DNA from: Salminus brasiliensis
Taxonomy: Eukaryota; Chordata; Actinopteri; Characiformes; Bryconidae
DNA length: 64,000 nucleotides
Reading direction: 5' to 3'
Assembly (NCBI RefSeq): GCF_030463535.1
Contig: NC_132878.1
Location: forward strand, 21,441,925 to 21,505,924
Shown: in pieces, positions 1 to 64,000 of the stretch
Numbering within the stretch: position 1 is the stretch's first letter
Layout: every line of letters starts with the position of its first letter
Position numbers and translations under genes: made by a program
Notes under the pieces: generated by a model
Seen by the model: only the letters and a program-made list of their open reading frames with translations
Databases searched by the model: none
Told to the model about the DNA's origin: nothing

Positions 1-2230
1 AAAAAAATAGCATAGGAAAAAAAGCACCAGTCCAGCATAACTCATCTTAGACCCATCATACATACCCTAAACCACATCAACAAGTCTGCATAGTCTTAAA
101 GAAGGTTTATGGGAACTTTTTAAGCATGTTGAAAGAACCTGAACATTTGTGAATTTTGTATTTTGTATTTGTAAAGTTAGTAGACTATTGACTTCTAGCA
201 TACATTTCATTTGTGAACAACCCATTCTTTTGACAATAAACACATGACACAGAGTAAGAAAATGATTGACAGTCCCAATATAACAGAATGATGCATCAAA
301 CGTCAACTGTCTACCTCATCAGCTCATTAGCAAGTGCTTCATGACTGGAATTCAGAGTGTTAGAAGAGTAGTATTGGCAACTCAGCTAATGGTAGTGCTT
401 GTCTAGCCAATGTTACAAAGTTATTTGGAAAATGAATGAAAATTTAATTAAGGGGGGAAAATGACAAAATTAATATCAGGGAAAAAATGGTAAACTTAAA
501 TGAGACGGAGAGTTAATTTATCGATTTAGAAGCAATGGGAAAAACAGTGACGGCAACAGATTTTTTGGCTCAAGTCATGTAGTAGGAATGAGAGTTAACC
601 ATTTGGCACTGCATTCTCTTAGATCTGTTTTCTTTAGTTGTTCACAATTAGCCTGAAGGAGAAGAGAAGCAAAAGGTGTGTCCAAAGCTTGTTAGCATTG
701 ATTATGCTCCCTTACCTGTGCTGAGTTGCTGGTTTTCATATTGTGGCAAGGGCACAGAAACTTGTTTAGATGGAGTGTGAAGGGCAGTGAGTAGCTGCAA
801 TTTGTTCGCTTATTTGTTGTTGTAGCCAATTAGTTGTCTACAATTGTTACTATGATGTTGTAGTTGTAACATCATATCAAAATGGTGCTTTGCTGTTGCC
901 AGTATAAAAAGTACCTCACGTAGTCTTCGCTAGTTGGGTGGGGAAGAAGGATTGTCTGTCAAATGCAGTTAATCTTATAAATACTGCATTAGCGTTTGCT
1001 CATGATTTACTTAATCCGATAGCCTGGATGGGGCTGGTGGAAAGATAACGTCATTCATTAATGACTTTGACAGCTTTAATTTCAGTGCCTTTGGAATGTC
1101 TGGGGTTTGTGAAGATTCATGTGGTTCATATCACTGAGTTATTGTTTAATAAATGGAAGTGCAGGGTTGGAGTGAATTAGACCTCATCCAAGACCTCGTT
1201 TGCCTATATCGCACAGTTGCTTTATGAGCTTCACTGACCCCGGTCCTGCGGACAGCCGCTGAGTGAGCGAGTCTGTTTCCCCTATTGACTTGCCACCTTT
1301 AGATTTAGGTTGTGCTTCCAGCAAATATAATGCAGCCCTTAAAGACAATCACAGTAGGCCATGCTAATCGGTTTAAGATGAATGACTGTGGGCTCCTGCT
1401 AGTATGTCATTAAGTGCCACTAAATATTCTGAATGTGTGTGTGGTCATGTGCATGCAATAGCAAACAGTTTGTGTGTTTGTCAGCGGGCGAATATGTATG
1501 TGTCTGAACACTCAGTTCCAGGCTACAGCTTTGCATAATAGAAACTGAGTCACTCTTTGGATGTCAGCTGGAAGGACTATTGTGTGCTAGATTTTGTTGT
1601 GGTGTGACTTTCTCTGCCCTTTCACTTTCTGCAAAGGAAAATCAGCAATTTAAACAGAAGCACAAGCCAAAGCAAAATCTCTGTGTGTCAGCAGGGCCTT
1701 TCCAGACGAAGAAGCGAGACAGAGACAAGAGCGAGAGATAGAAATGAATGGAGTTATGAGCCGTGGCTGTAGCAGACACGCGAAGGCACCTCTGAATGTT
1801 TTATTTATGTCTAAAGAGATGGTGGATGTTCCACCTTTCTCAAAAATGTCAGAGGCTGAATGCATTAAACACTTCTTCTGTCTTCCCAAGGATACATGTC
1901 TCTCACCAGAGGACAAAATCCCCAATACTTACTGAATATAACAGGCCTATGGGGAACATGATCCAATGGGAATAACCCCACATTCAAACTGATACACAGA
2001 TCCCTCCTGTTGAGGCAGGTTCTTAGAAAATGAAAGCAAGATTTGAACTGGCATGCTTGGAAGTCCCTAGGTTTGAACTGGTCAGCTTGAGAAGATGAGG
2101 GTTCTCCAGTCATCAGCTTGATGATAAGCTCTTTAGCACTGTAGTGGAACTATACAAGAGTCAGTAGCATTTGTATTTACATTTCCTTCAGAGTAGTCAC
2201 ATTTAACCTTTCTTCAGAAGGTTCCTGGAT
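1..2230. other. 5' flank with no recognised gene
   Basis: No coding region with credible splice sites or family similarity is visible on either strand. The short open frames here have no recognisable domains. A TATA-like string (gtataaaaag) occurs near 902, but it is more than 1.3 kb from the next start codon and has no supporting context. The stretch just before 2231 would be the promoter and 5' UTR of the Ig gene; I see no clear TATA box or GC box there. Confidence 0.5.
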
Positions 2231-2282
2231 ATGCCGGGCTTGATGCTGAGATTGGTACCGCTGTGTTTTATTGTTCTAAAAG
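2231..2282 (+). CDS. Ig gene exon 1: signal peptide
   Basis: ATG at 2231 opens 17 hydrophobic codons and ends AAAG|GTAGGA in phase 1. The leftover G joins TG at 5335 to make a Val codon. A signal-peptide exon ending in phase 1 is typical of Ig-superfamily genes. The two exons were linked by phase and logic, not by a transcript. Confidence 0.6.
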
Positions 2283-5200
2283 GTAGGACATTGCTCTTGT
2301 TTTAAGTACTACTTTTCATCTTTCACAAGATTTCATATTCAGTCAAGTTACTTAAAGAAACCACATATTACATGGAGGCGTGTTGGTGTTTGAGTGTTTA
2401 AATGTGTGTTGAGATAAATTACAGCCTATATTTTGATCCAGTCCGTTTCCATCAGTATAAATAATTTCAGTCTCATAAATTTAGGATTAGAACAAGCTGG
2501 TAAAATTTCCTGAAATTGGCAAATATGCATATTTGTATGAATACAAATATTAATAGAATATTAATATGTTATAAATATTCAACACTGGGTTGTATTAAGT
2601 GGGTGGATTTCATCAATTTCATCAGTTTACCACCTCTCATCCGCTACACTGAACAACATGTTTTTATTTACAATTATGTGCAGTGTATTTTTCAAACAGT
2701 AACAGGAACAAAATATCATTATCAGGAGGACAATAAAATTATAAGGAGGGTTTCAGTCTAGAAACACATCAGTATGTCATCTTATATACATACAGTTTTA
2801 TGCAAAAATTTTGGCATTGCTGGTCAAATTACATGTTGTTGATTTTCTAAGTGAAAATATGTTATATCCTCTACAGAAAACACTTTTGCACATCCTATTG
2901 ACTAATTACTGTCTATTTGCTGAATTGAAAATTGAAAATGTAAAAAAATAAATGTGGTGTGTGCAAAAGTAATGGGTAATGGCACACTAAATAAGCTATG
3001 TTTTTCATAAAAAAAATGGAAATATGCTATAAAAGTACAGATATTGCCATATTGACTGTTATTTTCTATAAAGAGTTTATTAACTCATTTACACCTGCTT
3101 AGAAAATTACCAAAATGTGTCATTTGACCAGGTGTGCCCAAACCTTTTGCATAACACTGTGGGTTATTGAGATGTTCTGACTTGCTTCTCTGTATTGCCC
3201 CTCATTCAAAATTTACTCTGGCCTGAACCCTACTTATAACTTTATTACCCTCCTTGTATTTTATTTTATTTACATTACAGACCACACAAACATCATAAGT
3301 ATACCATGTCATATTCTGTCCTTTCAGTCTTCATCATCTGGCACTGTGCAAGTTCAGTTTCACACTTTCAACAAGGCAACCATAGGTGAATCACCTGTTA
3401 TTCTTGATCTGATCCACTTACTCAAATATCTAAATACCAACAATACTGCAGCAGTTGGTGTCTAGCCAGCAAAAAAATATTAACAGTGCCATAATTCACT
3501 GAGACATCATCATGACTGCGGAGGAGGTAAGCCAGACACAGAACTGTCTTGGCTCATATAGATGCTACATGGAAAAGGCCATTATAACATTTTCAAATAA
3601 CATTAGTTCCGAGAGGATAAAATTAAACAGATATTCAGAGTCAGTGTTTGGAATCATTAGATCATTTTATATACAGTTTTATGTAGTGATTTTGACCAAA
3701 AAACATGTTTTTAACTGTAAATAAGTTCACCTCATCTAGAGAGACACACTTTTGAACATTCTAAAGCAAAGGTGGGCAATTGGGGCCGGAGTCCAGCACA
3801 GTCTACTGATTTCTCTGCTCCAACAGACCTGCTAAACCTGGCAATTAACATGTGCACTGCAACAGGTGTGCAATAGGCAACAGGTGTGCCTGAGCAAGAA
3901 AAGAAAAAATAACTGTCCTGTTACTGTACAAATACTTAATTTAATATTACGCAAAACATCATTGAATGTAGTTCAATCCAACAATAAGGACATATTTTGT
4001 ATGCATATTTGATTGTTTTCCCAATATATTAAATTAATCAAAAATAAATACAATAATTTTGCAGCAAATCAACAGAAGGTGGAATTTGAATTTGTTCCTG
4101 CATACGACTCATGTAAACACATGTAAACAATCTCTGTTCTGATTAGCTGTCCTATATTGTGCCTCATTATAAATGTAGTCTGGACTGATACACCCCTTAA
4201 AAAGGCTGTACAGTAAATAGATGAATACAGAGCCTTAAAAAAACGATGTGCACTGACTGATGCACAAAAACAATGATTGTTTATACAGTAACAAGAATCT
4301 AAGTTATATAAAACATAGTTTTTAAAAATAGTTGAATAAATGTTAGTGTCATTTTTTATGACATCACAAAAACAACTATTAATTTAAAATTAATGGTACA
4401 TCTTTAATAATGTTTACATACCTAATCAAACTCTTATTTCCCTAGAAATGAAACGTGTTTAATTGTATGTAAATTGTATTTTAAATTGTTTAAAAATTGT
4501 GTTTTAGTTTGTTGAAAAGTTTTTTCTGACTCAGTTCCATTGGTACCACACATTTATTATATTTATTTTTAATACTTAAGTGTGTTTGTTTAAATGCAGA
4601 TACATTTAGACTCAAGCATCTTTATGGCTCCATCCCCTTACTTGAGCACCCTCCACTGATTATTACCCACCTCAGTGCAAGTTAAAGTTTTCATTGCACA
4701 ATATTGTCAGCTACTTAGCATTTAAATGGGCGAATGCATGAAAAAACATATCTCATGGTGGATGTTCCAGTGCTACTGTGACTCTTGTAAGGCTATTTTT
4801 AATAAAGCTACACCATATGTCCAAATGTATGTAGACACTCCTTCTAATGAATGCATTAAAGCAACATTAGGTTGAACCATGCTTAATGCCAGGTGTGGGC
4901 TATTGGAATGATGTTGATGGTGCTCCATCCAAAATATAAGTATGAGTATACCATGTCATATTCTGTCCTTTCAGTCTTCATCATCTGGCACTGTGCAAGT
5001 TCAGTTTCACACTTTCAACAAGGCAACCATAGGTGAATCACCTGTTATTCTTGATCTGATCCATTTACTCAAATATCTAAATACCAACAATACTGCAGCA
5101 GTTGGTGTCTAGCCAGCAAAAAATTATTAACAGTGCCATAACTTACCGAGACATCATCATGACAACATTAGGTTGAACCATGCTTATTGCCAGGTGTGGG

Positions 5201-7202
5201 CTATTGGAATGATGTTGATGGTGCTTCATCCAAAATTTTTGCAATGAGTTGGAGAGTTGGGTATAAGGTGGGGTGGAGATCATCCAACATCCTGACCTAC
5301 TGACCTATTGCTTTAAATGCACTCTGATCCACAGTGACTGCAATCCAGCTCCACTCCCCTCCAGCCCGGACCCTCTCCATGCCCTGCCGGTATGATTACG
5401 AGGACCAGGGAAGTATCTCCCAGCTCTCGCTGCAGTGGAGAAGCCCCAGCAAGCAACTGCTTTGCCACTTCATCAAACACAAATCCTACAGGAACTGCAC
5501 AGCTGGCTACTCTGTGCTCTACGAGCCAGGGAACGTCACCCTGGTCATCGATGAAGTGAAGGAGGAGGATTTCGGGAGGCACGTGTGCTCCATCAGCAAG
5601 CGGCATGATTTCTCAGACTACAACATCGAGCTTGTGCGGGGGGCAGGTGGGTGCATGAAAATGATGCACGTTTGGTCCCTGCGTAACAGATTTCAGTTAA
5701 TCAACATGAAGCTACAACATTTTAGTTTTTTAGAAGCATCCAAAATGATTCATTGAGATGCAGATGATTCTCAAACAACTCAAAGATGCAGATCATTGAA
5801 TTGTAAATTAATTACAGTAAACGATAATTTAATACATTATTGTTCCAAAACAAGAATCAATCTTTTGATGTTTGGTTCATAAGTTAAATCTTTGTTCTAT
5901 GCTATCTTTATACAAAAAAACCAACTTGTGTTCCTGCTAATAATTAGCATTTATATCTGAACAGAATCTTCAACCACTCCACCAACGGACAAGGAGGAGC
6001 ACGCAGGTATGACTGATGCATTTCCACGGTCTTGAGCTTCTTTTTAAACCTACAGTCACAGGCAAGGGTTTGGGCCCCTAATCAAATTACATGTTTTGCA
6101 ATCCCCTAGACAGAACACTCCTGCACATGTTATTATACATACTATTGTTTATTCACTTAATTTAACACACAGGGGAAAAGAACATACAATTGTTAAGGCC
6201 CATCACATCACACAAAAAAGCTGTTCAGAACCACACTGGGAGTGCCAAACTAGACAAAAAAATCAGACCACGCTTCCCTACTCAGACTGTAAGTGTACTT
6301 TGCTACAGAATAAATGAAACAAAAGCTAACTACTCAAAACGTCCCTGATCAGTCATGAAAAAGTCAAGTAAAGTCAAATTTATTATTTATATATATTTAA
6401 TATATATATCTATTTTATTTTTTTTTTACAAATTTATATATATTATTATATATATACGATTAAATAAATCTAAAACCACAGCCAACTGTCCCAACCTGGG
6501 CCAGTATTAGGTGGTTGCTATAGTATTTTGTGTTGGTGCTAGGTGGTTGCTATGGTATTGGAGTGGGGGCTGGGATGTAGGCTGGTGTAACAGTGCAAAA
6601 CAACAACCAGAACAGAGCTGGTCTGGACGAGGATGGCGGATAAGTGGATCTGGTTCGTTTTTGGAACAGAGGAGCACAGAAATGTGTACCAGATATATTT
6701 GGAGTCCAGAATCCGGATCTGGACTGGATTTGGTCCGTTGTGCAAATGGACCCTGGATCAGATCTGTTTTGCATAATACCATAGATAATATATAGATAAT
6801 AAAACTTTTTGCTATCTGGGCATGCTCTTCCTTTTCAGCCATCTGTGCTCCTGCTTTTAAAGGTAAGGCTCCGTCCCTAATTGCACCAGCCAAGACCCTC
6901 TTGTGGTCAGTGGTCCTCACATGTTCCATGTGACTAAGCATGGAAGTAGACTTCAATGAAGCTGTCAAAGGGCGGGTAAAAGGGGTGTGAGCATTCAAGG
7001 TGTGGGAGAGTTTGGAGCAAAACCGGCACACACTTCACACTGCCTCACAGCCCTTCACCTGTATACCACACTGCTTAAACACCAAAATAACACATTTGCC
7101 ACAATGCTTGGTTTAACAGTTGCTGCTATTTTTGCTGTGCTGCTGCTAAAATGGAGAAGTGGCCAGTGGCAAAGAATTATTTCAAAGAAAATGACATATT
7201 AG
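2231..7202 (+). CDS. Small V-set immunoglobulin-domain membrane or secreted protein, unassigned (spliced gene)
   Basis: Proposed five-exon gene: 2231-2282, 5335-5646, 5965-6006, 6839-6862 and 7120-7202. All introns are phase 1, as is usual for Ig-domain genes, and the joined frame is 170 residues plus stop. Residues 1-20 (MPGLMLRLVPLCFIVLK...) form a signal peptide. Residues about 22-121 are one V-set domain, with B-strand Cys in SMPCRYDY, C-strand Trp in LSLQWRSP and F-strand Cys in DFGRHVC, where His replaces the usual Tyr. Two extra cysteines (LLCHF and YRNCT) could form a second disulphide. N-glycosylation sites are NCT and NVT. A Ser/Thr/Pro stalk follows. The C-terminal segment (VAAIFAVLLL then basic residues) resembles a short membrane anchor but is brief and interrupted upstream by Lys, so exons 4-5 may be wrong. 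It lies 4 kb upstream of nrgn on the same strand. I do not recognise the family; it does not look like VSIG2 or ESAM, which flank NRGN in mammals. Confidence 0.6.
2791..3162. mobile_element. Tc1/mariner-type miniature element, about 370 bp
   Basis: The ends are imperfect inverted repeats of about 40 bp: tacagttttatgcaaaa at the left, and the reverse complement of ttttgcataacactgt at the right, followed inwards by ggtcaaatta / tttgacca. The left end is TA-flanked. There is no transposase frame inside. It lies in intron 1 of the Ig gene. Related ends occur near 6051, 7646 and 23836. Confidence 0.65.
3298..3516. repeat. 219-bp duplicated unit, copy 1
   Basis: The stretch from agtataccatgtcat to catcatcatgac recurs almost unchanged at 4945-5163, with only a handful of substitutions or single-base indels. 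No coding sense or terminal inverted repeats are evident in the unit. Confidence 0.9.
3769..3905. repeat. Dispersed teleost repeat (aaggtgggcaat type)
   Basis: The segment opens with aaaggtgggcaattggggcc, which resembles a repeat found widely in fish genomes. It is non-coding. The family assignment is from memory and unverified. Confidence 0.4.
4809..5334. mobile_element. Family A non-autonomous TIR element, copy 1, interrupted by the 219-bp unit
   Basis: The left end (tacaccatatgtccaaatg, TA-flanked) and internal blocks (aatgaatgcatt, atgccaggtgtgggcta, gatcatccaacatcctgacc) match the other family A copies in this window. A block of about 75 bp (4862-4937) is repeated at 5164-5243, on either side of the 219-bp insert. 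The element's right part runs into the acceptor of the Ig V-set exon, where its end is lost. Confidence 0.7.
4945..5163. repeat. 219-bp duplicated unit, copy 2
   Basis: This is a near-identical copy of 3298-3516, in the same orientation, placed inside a family A element. The host element's sequence is duplicated on both sides. Confidence 0.9.
5335..5646 (+). CDS. Ig gene exon 2: V-set domain
   Basis: The exon of 312 bp is bounded by tgatccacag|TG and GGCAG|GTGGGT, phase 1 at both ends. It encodes a complete V-set fold with both core cysteines and the core tryptophan. Its GC content is clearly higher than its flanks, as expected for coding sequence. The 3' splice site looks transposon-derived (see findings). 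Confidence 0.85.
5965..6006 (+). CDS. Ig gene exon 3: Ser/Thr/Pro stalk
   Basis: The 42-bp exon lies between tctgaacag|AA and CACGCAG|GTATGA, with phase 1 on both sides. It encodes ESSTTPPTDKEEHA, a stalk-like, probably O-glycosylated segment. The reading frame is kept from exon 2. Confidence 0.55.
6839..6862 (+). CDS. Ig gene exon 4 (tentative)
   Basis: A 24-bp exon with a strong acceptor (ctcttccttttcag) and a perfect donor (AAAG|GTAAGG), phase 1-1, encodes AICAPAFK. It is very short and lies in sequence flanked by transposon-type ends, so it may be a chance match. Confidence 0.4.
7120..7202 (+). CDS. Ig gene exon 5: short hydrophobic C-terminus (tentative)
   Basis: After a weak acceptor (ggtttaacag), the frame continues VAAIFAVLLLKW followed by a basic tail and TAG at 7200-7202. 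The hydrophobic run is only about ten residues, short for a membrane helix. The real last exon may be elsewhere. Confidence 0.35.
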
Positions 7203-7674
7203 TGTCACTATGGCAAGTTAAAGCTGCCTTATCTTTCTCAGAATTTTTAGATGCATGACCTCCCAAAACCACTTCAATCCTGATAAATAAAAAGATTGTA
7301 TGTTCCACTCACACATCTCCAGTTTTGGTTGGTTTATGCGAGGAACGACACAAACAAGGCGGTGCAAGTGCAAGTAATGGGGCAGGGCTAGATGATGCAT
7401 TCCAACTGCCTACTAATAGAAAAAAGGGTAAAAGTCAAGCAGACTGAAAAATCCTCAATGCATATCCAGTTGGGAGACAGCAAAACAAATCCTACATGCC
7501 TACCCGTAACCTAATTCAGCATATACACACAACCTGTGTCTAAAATGTGCAGGAAATACCTAATACATACTGTACATGTGTTTTTATTTATTTTCCCTTG
7601 AAAAATCATTTGAAAATGGGTGCCCAAACATTTGCTTTAGACTGTATATCCTTACAACATGTGCCTTTAACTAC

Positions 7675-7900
7675 TGGTCACTTTATAAGCTCCACTTGTA
7701 TTTTATGTAGGTGTACCATTACAGACTGTACAGTTCCCAACTCACTCCTGCCTTCAGCTCATTTATTTGGGCAGTGAATATTCTCAGCACAGTGGTGACT
7801 CAGACATGGTAGTGTGTGAGTGTATTAGTGTGTGAGTGTTTGGTAATAGTGTCTCAGGCACAGTGGAGTGTCTGGAGTTTTTTTTTACACACACGTTAGT
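7675..7900. repeat. Dispersed teleost repeat (actggtcactttat / tgtaggtgtaccattacagactgta type)
   Basis: Strings such as actggtcactttataa and gtaggtgtaccattacag match a repeat I recognise as common in fish. No coding content is seen. Confidence 0.45.
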
Positions 7901-8656
7901 GTCCAGCAATGGCTTTTTTGGTCAAAAGCTGACCACTGATGAAGTGGTGATTCAAAGGTTTCTATAAAGCACTAAAATTGGTTCTTCGAGTCGTAACAAT
8001 AGTTGAATACGTTTATAGAACCCTTAAAGAACCCTTTTTAAGGGTGTGGGCTACAGTCTCTAACTGCACACCAGCCAGGCGGAGCTACAGTGTAGGTGTT
8101 TCCTATAAAGCGGCCACATGCTGTAGGTAAATGCTGTACTTTTTGCAGTCAGTGATGCTAAGATGTTGTTGTTCTGTCTTCCCTGAGGGTATGCACAAGA
8201 CCGTCTTCTCCTGCTTGGATGCAGTTTGTTTGTGTCTATCTTTGGCTGCTGAGAAGGCAATATGTTCATCATTACTGAAATGACTGAATGAATGAATTTT
8301 AGACTAGCTTCACATCTGACTTTGCAGTAAAGGTTCATTAAATACATGTTTTAAATATCATATTTAATTCACTACAGCATGAAGGTGTTGGACTTATGAC
8401 TGCATTTATTACATTTAGCCACTAGATGACAGTATATACATGTACATGCATGTTACGCCTGTCTGTGTTTCTGTGTTTGGAAATCCTGCCTTCAATAAAC
8501 AGCTTAAAAGGTTGAAGCCAGGCCCAGAGTCAATGATGTGATGTTTTTTTTTTTTTTATGTTCGTCAAATAGATTTTATGCCTGACGGCTTATTTCAAAC
8601 CAGGAGGCAGGTCTGTGGCTCAAGCTAGAAAACACAAAGGCCTTGTGTTTAGGTGT

Positions 8657-8670
8657 GTGTGCATGCACAC
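8657..8670. repeat. 14-bp perfect palindrome gtgtgcatgcacac
   Basis: A perfect self-complementary string lies directly before tatataaaaac. It could be mistaken for a core promoter, but no transcript start or exon follows. Confidence 0.4.
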
Positions 8671-9372
8671 TATATAAAAACACTGACTGACAGGTACAAT
8701 GATGCATTAAATATTAAAGAGAATTATATTTCACATTAAAAACAAATCACCACCCACCTAGTGTGTACACCATACACCGGAAAAGACTGTGACCTGTACT
8801 GACCTGTGCAATTGTGCTGCAGCAACACACACATTGACGCACACGCAGGCTCCTGGAGCTCTGGAGTCCCACGTCTCCCTAATCATCATTTCCTAGGAAG
8901 GTCAACGTCGAGTCATGAAGCTGAGACCTCAGGCAAAAAAATACAGTGGAGCCCTCTGGAGGACGGAAGGAGGAGGTAAAAGGAAAAATGCTCTAAAGAA
9001 TGAAAAATTGAGAGTTCTACAGCTTTTATACGGTGGTTCTGCACAGTGATGGGAACAGGGAAGGGCTAGGACATTGTTACAAACATACGTTATAAACATC
9101 TGCAGATTCTTTCGCCAAAAAATGTAGTCCCATCAGCTTAGAGTTAAGCAGCCATTGTTACTTAGCAACTGGTGGTCAGGGGTGTAAAGTGTGCTGGGGG
9201 AAAATGGGGGCTTATGTCACAAGAATCATCTTATTTACATATCTCCACCCATGCAGCCTACTGCAGTTCAGTCCTGATCATAGAGTGCTTTCTGAATGAG
9301 GAAGAACAGCCAATCAGAACAGAGCTCATTTATTTTATTATCAGTCTTAAAGGCACAGTAACTGAAACAGTA

Positions 9373-9374
<2 letters not shown>

Positions 9375-9438
<64 letters not shown>
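9375..9438. repeat. (TA)n microsatellite
   Basis: About 64 bp of uninterrupted TA dinucleotide repeat. Confidence 0.98.
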
Positions 9439-9443
<5 letters not shown>

Positions 9444-9639
9444 TGAAAGATAAAACCACACATATGTTATAAGTAGACCTCACAGAAAAAAAACATACAA
9501 TAAAAATGTTGGATATGGGCTCTTTAAAAAAGGCTCAGTAGTTAACTAGTTAATACTCGGTTAGGTTAATTATTAGTGACTGAATAAATAGTGTCAGACA
9601 TGGCTCACTTAGGCATATTCTTCTTGTGCGGGGCACAAG

Positions 9640-9971
9640 TTTAAGCGTTTTTTATCAGTCAAAGACTCTAGTCCACATCTCCAAACTCATTTTCTTAAGA
9701 AGACTCCAGGTATGCTACCACCTCCAATGAGTCCAATGACTCCAATTAGCTTTTTTGAGATCATTAACTCAAGAGTTCACATACTTTATCCACTAGCACT
9801 ATAAGGTTTTTATGGTTGTTCTCAATGAATGATCCGATTTTTGTTTTTATTTTAGACACATTATTTTTCTTCAATACTTGGCTTGACTTGGATGAGGACC
9901 AGATCATATTTTATGACAAAATAATCAAACCATAACATTCCGAAGGGTTCACACACTTTCTTGCCACTGTA
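9640..9971. mobile_element. 3' part of a Tc1-like transposon, 5'-truncated
   Basis: The end gggttcacacactttcttgc then cactgta, with the preceding ttcacatactttatccact and gatgaggaccagatc blocks, resembles the 3' non-coding end of a common fish Tc1-like element. No matching left end was found nearby and the transposase is absent. Confidence 0.55.
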
Positions 9972-10029
9972 GATAGAGTGGTATCAGACACAGGAAAATA
10001 AGAGCAAGTATAAAGCGCTTGAAGTGTGG

Positions 10030-11045
10030 AGTTTAGCGGAGTGATAGAAAGAAGCTGATAGAAATAAAAGAGTTGATAAAAAGAAACGAGTTGATGAAAA
10101 GAAATGAATTGATAGAAAGAAATGAATTGATAGAAAGAAGCTGATAGAAATAAAAGAGTTGATAAAAAGAAACGAGTTGATGAAAAGAAATGAATTGATA
10201 GAAAGAAATGAATTGATAGAAAGAAGCTGATAGAAATAAAAGAGTTGATAGAAAGAAGCTGTTAGAAAGAAAAGAGTTGATAGAAAGAAGCTGATAGAAA
10301 TAAGAGTTGATAGAAAAAAAGAGTTGATAGAAATGAGCTGATAGAAATAAGAGTTGATAGAAAAAAATGAGTTGATAGAAATGAGCTGATAGAAATAAGA
10401 GTTGATAGAAAAAAATGAGTTGATAGAAAGAAGCTGATAGAAAGAAATGAGTTGATAGAAATGAGCTGATAGAAACAAGAGTTGATAGAAAGAAAAGAGT
10501 TGATAGAAAGAAGCTGATAGAAAAAATTAGTTAATAGAAATGAGCTGATAGAAATAAGAGTTGATAGAAAGAAGCTGATAGAAAGAATGAGTTAATAGAA
10601 ATGAGCTGATAGAAATAAAAGAGTTGATAGAAAGAAGCTGATAGAAAGAATGAGTTAATAGAAATGAGCTGATAGAAATAAAAGAGTTGATAGAAAGAAG
10701 CTGATGGAAAGAATGAGTTAATAGAAATGAGCTGATAGAAATAAAAGAGTTGATAGAAAGAAGCTGATAGAAATAAATGAGTTGATGAAAAGAAATAAGT
10801 TGATAGAAAGAAGCTGATAGAAATAAAAGAGTTGATAGAAAGAAAAGAGTTGATAAAAAAAGAAATGAGTTGATGAAAAGAAATGAGTTGATAGAAAGAA
10901 GCTGATAGAAATAAAATAGTTGATAAATCGAAATGAGTTGATAGAAAGAAATTAGTTGATAGAAATGAGCTTATAAAAATGACTTGATATAAAGAAATGA
11001 GCTGATATAAAGAAATGAGCTGATATAAAGAAATGAGCTGGCTTG
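10030..11045. repeat. About 1-kb GATAGAAA minisatellite upstream of nrgn
   Basis: Tandem units of about 16 bp alternate (gagttgatagaaagaa and gctgatagaaataaaa), giving a composite period near 32 bp. Small indels and unit variants (gatgaaaagaaa, gataaaaaga) occur throughout. The repeat lacks stop codons on the - strand, so it yields two long low-complexity open frames (9984-10478 and 10531-11055, rich in F, S, I, N, Y, Q, L) that I regard as artefacts. It ends about 380 bp before the nrgn start codon. Confidence 0.95.
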
Positions 11046-11204
11046 ATTTTAGCATTCTACACCATTAAATATAATGGAAATGTGTTTAAATGAGATTACA
11101 GCACCGGAGCAACCTAAACTTGTGGCTTGCAGTGACCAAACCCAAAAAAATAAAGTTGGAGTTGTACAAGTCTGTCTGTCTGTCAGTAGTGGAAGTGTCC
11201 GTTG

Positions 11205-11300
11205 CTGGCACGCCATTGGCTGACGGCTGGGATGTCGCTGACGCTGATTGGTTCGCCGGTTCGCAGCGCAAGTACTCGTGGGGGTGGAGAGTGAGGGAGC
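11205..11300 (+). promoter_or_regulatory. nrgn: Probable nrgn core promoter: paired inverted CCAAT boxes and CRE half-sites
   Basis: Two inverted CCAAT boxes (attgg at 11215-11219 and 11247-11251) are 32 bp apart, about three helical turns, as is common for NF-Y pairs. TGACG half-CREs lie at 11221-11225 and 11239-11243. The local sequence is GC-rich relative to its surroundings and no TATA box is visible. The start codon is about 170 bp downstream, so transcription probably begins near 11280-11330. Confidence 0.55.
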
Positions 11301-11421
11301 AGAGCAGAGCCCGCAGAGCAGAGAAGCAGCATCGAGATATTCACTACTGCTGTCACCTGAGGAGCAGTTCAACCTCATCTCCCATACCTTCATCTCCAGC
11401 ATATCTGCTTTCCACGTCGCT

Positions 11422-11436
11422 ATGGACTGTCGAAAA
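11422..11436 (+). CDS. nrgn: nrgn exon 1 (MDCRK)
   Basis: Five codons from ATG to a GTAGGT donor, phase 0. The MDC start is a neurogranin hallmark. The 5' UTR precedes it from roughly 11300. Confidence 0.85.
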
Positions 11437-14400
11437 GTAGGTGGAGATCTTTGTAAATTCTAAGAAAAAAAAAACTTTTGGTCAGGATTGTGTGCCTTCA
11501 CTTTTGCTTCTGAGCTCGACTGTAAAAACTGATGCACGTTATTTAAGTGAGTTTGTTTTATTGATTTGATCTGGGATGCACTGCGAAGTCACCTCATCAG
11601 TCATGTTCATCTGGCAGAGTGGAGCCTATATAAACCTCAGGACTGTACTAATGTATAAGTGTGTGCATCTGTAAGTGCTGAGCCCTTACATAACACTCAG
11701 CACTTAAGAGCTGTCTCTGTGTAATATGTGCTTCTTTGAGGTGACAGTCACTTTGCTAGCTGACTGTAATGTGGGAAATACAGTAGCCCACACCTAATGG
11801 AAAGAGTAGAATTTACATTTTTAAAAACTTAATTCTTATTTCATTTTCTGATTATTGTGAATTGGCAGATCATTAAGAGAAAATCTATGAGATATGATAT
11901 TGGGATATTGGTAAGTAATATTACAGTATGTCAAGCTAAATAAATTTGACTGTAAGGGATGTGATTAACGGTGTCTGGTATAACCTCCTTGACTAGTCTG
12001 TGTATCCTTTACATGCATTTGAAAAAAGTGGATTTTTTAAATGAGAAATTGCAGCTGTTCTATATTATATATTTTTATATTATATATATTATTTATATAT
12101 TATATTATATATTATATATTTTTCTCTCCTCATGCCCTTCCACAGTATGAAGAATTAAAGTGTAATGATCTTTCAGTGAGATATTGGTGGTTTGCTGACT
12201 TTAGCTGTATTTGTACAGAGCTTGAATTGAACTCTAATATGTAAGCTGGGGAAAACCACTAGAAGAAGAATTGCTGAGAGGAACCAAGCCTAAAAAGGGG
12301 AAACTATTTCTGACTGACATATAATTGATTTCTGCTGCACTTGACCCCAGAAGAGACACAAACAAGTGAACTCAAATAAATGCTCTTTCTCTGTCGACAA
12401 GGAAAGGAAAATCCAGCCTGTTTGCATACATGAAACTCTGGACGCTGGACACTGGAGCCTTCCTGTCTGAACAAAGATTGCAGATTTGAATCTGAAAATG
12501 CGTTTTTTCAGTGGTTGAAGCGATCTGCATGTTGGTGGTTGGAGGGTTAAAAAGAGGTTTAAGCTGAACTGATGTCCAGTACAGTAGAAACTCGACCAGC
12601 AAATTCCACAGTGGCGTTGTGGGGGCACTGGAAATTGCATTCTCTCTGTAGAGTTGCCTTGGCTGGAGTGACAGCCACTGCTGCTTAATTGGCTTTGTTC
12701 ATCTGTCACAATGTTTGGTAGGAAGAGAACAAAACTCCCCCAAACTGTCAAGCGACAGAACCGCCGTCCAGGTCCACCGACACAAAGCGTGTGGAGCTTT
12801 AAAAGAAGCTTCTTTGTTCTCTTTTGTTTAATGCTCTCCAGTGGCAGGAACACAAGCAGTCAGCGATGTTACACAAGGCGTCCTCTGCGTGGGTTTCTGA
12901 CTTGCGTGTTAGTAGGAGGGGCGCAGAACTTTCCAGAAACAGCAATTATCTGTGTATAATCCAAAGATGTGGCTTGTGACTGATGAGACAGATGGCCATT
13001 TGCATGTTCCAAATGGACGGGCTGCCATTTCTAATATCACACACACACACACACGCACACAAAATGCTCACAAGTGGAGTTCACACAGGATGTTTCTTGA
13101 TTGACCATTGGACTTGCCACCAGTGAGTGCAGGTCAGCTCTAGAGAGGCTGGTTGCTATGCACAATTCTTTACCCAGCTAATTAGCTAACACACACCTGA
13201 TATTAGCTTTTCTTTGAAAAGAATCGTCTGGCCAAAAATCAAATGGACATGATTCATTACTGACACCACATCCAGTCGATCAGCCAAGACATTTGATTTT
13301 AGCCTCTTTGGTTGAGAATGGGAGATGCTAGGCTAAGGTTGCTAACAAACACTGGAATTAGACTGTCACCAATCACAGCCAAATAAAATCACAGCCAAAA
13401 ATGTGTCTCAACCCAGTCAAAACATGTGATTTAGAGCACAGTATGACTTACTTCTTCTCATAGCTGAATGGGGGGGCATTCAGAGTAACCGGATCTACTT
13501 CAGCGCAGTATGTGGAAGTATTCCATGCACTGTGGTCCAGTTTAAAAGCAACAGTACTAAAGTGTAGGAGGTTATGCAAATCAGTAGAACAATAGAAATG
13601 CTCTAAATTACTTGGAATAAATGCTTATATTTCATTGCCTTCCATTCAAAGTTAAGAACATTTTGCCTTCTTCTGTAAAGTCACCATTTTGGATAGACAT
13701 GGTTTTCATTAGACAGCGACGATATAAGTGTAATGTAGCCGTAAAAATGTTGACCTGCCATTGCCTTTTGGAAAGGCTTTGAGACGAAAGACTACGGCAG
13801 GGCCATAGGTCTTGTTTGTTGTAAAATACATAATCATGTGTTTATCCCTCCGTAACAGCAGTGGAGCCTCGGAGGAGTGTCATGCTTCCTTCTCGCTTGG
13901 GTGGTTCCTCGCAAAGTTTGTCTGAGAAGCTCAGGCTACGCACATCCATGCTCCCCTAACAGCGGCACAACCCCCAGAGGGCAAGCCAAATTAGATGAGC
14001 TGTTGGAAACTTGAGCCCCAACAGGGACCGGTGGCATGGTCTGCCCCGGTGGGAGCGCAGAAGATGGTTCATAGTAAGCCATCAGGGAGGAAGTGTGATT
14101 TTAGCATCCTTGTAAGCTCATTAGATGTGCTGAAGCTAAAGGGAATTAGTGGAATTTCAGGGTCTATGGAACTGACTGCCTGTTTGTGTGAGTTGCATTG
14201 TTATGACATCAGGTGAAGGATGACACTGAGGTAGGGCTGTACATAGTTGGACAAAACAAACTAGAAAGCCTTTAAAACAACCTCAGTTCATATAATATGA
14301 AACTATAATGTGGTAAAATGTATACAAAGTCATACAAATACACAATGCCATCATAGAAACGTCACATGCAAAACTCTAGACCAGCTAGGGCCAATGAGTA

Positions 14401-17400
14401 TAAGGGAAATGTCAGCAGGAAAAAGGAAGATGTCAGCGGGGAAAAGAAAAACATTGGAAAATTAAAATGTCATCAATTAAATTCTTAAATAAGCAACCAA
14501 GAGGATGAATTTTGGAGAAATGGTTTGGTGAAAAATCTAATGTACACAATTTTTCACTTAACCCAGACATAGCCGATCAGCCAGGGTGTTTGGTGTCCAA
14601 ATTTGACTTCTTTAGTTTAGTGCTGGAGCTGCAAACATAACATAGCTAACAAACACCAAACATCAATAGTCAAACCTTTTCTGTTAATACGTACCCACAC
14701 AATTCTTTCAACCTGAGGTCTTCGTTAGGGTCACATAGACTTATATAAATGAACAACAAATTTCACTGTTCCCCTAGCTACACAGGTTTCATCAAGATAA
14801 GATAAAAGTGTGAGTATATATCAATGGAAAAGACTTGGGTAACTGTTTATTTCTGGACCCTGTTAACATTTGATCGCTCCATGTGACTACCATGATATTT
14901 AAAAACATTATCACAATACACAAGAGTTATCACAGATTTTGAAAACTGCTATCCAAACACTCTCCCATACAGTGCAGTGTACTTTAGTTTAACTACTAGG
15001 GCTGCATAGCACTGGGAAAAACTGACATTGCAACATTTTGTTGTTCTGCACAATATATTCAAATTTTAAATAATAAAATTTTCACCAGATTTTTCCATAA
15101 CTCAGTTATCCAACATGTCACAATATTAATAATGCACTCACGATTGGAGTAAAATAAATGATATTGGGCAGGTATAATCTGCCATTGGTAGATATATCAT
15201 GTGTCATGTGACTATTGCGATAGTGATGCTAAAAGGCTATATTGTGCAGCCCTAAAAATTACACTCTCTGTAATGAAAGCTGCAGTGGGTCAGTGTTATT
15301 TAAGTACTAACAATATCGAAGATACACTCATAAAGGCATACTGTGTATCACAATAATATAATTTATTTATCACAATAATATTTATATGAATATTTATCAC
15401 ATTTATATGAAATGTGATTACTGTGTTGGACAGAATATGCAAATTCTTTTGTTGCACTCAAATTATTACTGGTGTTTCAGATGAACTGGGAGGGGTTTCG
15501 GTTGTTGAATGTGTCTTGGAGAGATAGATGTGCTTACACTGCTATAACATGTGGCTCAAATGCATTTCAGACCACTTCCTGAGGTGTTTGGACTGATTGG
15601 ATTCGTATCTGGTTTAAATGCATAAGTGATAACAATATGGTTTTCTAAGCATATGCTTAGTGCTTAATAAACACTGATCCTCTGCAGGTTTCATTACTCA
15701 CAGTGTAATTAGACTGGTTTAATTAGACAAAGAGCAGCAGATTAGTTTATAAGAATCTGTCTCTACTGATGTTTTTAGTCTGTGATAAATATTGTGATAT
15801 AGTATCGCGAACAAAAGTATTTAAATATTGTGATATACTATTTTTTACCATCGACCAGCCCTAATCCTAATACTCAAGATGCATGAAGTAACCAGGTGTA
15901 AACACGGTGATGTTTTTTAAGATATTTTAACTTTTCAGCTCCAGCTGTAAAGAAGGTAAATGTGAACACAGTTTCTCTTGGCTGATCAATGACAACTGGA
16001 GGGAAAATAGTGTAAATTTGACTTTTCGCCAAACCAATTCTTTAACCGCTTACATACTGTAGTACTCTACACTCAAGTAGTGTAATGTTGAGTCAATGAA
16101 AGTCATTAAATAACGACTGCTGCTCTCATGTCAGATGAATTTCCATAAACACGTAATGAGATTTCACCCCAAATGTCATCTTCATTTCAGCTGTCACTGT
16201 TCATATGTGCTCACCAGATGGATCAGCAAGACATGACATGCTGTTGTGCCAGGAAGCGACCTTCTAAAGAGTCATGTGACAGATTTCTCCATAGTTTGTT
16301 CCTATTCTCACTCATGACCAATACAGCCATCCTTACTATGTGTTCCGACTATGTGTTCTCTAGGAGGGGTGCAGTCAGCCACAGGACGAGGATATCATGG
16401 ACATCCCTCTCGATGACCCAGCTGCCAACAAGGCCGCTACTAAGATTCAGGCTGGCTTTCGGGGCCACATGACCAGGAAGAAGATGAAGGATGACAAGCC
16501 TAGAGAAGAGGTGAGCACCACTGTTGCTGGCAGCCTGGCTACACAACATTGATTGTTCATTTGTAACAATCTGAAAGATATATAGACTGGATGATATTGA
16601 AGTCTTGATTTATTGGTATAGTCAACAATCCTGCCAGTAAAGCACTGATATTTATTGATAGGGTAACAAACTGACATTTCTGAGGTAAGGATACCCTTCA
16701 CTCTTAGGAACTACTTCAGTCTAGGCCATGTACAAGTCAGTTAAAACCACCAAATAGGCCGTCACTACCTGCACACTTCTTACACTGCATTACAGGCCGA
16801 AATTTGAGGACAATTTAATATGTGATTAAAATGATCATCCAAACATATGTGAATTATGTTATGCTCTGCTGTTAGATTTTCAGTCAACCTGACAGAAACA
16901 TTGAACTTTGGTACCTTATTAGATCATGCCCCTGATCATTTTAAGCACAACACATCCCATACATTTAAAACACATGATTCCTGTTTGTCCATCTGTAAAA
17001 CATCTTCTGATGCACCACAAATGTCATATTTCACCTGACCCTTCTACCTCCACCTGTCATTGAGAGAAAACACTCAGTTAGCCTTGATACACTACTGCTT
17101 GGAGATGCTTCTTGATACCCTCCTTCATACCCTTCATGATATCTTGACCCCAGCCATTTTACAGACCTTCCTTAATGTATAACAGTACAGAAGGAAAATG
17201 CAACTGACGGTTGACAATGCACAGGCAACTGTCAATCATATCAGTCGGTAAAGCTCTGTTTACTTAAATCTATTTAGTTCTTGACCATATTGGCCAACTT
17301 TATAAATATAAAAAAAATATATCCCCACACTTTTCTCTTCAGATTGGTCAGATCTTAAGCTGGGAGGATAAGAGCTACCATGACCTACCTCCAAATCATT

Positions 17401-20400
17401 TAAAGCACAACTTCAATGCGCCCGAACCCCTGATCTCCCAGTGATCGGGCCAGCGCTTAGATTGTTGCACCACTTGGATCACAAACCATTCCTATCTGTT
17501 AGGCCTGATTTACAGGACAAAGGAACTTGCTTTCACTCCTTGAACTCACAAACAAGAACCTGAATCTTGTGGGAATCTGGTAAACATTTGCTTTCTTCTC
17601 TGCATCACACAATTTTATGAGCACATGGCCACCTCCACAGTCGTTGCTAACCCTTTGAATGGAAATTTCCGTGGCTAATTGGCAAATTACCAAGCACTGA
17701 GCATACTTCCTCAAAACAACATCCTGCCCTGAACTGCTGTAGTTTGTTGTTTTCAAACACCTTTAGCCTTGTGGGAATCGGTTGTCCACTGATTATTGAC
17801 TCTGGAACACACCTGTGCCCCAAAGTTCCTTATTATTTATGTTTTTAACTTGAGAATCAACAAGAAGGCAATGGTACTAATTTTATTCTGAGTATTACCA
17901 CAGAATAAACTTTAGATCAAGCATATATGTTACAGCTGAAGGATCTCCTAAAATCTTATACTAATCTACAGATCATATGTGACAAACATTATAAGTGTTA
18001 CAAACTGTTGGGGCTACTGGAAGATCATTCATATCACTGGCTTTAACGCTTTCACTTTTTCTTCTTTTATGCTTGCTCGGTTGAAAATGTTCAGTTCTGG
18101 ACACATTTTCACACAAATTAGATCATATTCTCTACACAGCTGACTAACACCCCCAAACATGTTTTCCATCCTGCAAGGTTGGGCCTTGAGCAGAAGCACT
18201 CTATTCAGTTAATGTCTCAGAATAGCCACAAGAAGATGGTTAGAGTGCTTTATACAACTTTCAAAAGCGAACAGTGAAGCCAGACAGTACTTTACTGCTG
18301 TAGAAACACTGTCTCCTGGACAAAAAAAAGTAAAGTATAATATAGTCAGTACCTTAAATGTACATAGGTATTATACTGCACATTTTTATCAGCAGCATAG
18401 ATGTTCATTGGACTCTATAGGCCATGTTCTTGTCTAGCTTTTTAATAGAAATCCTTTTTAGTTCGGGTGGCTTATTGGAAACAGCAGAAAATGTTGGATC
18501 AGATATCACATTGAAAAAAAACAAATGTGATCCAATCATGTAATAATAATAAATCAAGCTTGAAATAGCAGATAAACTATAAACTGTCATTAGCTGTGTG
18601 TTTGATCCTGTGAGGTATTAGAGCATTTGAGTATGATAGTCTACTTTTAGATGCTCATTTTAAGTGAAGTGCCTGAATATCTCTATCCGTATCAAAAAAA
18701 AAAAAAAAAAGCGACAGTCTCTCTGAACCTGGGAACCTGACCATATAGATGTTCACCTTCACATACAGTACCTGGCAAACAGGTGTTTGGACACACCTGG
18801 TTGAATGTGGGCTGATCATCATCTTAAAAGCACTTGATCCAAATGCTAGAGTCACCATTTATTTATTTATTTATTTATTTATTTATTTTTGTTAAAGAGG
18901 ACAATGGGACACATGGGTATCCATCATAGTTAGGATGTTGAGACGACACAACATCCTAACTGCAGTGGACACCTGTGTGTCCCTAATGTGTGTCCCTGTT
19001 TTTTTTATTAGTGCATAAAACACTATTTGTTATGTCAGGTACAGAAGAGACATCATAGATTTTTATTGTCATTATCTTCAATGCAGAGGTTACAGTATTA
19101 CTGTAGATGGATGACATGTTATTCATGTAATGGAGAATTGATGGAAAATTCGGCCACTGATCACCATGGTCAGCTGAACGTTCTGACAAGAGTTCAAACT
19201 TCCTAACTTTTACTGTCGACCGCAGAGGTGAAATAATCCAGATGTTTGTGAGCGGGGCTCTCTTAGTAAAAGTCCGGGCGTATCTGCTCACGTTCAACAG
19301 GGCCCACACTTAAACACTGTCTTGCAGTTAGAAACATCAAGGTGTGTATGAAACACTTTCTGGATAAAGTAATACTAAACAGTGCACACAGCTAGCCATG
19401 CCACAGCTATTGCAGTAGTAGATGGTAATGCAACATTTTATGTATTTTGTGTTTTATGTAAATTGTGTTTCCTAACAAACACAATACAGAACATAAAACT
19501 GTGTAAATCAGAACATTCTAGTATAATGCTAGGTGTTAATTCCATAGCCTGGTAAATATCATTTTCAGTGTATTGGTCACACCTTCATAAAGCTCCAGTT
19601 TTTAAAACTTTTAGCTCAAATATCAGTTGCTTGGATTAAAGTAAAGCAAAAATGTATTTTTTCTTACAGTTTAGGCTGGTCATCCAGTTAATCAGGGACT
19701 TCTGAATGCAGTAATTAGCTGCCTCAGGTGGAGTGGACCCAAACTCTGCAGGGTGGTTTGGAGGGCACTGGTGTGGCTAGTTATTTCAATGTTTCTCTTG
19801 AGAAACAATGAACGTTCAAATGTATGCCTTATGTTCTACTATGACTTATGCAAAAGATAAAATTCCCCTTCTAATCATAAAATTGCTTAGCTTTGTTTTG
19901 TTTTTGTCCAGTTTTGGACAAAAAAAAATATAACATGCTGCAGTGTAACTTTCTCACAGTATCATATTCATCACATGTTAAGTTGGGTGTTAACTGAAAA
20001 CTCTAGGACAAGCCGTGTTTAAGCACTGAGAAAAGCAACATTTGTCTTGTTTTCACACTTTGAAGTTGCAATTCACATTGTCACCTCATTTACACTTAGT
20101 TTTCTTCCGTTCAGATTGCACTTGATGCTCAGCATGGTACTGGTTTATTAAAGCTCTTCAGAGCAGTGTTCCTGATTAGCCTTGTCGCTCTGTAGCTGAA
20201 CCACACACACAGGTTTTCCTATCATTTATCTCTGGTTGCTCCGTTCACAGCAAAGGGCGCAAAGCCAGCAGGGGAAAAGGTTTGACAGGTTTCTGTCAGA
20301 GGGACGATTGGGATTCCATAGGAAGGACTTTAATAAATTACTCTTTGGAGAATTTTCTTCCTGGGATCAATATCTCCCCCATAGACCTCACTGTAGCTGG

Positions 20401-22952
20401 AACGGTATCCTAGCAATGCCGCCTTAATTACTTGTTGCTAGGCAATAATACAGATGGTACCCAGTTAATGTCATGGGAGCAGCATCTCACCCTTTTTATT
20501 TATGCACTGTAAATACTTACTATGCGCCTTTGCTTAAAAAGCAATGTGTTTTATATGCATTTCATGATTTTTTTGCTGAAAATGCCCCAAAGAGTCTATA
20601 GTACCACAATCTACAGTATAACACAACTAATTTCTCAGAAATATGCTTACAAGTATCTTTTGTATACACTATTTATATTCTATTGATGCACCATAATGTT
20701 TTTGTAGTTGATAATACCACTATTACAGTTTACACATAATAAGAAAATTTAATATTACTCAACAATAATAATATTTAGTTGTTTTGTTTAAGCAATATAT
20801 ATATATATAATGCTAATGTACCTTTGCTTTAACCATTTACATTTTTGTTTACATTTTTGTTTACATTGTTTTATAATCTTTATATATGCTTTTACATGGT
20901 TATTGTACTTTTCTAATGTTTATAAGGCTGCATTACAATAATCTATATTTTTTGTACATCTCTATGTTAATGACACAATACAAATGATTGAAATTTGACC
21001 CTTTTCAAGAAATTATTGTTTTATTCGATTTACATATGACTGTATAACACTGTTATTGCGTGCAAATTGTTAAACAGATGCAGTGGCATACAAATGTTTT
21101 GGCATCCTTGGTAAAATATTTCTGTGACTGCCAATTGCAAAAAGAGGTAAATTACCCAAAAATAAAGGCTAAAAGCGTTGAGGTAGAAATGACACATTAA
21201 TATTTTAAGATTACTGGTTCGAATAACGATATAAGAAATGGGCTTGAATCACATGTTAAGGTACTCTGCATGGTGAGTACGTAGTAACCTATTTGGCAAG
21301 TATTGTAGCTTGCAAACACTTGTAGCCAGCTAAGAATCTTCTAATTCTAGGCTTCTAAAACTGCTCTTTTAAGGTCAGATTTTTAATGATGTTTAGGTCA
21401 GGGTACTGTGAGGGCCATGACAAAACCTTTAGCTCATGACTCTTGAGATAGTCCATTGTGGATTTTGAGATGTTTTTAGGATCATTATCCTGTTGTAGAA
21501 GCCATCATCTTTTCATCTTCAGCTTTGTTACAGGTGGTAAGATGTTTGCTTTCAGAACTTACTGGTATTTAATGAACCCATTCTTCACTATACCAGTGAG
21601 ATGTTCCCTGTACCACCGACTGTAACACAACCCTAAAGCATGATCAATTCACCACTGTGCTTAAAAGCCAGAGTGGTGTTTTATAAAGTTCTGTATCCTT
21701 TTTTGAGGTACAGCGACCTGAAAAGACTTTGTTAACATATATTAGTGCTATCGTCTATCAGTTTTCATATTGCTAGGCAGCTGCTTAGAGGAGCCAATGG
21801 CATTATTTTGCCATTGAAATCAAAATTTGTATCACCTGGCTTTTCCAATGATGACAATGAACAAGCCATAACAAGCTAATTAAGACTGTGGTAAAATGTA
21901 TCCAATAGCTTAAATCTAATGCAGTGCCCAAACTTTTAAATTGCTTTTGCTTTATTTACTCAAAACTTGTAAAAAGACAAAAATAATACAGTTATAAAGT
22001 AATAATACAGTTACAGCAACAGAAATTTTGACCAGGTCTGCCCAAATGTTTGCAAGCCACTGTATACCAATATACATACCACTAGCATGGTCTACAACAC
22101 AGTTCCAGGAATAATGAAAACAGGCGAGGGTATGGAATATATCCCTGCTGTCTAATGAAAAAAATGAAAATATTTAAATATCTAAATATTTAGATTTTTT
22201 CATTGTTTGAAGCCTGTTGCTGCTCTTTACACGGTGTAAATATTTCTGTATGAATAGACCAATAGAAATGCTGTAACTGACTTGGAATTAAGTCTTATAT
22301 TACATTGACTTTTATTCAAAATTAATCACATTTTGGCCTTCTTTTGTAAAGTCGTCATTTTGGAGTTACATGTTTTTCATTGGACAATGACAATATAAAG
22401 ATTTTGTTTTACTCTTCATACAAAATCTTCCATATTGGAAAATGCTCAGTTGCCACCAGTATCCTGCAAGACGTATCCTGCAAAGTATTAACATTGTAGT
22501 TGTGATCTTATGTGGAAGCTATTTGTACTGGTAGACCGCTGATAGAATGTAATTCTGTTAAAACACAATGTCAGTCTCAATGCATGTTAAACTCATGCAT
22601 CTCAGAACTTTAGAAGGAAGGACATGAATGTATATTAATGTAGCATTTTTGTTTCCTTGCAATTTGGGACCATTTCTGTGGGTCCATTAGTCATGGAATA
22701 TTCACACAATGTAAAGGCCATCTGGTGTTCTAATGATGTAAAGAAAAAAATAAAATAACAGAAGAAACTGAGCTGCAAGGTTTTGGTATGACAGTGGCAA
22801 TTTCATAATATTCAAATCTAGGCTGAACGTGTTTACTTTGAAGTGTTCTGGGTTTTCATTTTGCTTTCATTTGCTGTGCATGATTTTATGCAACATGTCA
22901 CAAGCTCATAGTGGTCCTGTCTCTGTTCCAGAAACAAAGAGAGCAGAAGTAG
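11422..22952 (+). CDS. nrgn: Neurogranin (calmodulin-binding IQ protein), spliced gene
   Basis: Neurogranin binds calcium-free calmodulin in postsynaptic spines and tunes calcium/calmodulin signalling; mammalian protein is a PKC substrate. Proposed exons are 11422-11436, 16364-16510 and 22932-22952, all phase 0, giving 60 residues. Exon 1 encodes MDCRK, matching the five-codon first exon of mammalian NRGN. Exon 2 carries the acidic [12 protein letters not shown] segment (residues about 13-24) and the IQ motif [14 protein letters not shown] (residues 32-45). Conserved cysteines are Cys3 and Cys8. Residue 36 is Gly; mammals have Ser36, the PKC site, there. The protein lacks the Gly-rich C-terminal tail of mammals (78 residues in human). 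The last exon is inferred from a strong acceptor. If the exon 2 donor were not used, 13 extra codons would be read to a TGA at 16550-16552. Confidence 0.88.
12053..12123. repeat. AT-rich tattatat tract
   Basis: About 70 bp of nearly pure A/T with a loose tatatta period, inside nrgn intron 1. Confidence 0.8.
13560..13745. repeat. Dispersed repeat, pair with 22250-22405
   Basis: Shared strings include caatagaaatgct, acttggaat, attcaaagttaa/attcaaaattaa, ttgccttcttctgtaaagtc and cattttgga. A reverse-oriented fragment occurs near 29515-29550. Non-coding, in nrgn intron 1. Confidence 0.75.
14997..15254. mobile_element. hAT-like miniature element with tagggctgca ends
   Basis: The left end tagggctgcatag and the right end attgtgcagcccta are inverted copies. 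This end sequence, with internal cgatat-like strings, is characteristic of miniature hAT-type elements of vertebrates. It is about 258 bp with no coding capacity. Confidence 0.65.
15470..15595. repeat. Dispersed repeat, pair with 46425-46530
   Basis: Both copies carry ttcggttgt, cttggagaga, ttacactgctataacatgtgg and tcaaatgc in the same order. Function unknown. Confidence 0.8.
16364..16510 (+). CDS. nrgn: nrgn exon 2 (acidic segment and IQ motif)
   Basis: The exon runs from tgttctctag|GAG to AGAAGAG|GTGAGC, 49 codons, phase 0. It encodes the whole calmodulin-binding region. The GC content rises sharply over the exon. Confidence 0.95.
18906..18983. repeat. Fold-back element with a perfect 12-bp stem
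   Basis: gttaggatgttg (18929-18940) and caacatcctaac (18949-18960) are perfect inverted repeats around an 8-nt loop. The pairing extends outward imperfectly to ggacacatgg / ctgtgtgtcc, giving a hairpin of about 76 bp. Confidence 0.75.
20160..20480. promoter_or_regulatory. Candidate conserved non-coding element in nrgn intron 2, with an RFX-type X-box
   Basis: The block lacks recognisable repeats and is less AT-rich than its surroundings. It contains gttgctaggcaat at 20434-20446, close to the RFX X-box consensus (GTTRCC...RGYAAC). Enhancer activity is only an inference. Confidence 0.3.
21081..22064. mobile_element. Tc1-like transposon, decayed, about 980 bp
   Basis: The left end cagtggcatacaaatg and the reverse complement of the right end (cagtggcttgcaaaca) are matching terminal inverted repeats, with TA at the right. 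The interior on the - strand is a broken transposase (separate entry). It is inserted in nrgn intron 2. Confidence 0.85.
21340..21715 (-). pseudogene. Tc1-like transposase remnant
   Basis: Reading the - strand gives recognisable Tc1/mariner transposase blocks: [16 protein letters not shown], then [16 protein letters not shown], then [11 protein letters not shown], covering part of the DDE catalytic domain. Premature stops and a truncated reading frame show it is dead. The central Asp of DND and the SQYPDLN block are still readable. Confidence 0.85.
22250..22405. repeat. Dispersed repeat, pair with 13560-13745
   Basis: Same string order as the copy in nrgn intron 1, with roughly 75-80 percent similarity by eye. 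Same orientation. Confidence 0.75.
22932..22952 (+). CDS. nrgn: nrgn exon 3, last coding codons (proposed)
   Basis: A strong acceptor (gtcctgtctctgttccag) continues phase 0 with KQREQK and then TAG at 22950-22952. The following 470 bp are repeat-poor and end with AATAAA, as expected for a 3' UTR. Mammalian NRGN also has downstream exons beyond exon 2, although there they are 3' UTR. No transcript supports this. Confidence 0.55.
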   Translation, partial: KQREQK

Positions 22953-23440
22953 CTTCAGAGGACATCCTGCCGCCACCTCTGCCGCCCTGACGGTTTTACT
23001 TTCCCTGAGCATGGCGGAGCACACACATCACTGCAATAACCAGAGGTCTTTTGTCGAAGAGAAAAAAAACTTCAGTGTATGATATATACAAGTGTAAACT
23101 TAGGGGAAAAAAAGAGTCTGCTTTCAGATCAACGACCTTTCACTCCTCCTTTGCTTCGGATAGAGTCTGGACGTTAGTCTGTGGCACACAATAGCCGTTC
23201 AGCATGTTATATAGCTTCTGTGGAAAGTCCATTTTATTTTATTTATTTTTTTTAGACGAGGAAATGATTTGTGGTTAAGTCGAAACTGGAGGGAATTTGT
23301 TCTTCTTTTTTTTCTTTTTCTCTGCTCACTTCGCTGGCTGTTCTTACAATATGGAAGTATGCATTTATTACAAGACGGGCCATTGCCTTTTCTAGTGTGA
23401 CTTTGTCTCTGCTTGTTTAATAAAGCAAATGGGTTGGATT
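22953..23440 (+). other. nrgn: Proposed nrgn 3' UTR with polyadenylation signal
   Basis: This repeat-poor stretch follows the proposed stop codon and contains AATAAA at 23419-23424. It includes T-rich tracts at 23232-23252 and 23302-23320. The end of the transcript would be near 23440. Confidence 0.5.
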
Positions 23441-23573
23441 CAGTGGTTTCAGGTGCCCTTTGTTTGAGGAGTAATTAGACACTGAGTAGAAGTCGCGTGC
23501 ACATTGAATATTTGTCTTTTGTATGTACCTCAAATACAGAAGGAAATCTGCTTTGCTCTATGCTATAACTTAA

Positions 23574-23836
23574 ACACATATTCAAAGATAAATCTCACAG
23601 CACCACTCGTCAAATTACATGTTTTGCTAACTTTCAAAATGAAATTTTAAAGCACAGTTTTTATGAAATTTTATAAGAAATAAAATGTTTAGTAATAGAA
23701 GTACATAAAATGTTCCGTATTCTATGCTCATATATTTTTTGTTTTTTTTTAAGTGTTACATTTTGCAATTTACTTATACAAATCACCTATAAATATGTAA
23801 TGTGACCAGGAAATCCCAATATTGCATTAAACTGTA
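23574..23836. mobile_element. Tc1-type miniature element related to 2791-3162
   Basis: The segment contains gtcaaattacatgttttg near the left and gtgaccaggaaatccc...aaactgta at the right, as in the 2791-3162 element. The left end is degraded. It lies just after the proposed nrgn polyadenylation site. Confidence 0.5.
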
Positions 23837-24304
23837 TGTCCAGACACAAATCTAGCAATGTGCAATCGCAAATCCATGCCAATTTAACCAGCTATCACAA
23901 TAAGGGCTCGTAATTTTGTCCCATCGCCGCAGTATTTAGCATTACATGTGTAAATCATACAATTATTGTAAGCATTATTCTTCTGTGCTACATCCCCTGT
24001 GTCAGATAATCAATAAAGCCATATTTCTGTTCACTTTAGCTCTTGCCTAAGCCTAGTTAAGAGTTACAACTACCAACATAAAGAGTGCTACCAACATACA
24101 TTTGTATTAATTCTTTTCCTCATAATTCTTTTTATAATTCTTTTAATAATTCATTTTCATTTACTCAACATTGGACTGTAGAATGTGGAGCTTATTTGCT
24201 CCACAAGTAGTCTTACATCATTGTAATAGCAAACACTGAAAATCAATGGTTTGTCTTCATTAGGTGCTTCATTAGTGAACAATCAACAAAATGTGATATC
24301 TGGT

Positions 24305-24420
24305 ATTACAGTTAAGATAAGATAAGATCTTTTATTAGTCCCACAGTGGGGAAATTCTCAGTGTCACAGCAGCAAAAGGATAGCAAGACACTCAGATGCA
24401 AAAACGTAGATAAATTACCA
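24305..24420. repeat. Dispersed teleost repeat (gataagatcttttattagtccc type)
   Basis: gataagataagatctttt, ttagtcccacagtgggg and aaattctcagtgtcacagca match a repeat common in fish genomes. It is followed by an AT-rich aataatataata tract to about 24500. Confidence 0.6.
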
Positions 24421-24849
24421 ATATATACACAATATTAATAATAGAAGTAAAAAAGCAATAACAATATAATAATATAATATAATATAATAATAATATAGTA
24501 ACAACTAATATCTAGTGATTTTATTGTCAACCCTTTCACAGTTTGGTTTAATGTACATAGCAAGCAACACACTAGCTGGTATTTAGGCTTTAACAGGGTT
24601 AAATCCAGCGTGCTGGCCAAACGAGGTAAATAGTATTTAAGCAGTAGTTATTCACACAGTTAGACACTCTAGAAAAGTGAAAGTTTTAAAAAAAAAATCC
24701 TTGACAGGAAATAGACTTAAATATGTCTTTTTAATACCATAGTCTTAAAACTATGAATTGTTTAAATGGTCAGAATGATTCAGTATGAGCTTCACTACTT
24801 ATAATAATATAAGCATGTTTGCTTGCATTAATAATGTCCACCTGGGCTC

Positions 24850-25250
24850 ATGCCACTAAAGAGGCCGCTAGAAATAGACCAGACGATAGTTCCTAAGCCT
24901 GCGTGTGGAAGCTTCTTGAAACAGCGAGGTATTCCCACTGCCTAATCAATCTTTCAAGAGGGAGTGATTCAGGCTCCCAAATAGAACAGATCTGCATTAA
25001 AAATGGATTGGGTGAAATGCACTCATTGCGTGCAGAATTTGAACTACAAGTGTCTTTCGCCGCCGCCTGCTCATGTTGCTGCTCGGATCTGATCGAATGT
25101 TCAGTGAACATGGATTGTCAGTTTAACCTGTGCGCCACCCCACGGGCCGCCTCTCACACTTCTCGCTCAGAAATGAAGAAGGGTCAAATTCACATGGGTT
25201 TGCCTGTAGCTGACTTGAAAACCATACTTCAGTTATGTATCAATTATTGA
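24850..25250. other. Repeat-poor intergenic block, candidate conserved non-coding element
   Basis: This stretch has no recognised repeats, has higher GC, and shows unusual sequence complexity for the area. The open frames on both strands (24893-25111 and 24903-25250) have no recognisable domains or splice sites. It lies between nrgn and hepacam. Confidence 0.35.
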
Positions 25251-26221
25251 CAGCCCACTTCAAACATGCGACTTTTTCTTCCCTTAATCGAACAAATCTC
25301 CCAGTTCCCGCTCCAGCTTCCTTATTCCTTGTTATCCTTTCTTTCCACCAGGCCTTTTCCACCACAGCTCCACGGCTCATGTTTTAATTACAGTACACAA
25401 ATCACAATGGACAGGAGAAAGTGGAGCATACAGTAATTATCTCTTCCTGCCTTTTCCCCACACACTTTTAACGCTTCCACTCTTTTAACGCTTCCACTCC
25501 CTTTCCCCCCATCTTAGTCATATTTAACAGCGGCTGGCAAAATGCATGCTGTACACGAGGTCACAGGTTATCCAAGAAATAAATGTGATGTGTGTTTTGA
25601 ACTGTGTATGTGTGTGTGTATGTGTGTGGGCGAGGATGCTGTCTATGTGATGTTGCTCTAACTTATTTCCAGGGTTATTTTGTCCTTCTCATCTGTATAG
25701 GCTGGGCATTGCATATTTGATTTCTGCTCATTTTCTGGCTACAGCTTTTCTCTTAAGACCACGTCAGCTGATGCCTTTAAGAACCTAAAAATATTCTTCA
25801 AGAGCGGGGCTCAAAAATAGACCTGTAGTCAAAGTCTGAGAGCACAAAATCAAAGCTAATCACAACGCAAGGAATATCAGTTGTCAGGAATTTCAGTTGT
25901 CATAGGCAGTTTAGGCGGATTAGATTTAATGGTTCTTAAATGTGGCTTGTAAATGAGTTGACTGGCCGACTGGTATGGGACGTAAGAGCAGTGTCATTTC
26001 TGCACATAGGCTAATCACTGATAGCCCAAGTAAGATAGCCAGTGTAAAGCGGTTCATATTTAGGAAATTTCAAAATAAGATACACAGAGTTTATGAATAA
26101 TTTTATTTGCCTTTAAATTTCCTTTACATTACATTACATGTTCTACATTTTTTAGTTGTTAATAGCTGTAAACTTTAGTTTGCTAGCTAGCTGAGAAAGT
26201 AACTTTAGCGGGGCAAGTCGA

Positions 26222-26430
26222 ATGTTGTAAAAATTATTATATTCTGAATTTAAAAATAAATGTATATTATTATAATATTATTTAATTCTTAATACAATAT
26301 AATAGTATAAATTAAATAATATAATATATTATTATGAATGTAAGGTTTTAAATATTATTATATTATATTATATTATATTATATTATATTATTCATACTAT
26401 AATATTATTATATAATATTATTTTAAAGCA
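26222..26430. repeat. AT-rich tract with (TTATA)n core
   Basis: Nearly pure A/T, with ttata units in tandem at about 26357-26392. Confidence 0.85.
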
Positions 26431-26519
26431 TTTCATTGCTCTTGGAAATATAAACAGCTACCACCTTTTCCTCTGTCATTGTTTTGAAGTTTAAAGAGAA
26501 AATACTGAGAAATCCCAAA

Positions 26520-26995
26520 GACACATACACCCTTCTAATGAATGCAATCAGGCACTTTAAGTTGCACTCATTGCTGACACAGATGTACAAATCCACACAC
26601 ACAGCTTGTCTAGTTGCTGTAGAGAGGTATTATCAATGAAATAGGACTCTCTCAAACAGATAAACATGAACCTTTTGGCACCATGCCTAATGCCAGGTGT
26701 GGGCTAGAGGGGTGTAAAGCCCCCCAACATTGAGCTGTGGAGCAGTGGAGCTGTGTTAATGGAATGATGATGGCACTTCATCATGTATTTTTAACATGAG
26801 TTGGGGAGTTGGGGATTAGGTGGGGTGGTGATCATCCAACATCCTGACCTCACTAACTCTTTTGTCGCTGACTGCAAAAAAATCCTGACAGCAAAACTCC
26901 AAAACCCCAGTAGAAAAGCCTTCTCTGAACAGATACTCCAACAAAAGCCGGATGAACTCTTCATCAGACACTCCATTTCCATGCTTCGTATCTGA
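26520..26995. mobile_element. Family A non-autonomous TIR element, copy 2
   Basis: It contains the family blocks ttctaatgaatgca, aagttgcactcattgctgac, cagcttgtctagt, atgccaggtgtgggctaga, gagctgtggagcagtgga and gatcatccaacatcctgacc. The outer ends are truncated. Open frames on both strands here are by-products of the element. Confidence 0.85.
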
Positions 26996-27929
26996 GGACA
27001 AGACTAAAAGCAACTGAATGGCCTGTGATGCCACATTCAGGTGCCCATCAGCAGGTTGTACACACCAGATGTTTAGCTCAATACAACTCAGTTCAGTTCA
27101 GATGATTGGTCAAAGACAAGCCTAGCAGAATGAAAAGGAAAGCACAGAGGTCCATGTGTTTTTTTGTTGTTTTTTTTGCCCAACACCCTTCAAACACAGC
27201 ACAATATAGTTTGTGTATTGGCAAAAAACTGGCAATACAATATGTATGGTTACGATGGGTTAAATTCAATATATTTCAATATAAAATTTAAATATTATCA
27301 CATTTTAGCACAACTGTCATAGTATTAAAGTCGATACAGTATTACAAACCTAATATTGTGATACCTCAATCTATTGATATTTTCTTACACCCCTACTTCC
27401 CGAGGGAGGAATGGCGAGAACAACTCTGCAAGCTGAAAGTGTTAACATTAGTACTAAACTGGCAGTTGATGTAGCATAGTGGCTAACAACACCGCCTACC
27501 CTATGACTGATACCGCCTTCATGTCCACCTCAGAAGTTCATACTTACGACTTTGGAGCTTATAAGTACGACATGATTTCCATTCAGGTGGTTTTGGTCGG
27601 AATCAACACAAACTCCCTGGGGAAATGCCTTTTTTGTTTACTTGTGTTGTTCGGCTGCCAACAGAGAGCAAGTATATTTACAGTTACTGCACACCAAATA
27701 AACAAACAAACAGCTTACTATGATATGTATATCCAGTTTATCTATTTTCTCACATGTGGATGAGAGTAAACCATAAAAAACTGCAGGTTACCCTTTGGTT
27801 ATCAGCATTTTTTACTGGCATGTCCCTAACTTGGAAAGTCTGGGCTCACTGAGTTTTCCGTACATACATATATACATGAGATCATGGTGGTGTTTATGTT
27901 CACTCATCTCGTAAATAACTTAAAGGGAA

Positions 27930-28075
27930 CATATCATTGGATTCCCAATGTGCAAGCCCACTGCACTACGGCAATAAGAGTCCCTGGGCAAGACTCCTAA
28001 CTCTGCATTCCCCTACCTGTGTACCATGATTGAAAATGTAGATACGAGCATCAGCCAAATGCAATTAAAAAGAAA
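27930..28075. repeat. SINE-like tail fragment
   Basis: ctgggcaagactcctaac and gagcatcagccaaatgcaat resemble the 3' tail of tRNA-derived fish SINEs. A tRNA-like head (gtagcatagtggctaacaac) occurs at 27471-27490, but the two parts are 450 bp apart and may not be one element. Confidence 0.4.
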
Positions 28076-28369
28076 AAGAAATGAAGGGCAAGTTTTATGA
28101 TTACATTACCACAAGGTCAACTCTAGCACTAATATTACTGAGAGACTCCATGAAGCACAGGAAGCAATCCGCTCTGGAATTACTGGGGTCAAAGGGTACA
28201 AATCATGTACACTGCTCTTTTAAATTCTGCTTGATTAAAATCATGGATCTCATTGGTAATCACTTAAATGATAAGAACTCCCCAACCAATCCAGGTTAAA
28301 TAGGGCTTAATTCGGCTCCAACAGAGCTAAAGTCCTCTCTTTGTTGTTGGTGGGTTTTTTTCAAGCTCT

Positions 28370-28560
28370 GAGCTGAGCCGAACCAGGCTGTGAAATGAGG
28401 GCCTTGAGTTGCTGTGGAGCCTCGGAGCCCACTTTACGCCTCCGCGGGCTCCCACTCGCACTGACACGTCCCAGGGACGCGGGTGGGGGCGGGAGAGAGC
28501 GAGCGAGCAAGAGAGAGAGTGAGAGTTATGAAATATGAACTCACTCCGTCTCCCATAGCA
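28370..28560. promoter_or_regulatory. CpG-rich intergenic block
   Basis: This short stretch has several CpGs (cctccgcgggctcc, gggacgcgggtgggggcggga) in an AT-rich, CpG-poor region. It could be a promoter or enhancer, but no exon on either strand is convincing next to it. It runs into a CT microsatellite. Confidence 0.3.
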
Positions 28561-28608
28561 ACCAGCCAGGCAGAGCTGCTACTGCTTCTGCTTCCACAGT
28601 CCTGTTTG

Positions 28609-28611
<3 letters not shown>

Positions 28612-28652
<41 letters not shown>
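28612..28652. repeat. (TC)n microsatellite
   Basis: About 40 bp of TC repeat, followed by imperfect CA and CT runs to about 28676. Confidence 0.95.
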
Positions 28653-28659
<7 letters not shown>

Positions 28660-29253
28660 CTCTCTCTCTTTCTCTCTGGGCTGGTCGGCTTTCATGTGCA
28701 CTCTTTTGCATGCTTCACTACTGTAAAACGTACTTTAATTGAGAGACATGTAGGGGGAGGGGGGGTCGCCATCAGCAAGCCACCCACTCCTACACTGGCT
28801 TTTATGTGGTGGGTTGATGAAATTATCATTATATTCAGTGACAGCTGGAGTAAGAAGCACACGTCTAAGCGTCCATCAATCTCTCGCCCTCACTGTCTGT
28901 CGGCTACTCCGGTGTGCAATAAAAAGCCTAACTTTGCTTTGTGCCTCTCAGACAATAAGCTGGAGCTTGGTCCACTCTGCAGAAAATGCAAACCCCCCCC
29001 ACTATCACCACCTCCAAAAAATAGAGTGTGAGAGAAACAATAAAGGATTCAGCAAATGTAATGAAAAGCCTTATGAAAAGAAACTGTGAAGAACCGGCCA
29101 CAATAGAGGCACTGCCTTATCAAAAGCAAGAAAAGCAGCCATAATAAAGACAATAAGCCTTATTAAAAGGAACAATACAAGATACAATGCAGGGCCCACA
29201 CAGAGGGTGGAAAGAGGAGTTTTCAGCAGGCTGTGAACTGATGATAGTAGCAA

Positions 29254-29315
29254 TAAAATAATAATAATAATAATAATAATAATAATTATTATTATTATTA
29301 TTATTATTATTGTTG

Positions 29316-29352
<37 letters not shown>
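29254..29352. repeat. (AAT)n-(ATT)n inverted microsatellite
   Basis: About 11 AAT units run directly into ATT units, interrupted by gttgttgtt. The two halves are complementary and would form a hairpin. Confidence 0.95.
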
Positions 29353-29353
<1 letters not shown>

Positions 29354-31731
29354 AATAGTTTTTATAGCACCTGTCTCTAATCAAAGGAAGCTCCACATAA
29401 TTAATTTGCTTCACTGAGCAAATTGTCTGCCCAATAAAAAAAACATGTATCTCCAAAAGGGAGACTTTACAGGAGAAGGCAAAAATGTCCTTAACTTTGA
29501 ATGTGTGTTTGAGTGTATTCCAAGTCATTTAGAGCATTTCTATTGATCTATTCATTCAGAATGATTTACCCAGTGTACATCAGCGAAATGAATTATGGTG
29601 ACTGAGGCTGTTTAACCTCATGACCACATGCAAATGTATGTATCTCAGCAAAAAGTATTAAAAAACAGTTTCACCATGATAGGAAAGAGACATTTAACTA
29701 TGAAAAAAAGAACCATTTAAACATTCACTTTTTTTTTAATTGTCATGGTTCTCATATAGCCACAGCCTTTCCTAAAGAATCCTTTAAAACAGAGTTCCAG
29801 TTGTTGTAAGTCATACAGCTTTTTTGGTACTGTACAAAACCTTAAAACCGTGTACGTTGGGGCCAGCTTTAGTATCACATTATAGTGACACATTTTGTCT
29901 GCTGTATTTTGAGCCAGGCTCTAGATAATCCTTTACATAGTGCACTGTAACAGACGCTATGCATTGGTTAGAAAAATTAAATCATCTTAAATGTTTTTTG
30001 GAAAAATAAATCACCATAAATCCTCTTAGCTTTTAAATCTGGGGACTGGTAAAGTTATCCCATGATTTATCACCACAGGTATGCTGAAATATAATCATGA
30101 CTTTCAGTAACTCTGACCCTGTCACATTATATATACCCTGCATGTGTCTTTAACCACATTCCAGTCAAGCTTTCTACCAACACGTCAACCTGTACGAAGC
30201 ATCAAAGAGGTAAAAGAGCAGCAAAGTCAGGCTTAAAAATAATACTAGAAAGTTCATGTTTGTCTGGTCAGTGTACTCTAGCCTGTAGACACTTTCTGTA
30301 GGCCCCTATCTGATATTTGTGATTAAATTTTTTTTTTTTAAAGTTATCCGATGAACTGCAATAGTAAAAGTATAAGATCCTTGAGGAACATTTGGAGGTT
30401 CTTCAGTTTAAAAATGTGGAGGAACCTCAGAGTTGTGGGCACTGAATAAAAGAGCTAAGAATGACACCCAAATTGAGGATGACACCCAAATCAGATATGT
30501 GGGAGACGACAGACAGCTACATCGTCAATGTAGAGAGTGAGAGGAGTTTTTTGAGGATTGATTTACAGCCAATAAGAATGAGTTCATTTGACACCTTTAG
30601 CTTAAAAACTGAAGAAAATATCAACTTTGCCAACAAGCTCTTAAAAATAAAGGTGTCAAAAGTGGTTCTTTACACGCTGCTGTTTAGGTTCTAAGTTCAC
30701 TTTTACTTTCCTTTCAATAAATGAAGTGTGAAAAAAATGTTTAAACTTCAAGAACTTTCACATATTAATAATGAAGTTCTGGAGATCTTTTGGAATCTGT
30801 GAATATAAAGAAGCTTTATATAGTTTAAAATAAGGTTCTAGGAACAACCCTTCAGTTGATACCAAGCGAAAGTTCTTTACATTTTCAAAAGGTGCTTTAC
30901 CTTCACAAATCTCTTTTTCCCAAATTCTTTGGGGTACCGAAAAAGGCTCTTTTATTGCCTTCAATCAAAAACACTTTATTGCCATTTTTGTAAAAGGTTC
31001 ACGACAACAACAGCTGTTATTATCCACATACAGAACATTATCTACATACAGAACATCTTGAAACAAGAATCAGGTCAGGTACACTGAAAAGAGGTTGTTT
31101 GACCAATAGCAGAGCCCCTTTTGGTTATGTACAGTTCTTAAGGGAACCCCATACAAGAATTGTTCCATTGTAGAGAGGAACCACTTAACCAGGCAAAGAC
31201 CCATGTTCATTCCAATGGTTCTTTGTGTTGCCATGGTTCTGTGCAGTTAATTACACATAATTACTGTAGGAAATGACTTTTGTAGTGCCTTTGGTCTTCA
31301 GTCCATATGAGACCACAGGCTTTGTATAGCTGTGTGTGTTGAAGCACATCACTGTGTAAGAATGGTTTCTGGTCACTTGTCCCTACATTTCACCATCAGC
31401 CATGACCGTTTTTAGCCATTTGACCCCAGCTAAAACCAGAAGGGGGCAGTGTAATACACGTGTCCTCTTCAGAATCACATCACATTAAAACACAACATGT
31501 TCTAAATACCAGGATTCCCACCTTGTGCTGCAACTTACAGCAAGTTGCATGAGAAGTCCCTTTTCCCCTGCAACTGCATCAATAAATAGATGAAACCAAC
31601 AAAAACGGCATTCTCCTTTATTCCCTCGAGGCCATGCCTGTATTCAGCTTAGAGCTTCAGTGGACAGATGACAGAAGTTAAAGGAACAGGTTTTCTCCCA
31701 AGAGTTTTCGGACGAACAACACACAAGCTGA

Positions 31732-31735
<4 letters not shown>

Positions 31736-31774
<39 letters not shown>
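31736..31774. repeat. (CT)n microsatellite
   Basis: About 38 bp of CT repeat. Confidence 0.95.
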
Positions 31775-31776
<2 letters not shown>

Positions 31777-32220
31777 TTATCTGGTTTAAAATCCTGAAAA
31801 TGACAGTTCATTTAAGTGTGAGGTTTTCTCTAACCCACTGCACAACTGCCATATTCTTTGAGATTTAGTAAAGGCTGCCCCATGAAATGTGTTGTTTTGG
31901 CATTATAATTACTATAAGCATTACCGAAGCAGAGCAACAGACCATCAAACACACTGACTTTTTGCTTTTTACACCTAAAACAATAGTGTTAAAATAAGCC
32001 CTGCGTGATGTCTTTGGACCTAAAAGCGCAGTAGAGATAAAGCTCCATATTAAAAAGTGTAAGAACATAAACGTAATTCTTTTTTTTTTTTGTAAATGAA
32101 TAAAATTCATATTAAATCAATGGGTTTTTTTTCACACACAGACGTATACACAATACAACCAGCACTAAAATGCTTTGAAAACTGCCCACTCATGAAAAAA
32201 TTCATTAATTAATAAATAAA

Positions 32221-32225
<5 letters not shown>

Positions 32226-32277
<52 letters not shown>
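32226..32277. repeat. (AT)n microsatellite
   Basis: About 52 bp of uninterrupted AT repeat. Confidence 0.97.
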
Positions 32278-32278
<1 letters not shown>

Positions 32279-32489
32279 TAACTATACTATATGTATTGTG
32301 TAACAGTAGTGTGCAATGTAGTTGTGTAGTTAGTTATGTAAACACCAGCAAAACAAATTGTTTGAATTTTTTGTTTTCTAAATTATTTGAATGCAGCTAA
32401 TCCTTTAACTTTTCATGATGACTGGATCAGTATAGGTGCTCCAAATTACTTACAGCATTTTGACATTTGAATCATGTTACACAGGTAGG

Positions 32490-32610
32490 TGAATGTAGAG
32501 TTTGGAGACTCTTATTGGTGTAGTGTGTTATGCTTACCTGACCAAGGAACTGAATCCTAGCCTAACATGTGAAGGACTGTATTGTTACCCACTACATTAC
32601 ACTAACCACT
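32490..32610. repeat. Dispersed repeat, pair with 55107-55225
   Basis: Both contain gactcttat-ggtgtagtgt, then gaactgaa-cct, then tactacactac-like strings in the same order. It may derive from a SINE head, but this is uncertain. Confidence 0.55.
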
Positions 32611-33628
32611 GTAGTATGTTACAAACATGATACATCAAATTTATCAAATGTATTCTTCAAAAAAAATGCATTTCTCTCTATGAAATGGGTCCTTTAACAG
32701 GTGGTCTGGGACAAATTGAGGATGACTCAGGCCCAAAGCAAACCAAAAGCTAATACTTTTTTTCACTGCGCCCTTCAGACTCTTTTAACAGAATAAATCT
32801 TTACAGCTAATGCACTGCTTCAGTTCGTATCTTGTGTATAATCCCAATAATTCCAATTCTAACTGGATTGTTGTTTGGATTCTTCTGGAAGTTCAAGCCC
32901 TTTCGTCCTCTTTTGCATGACTGGGCTTTCGTTCCAAATGAGTTCTGCCGGCAGTAAATTCTGTTAGCCCATTCAGGCCCTGTCACAACAACAAACGAGG
33001 GTGGACGTTGTCATAAAATTCTGTTTTCAGAGCAGTTTTGCTCTATATCTTTGAGTGCTTTGGAGCTTGAAAGGAGGATCCCAGATCAGAATAAAAATGT
33101 AACATCTTCCCAGACCCTGTTTGGTCTGGTCTGTCTCTCCCTCCTGCTGAAGCTGTGAATGATGGTGTGGCGAGGGGGAGAGAGGGTTCTGAAACAACAG
33201 CAAGTGTACTCAACAGTAACTGCTGTTCAAGTGGTGCCCAATGGGCTTTCTCTACCATTGTCCGCTCAATTGGACTGTTTACATAGTGTGCGTGGGCAGG
33301 AAAAGAACTGGATAGAAGCTGAAAGGAGACACACACTTCTGCTGCTGGTGTCTTTGCAATGCTTGCTATGCTTCCGAGCCTCTAAATACTGAACCAAAGT
33401 ATGTGTTTCATACTCTTGTGGCTGATATAGTGCACTGACAATCTTGTTTAATAACAATCTTTTTTTTTTTAATTATCATTTTAACCCTACATTTCTCCTG
33501 CATCAGGTTAGCATATGGCATTTGGATAATTTTATGTCCCTTCTATCATTCAGAAAAAGCACAGGTTGTTTTTATTACTGTGTCTTTAAGGGCCAATACC
33601 CTACATTTTGCATATACTTTCATATACT

Positions 33629-33631
33629 ATA

Positions 33632-33667
<36 letters not shown>

Positions 33668-33711
33668 TGTGTTATTATTATTATTAATAATAATAATAAT
33701 AATAATAATAC
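33629..33711. repeat. (ATT)n/(AAT)n inverted microsatellite
   Basis: ATT units run into AAT units and form a self-complementary tract, as at 29254-29352. Confidence 0.95.
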
Positions 33712-34084
33712 ATTTAAAAAGGTAAAAACGTTTGGACACCAGACGTTTGGACACTTTGGTTGATGTTTTAAATTTAGCACCTTCAACCATACACACAGGT
33801 CCACTCCTTTGGAAAGTGATGGATATAAGTTATATGGTGTGTCGTGTTCATGAGACTGTTGTTCAAGTGAAATTTTCCTTTTCTTCCAATTACTGTGACT
33901 CCCTCGAACTAAGCATACTATAATACTCACTGTATTTATTATCACTATGGTTATAATCAATTATCAACAGATTCACCAGATATTCTAACACAAACTTAAC
34001 AAAAATGACCCCCACCCCCCTCCATTGTTGTCATTGAAAATAATGTGAATTAGCATGAGTGGGTGGGGCTACATTGCTGTTGGC

Positions 34085-34380
34085 AGTGAATATGTAAATA
34101 AATCAAATCAAATCAAATATATTTGTATGATGCTTTTAACAACTGGTGTTTTCACGAAGCAGCTTTACAGAATCATTAATCAGTAAAAAGACAAGAAATC
34201 AACAACATAAGAAGACCTGAAAACTTAAGACCCCCAAGCAGCCAAAGGCGACAGTGGCAAGGAAAAACTCCCTCAGAGCTGAAAGAAGAAACCTCAGGAG
34301 GAACCAAGACTCACAAGGGGAACCCATCCTCCTCTGGTCAGAACTACTTAAATAAATTATTAATACAAGTTACCGAACCA
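34085..34380. repeat. Dispersed teleost repeat (aatcaaatcaaa...caaggaaaaactccc type)
   Basis: caaatcaaatcaaatatatt, gcagctttacagaatca, ggcaaggaaaaactccctca and ggaggaaccaagactca are typical of a repeat widespread in teleosts. A reverse-oriented copy occurs at 58200-58425. Confidence 0.7.
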
Positions 34381-34504
34381 CCATATAAGCATAATATCAT
34401 AATATAACAATCATGATATAGTATAAAATTATCATGGTAGAGCATAACTTAATGTAATCACAGTAAATCACAGAGTAATGATAGTTAATAGGGGTAATAT
34501 CCGC

Positions 34505-34606
34505 AGAAGACAAGCGTCCAGGCTCTTTTCTGTCCTGGCATCAAAGTGGTGGAACGAGCTTCCCCTGGGTGTCCGAACGGCCGAGTCGCTCACTGTCTTC
34601 AAACGG
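34505..34606 (+). pseudogene. LINE ORF2 C-terminal fragment (L2-like)
   Basis: The + strand reads SRLFSVLASKWWNELPLGVR then TAESLTVFKR. The WWNELP-type block followed by a hydrophobic VFK end is typical of the C-terminus of fish L2/CR1-like LINE proteins. Only about 34 codons remain, with no full reverse transcriptase nearby. Confidence 0.6.
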
Positions 34607-34829
34607 TAATATTAGTAGTGGCAGATAGTTAAGAGTCCACATAGATTTTAACATGGTCATTGGGCAGGTAGCACTGGCAGGAGGGTGTGCAGCCGGTCTG
34701 CCACGGGTAGTGGGGGAGCCTGGTGGTCGGATGTTGTTACAAAAAGCAATGAATTCAAAACAGTCTGGCTGTTTTGGAATTGTTCTGATTCTGTCCTGAT
34801 GCCTCATTCATGCAGTCAGGAGTAAAACA

Positions 34830-35240
34830 CTCTTTGCCATGTGAATAGGCTGGGCAAAATCCTGTAGATGTATATAAATGAGGGTTTTGTGACATTACAG
34901 TGAATACCAAACAGACTGTTATTGCAACTTATGTTCGGTATGTGGACATACGGACTGGGCAGTGAATGGTCCGATTTTAAACTATGCCTGTTCCAGGTTT
35001 TTTAACACTGATATATGTAAATTTATTTGTTCTGATTGGCCACCCTGTGTTGTGTCTCATTCAAAATGCAGTCAGGGCTGAAGCAATCCTGGTAATGTGA
35101 ATGGGTGGGGCTAAACTGCTGTAGGTTGAATAGGTGGATGTATGTAAATGAGTTTTGAGACCTCAGAAAACACATTGGATTCAAAACGATGTGGATATAT
35201 GAACTGTAATGACAGTGAATGGTATGTCCTGAAACTTGAA
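34830..35240. repeat. Family B dispersed repeat, two adjacent partial copies
   Basis: Shared strings are ttctgattggc, tgtgtctcatt, aatgtgaatgggtggggcta, gaataggtggat and atgtaaatgagtttt. Copies are also present at 4125-4190, 33990-34100, 36000-36190, 48263-48560 and 48588-48980. The family is AT-rich and non-coding. Confidence 0.7.
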
Positions 35241-35474
35241 CCATATTTGCAAACTACATCAAACTTTTGTATTTTAGGATGTGTTTCCTTCAAATAATGT
35301 TCCATTTAATCCCAGTTAAAATGAAATTCATTTGTTGATGCAAGTAAAGCCTATAATTGACCATTTTTAATCTGCAGCATGGTCAACTGACCCCCATCCT
35401 TGCACAAAGAAATAAACACATGCTAAACATACAATGAGTCACACATTCCACCACTGTATGTATGTGGGTGTGTA

Positions 35475-35476
<2 letters not shown>

Positions 35477-35530
<54 letters not shown>
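35477..35530. repeat. (GT)n microsatellite upstream of hepacam
   Basis: About 54 bp of GT repeat, ending 117 bp before the hepacam start codon, so it lies in the promoter or 5' UTR. Confidence 0.97.
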
Positions 35531-35532
<2 letters not shown>

Positions 35533-35646
35533 GCCCTGGCATAGCCCAGCCTGGGAAAGAATGGCCGCCCTCCGGCTTGGGGGACGTGCTCAGAGTGGAC
35601 AAATCATGCTAATTGTTTGGGGGAGAGAGCGAGCGTCAGACCCAAG
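35531..35646 (+). promoter_or_regulatory. hepacam: Probable hepacam 5' UTR / proximal promoter
   Basis: GC-richer sequence between the GT repeat and the start codon. It contains atgctaat at 35606-35613 overlapping attgttt, which resembles POU and SOX sites respectively. No TATA box is visible. The transcription start was not determined. Confidence 0.4.
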
Positions 35647-48100
<12,454 letters not shown>

Positions 48101-51100
48101 TTGACCACCTCCGCCAAGCCTGAGTACTGCTCACAGAGATACAGAGCCTTCATATGAACTACTGGCAACTTCAGGACTTTAGTTTACAGGACAGATGTAA
48201 ATATGTAAATACACAAAATACATGAGTTCTCCCTTCAAATGCATATCAATATCTTTATTTACTTTAAAGGGCCCACATCCTACATTTTCCCCCTGAGGTC
48301 CAGTCATAACATTTGTTTGGTTTAAGGATTTTACATCAACTTCTTTAAGCCTTTTGAAGGTTCTTTACACTTACACACTCTACTCATTTTAGCACATTGT
48401 TTTTAAGCGTGTACGCCCAGTTTATTATGAATATATTTCTGTTCTGATTGGCTACCTTTTACGGTGCCTCATTAAAAAAGGCAGTCCAGGTCGAAACATA
48501 ATATCACATAATATCACAGAAGAATATGACGTGAATAAATTCAGAACAGGCTGCTTTTGCAGCTTCATTGCATAGATGAAACCTTAAAGGGCCCATATTA
48601 TAAAATATTCCTGTATTTTTTGATTTCCTCCCCTTATGATTTTGATGTGATTTTAGTCACCAAAAGCAATCATATTTTACATGACCACTTCAATTTCTGT
48701 CTATTGGAAGTAACGTGGCTGCTTGTGCTACTGTGCTTTTAAGAATGGTATATGGAAATGCCTTATGACTAATCGTTGGCTGTCCTGTTTTGTGTCTTAT
48801 TTAAAAAGCAGCCCCAGCTACAACACTCCTTATAATGCCACTGGCAATGGGTGAAGCTAATCTGTGGTAGGATGAATAGGTGGATACATGTAAGTGAGGT
48901 TATAATGGGCTAATTTTGCAGCTGCAGTTAGTTTCCGACTAGACTGTATGGGCTGGGGAGTGAACAGTACATCTTGAAACATTAACAAATTTTACTGAAT
49001 GCTTGCTATAAAGAAAAGATGGGAACAATTAGATTTTCCATTATATGAAACCTTTATTATTTTCAGATTTTGAAATAACAGGACCTGTAAAACTGCTGCA
49101 CCATTAGCTATATTTAAGATCACCCTCTGGCATAAATTAACTAGCCCAAGTTTAATAATTCTTTACTGGACAAATGTAAATATGTACACAAAATACTTTT
49201 CACACAAAGTATCTTTTTTCTTTTCCTTTTTCTCATATATTTGCTGCTGCACTGTTGTGAGGGCTATAGGAAATGCTGTATGTCTTTTATGTTGGTGCAA
49301 CACACTTTAGAATGATCACCCAGTCACATATATGAACAAATGGGAAGTTCAGTAATTGTTTATGGGACAGAAAAATAATCTGTAAATACACAAAACACCT
49401 GAGTCATAGGGTTTTTTCTTTAGATACCTGATCCTGTCTTTGTTTCTTTTCATTTTTATCCTCATATTGCAATTATAGTTTCAGAGAGGGGCACAACCTA
49501 ACATGGGTATATATATATATATATATTTATGTATTTGTGTGGTTATGTAGTTAAAAGGTTATTTTATTTTTCTCATAGCATTATCATCTGTGAATATCCA
49601 CAGCAATTGAACAAATATATACTTTTTTTCAGATTTACACTGAAGACCATAAGACAGTTTTTGTTTGTACTGTAAAATGAAGTGTTTTTGATTAATGATC
49701 TGTGTGTATATGTCATAGAATTGACTCTTGGTGAATGTAAAATGCATAATTTTTATGTCAATGATTTTACAAAGAACTCACAGTGAGAGCTAGCCAGGCT
49801 TAAAGTACATCCTGCACATGGTTAGGTCAAAACAGTATTGCAGTGAAGCCTCCCCAAAAATTGAACAGAAGAGAAGCCAATTTCCACATATAAATGTACA
49901 AATTTGGGATCTTTTGCTGCACAGAATAAACAGAAGAGGTACTGTAGATGGCAGGAAAAAAATGGATGTCAGTTTTATCGTGCAGATATTTGCTGTTGTA
50001 TTGTTTGTGGTAAAAATGTATGCTTTTTCACTAATCATTATTTTCAAGCAGATATGTTCATGTATTTAGTTTTGGAAGATTGTCTGGTGAACTGTTCATA
50101 AACAGTAGATGCTGGAAACAAACGTTTTATAGCAGAGGTGTGCAGGTTGTGTCTCACTCAAATTTGTTAAAAGTATTTAGCAATATGTGTTAGGTTGTGC
50201 CCTGTCATTTATTCATGTTCAATGACATGAATGAACTAATGCCAAGACCAATGTGATGTGTACTAATGTGATTATGTATGGGACAGATGTGTAAATGTGT
50301 AAATACACAAAATAGGTTTGTCTTTGTATAAAAACCAGTATTTTCATTTGATTTCATTAGATTTTTTCTACATAAAAATAATTCTACATTTTTCTACATA
50401 TGGATATAATAGGATAAGCACTTGCTGTAAGGTAGTTAATGATCTGTATGAGAAATATATCCTTTGTTTTTATGCAGCATACTTTGAAATCTTATAATAT
50501 TTTCAGCCAATTTCATCTATAAAAATAGCTGTCCTTTACACTATGTAAACATGAAAAATGGACAAAATAGAAATTATCCAACATTACATGGAATAAAATT
50601 GTGTTACCTGAATGTGCAGTAAATGTAACATTGTTTCTTCCTTCATAAAAAACATGTCTCTTTCTGAGGTTTAAGGCTTTTTTACACAGTGGTAAGTACC
50701 AGTATGTACATTAAACAATAAGGCTATTGCTCATCATTTCTAATACAAAGTGGCATAAATAATAAATGCATAAATATGTAAATAAGCAGCATATACACCA
50801 TTTACACTCATGTGTAGACATATACACATGTTTTCCTTAGATTTTAGTTTTTTTATAATTTTTTCTTCCACATATTGTTCTATATCTTGATCTATACGAA
50901 TTGCTGCAGTGTAATGAAACACAGCTTTTGTTTGTTGCCAAGGACGTTTGGTTACTTTTTTTCTTACTATAGGTTTCAGTCATACATCAAACAACAAAAG
51001 ATTATCTTATTGACTTACAGTGAATAAACAGATTCATAACAAAAAAAAAATCCATATTCCTGTATATATTTTTTAGTTGAATTCAACCAGCAGCCAAATA

Positions 51101-51360
51101 TATATTTAGATAATTTATTGTGGATTATATCGTTTGAACAAGACAGTGATGAAAAGCACAAGCTTGAGTTTCAAAAACAATACACCCTATTTGTAAAATC
51201 AGTATTTCATATGTTTCTATAGCGTTTTTTGGTATAGATAGTCTTGTTCATTTTTATGCTTTTATTTTTTCAAAAACAAATTAGTTAACTTAGCAAGTAA
51301 CCTGCTAGCTCTGTATGTCTTAAATTTGATCTTCCTACTGGACAATAAAAGCTACATTCA
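48101..51360 (+). other. hepacam: Probable hepacam 3' UTR and downstream sequence
   Basis: AT-rich and without coding signals. Candidate polyadenylation signals (AATAAA) lie near 50593 and 51346. Two family B repeats are inserted at 48263-48560 and 48588-48980. Six TGTAAATA motifs (48196, 48204, 49175, 49381, 50298, 50777) match the Pumilio response element. Transcript length is unproven. Confidence 0.45.
48263..48980. repeat. Family B dispersed repeats, two copies
   Basis: The copies start with aaagggcccacatcctacat (48267) and aaagggcccatattataaaa (48585), and contain tctgttctgattggc and gtgaagctaatctgtggtag blocks shared with 34830-35240. Confidence 0.65.
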
Positions 51361-51375
51361 AGCAATCATCGTCGT

Positions 51376-51388
51376 CCCCCCCCCCCCC
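51376..51388. repeat. C13 homopolymer
   Basis: An uninterrupted run of 13 C in AT-rich sequence, just past the last candidate hepacam polyadenylation signal. Confidence 0.95.
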
Positions 51389-51399
51389 AACACCACCCC

Positions 51400-53212
51400 A
51401 TAGCTCCAGTTATAAAACCAGTATGTCATTTTTGTTTATGAAACTGTCAGCGGGTTCAGAAAAGAGGTTCATAGCAGTCATTGCTACTCTCCACATTCAG
51501 AAAAATGTTCCCTATTGGGGTTATATGAAATATTCAATATTTAACTCATGATTACAATATCAAATATAAAATAATATAAATATTGCTAGTTTAAATTTGC
51601 TGATCTTTTTTTGTCTTTCTGTTAACTCATCATGTACAGCATGACACTTATGCTGAATTCTCTGTTATGTGGTCCTGGTTGATATTGGTCAGACCAACAC
51701 AATAGGATCTGGACATTTAACTTTTACACTCTGCCTGTGGGACATTTTCTGCCATTTTCCAGTCATGCCCTTCTTATAAAAGGTTTAGTTATCCCCAAAT
51801 CTTTAAAAAGCTCTTCCCACCTTCATTATACATGAATAGGAGACTTGTAGACTTTCTCGTTGTGTGAGTAGACATCTTTACAACAGATTCAGCTTATACA
51901 AATACAGCTTATTTTTATCTTCACTTTTTACTGAAGACTGAATACTGTACATTTCAATGTCTTGAGATAGGAAAGGATTTTTACAACATATTCTGCTGTT
52001 ATTAATCATGGCACACTGAACATTATGTAAGTTTGCTGGGGAAATACAGTTCATGCCATTCTCTCTCGGCGAGAATGCTCTTGCTGAATCATACAAAGGG
52101 GACAGTGGGCTCCTTGTTGTTAGTAGACACAGCCACTGAGAGCGTGCATTGTGCAGAGAACGGACAGCCCTCGTGTTGATTCATTCCCATACATAAATGT
52201 ATAAGCCAGAGATGGTAACAGAAATAGCCAACAGAAAGTAATGGGACATCGCATAAGATTAACAGAAGGTTGACTGCTCCTATAGACGACATATGTTTGT
52301 TTGTTTGTTTTTTCAGAATCAGGATGAAAACAGAAACCATTGATTTGACAGTCACCATGCCGTCAGCTTTTAACCTGCAGAAAGATTTTTACATCATTTC
52401 ACCATCCAGGTCTGGTATCAAGGGTGGCCAGGCCTTTGTCCTGAGAAGCCCAAGTACCTTTTTGTTTGTTTTGGCCAAACATTCTTACACCACCTCCACC
52501 AGCCTGGACTGCTGAGAGCATGGATGTTGTCATGCTGTTATCAAATTCTGTGGCCTCTGCAGAAATCAAGATTTATCAGACCAGGCTGTTTTTTCCAGTC
52601 TTTCATTTTTCAAGGTATTACAAAGACTAGCATAGCTAGATAAACACACACAGCAGCGACCCAACTACTTTACAGCAAGCATTCCCTCAGTTTGGTAGGT
52701 AGAAGTGTTTGGCAGGAGCCAAAAGAAGGAGGAGCCTGGACTGGACAGATGACTGTTGTGCATAAAAATTCAGGAGATCAGCAGATACAGATACACTCAA
52801 ACCAGCTCTTCTGGCACTTAAAATCACTGAGGTCACATTCGTCCTCATTCTGATGGTTGTTGTGAACTGGAACTGGAGAGTGTATAGACTGATTTCCTGT
52901 TTACAAACATTACTGGGTACGAGCGCAGCCAAGGGGACAAAAGCGCTTTGGGAAAATTGCTGTCAGATTGTAGTGTGTTGTACAGTAGACTTCATCAAGC
53001 TTAAAAATGAGAAAACTGCTGAATTCCAGCCCTTCAAGACCAGAACTCATGACCTCTGGCTTAGAACAACCGCATCCGAAAAGCAATCAAGTTTCCAAAT
53101 GGGCTGGTGGCTTCATACTTTCTGTTTTCCCCAGAAACAAATGTTCTACAACAGTTCCACCGAAGGTACCCTCAACTCTTCATCCATCCAAAGCACCAAT
53201 AATACAACCCCA
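51400..53212. other. Intergenic region between hepacam and ccdc15, first part
   Basis: No credible exons or strong repeats are seen. The open frames around 52089-53250 overlap one another on both strands and show no domain. Confidence 0.45.
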
Positions 53213-53607
53213 ATTTTAATGAAGTTGGGACGTTTTGTAAAACATAAATAAAAACAGAATATGATGATTTGCAAATCATTTTAAACCTATATTCAATTGA
53301 AAACACTACAAAGACAAGATATTTAATGTTCAAACTGATAAACTTTATTGTGTTTTGCCTGCAACACTTTGCAAAAACGTTGGGACAGGGGCAACAAAAG
53401 ACTGGGAATGGAATGCTCAAAAAACACCTGTTTGAAACAGTCCACAGGTGTACAGGTTAATTGGAAACTGGTGAGTGTCATGATTGGAAATAAAGGGAGT
53501 ATTGCTACACCCCTTAAATGTATTGCCGAATAGAACAATCGTTCACAAGGAAAGATGGGGCAAGGTTCACCACTTTGTGAACAACTGCGTGAGCAAATAG
53601 GGTTGTA
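53213..53607. mobile_element. TIR element of the acaacccc...gttgggac type, about 395 bp
   Basis: The left end tacaaccccaattttaatga then agttgggac and the right end aaatagggttgta are short inverted repeats with TA. Internal tgtttgaaacagtccacagg and gttcacaaggaaagatgggg match a DNA-transposon-like repeat common in teleosts. No intact protein. Confidence 0.7.
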
Positions 53608-53989
53608 CGTCAAGGCTAAACTGAGCTCTCACTTCAATCACATGGCCAGTTCAACCTAGACCTCCCAGAGCCTGTGGTCTCTGCCAGGCCAGAAAGACCA
53701 AGCAGCAACTGAAGGTGGCTCTAGTAAAGGTCTGGCAAATCTGGCAAAGGTAGGAAACTAGATAGAAAGGGGTATTTAATTGATAATACTTTATAATTAT
53801 GTCAGTGTGTCCAATTGCCTTTACACATTTGAAAATAGAGTATGTAAAAATGGCAGTAAATGCAACATTCTTGTCAAAACCCCTTGAATTAAAGCTGACC
53901 ATCTACACATCTACAGCTACATCTTGATTGTTTCATTTCAAATTCACTGGGGTGATGTAGAGGTAACAAGAACTTCCCATTTTGTACAA

Positions 53990-54260
53990 AGTTGTGGATA
54001 TCTTGTGAGCTAGTTTGAAGAACACCGCTTGGTTCCAGATTTCTTCTCAATGCCCCCACCCAGTGCATGTGTTTTTTAATGAATACAGTGAAGAAAAAAC
54101 ATTCATACAAAAACCACTTCGCTCTGTATGAGTGTTATTCGTATTTATTCTAATATTAGTGTTTTACTGAACACATAAACACTTACAGTCCAGATAAGGA
54201 GTGTATTCATTTTAAGGTTTACCACTGCCTTAAACATTTGCACAGTACTGTGTATTTATA
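53990..54260. repeat. Dispersed repeat, pair with 36840-37110
   Basis: See the partner: gatatcttgtgagctagttt and tgcccccacccagtgcatg are shared blocks. The right side (aaacatttgcacagtactgt) again looks like a transposon end. Confidence 0.55.
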
Positions 54261-55106
54261 GCTGACCCAGCTTAGTCAACAATATTTCTGGTGGTGACTA
54301 CGGTGGTCGTTAAACTTTCGGCAGGGTACAGTACTGTGTAAACATCCATTCAATGATTTCAAGAGATAGATTAGAAATATTAATCTTCTTCTTAGAAGCA
54401 TGTAAAAAAAAAAACAGGAGTAAAAAAATTCTATCTAACAACCAAGCAAGATGTCTGTATACCATTTAAAGTACCCCATCAGATAAACAGCACTAGGTTT
54501 CATCTTTGAGACAGAGGAGAAAATCAATAGAGGTAAGAATGTATTGCTTCAGATCTGGAGAAAAACAGACAACTCAACACTGTGGCTCTGAAAGGATGTG
54601 GAACTGATCAGGAAGCTCTTACTAAGAAAAACAAACACAAGCAGCCGGTGTTCTCAGTACAACAGGCTGATCTCAGAGTCCAGACCTTGGCTTTATTGAA
54701 TTTTTTTGGGAGGAAATCAAAACTCAAAAGCTAGTTTTAAAAGGAGGGACGCCTGCTTACCTCTTGTTTATGTGTTTGGATGGTGAGAAGCAGAAACCTC
54801 ATAAGACTCCTGAGACTGAACTTTGGAGTTGTGTAAAATCTCCCTAAATATTTCCGCAGAAAAACTAAAAATTGAATCTGAAAATAATGAGATATGTAAC
54901 AAATGCATTGGTGGATGTAGTAAATACTGTCATTTCTTTGACAATTTCTACTGTCAATTTCTGTTTCTTTTCTACAGCTGAAAAATAAAAATGGGGGAAA
55001 AAAACAATGGCCATTTTTTTAATTGATAAAGTGATTTCTAACATAATATTAAAACAGAATAATAAAAAAATTATATAATTTGGCTCTTAATTAATGTTAC
55101 AAATTA

Positions 55107-55225
55107 ATTTTAGGAGTCTTGCTCGAGGACTCTTATCGGTGTAGTGTTGTGTGTTCGTCCAACCGGGGAACTGAACCTGTCTATAGGAAGGGCAGAGTTC
55201 CCTACTATACTACACCAACAGCACA
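55107..55225. repeat. Dispersed repeat, pair with 32490-32610
   Basis: Contains gaggactcttatcggtgtag, accggggaactgaacc and ctactatactacacca. Followed by a short (AC)n at 55279-55298. Confidence 0.55.
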
Positions 55226-55469
55226 TTTTCTGATTTTGTTCAGTTCATATATTAATCAATATACTACACTTACAAAAAAAACACACACACACACACACTA
55301 CCAAAATAGCCAGATGAGGATAAAATACAGACCGGTTCATCTTTCTATTTTACAGTGAATTTAGGCAGGAACTAACGTGCAGCAGCTGCTGTTCACCCCT
55401 AGGACAACGTATATGAAGCCGAGCACAAGAGGCGGGTTTAATGCTAGCTTCTTATTTGAACGGCATCAA

Positions 55470-55620
55470 AACGGACCAATTAAAACTCAGGAGTTCCACA
55501 AACAGCCAATAGAATTTACTAATGGGCGGGGACATATGGTTGCGAAGCTTGCGGCGTCACTGTCAACAAAGTTTCGAATCGGTGAGAGCGGACAGGGAGT
55601 AGAAGAGGAGAGGGTAGTTT
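55470..55620 (+). promoter_or_regulatory. ccdc15: Probable ccdc15 promoter: two CCAAT boxes and a GC box
   Basis: ccaat at 55476-55480 and 55506-55510 are 30 bp apart, and gggcgggg is at 55524-55531. The arrangement fits a TATA-less housekeeping-type promoter. The start codon is about 300 bp downstream; transcription probably begins near 55560-55600. Confidence 0.55.
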
Positions 55621-55831
55621 TTTAGGGAGGTTTACCTGTTAAAATGCCTCTAAAATCACAGTGCGTGGATCTTTTACTGAGGGTAAAGTCAATTGTTGGG
55701 TAAAATAAGCAAGAGTAAATAATACAGGTCGCCATGAGCTTGTCGAAATGTCAGTAGCTTAGACGGCAGGTCAGTAAGTGGCGGTTGAACTAGCGAGGTA
55801 GCGAGCTAGCTACCTTTAACGTTACTGCAGC

Positions 55832-56014
55832 ATGAGTGAGCAAAGACAGGCCCGAAAGGCCTCTAGAGGACTAACCAGTCGAGTGAAAGATGGGGGGAAG
55901 ACGCTCAGCTCAAGAAGGCTTAGAGAAATCAAGGTTTTGGCAGAGAGGAACCCCCCTGTGGTGCCAGTGGGTGTCTGGGTGGAGACTGGAGCCGAGTGGC
56001 AGGAGCACCCAGCG
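55832..56014 (+). CDS. ccdc15: ccdc15 exon 1: conserved N-terminus
   Basis: 61 codons from ATG (MSEQRQARKASRGL) to CCAGCG|GTGAGA, phase 0. It holds VLAERNPPVVPVGVWVE. Confidence 0.92.
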
Positions 56015-59000
56015 GTGAGAAGCCCAGACGTCCCTTACATGTCTCAGTTATTTGTATATCTTCACTTCCACGCAAGACCTTCTGTCTCCACTCCCTTCTG
56101 TCTTGTGTTGTTTTTCAGCTTTTGACACTGTGAATCTGTGTTGACTCCCATTTAAAGTTAGAAAGTTTCAGAAAAGATAGCTAGCATTTTGGAGAGACAC
56201 TAGCTAGCTAAATGTCCACTTTTTGTGGACCCCTCTTCTAATGAATGCATTTAGCCATGTTAAGTTTTTTAAGATGTGCAAGTGCGCACACACAGCTTGC
56301 CTAGTGCGTGTAAAGAAGTATTGCCAATAGAACAGGGCTCTCTGGAACAGCAGATACACATGAACCTATTGGCACCATACCTAATGCCAGGCGTGGGCTA
56401 GAGGGGTATAAACCCCACCAGCATTGAGCTGTGGAGCTGGTTTCTCTAAAATGATGGTGCTCCATCCAATACTTTAGGGATGAGGTGGGTGGTGATCATC
56501 CAACACCCTGACCTCACTAACATTCTTGTTGCTAAATGCAATCAAATCCTCACAGCAGTGCTCAAAAATCTAGTAGAAAGCCCTCTCTGAACAGTAGATG
56601 CAGTTACTCCAACAAAAGCAGGATAAACTCCTTGATTTTGGAAGAATCAGTGATTGAGCAGGTGTCCCTAATACTAATACTCATATTGTGTTTGTGGTTT
56701 TTGAATGACAGTGATGATATAAGATGGAGTTAAAGACATAATGTTACTATGAACAATAATGTATGAACAAAAGGTTATCGTTATTCATCATCCTGTCACT
56801 GTTAATGGCAGCGCCCCCTTCTGGCATTTTCCCTTTTGATTACAGTTAAAGGGAATAGTTTGAAGACGTGTTTAAACCCCATGTTTTGTCCATAAGCTTC
56901 AATTATTAGCTACATTGACCTTGTAGCTTCAGTACAGAAGTAAAGAAATTTTAAATTTAATTGAAAGGCTTAAATGACCTGGGACATATCTTGGCTGGTT
57001 GACCACATTTGTGTCAATATGAACACTACTTAAACGTCATTCCCCATCAGTTAATTATTCTATAGATCAGCTTTTGTCCATTCTGTGACCAGTCAGTGAA
57101 TTGAGTTTGTCTTTACGGTAGGTTCGTGCCAGGATCACTGAGGAGATCTATGAAGAGGAGCGCAGGGAGAAGGAGGAGAGCCTACAGCGTTTTCAGGAGG
57201 CAGTGCGCAGGCGGGTGTCCCGGCAGACCCAGCTTCGCAAACAACAGCAGCTACAGAGGTCATACGAAACGGTAAAGCCTGGATGACTCAGAGGGAGCAG
57301 TTCACTTATACACAGTCAAGGGACCTAAAGGTTTTGTGACTTTACAAAAAATTTATGTGTTTAGGAAATTAAATGTTAAAAGCTTTGTAATACTCCTGCT
57401 GAACCAGAGAATTACCTGACGAGTTGAATTTTCTGTGTTTGAGGTGAGAAACACCATGAACTCTTCACCATGCTTCTGTAAAGTTTCCCTGGTCTCAGTT
57501 CCTACATGCCCTGCACTTCACTGTTTGCAACTTTATTCTCCTGAACATGACTTTGACCTTTTATTTGCATTCATAGGTGCAAACAAACACTTACTTATGT
57601 AGAAAAATGTATTTCCTTCATTAGTTTTGCTCTGTTGTCTGTATTTAATAGAAAACTATTTGTATACAGTGTTAGAAATCATATACAGTTGTTTATTTGA
57701 GATTATTCAATGCTGACTGAAGCATCTGTATGCACTATGATAATTGCTCTACATGAGCTTTAGTTGATTGAAGCATATTTCCAGTGCAAATCAGAGCTTT
57801 TTTCATTAAAAACTACTTTTTCTATTTGTAATTGCAGCTTTACTTAGGATGAGCATCTAAAAGTAGACTATTATCAAATACTTCAAATACTACAGGAATA
57901 AACACACAGCTGACATGTCATACTGTATGAGTGTGTGCTGTTTCAGGCTAGATCTGTTACAGAATTGGTTAAGATCATTGTCTTAATCGACCAGCATTAT
58001 TGGCTGATATTGACATTATACTGATACCCATAGATAATAAATCTGCCTCTTTAACTAAAGATAGTGGGATGTTAAAAAACACAGTTTGTTTTCTGATAAA
58101 CCGTTGCTACATTTGCCCTACTCAAATACTTAGCCAGCCTGGCATTGATGGTGGATAGAATGCACCAGGCAGGTTTCTTAGGACATGATTATGTTGATCA
58201 GAGGATGATGGGTTCCCCTTTTGAGGCTTGGTTCCTCTCAAGGTTTCATCCATTTGCTTTGATAGTTTTTATTTATAACCGCTGGTTTCGAGGCTTTCTT
58301 GCCACTTGCAACTGGCTTATTCAAAAGAGGCTCAGACTGGCTTTCTGTAAAGCTGCTTTGAGACAATACAGGTCCTGAAGACAGCTTTACAAATAAATTT
58401 GAATTGAATTTGAATTTGAATGATGACTGGCCAATTTTCATCCAATACATCTTCCAATATAGCTACACTTGTATATGTGTACACTGTGTGCTTGTAGTTA
58501 TTAAATAAAAAATAAAAATAAGAAATTAAACAAACTATTTATGCCTGTTCCATTAGCTAGCACAAATAATGTAAAGATAAAATATATGTAAAGAGTACTT
58601 ACACATGAACTGTTTCCCTCAATTTTATTTTTGTTGTGTAAATGCAAATCAGTGTAAAAAAAAATGCACAGTGCGTATTCTACTCTGTGAATTTTAAATT
58701 TGTGAATTATAAATGACGTTTAAAAAGTTGCATGGGTACATTCAGATGCCTTAATGTGATACAGGATCGTTTGGTTCACTGTCCCCCCCCCAGGCTGAAA
58801 GGGAATGTAGAATGGTCCAGCAGAGCAATAATGCAGCCTGTCGCTTCACACCTCAAATGAGCCTGTTCCCACCCTGGCCACAAGGGGAGCTAACCATCTG
58901 CAGCCCCAACTCACGCTCAGCTAGGGCTCTAGAGGCTGAGATCCTCAGTACTGATAACAGTCATCAGGTAAGGCCTGGGATTAAGATAAACTGGGGAAAA

Positions 59001-59955
59001 AATTAAAAGAAAGTGGAACATAGTTTGTGTCCATTCCATAAGGAAGACATTATGCTGTTTGCTTTCAGTTCTCTGATTATTTAAATATTATTCTGCTTTG
59101 CTTTCACAGCTTGGCAAAGTGATAAAGCAAGTGAGACATCGACTGGCCGCCTGTCAAACTGTGCGAGACGGGGAGGAGTTATCAGAGCTTCCAGGGGGAA
59201 TATGGAAGGTGTGACCAAAAGAGATGTGTTCAATTGTCTATTAACCCTTTAAAATGTTGGAGTATGTGGGTCTTACTTCAGTTCCTCATTATCATGAATA
59301 CATTAGTTAACTAATACATTAGTTTCATAATAGATACAAGAAACATCTTACATAAGTCTAATATGAATAAATAATGGGTTTAAAGACAAGGGATTAATCT
59401 AGTCCTGATGACATTTTTCTATATGTACACTAGTGTTAACACTCTGACTAATTATTCATAGCAGACGCCCGTGTTACATGCCAGGAGGGTACCTGAGGAT
59501 GACAAGGAAACTGAAGAAGAGCAAGAGAATGAAAATGGACTTGGAGAGGAAGAAGAGATTTCGTTAGCGGGGCAGCATGATCGGCCACTTCACGCTAGCA
59601 AAACAGTGACTTTTCAGAATGACATAGTAAGAGAGTTAGTTGAACTCTGTTTTATAAAGGCAATACAGTTGCATGCAAAAGTTTGAGCACCCTTACTGTA
59701 GGGTTACTGTAAAAGTGGACTTGATTTCCAAAAAATCAAATAACAAACAAAGAAAAGATCCCAAAGTAAATGCTTGGACGCCCCTCATGTTTAGTATTTG
59801 TGAATAAACGTATTAGAGTAAAATCCAGACAATGTAACCTTTCATGCTAATTGGAAGAAAAGACAATTCGAGTAGGATGTTGCAGATACTTTCTCAGTAG
59901 AGGTGGGTGTACAGTTTAGTACACCCTTTCATATGTATATATTTTTATATATATA

Positions 59956-60010
<55 letters not shown>

Positions 60011-63000
60011 AGATGATGGGACTATGTGGGCCATTCCTTTCCTGGGGAGACAAATGAGGATGTGTTATAATAGATAACTGCAGACTTACATGAGACTTAG
60101 AACTATACATATTTTGGTAAGCTGTTCTAAGCATTATGCGTGTGTTCTGTTTCTTTAGCTGTTGAAAAAGCCGTATCTCACAAGCATCAAAACTGACCAC
60201 AGATCTACTCGAGTGCTATGGCCAATACATGATGAAGATGAGCTGAAAAGACAGGTCCGGACTCTCTACTGTGACTTCCTGCAAAAGCGTGCTTCTCCAC
60301 TTGATTCCTTTTTTTTTCATTACTGTGATAGCTGCTACCACTGATTTAAGCTAACAGTATTAGAAAACAGAATTGCATACATTGTCAGAAATCACATTAG
60401 CTGTAAAGCAGTAGTCTGTTTGTCCAACTATAGCCATGCCTTATTTTACTCATGCTCATCGAATAACCTAAAAATAATACATTTATGATTTCTTGTGTAC
60501 GAGGCTCAGGTTTTGAAATGGTTAAATGATTGTTCCTGCAGAAGCAGTCTCAGTTCGTCATGCATCGCCGCCTTTTCATGGACATAGAGCGGGAGCAGGT
60601 GAAAGAACACAAACGACACAGAAAACACCTGAGGAGAATTAAAAGGTTACGGCTCGTCTCTCATAATCACACACACACACACACACTCTTAGGCTTGTGT
60701 TCAACAGCGGAACATAGTTCATTTCATCTCCATGCTACATTTTAAAGTTTAAATTTGGGGTGGGAGGTGGGGTGGCAGCATTAGCCCAAATGTAAATGAA
60801 ATCCGTCTGAAATTTGCCTGTTTAGTTTACACTAATAGAGTCTAAGTTTAATATAGCTAAAGTAAAGCAAGGTGATATCTCCAATATTAGCATTATACTA
60901 AAGCTGCTACAGCTGTTTGACATTTTTGTCAATTTTGTCATTACTGATTACTGAACAAGTCAGTGTGGTTTGGGCAAGTGAGTGATAATTGAGGCATGCA
61001 TTTTCATTATTAGCCTTGCTTTTGGTTGCGCACAAACATAGGTAGGTAACCCACGCCACCTGATTCTTGGGAGACCTCAGCTCTTTCGGTTCAGTTTCTA
61101 CTAGTGGGCCTGTGTTCAAATTAGCATGTTCAAAAATAATGGCGTCATTTGTGTCTCTATTGTGACATTAGTGAGGATGAGTGGTCATGTTATACAGTTT
61201 ACTATTTTCAACTCCCTTCCTCTTTTTGAACCCTGCTTCTTCCTCCTTTTGAATGTTATATCGGTTAGTGCATAAGGAAAAATGATTCATATTGGTTTCC
61301 GATATGGCAGTGTATGGAAAAAGTGGTTTAATTATCCTACAGCATCAATCTCCAAATAGAAAAATTCCGCTACTTCTGGGAATTGTTTGAAGAAAATACA
61401 GCCATGGCCAAAGCAAGTACATACATGTAAACTAGTCTCTGTTTGGCAGAATTAATTGTAAAGTATAAATATGCTGTTCATGTAAATCATATAGATTCTG
61501 AGGGATATTTCCCTTGTCTTTCACACAGGACCGCAGTACCTCACATCATTATTCACCCAGCCGATAGATATAATATATCCCCAAATGTTTATGGACACTC
61601 ATTCTAATGAATGCATTTAGCTACTTTAAGTTGTACCCATTACTGCAGCTTCTGCAGCTAGTGGAGCACAAACAACCGGCAATGTTTTTAGGACTTCTTT
61701 ATAACAGATGTGAGTTTTAAAACACTCCTGACTTCACAGATCTTACCCCTGTATTTTAGCCACCAGAATTTATGTTAAAAACATCACTTTTTCTCCCAGT
61801 AATGATGCCATAAGACCCCGTTAGAGGGGCTTGGTTTCTGAACCTGTCACTTTTTCCCCTGCTCAGGAGTTTTCATATCAGAACCTAATATATTTTTAAA
61901 TGTTTTTAATTGTGCTATTTTAAGATTGGTCATTGATTGGAGCATTGAAGCAGTTTGTCCATTGTGTGGTAATGCTCAGAAACTTATCAGATGTATTTAA
62001 GTAAGTCTAGAATTTTAGGAACAGGAGGTTTAGGTTAAATAGGTTAATCTGTAAAGATCATTAATCATAGTCTGAATTGCTATTAACCTGCTCTCTTTCA
62101 CTGATGATATTCTGAATTTTTTAGAATTAAAGCTGAGAAAGAACGTCAGATGAGAGAGGAGGAAAGCAGAATGGAGCTTGTAAGGCAACAGGAGGAGAGC
62201 AGGAGAGAGGTGGCTGAGATGGAGCACCTCATTCTGGAGCAGCTCAGGCTGGAGGCAAAGGATCATGAGGAAGAGGTGAACAGGAGAGAGCGAGCAAAGA
62301 AAGTCAAAGAGACCAACTGGTAACTTTTAATGAATAGCAGACAGTGAAGAAAAGGTTTTGTGGTTTCCATGCTCTGAACATGAATGAATAGTTAATCAAA
62401 TCGGTACATTTACACGAGTTCTCACCTTAGTCTGAATGTCGTTGATCAGTCAAGACATGTTTAGTGTTTGAAGTTTGCTTCTTGAGTCATAGAATCTCAT
62501 ATACCAAAAATAATGTGTTTAAATGATTGCATACTTGCGTCAAAACACAAGTTGTTAAGTTAAAATCTCAATTAGACTTTGGAGTGTGCATTCTGGCATT
62601 TTGGGACAGATCATCATTTATCACACGAGTTTGAGTAGAACTGACCTTTAACTCAAGTGTTCGCAAATGTCAAAACCTTTTCCAAAAAGTCAGCAAAAAA
62701 AAATGCAACCTACTGTTTCCATCTGAAGATGGAACCACACAGTGCGAAACTTTTTTTAGTGCGAGTCTTTTTTACCATGCATGGCGTATACAATGAAAAA
62801 TATGTATGCAATGTAAATATCAGCCACTAATACAATATATAGACAAAGGTATTGGAACTGCTCATCCATTGTTTTCATCTAAAAAGGGTGATAAAGAGTT
62901 GATCCTGCTTTTGCTGGAGTAACTGTCTGTACTGTACAGAGAATGCTTTCTACTAAATTTTGGAACATTGCTGTGAGGATTTGATGGCATTCAGTGACAA

Positions 63001-63703
63001 GAGTGTTGGTGAGGTCAGGATGTTGGATGATCACCACCCCACCTCATCCCAAAAGTATTGGATGGAGCACCTTCCAACACTCCAGAGAACACGGTTCCAC
63101 TGCCCCACAGATCAATATTTCTCCATTTTTCATCCAAGAGATTCATGTTTATTCTCTTTAGAGAGAGAATGCATTCATTAGAAGGGGTGTCCACAAACAT
63201 TTGAACATATACTGTATTATACACCACTATAACCTTTCATGCTGAAGACTTAAACATGTATTGGTATATACCAATTACTACTTCTAGAAAAACTTCTAAA
63301 CCTGCAAAAAATAACTATTTTTAATTGATGCACTTCACTTAAGACGTGCCTCTAACAGTAGGCTATGAGGTGTCTTTAAAAACTAGCTTGTTTGTGACCT
63401 CAAGCATTTCACAATACTATGTGCTTTGTTTTTACATGAGTAAAACCTCCTGACCCCAAACCATCCCTGACCCAACACCTTCACCAGTTAGGTGGTTCAT
63501 TATCAGTCATCTGAAGTTCATGATCTTTTTTTTTTGTTTGTTTTTTGTTTTTTTCTTTACTCCCCCTCCCCCCCCTTTTCCCTGCAGGCTACACTCAGGC
63601 TCTGCACTCTGTCCTGCTGAGCTGTGACCTGAGCGAAGGCAGTGCTGGACACAGGAGCACCACGTGGAAAATCGCCTCCATGCATGCATCCCCTCAGAAG
63701 TGA
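55832..63703 (+). CDS. ccdc15: Coiled-coil domain-containing protein 15 (CCDC15), spliced gene, one exon not found
   Basis: CCDC15 is a coiled-coil protein linked to centrosomes and centriole/cilium integrity. Nine exons are found: 55832-56014, 57122-57271, 58794-58967, 59110-59208, 59462-59626, 60159-60254, 60542-60645, 62125-62319 and 63588-63703. The N-terminal block VLAERNPPVVPVGVWVE matches the human VLAERN-IVPVGAWVE start. Exon 2 is a charged helix ending KQQQLQRSYE (human KKQQLQKSYE). Exon 5 is acidic. Exons 7-8 (VMHRRLFMDIEREQVKE then Glu/Arg-rich) form a coiled coil. The last exon reads YTQALHSVLLSCD, like the human C-terminus. Exon 8 ends in phase 2 but the last exon needs phase 1, so an exon of length 3n+2, corresponding to the cysteine-rich segment before YTRALHS in human, is missing from what I can find. 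The protein is about 430 residues, far shorter than the roughly 950 of human, which has long internal repeats. Three family A elements lie in its introns. Confidence 0.92.
56210..56694. mobile_element. Family A element, copy 5
   Basis: Contains gtggacccctcttctaatga, aatgcatttagcca, cacacacagcttgcctagtg, ccaggcgtgggctagagggg, gatcatccaacaccctgacc and caggtgtccctaatac. The ends are diverged. Ccdc15 intron 1. Confidence 0.88.
57122..57271 (+). CDS. ccdc15: ccdc15 exon 2: charged helical segment
   Basis: From tctttacggtag|GTT to GAAACG|GTAAAG, 50 codons, phase 0. Ends with RKQQQLQRSYET. Confidence 0.93.
58200..58425. repeat. Dispersed teleost repeat, reverse orientation relative to 34085-34380
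   Basis: ttgaggcttggttcctctca, tgtaaagctgctttgagaca, tttacaaataaatttgaatt are the complementary landmarks. Ccdc15 intron 2. Confidence 0.7.
58794..58967 (+). CDS. ccdc15: ccdc15 exon 3
   Basis: From tcccccccccag|GCT to CATCAG|GTAAGG, 58 codons, phase 0. The acceptor tract is a run of C. Encodes RFTPQMSLFPPWPQGEL and EAEILSTDN. Confidence 0.9.
59110..59208 (+). CDS. ccdc15: ccdc15 exon 4
   Basis: From tttgctttcacag|CTT to TGGAAG|GTGTGA, 33 codons, phase 0. KVIKQVRHRLAACQTV corresponds to the MKQARHRLASFKTV block of human. Confidence 0.92.
59462..59626 (+). CDS. ccdc15: ccdc15 exon 5: acidic segment
   Basis: From attcatag|CAG (or attcatagcag|ACG, start 59465) to GACATA|GTAAGA, 55 codons, phase 0. 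Glu-rich, ending KTVTFQNDI, like the VKFKNPL block of human. Confidence 0.88.
59667..59700. mobile_element. Solo Tc1-type transposon end
   Basis: tacagttgcatgcaaaagtt then tgagcaccctta matches the start of a known type of fish Tc1 element. No matching right end is clear. Confidence 0.45.
59958..60009. repeat. (GT)n microsatellite
   Basis: About 52 bp of GT repeat in ccdc15 intron 5. Confidence 0.97.
60159..60254 (+). CDS. ccdc15: ccdc15 exon 6
   Basis: From ctgtttctttag|CTG to AGACAG|GTCCGG, 32 codons, phase 0. The donor is weak, but the phase and the match into exon 7 support it. Confidence 0.82.
60542..60645 (+). CDS. ccdc15: ccdc15 exon 7: start of the C-terminal coiled coil
   Basis: From attgttcctgcag|AAG to ATTAAAAG|GTTACG, phase 0 to 2. 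SQFVMHRRLFMDIEREQVKE matches human strongly. Confidence 0.94.
60646..62124. other. ccdc15 intron 7
   Basis: About 1.5 kb with a short (AC)n (60667-60686) and a truncated family A copy (61566-61680). No coding exon is recognised. Confidence 0.55.
61566..61680. mobile_element. Family A element, copy 6, truncated
   Basis: atatatccccaaatgtttat, ggacactcattctaatgaat and gcatttagctactttaagtt are the first quarter of the element; the rest is missing. Confidence 0.8.
62125..62319 (+). CDS. ccdc15: ccdc15 exon 8: coiled coil
   Basis: From tgaattttttag|AA to ACCAACTG|GTAACT, phase 2 to 2. Glu/Arg/Gln-rich helix (EKERQMREEESRMELV). Confidence 0.9.
62831..63215. mobile_element. Family A element, copy 7, reverse orientation, internally shortened
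   Basis: Starts tacaatatatagacaaaggt and ends aaggggtgtccacaaacat then tatactgta, inverse ends. Internal blocks appear as complements (gctgtgaggatttgatggca, aggatgttggatgatcacca). It lies in the ccdc15 intron where the missing exon should be. Confidence 0.88.
63588..63703 (+). CDS. ccdc15: ccdc15 last exon: C-terminus
   Basis: After a very long pyrimidine tract and tttccctgcag, the human-like frame begins with GC completing a codon, then YTQALHSVLLSCDLSEG and onward to TGA at 63701-63703. If spliced directly to exon 8 the frame shifts and stops after about 13 codons (WLHSGSALCPAEL). Confidence 0.75.
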
Positions 63704-64000
63704 CCCCATGCACGGACCTCGCATTAAATTTTTCTAACGATGACTGGGTGTCAGGTTCACATACGGTACAATCAGGGCGTTACAGATACCTCAGCGTTCA
63801 GTGTGTTAGATTTGTCTGGATTTTGTAATTAACATGTTTAATATGGGTTTTACATCGTTATACAGATGCTCTGCTCTTGTACAGAAATGGAAAACAAAAT
63901 GTCCTCGTCTCTACCTGTTTTATCCAGTAAAGATGATAAAGTTCCCATATCATGAAACAATGGAATTATGTGAAATAAAGTTAGTGAATAGAGTTAAAGT
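63704..64000 (+). terminator. ccdc15: ccdc15 3' UTR and polyadenylation signal
   Basis: AATAAA at 63974-63979 lies about 270 bp after the stop codon, giving a compact 3' UTR that ends close to the window edge. Confidence 0.7.

Follow-up and report, generated by a model that had tools for sequence, protein, structure and literature searches.

Phosphorylation of Ser36 in neurogranin is the textbook link between protein kinase C (PKC) and calmodulin at synapses. In the two-step model of the mammalian protein, calcium frees calmodulin and PKC phosphorylation then prevents its quick rebinding (PMC4471661). The mammalian S36A mutant matches the wild type in calmodulin binding whereas S36D fails to bind (PMC4471661), and calmodulin levels are raised by S36A and not by S36E or I33Q (PMC13073677). 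Ala or Gly at the site reportedly prevented PKC phosphorylation in work on Xenopus (Cohen 1993, cited in PMC11043121). Fish neurogranins without Ser36 are natural S36G proteins.

In the red-bellied pacu (Piaractus brachypomus), NRGN is a 183-nt gene encoding 60 amino acids (GenBank OQ344271), with a mass of 6945.87 Da, a pI of 7.77, 13 acidic and 14 basic residues, a GRAVY of -1.59 and an instability index of 43.34 (PMC11043121). The same paper already reports the change of Ser36 to Gly, which according to its authors had been noted before in zebrafish and further teleosts. It finds six substitutions between the human and pacu IQ motifs, singles out position 46 (human Ile, pacu Met) as the only key residue to be changed, and asks for biochemical tests. 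The identity between pacu and Colossoma appears in it both as 100% and as 89%, which is not wholly consistent (PMC11043121). Zebrafish is said to carry two neurogranin paralogues (PMC9618489, PMC11084468), three neurogranin peptides being reported from two genes (PMC9618489). Primers for zebrafish nrgna (ENSDART00000057910) are found in PMC4177677, and the mapping of salmon NRGN is treated in PMC2386828. Among the matches listed from the open-licence literature, we found no PKC or calmodulin assay performed on a fish neurogranin, and the papers listed in a search on gar, shark and further fish species did not mention neurogranin. According to the pacu paper, it is Alba-Gonzalez 2022 that reportedly documents the Ser36 substitution in zebrafish. 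The Gly36 substitution is known from pacu, zebrafish and other bony fish and, since it is in print already, is not new; the value of the locus described below lies in the comparison of paralogues and in protein function. Our additions are a second Gly neurogranin beside a paralogue of exons that we take to be hepacam-like, and a GAP-43 that keeps the serine.

Gene structure and the glycine at residue 36

We analysed a stretch of 64,000 nucleotides from Salminus brasiliensis (contig NC_132878.1), called the window hereafter. The gene at 11422-22952 is, by its sequence, a neurogranin of the nrgna type in the ordinary teleost form (Table 1), with a joined CDS of 183 nt and 60 codons. The codons of exon 1, ATG GAC TGT CGA AAA (ATGGACTGTCGAAAA), are followed by GTAGGT. 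Exon 2 is bordered by TCTCTAG upstream and GTGAGC downstream (acceptor AG at 16362-16363, donor GT at 16511-16512), and the last coding piece, AAA CAA AGA GAG CAG AAG TAG, is preceded by TTCCAG. The initial annotation had supposed a first exon of five codons and, on that numbering, glycine instead of the PKC serine at residue 36. The exon was confirmed, the residue number proved right in the joined CDS, and the glycine stands as GGC in a complete 60-codon gene.

Short start patterns were no better than chance: a 13-base pattern with up to 2 mismatches gave 1 match where 1.10 were expected, and a degenerate pattern gave 2 where 3.14 were expected. The exon 1 call therefore rests on the full 20-base match of the pacu forward primer (20/20 bases at 11412). 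The pacu reverse primer matched 20 of its 21 bases at 22947, a site that was matched in 0 of 100 shuffles when up to 3 mismatches were allowed. The gene thus has the short initial coding exon (five codons, phase 0 junction), and the neurogranin-specific segment DIxDIPLDDP precedes the IQ motif. Mammalian neurogranin also has a first exon of five codons.

Table 1 Positions of the features discussed (window coordinates unless a contig is given)
Feature	Position	Strand	Details
Neurogranin coding exon 1	11422-11436	+	Five codons, MDCRK; donor GTAGGT
Neurogranin coding exon 2	16364-16510	+	147 nt, residues 6-54, IQ motif inside
IQ calmodulin-binding motif	16430-16489	+	Residues 28-47; Pfam PF00612, E 2.4e-7
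Thr31 codon	16439-16441	+	Predicted PKC site (PMC11043121); Ala in second paralogue
Codon 36	16454-16456	+	GGC, Gly; aligned with the PKC serine of mammals
Thr42 codon	16472-16474	+	Predicted PKC site (PMC11043121); Thr in second paralogue too
Neurogranin last coding piece	22932-22952	+	Residues 55-60, KQREQK, and stop TAG
Two Ig-domain exons	40261-41155		V-set, then Ig_3 (Pfam)
Second neurogranin, exon 1	C11:20184379-20184365		Likely, MDCHI; chosen by eye, a single loose match
Second neurogranin, exon 2	C11:20183004-20182852		Protein query and codon comparison

The match to PF00612 reached 30.4 bits against a cut-off of 20.3, and the profile match in the genome lies at G000:C1:21458354-21458413. 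The motif aligns with those of neurogranin (PDB 4E50, KIQASFRGHM) and neuromodulin (4E53, KIQASFRGHI); to judge from the sequence, this resemblance is not due to chance. Ser occupies the residue-36 column in both of these calmodulin-complex motifs. The serine of the PKC-switched calpacitins known in mammals, RC3/neurogranin and GAP-43 (Ser36/Ser41 column), is absent in the window neurogranin, where GGC encodes Gly.

Two further observations concern the surroundings of these exons. Unspliced at GTGAGC, the exon 2 frame would continue for 13 codons to a stop (window 16511-16552). Just upstream of exon 1, an array of about 1 kb (10042-11037) consists of degenerate repeats of 14-38 bases, whose units resemble TGATAGAAAGAAGCTGATAGAAAGAAAAGAGT and which yield, as a mechanical by-product, long reading frames on the minus strand.

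The second neurogranin and GAP-43 of the same genome

The exon-2 protein was used as a query against the genome from which the window comes (1.07 Gb in 103 contigs) and returned 10 matches with 10 of 10 candidates scored, the window itself included. Contig C11 carries a second neurogranin (85% identity, E 1.4e-17) and GAP-43 (E 4.0e-6). The seven other matches were weak, with E values between 0.096 and 6.9; four lie in one gene on C5, and one of the seven, L013, had no IQ pattern in a script scan. In the PKC-serine column the codon of the second neurogranin is GGT, Gly, and GAP-43 (C11:38073862) keeps Ser as AGC. The name GAP-43 is based on the sequence and on a Neuromodulin_N match of 25.8 bits, which is just below the Pfam cut-off of 27. 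The GAP-43 of this fish reads GHIIRKK (L010 1546-1581), with Ile for Thr compared to GHITRKK in the 4E53 peptide.

A second neurogranin with the serine, named in the initial annotation as a finding that would speak against it, was sought genome-wide and not found, the second copy having Gly. We also used a serine-carrying query, a fragment of human neurogranin, and its 3 matches were the window exon (E 1.6e-10), the second paralogue (E 2.4e-11) and GAP-43 (E 0.0143). With this query no Ser-bearing neurogranin copy was found in this assembly, whose missing or masked stretches are invisible to such a search. A genome search with the Pfam IQ profile, for which 150 of 240 candidates were scored, gave 7 matches with the window gene among them and listed neither GAP-43 nor the second neurogranin; it is therefore a poor detector.

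For the second neurogranin, a single simple pattern did not reveal a third exon; the only pattern match, 28.6 kb away, was rejected as not credible. Exon 2 of this gene (L009) has two possible donors 46 bases apart, GAG/GTGAGC (C11:20182852) and ACAG/GTCAGT (C11:20182806), whose alternative use could yield two forms, one short and one longer.

Ig-protein genes such as HEPACAM mark the conserved neighbourhood looked for around neurogranin. The two Ig-domain exons of the window, presumably hepacam-like, matched contactins alone in a PDB search (E 2.9e-4 and 5.4e-4). A paralogue 78% identical to the Ig exon at window 40360-40698 is located at C11:20168562-20168897, about 14 kb from the second neurogranin. 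We read the neurogranin and Ig-exon pairs on the two contigs as a duplicated block. Elsewhere in the window, an Ig-like exon at 5328-5756 has CD276 as its best PDB match (E 2e-10) and a weak Pfam V-set match (E 0.062).

Probable calmodulin binding, alternative readings and the age of the change

The key calmodulin-binding residues listed in the pacu paper (PMC11043121) are present in the window protein at I33, F37, R38, H40, M41, R43, K44, K45 and K47, and position 46 is Met as in pacu. A Gly36 neurogranin would most likely bind calmodulin at low calcium via the intact IQ core, and upon a rise in calcium the fish protein would most likely release it without a PKC step. We infer that it would not be switchable by PKC at position 36, and that PKC therefore could not keep neurogranin off calmodulin afterwards. 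In terms of the two-step model, the Gly protein would retain the first (calcium) step and lack the second (PKC) step at this position. Switchless calmodulin binding would hold likewise for the second paralogue. The loss of the PKC switch, as proposed in the initial annotation, may reasonably be derived from the mammalian S36A mutants. Considered as a whole, the explanation that Gly36 neurogranin binds and releases calmodulin by calcium, without a PKC switch at residue 36, appears likely to us. Glycine may, however, make the helix less stable and calmodulin binding weaker as a result. On its own, neurogranin is probably disordered.

One could ask whether the glycine is real, since a single base change (AGC to GGC) arising from a sequencing or assembly error or from a private variant would be enough to produce it. 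This is hardly credible and is already refuted by independent sequences: in pacu, Gly36 comes from cDNA amplicons read by Sanger sequencing (PMC11043121), a zebrafish nrgna primer has Gly in the same column, and the second paralogue encodes it with another third base. Restoration of Ser36 by RNA editing was rejected by reasoning: with G already encoded in the genome, A-to-I editing has no way of turning GGC into AGC. The switch might instead have moved within the motif, such that phosphorylation of Thr42 (or Thr31) by PKC continues to release calmodulin. Software does predict PKC sites at both threonines in pacu (PMC11043121), and Thr42, which precedes the basic RKK, is kept in both paralogues of this genome. 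However, the second copy and zebrafish nrgna have Ala in place of Thr31, which is therefore no general substitute for Ser36. The neuromodulin IQ peptide of 4E53 has threonines at both places (AATKIQASFRGHITRKK), yet a review names Ser41, and neither threonine, as the PKC site of neuromodulin (PMC7494789), and the Thr42 column is Ile in the GAP-43 of this fish. We thus regard a moved switch as unlikely, with Thr42 as a possible stand-in of low probability.

The effect of the substitution may also be physiologically minor if GAP-43, or an undetected neurogranin copy, carries the serine-type switch in these neurons. GAP-43 has kept its AGC serine, and neurogranin-like staining in zebrafish was reported in cell bodies and fibres (PMC9618489), but GAP-43 seems presynaptic in mammals (PMC9618489), the second neurogranin is Gly as well and no Ser copy was found in the assembly. 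Although compatible with a switchless Gly36 at the molecular level, such compensation seems improbable to us, and we retain the reading of calcium-controlled binding without PKC at residue 36.

As the second paralogue also has Gly, the serine-to-Gly change probably predates the duplication of the two neurogranins; a single change ahead of the duplication would fit the glycine of both copies and of zebrafish nrgna. The more specific proposal, that a single loss of the PKC switch preceded the teleost genome duplication and that both daughter genes kept the switchless form, is made tentatively, our confidence falling slightly short of even. The dating draws on teleosts only, namely two copies in one genome and one primer from zebrafish. 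Of the 49 codons aligned between the paralogue exons, 30 are the same, 11 show a synonymous difference and 8 encode another residue. Only 11 of the 41 same-residue codons and 3 of 11 fourfold sites are thus affected by a difference. We judge this divergence to be low for an old duplication. With so few differences, gene conversion between the paralogues, or constraint, is possible, and conversion would weaken the dating.

Comparison with described IQ proteins

The window protein (computed molecular weight 6945.81, pI 7.77, 13 acidic and 14 basic residues, GRAVY -1.59, instability index 43.34) agrees with pacu NRGN in length, molecular weight, pI, charge counts, GRAVY and instability index, and both have Thr31, Gly36, Thr42 and Met46 (PMC11043121). 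Given the matching physical values, they are in all likelihood one and the same protein. This comparison is one of printed values and primers, with a difference of one base in the reverse primer site. Zebrafish nrgna primers encode MDCRNE, AKIQAG (read by reverse-complementing a primer) and QREPK-stop (PMC4177677). Within these primer regions only, Gly is in the same column as in the window, and zebrafish has N for K at residue 5, Ala for Thr31 and P for Q near the end.

Among more distant proteins, an exon at C28:28360645, which by resemblance we take to be PCP4/PEP-19-like, had no Pfam match. PCP4/PEP-19 (2N77) has a single IQ motif and a preceding acidic stretch as in the window protein, but differs in having Gln in the Ser column and the core AIQNQFRRFQ. 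Mammalian neurogranin (RC3; 4E50 peptide) has the IQ motif in common with the window protein, with Ser36 and Ala42 in place of Gly36 and Thr42. It has the DIPLDDP segment, as in the window protein, and a Gly-rich tail. The mammalian protein is 78 residues long (PMC11043121) and the window protein 60. Neuromodulin/GAP-43 (4E53; C11:38073862) shares the IQ motif AATKIQA-FRGH, but unlike the window protein it keeps the Ser, has a long acidic tail and is without DIPLDDP. If the single loss before duplication is true, teleost neurogranin would be a calcium-only calmodulin store, and GAP-43 would keep the PKC arm.
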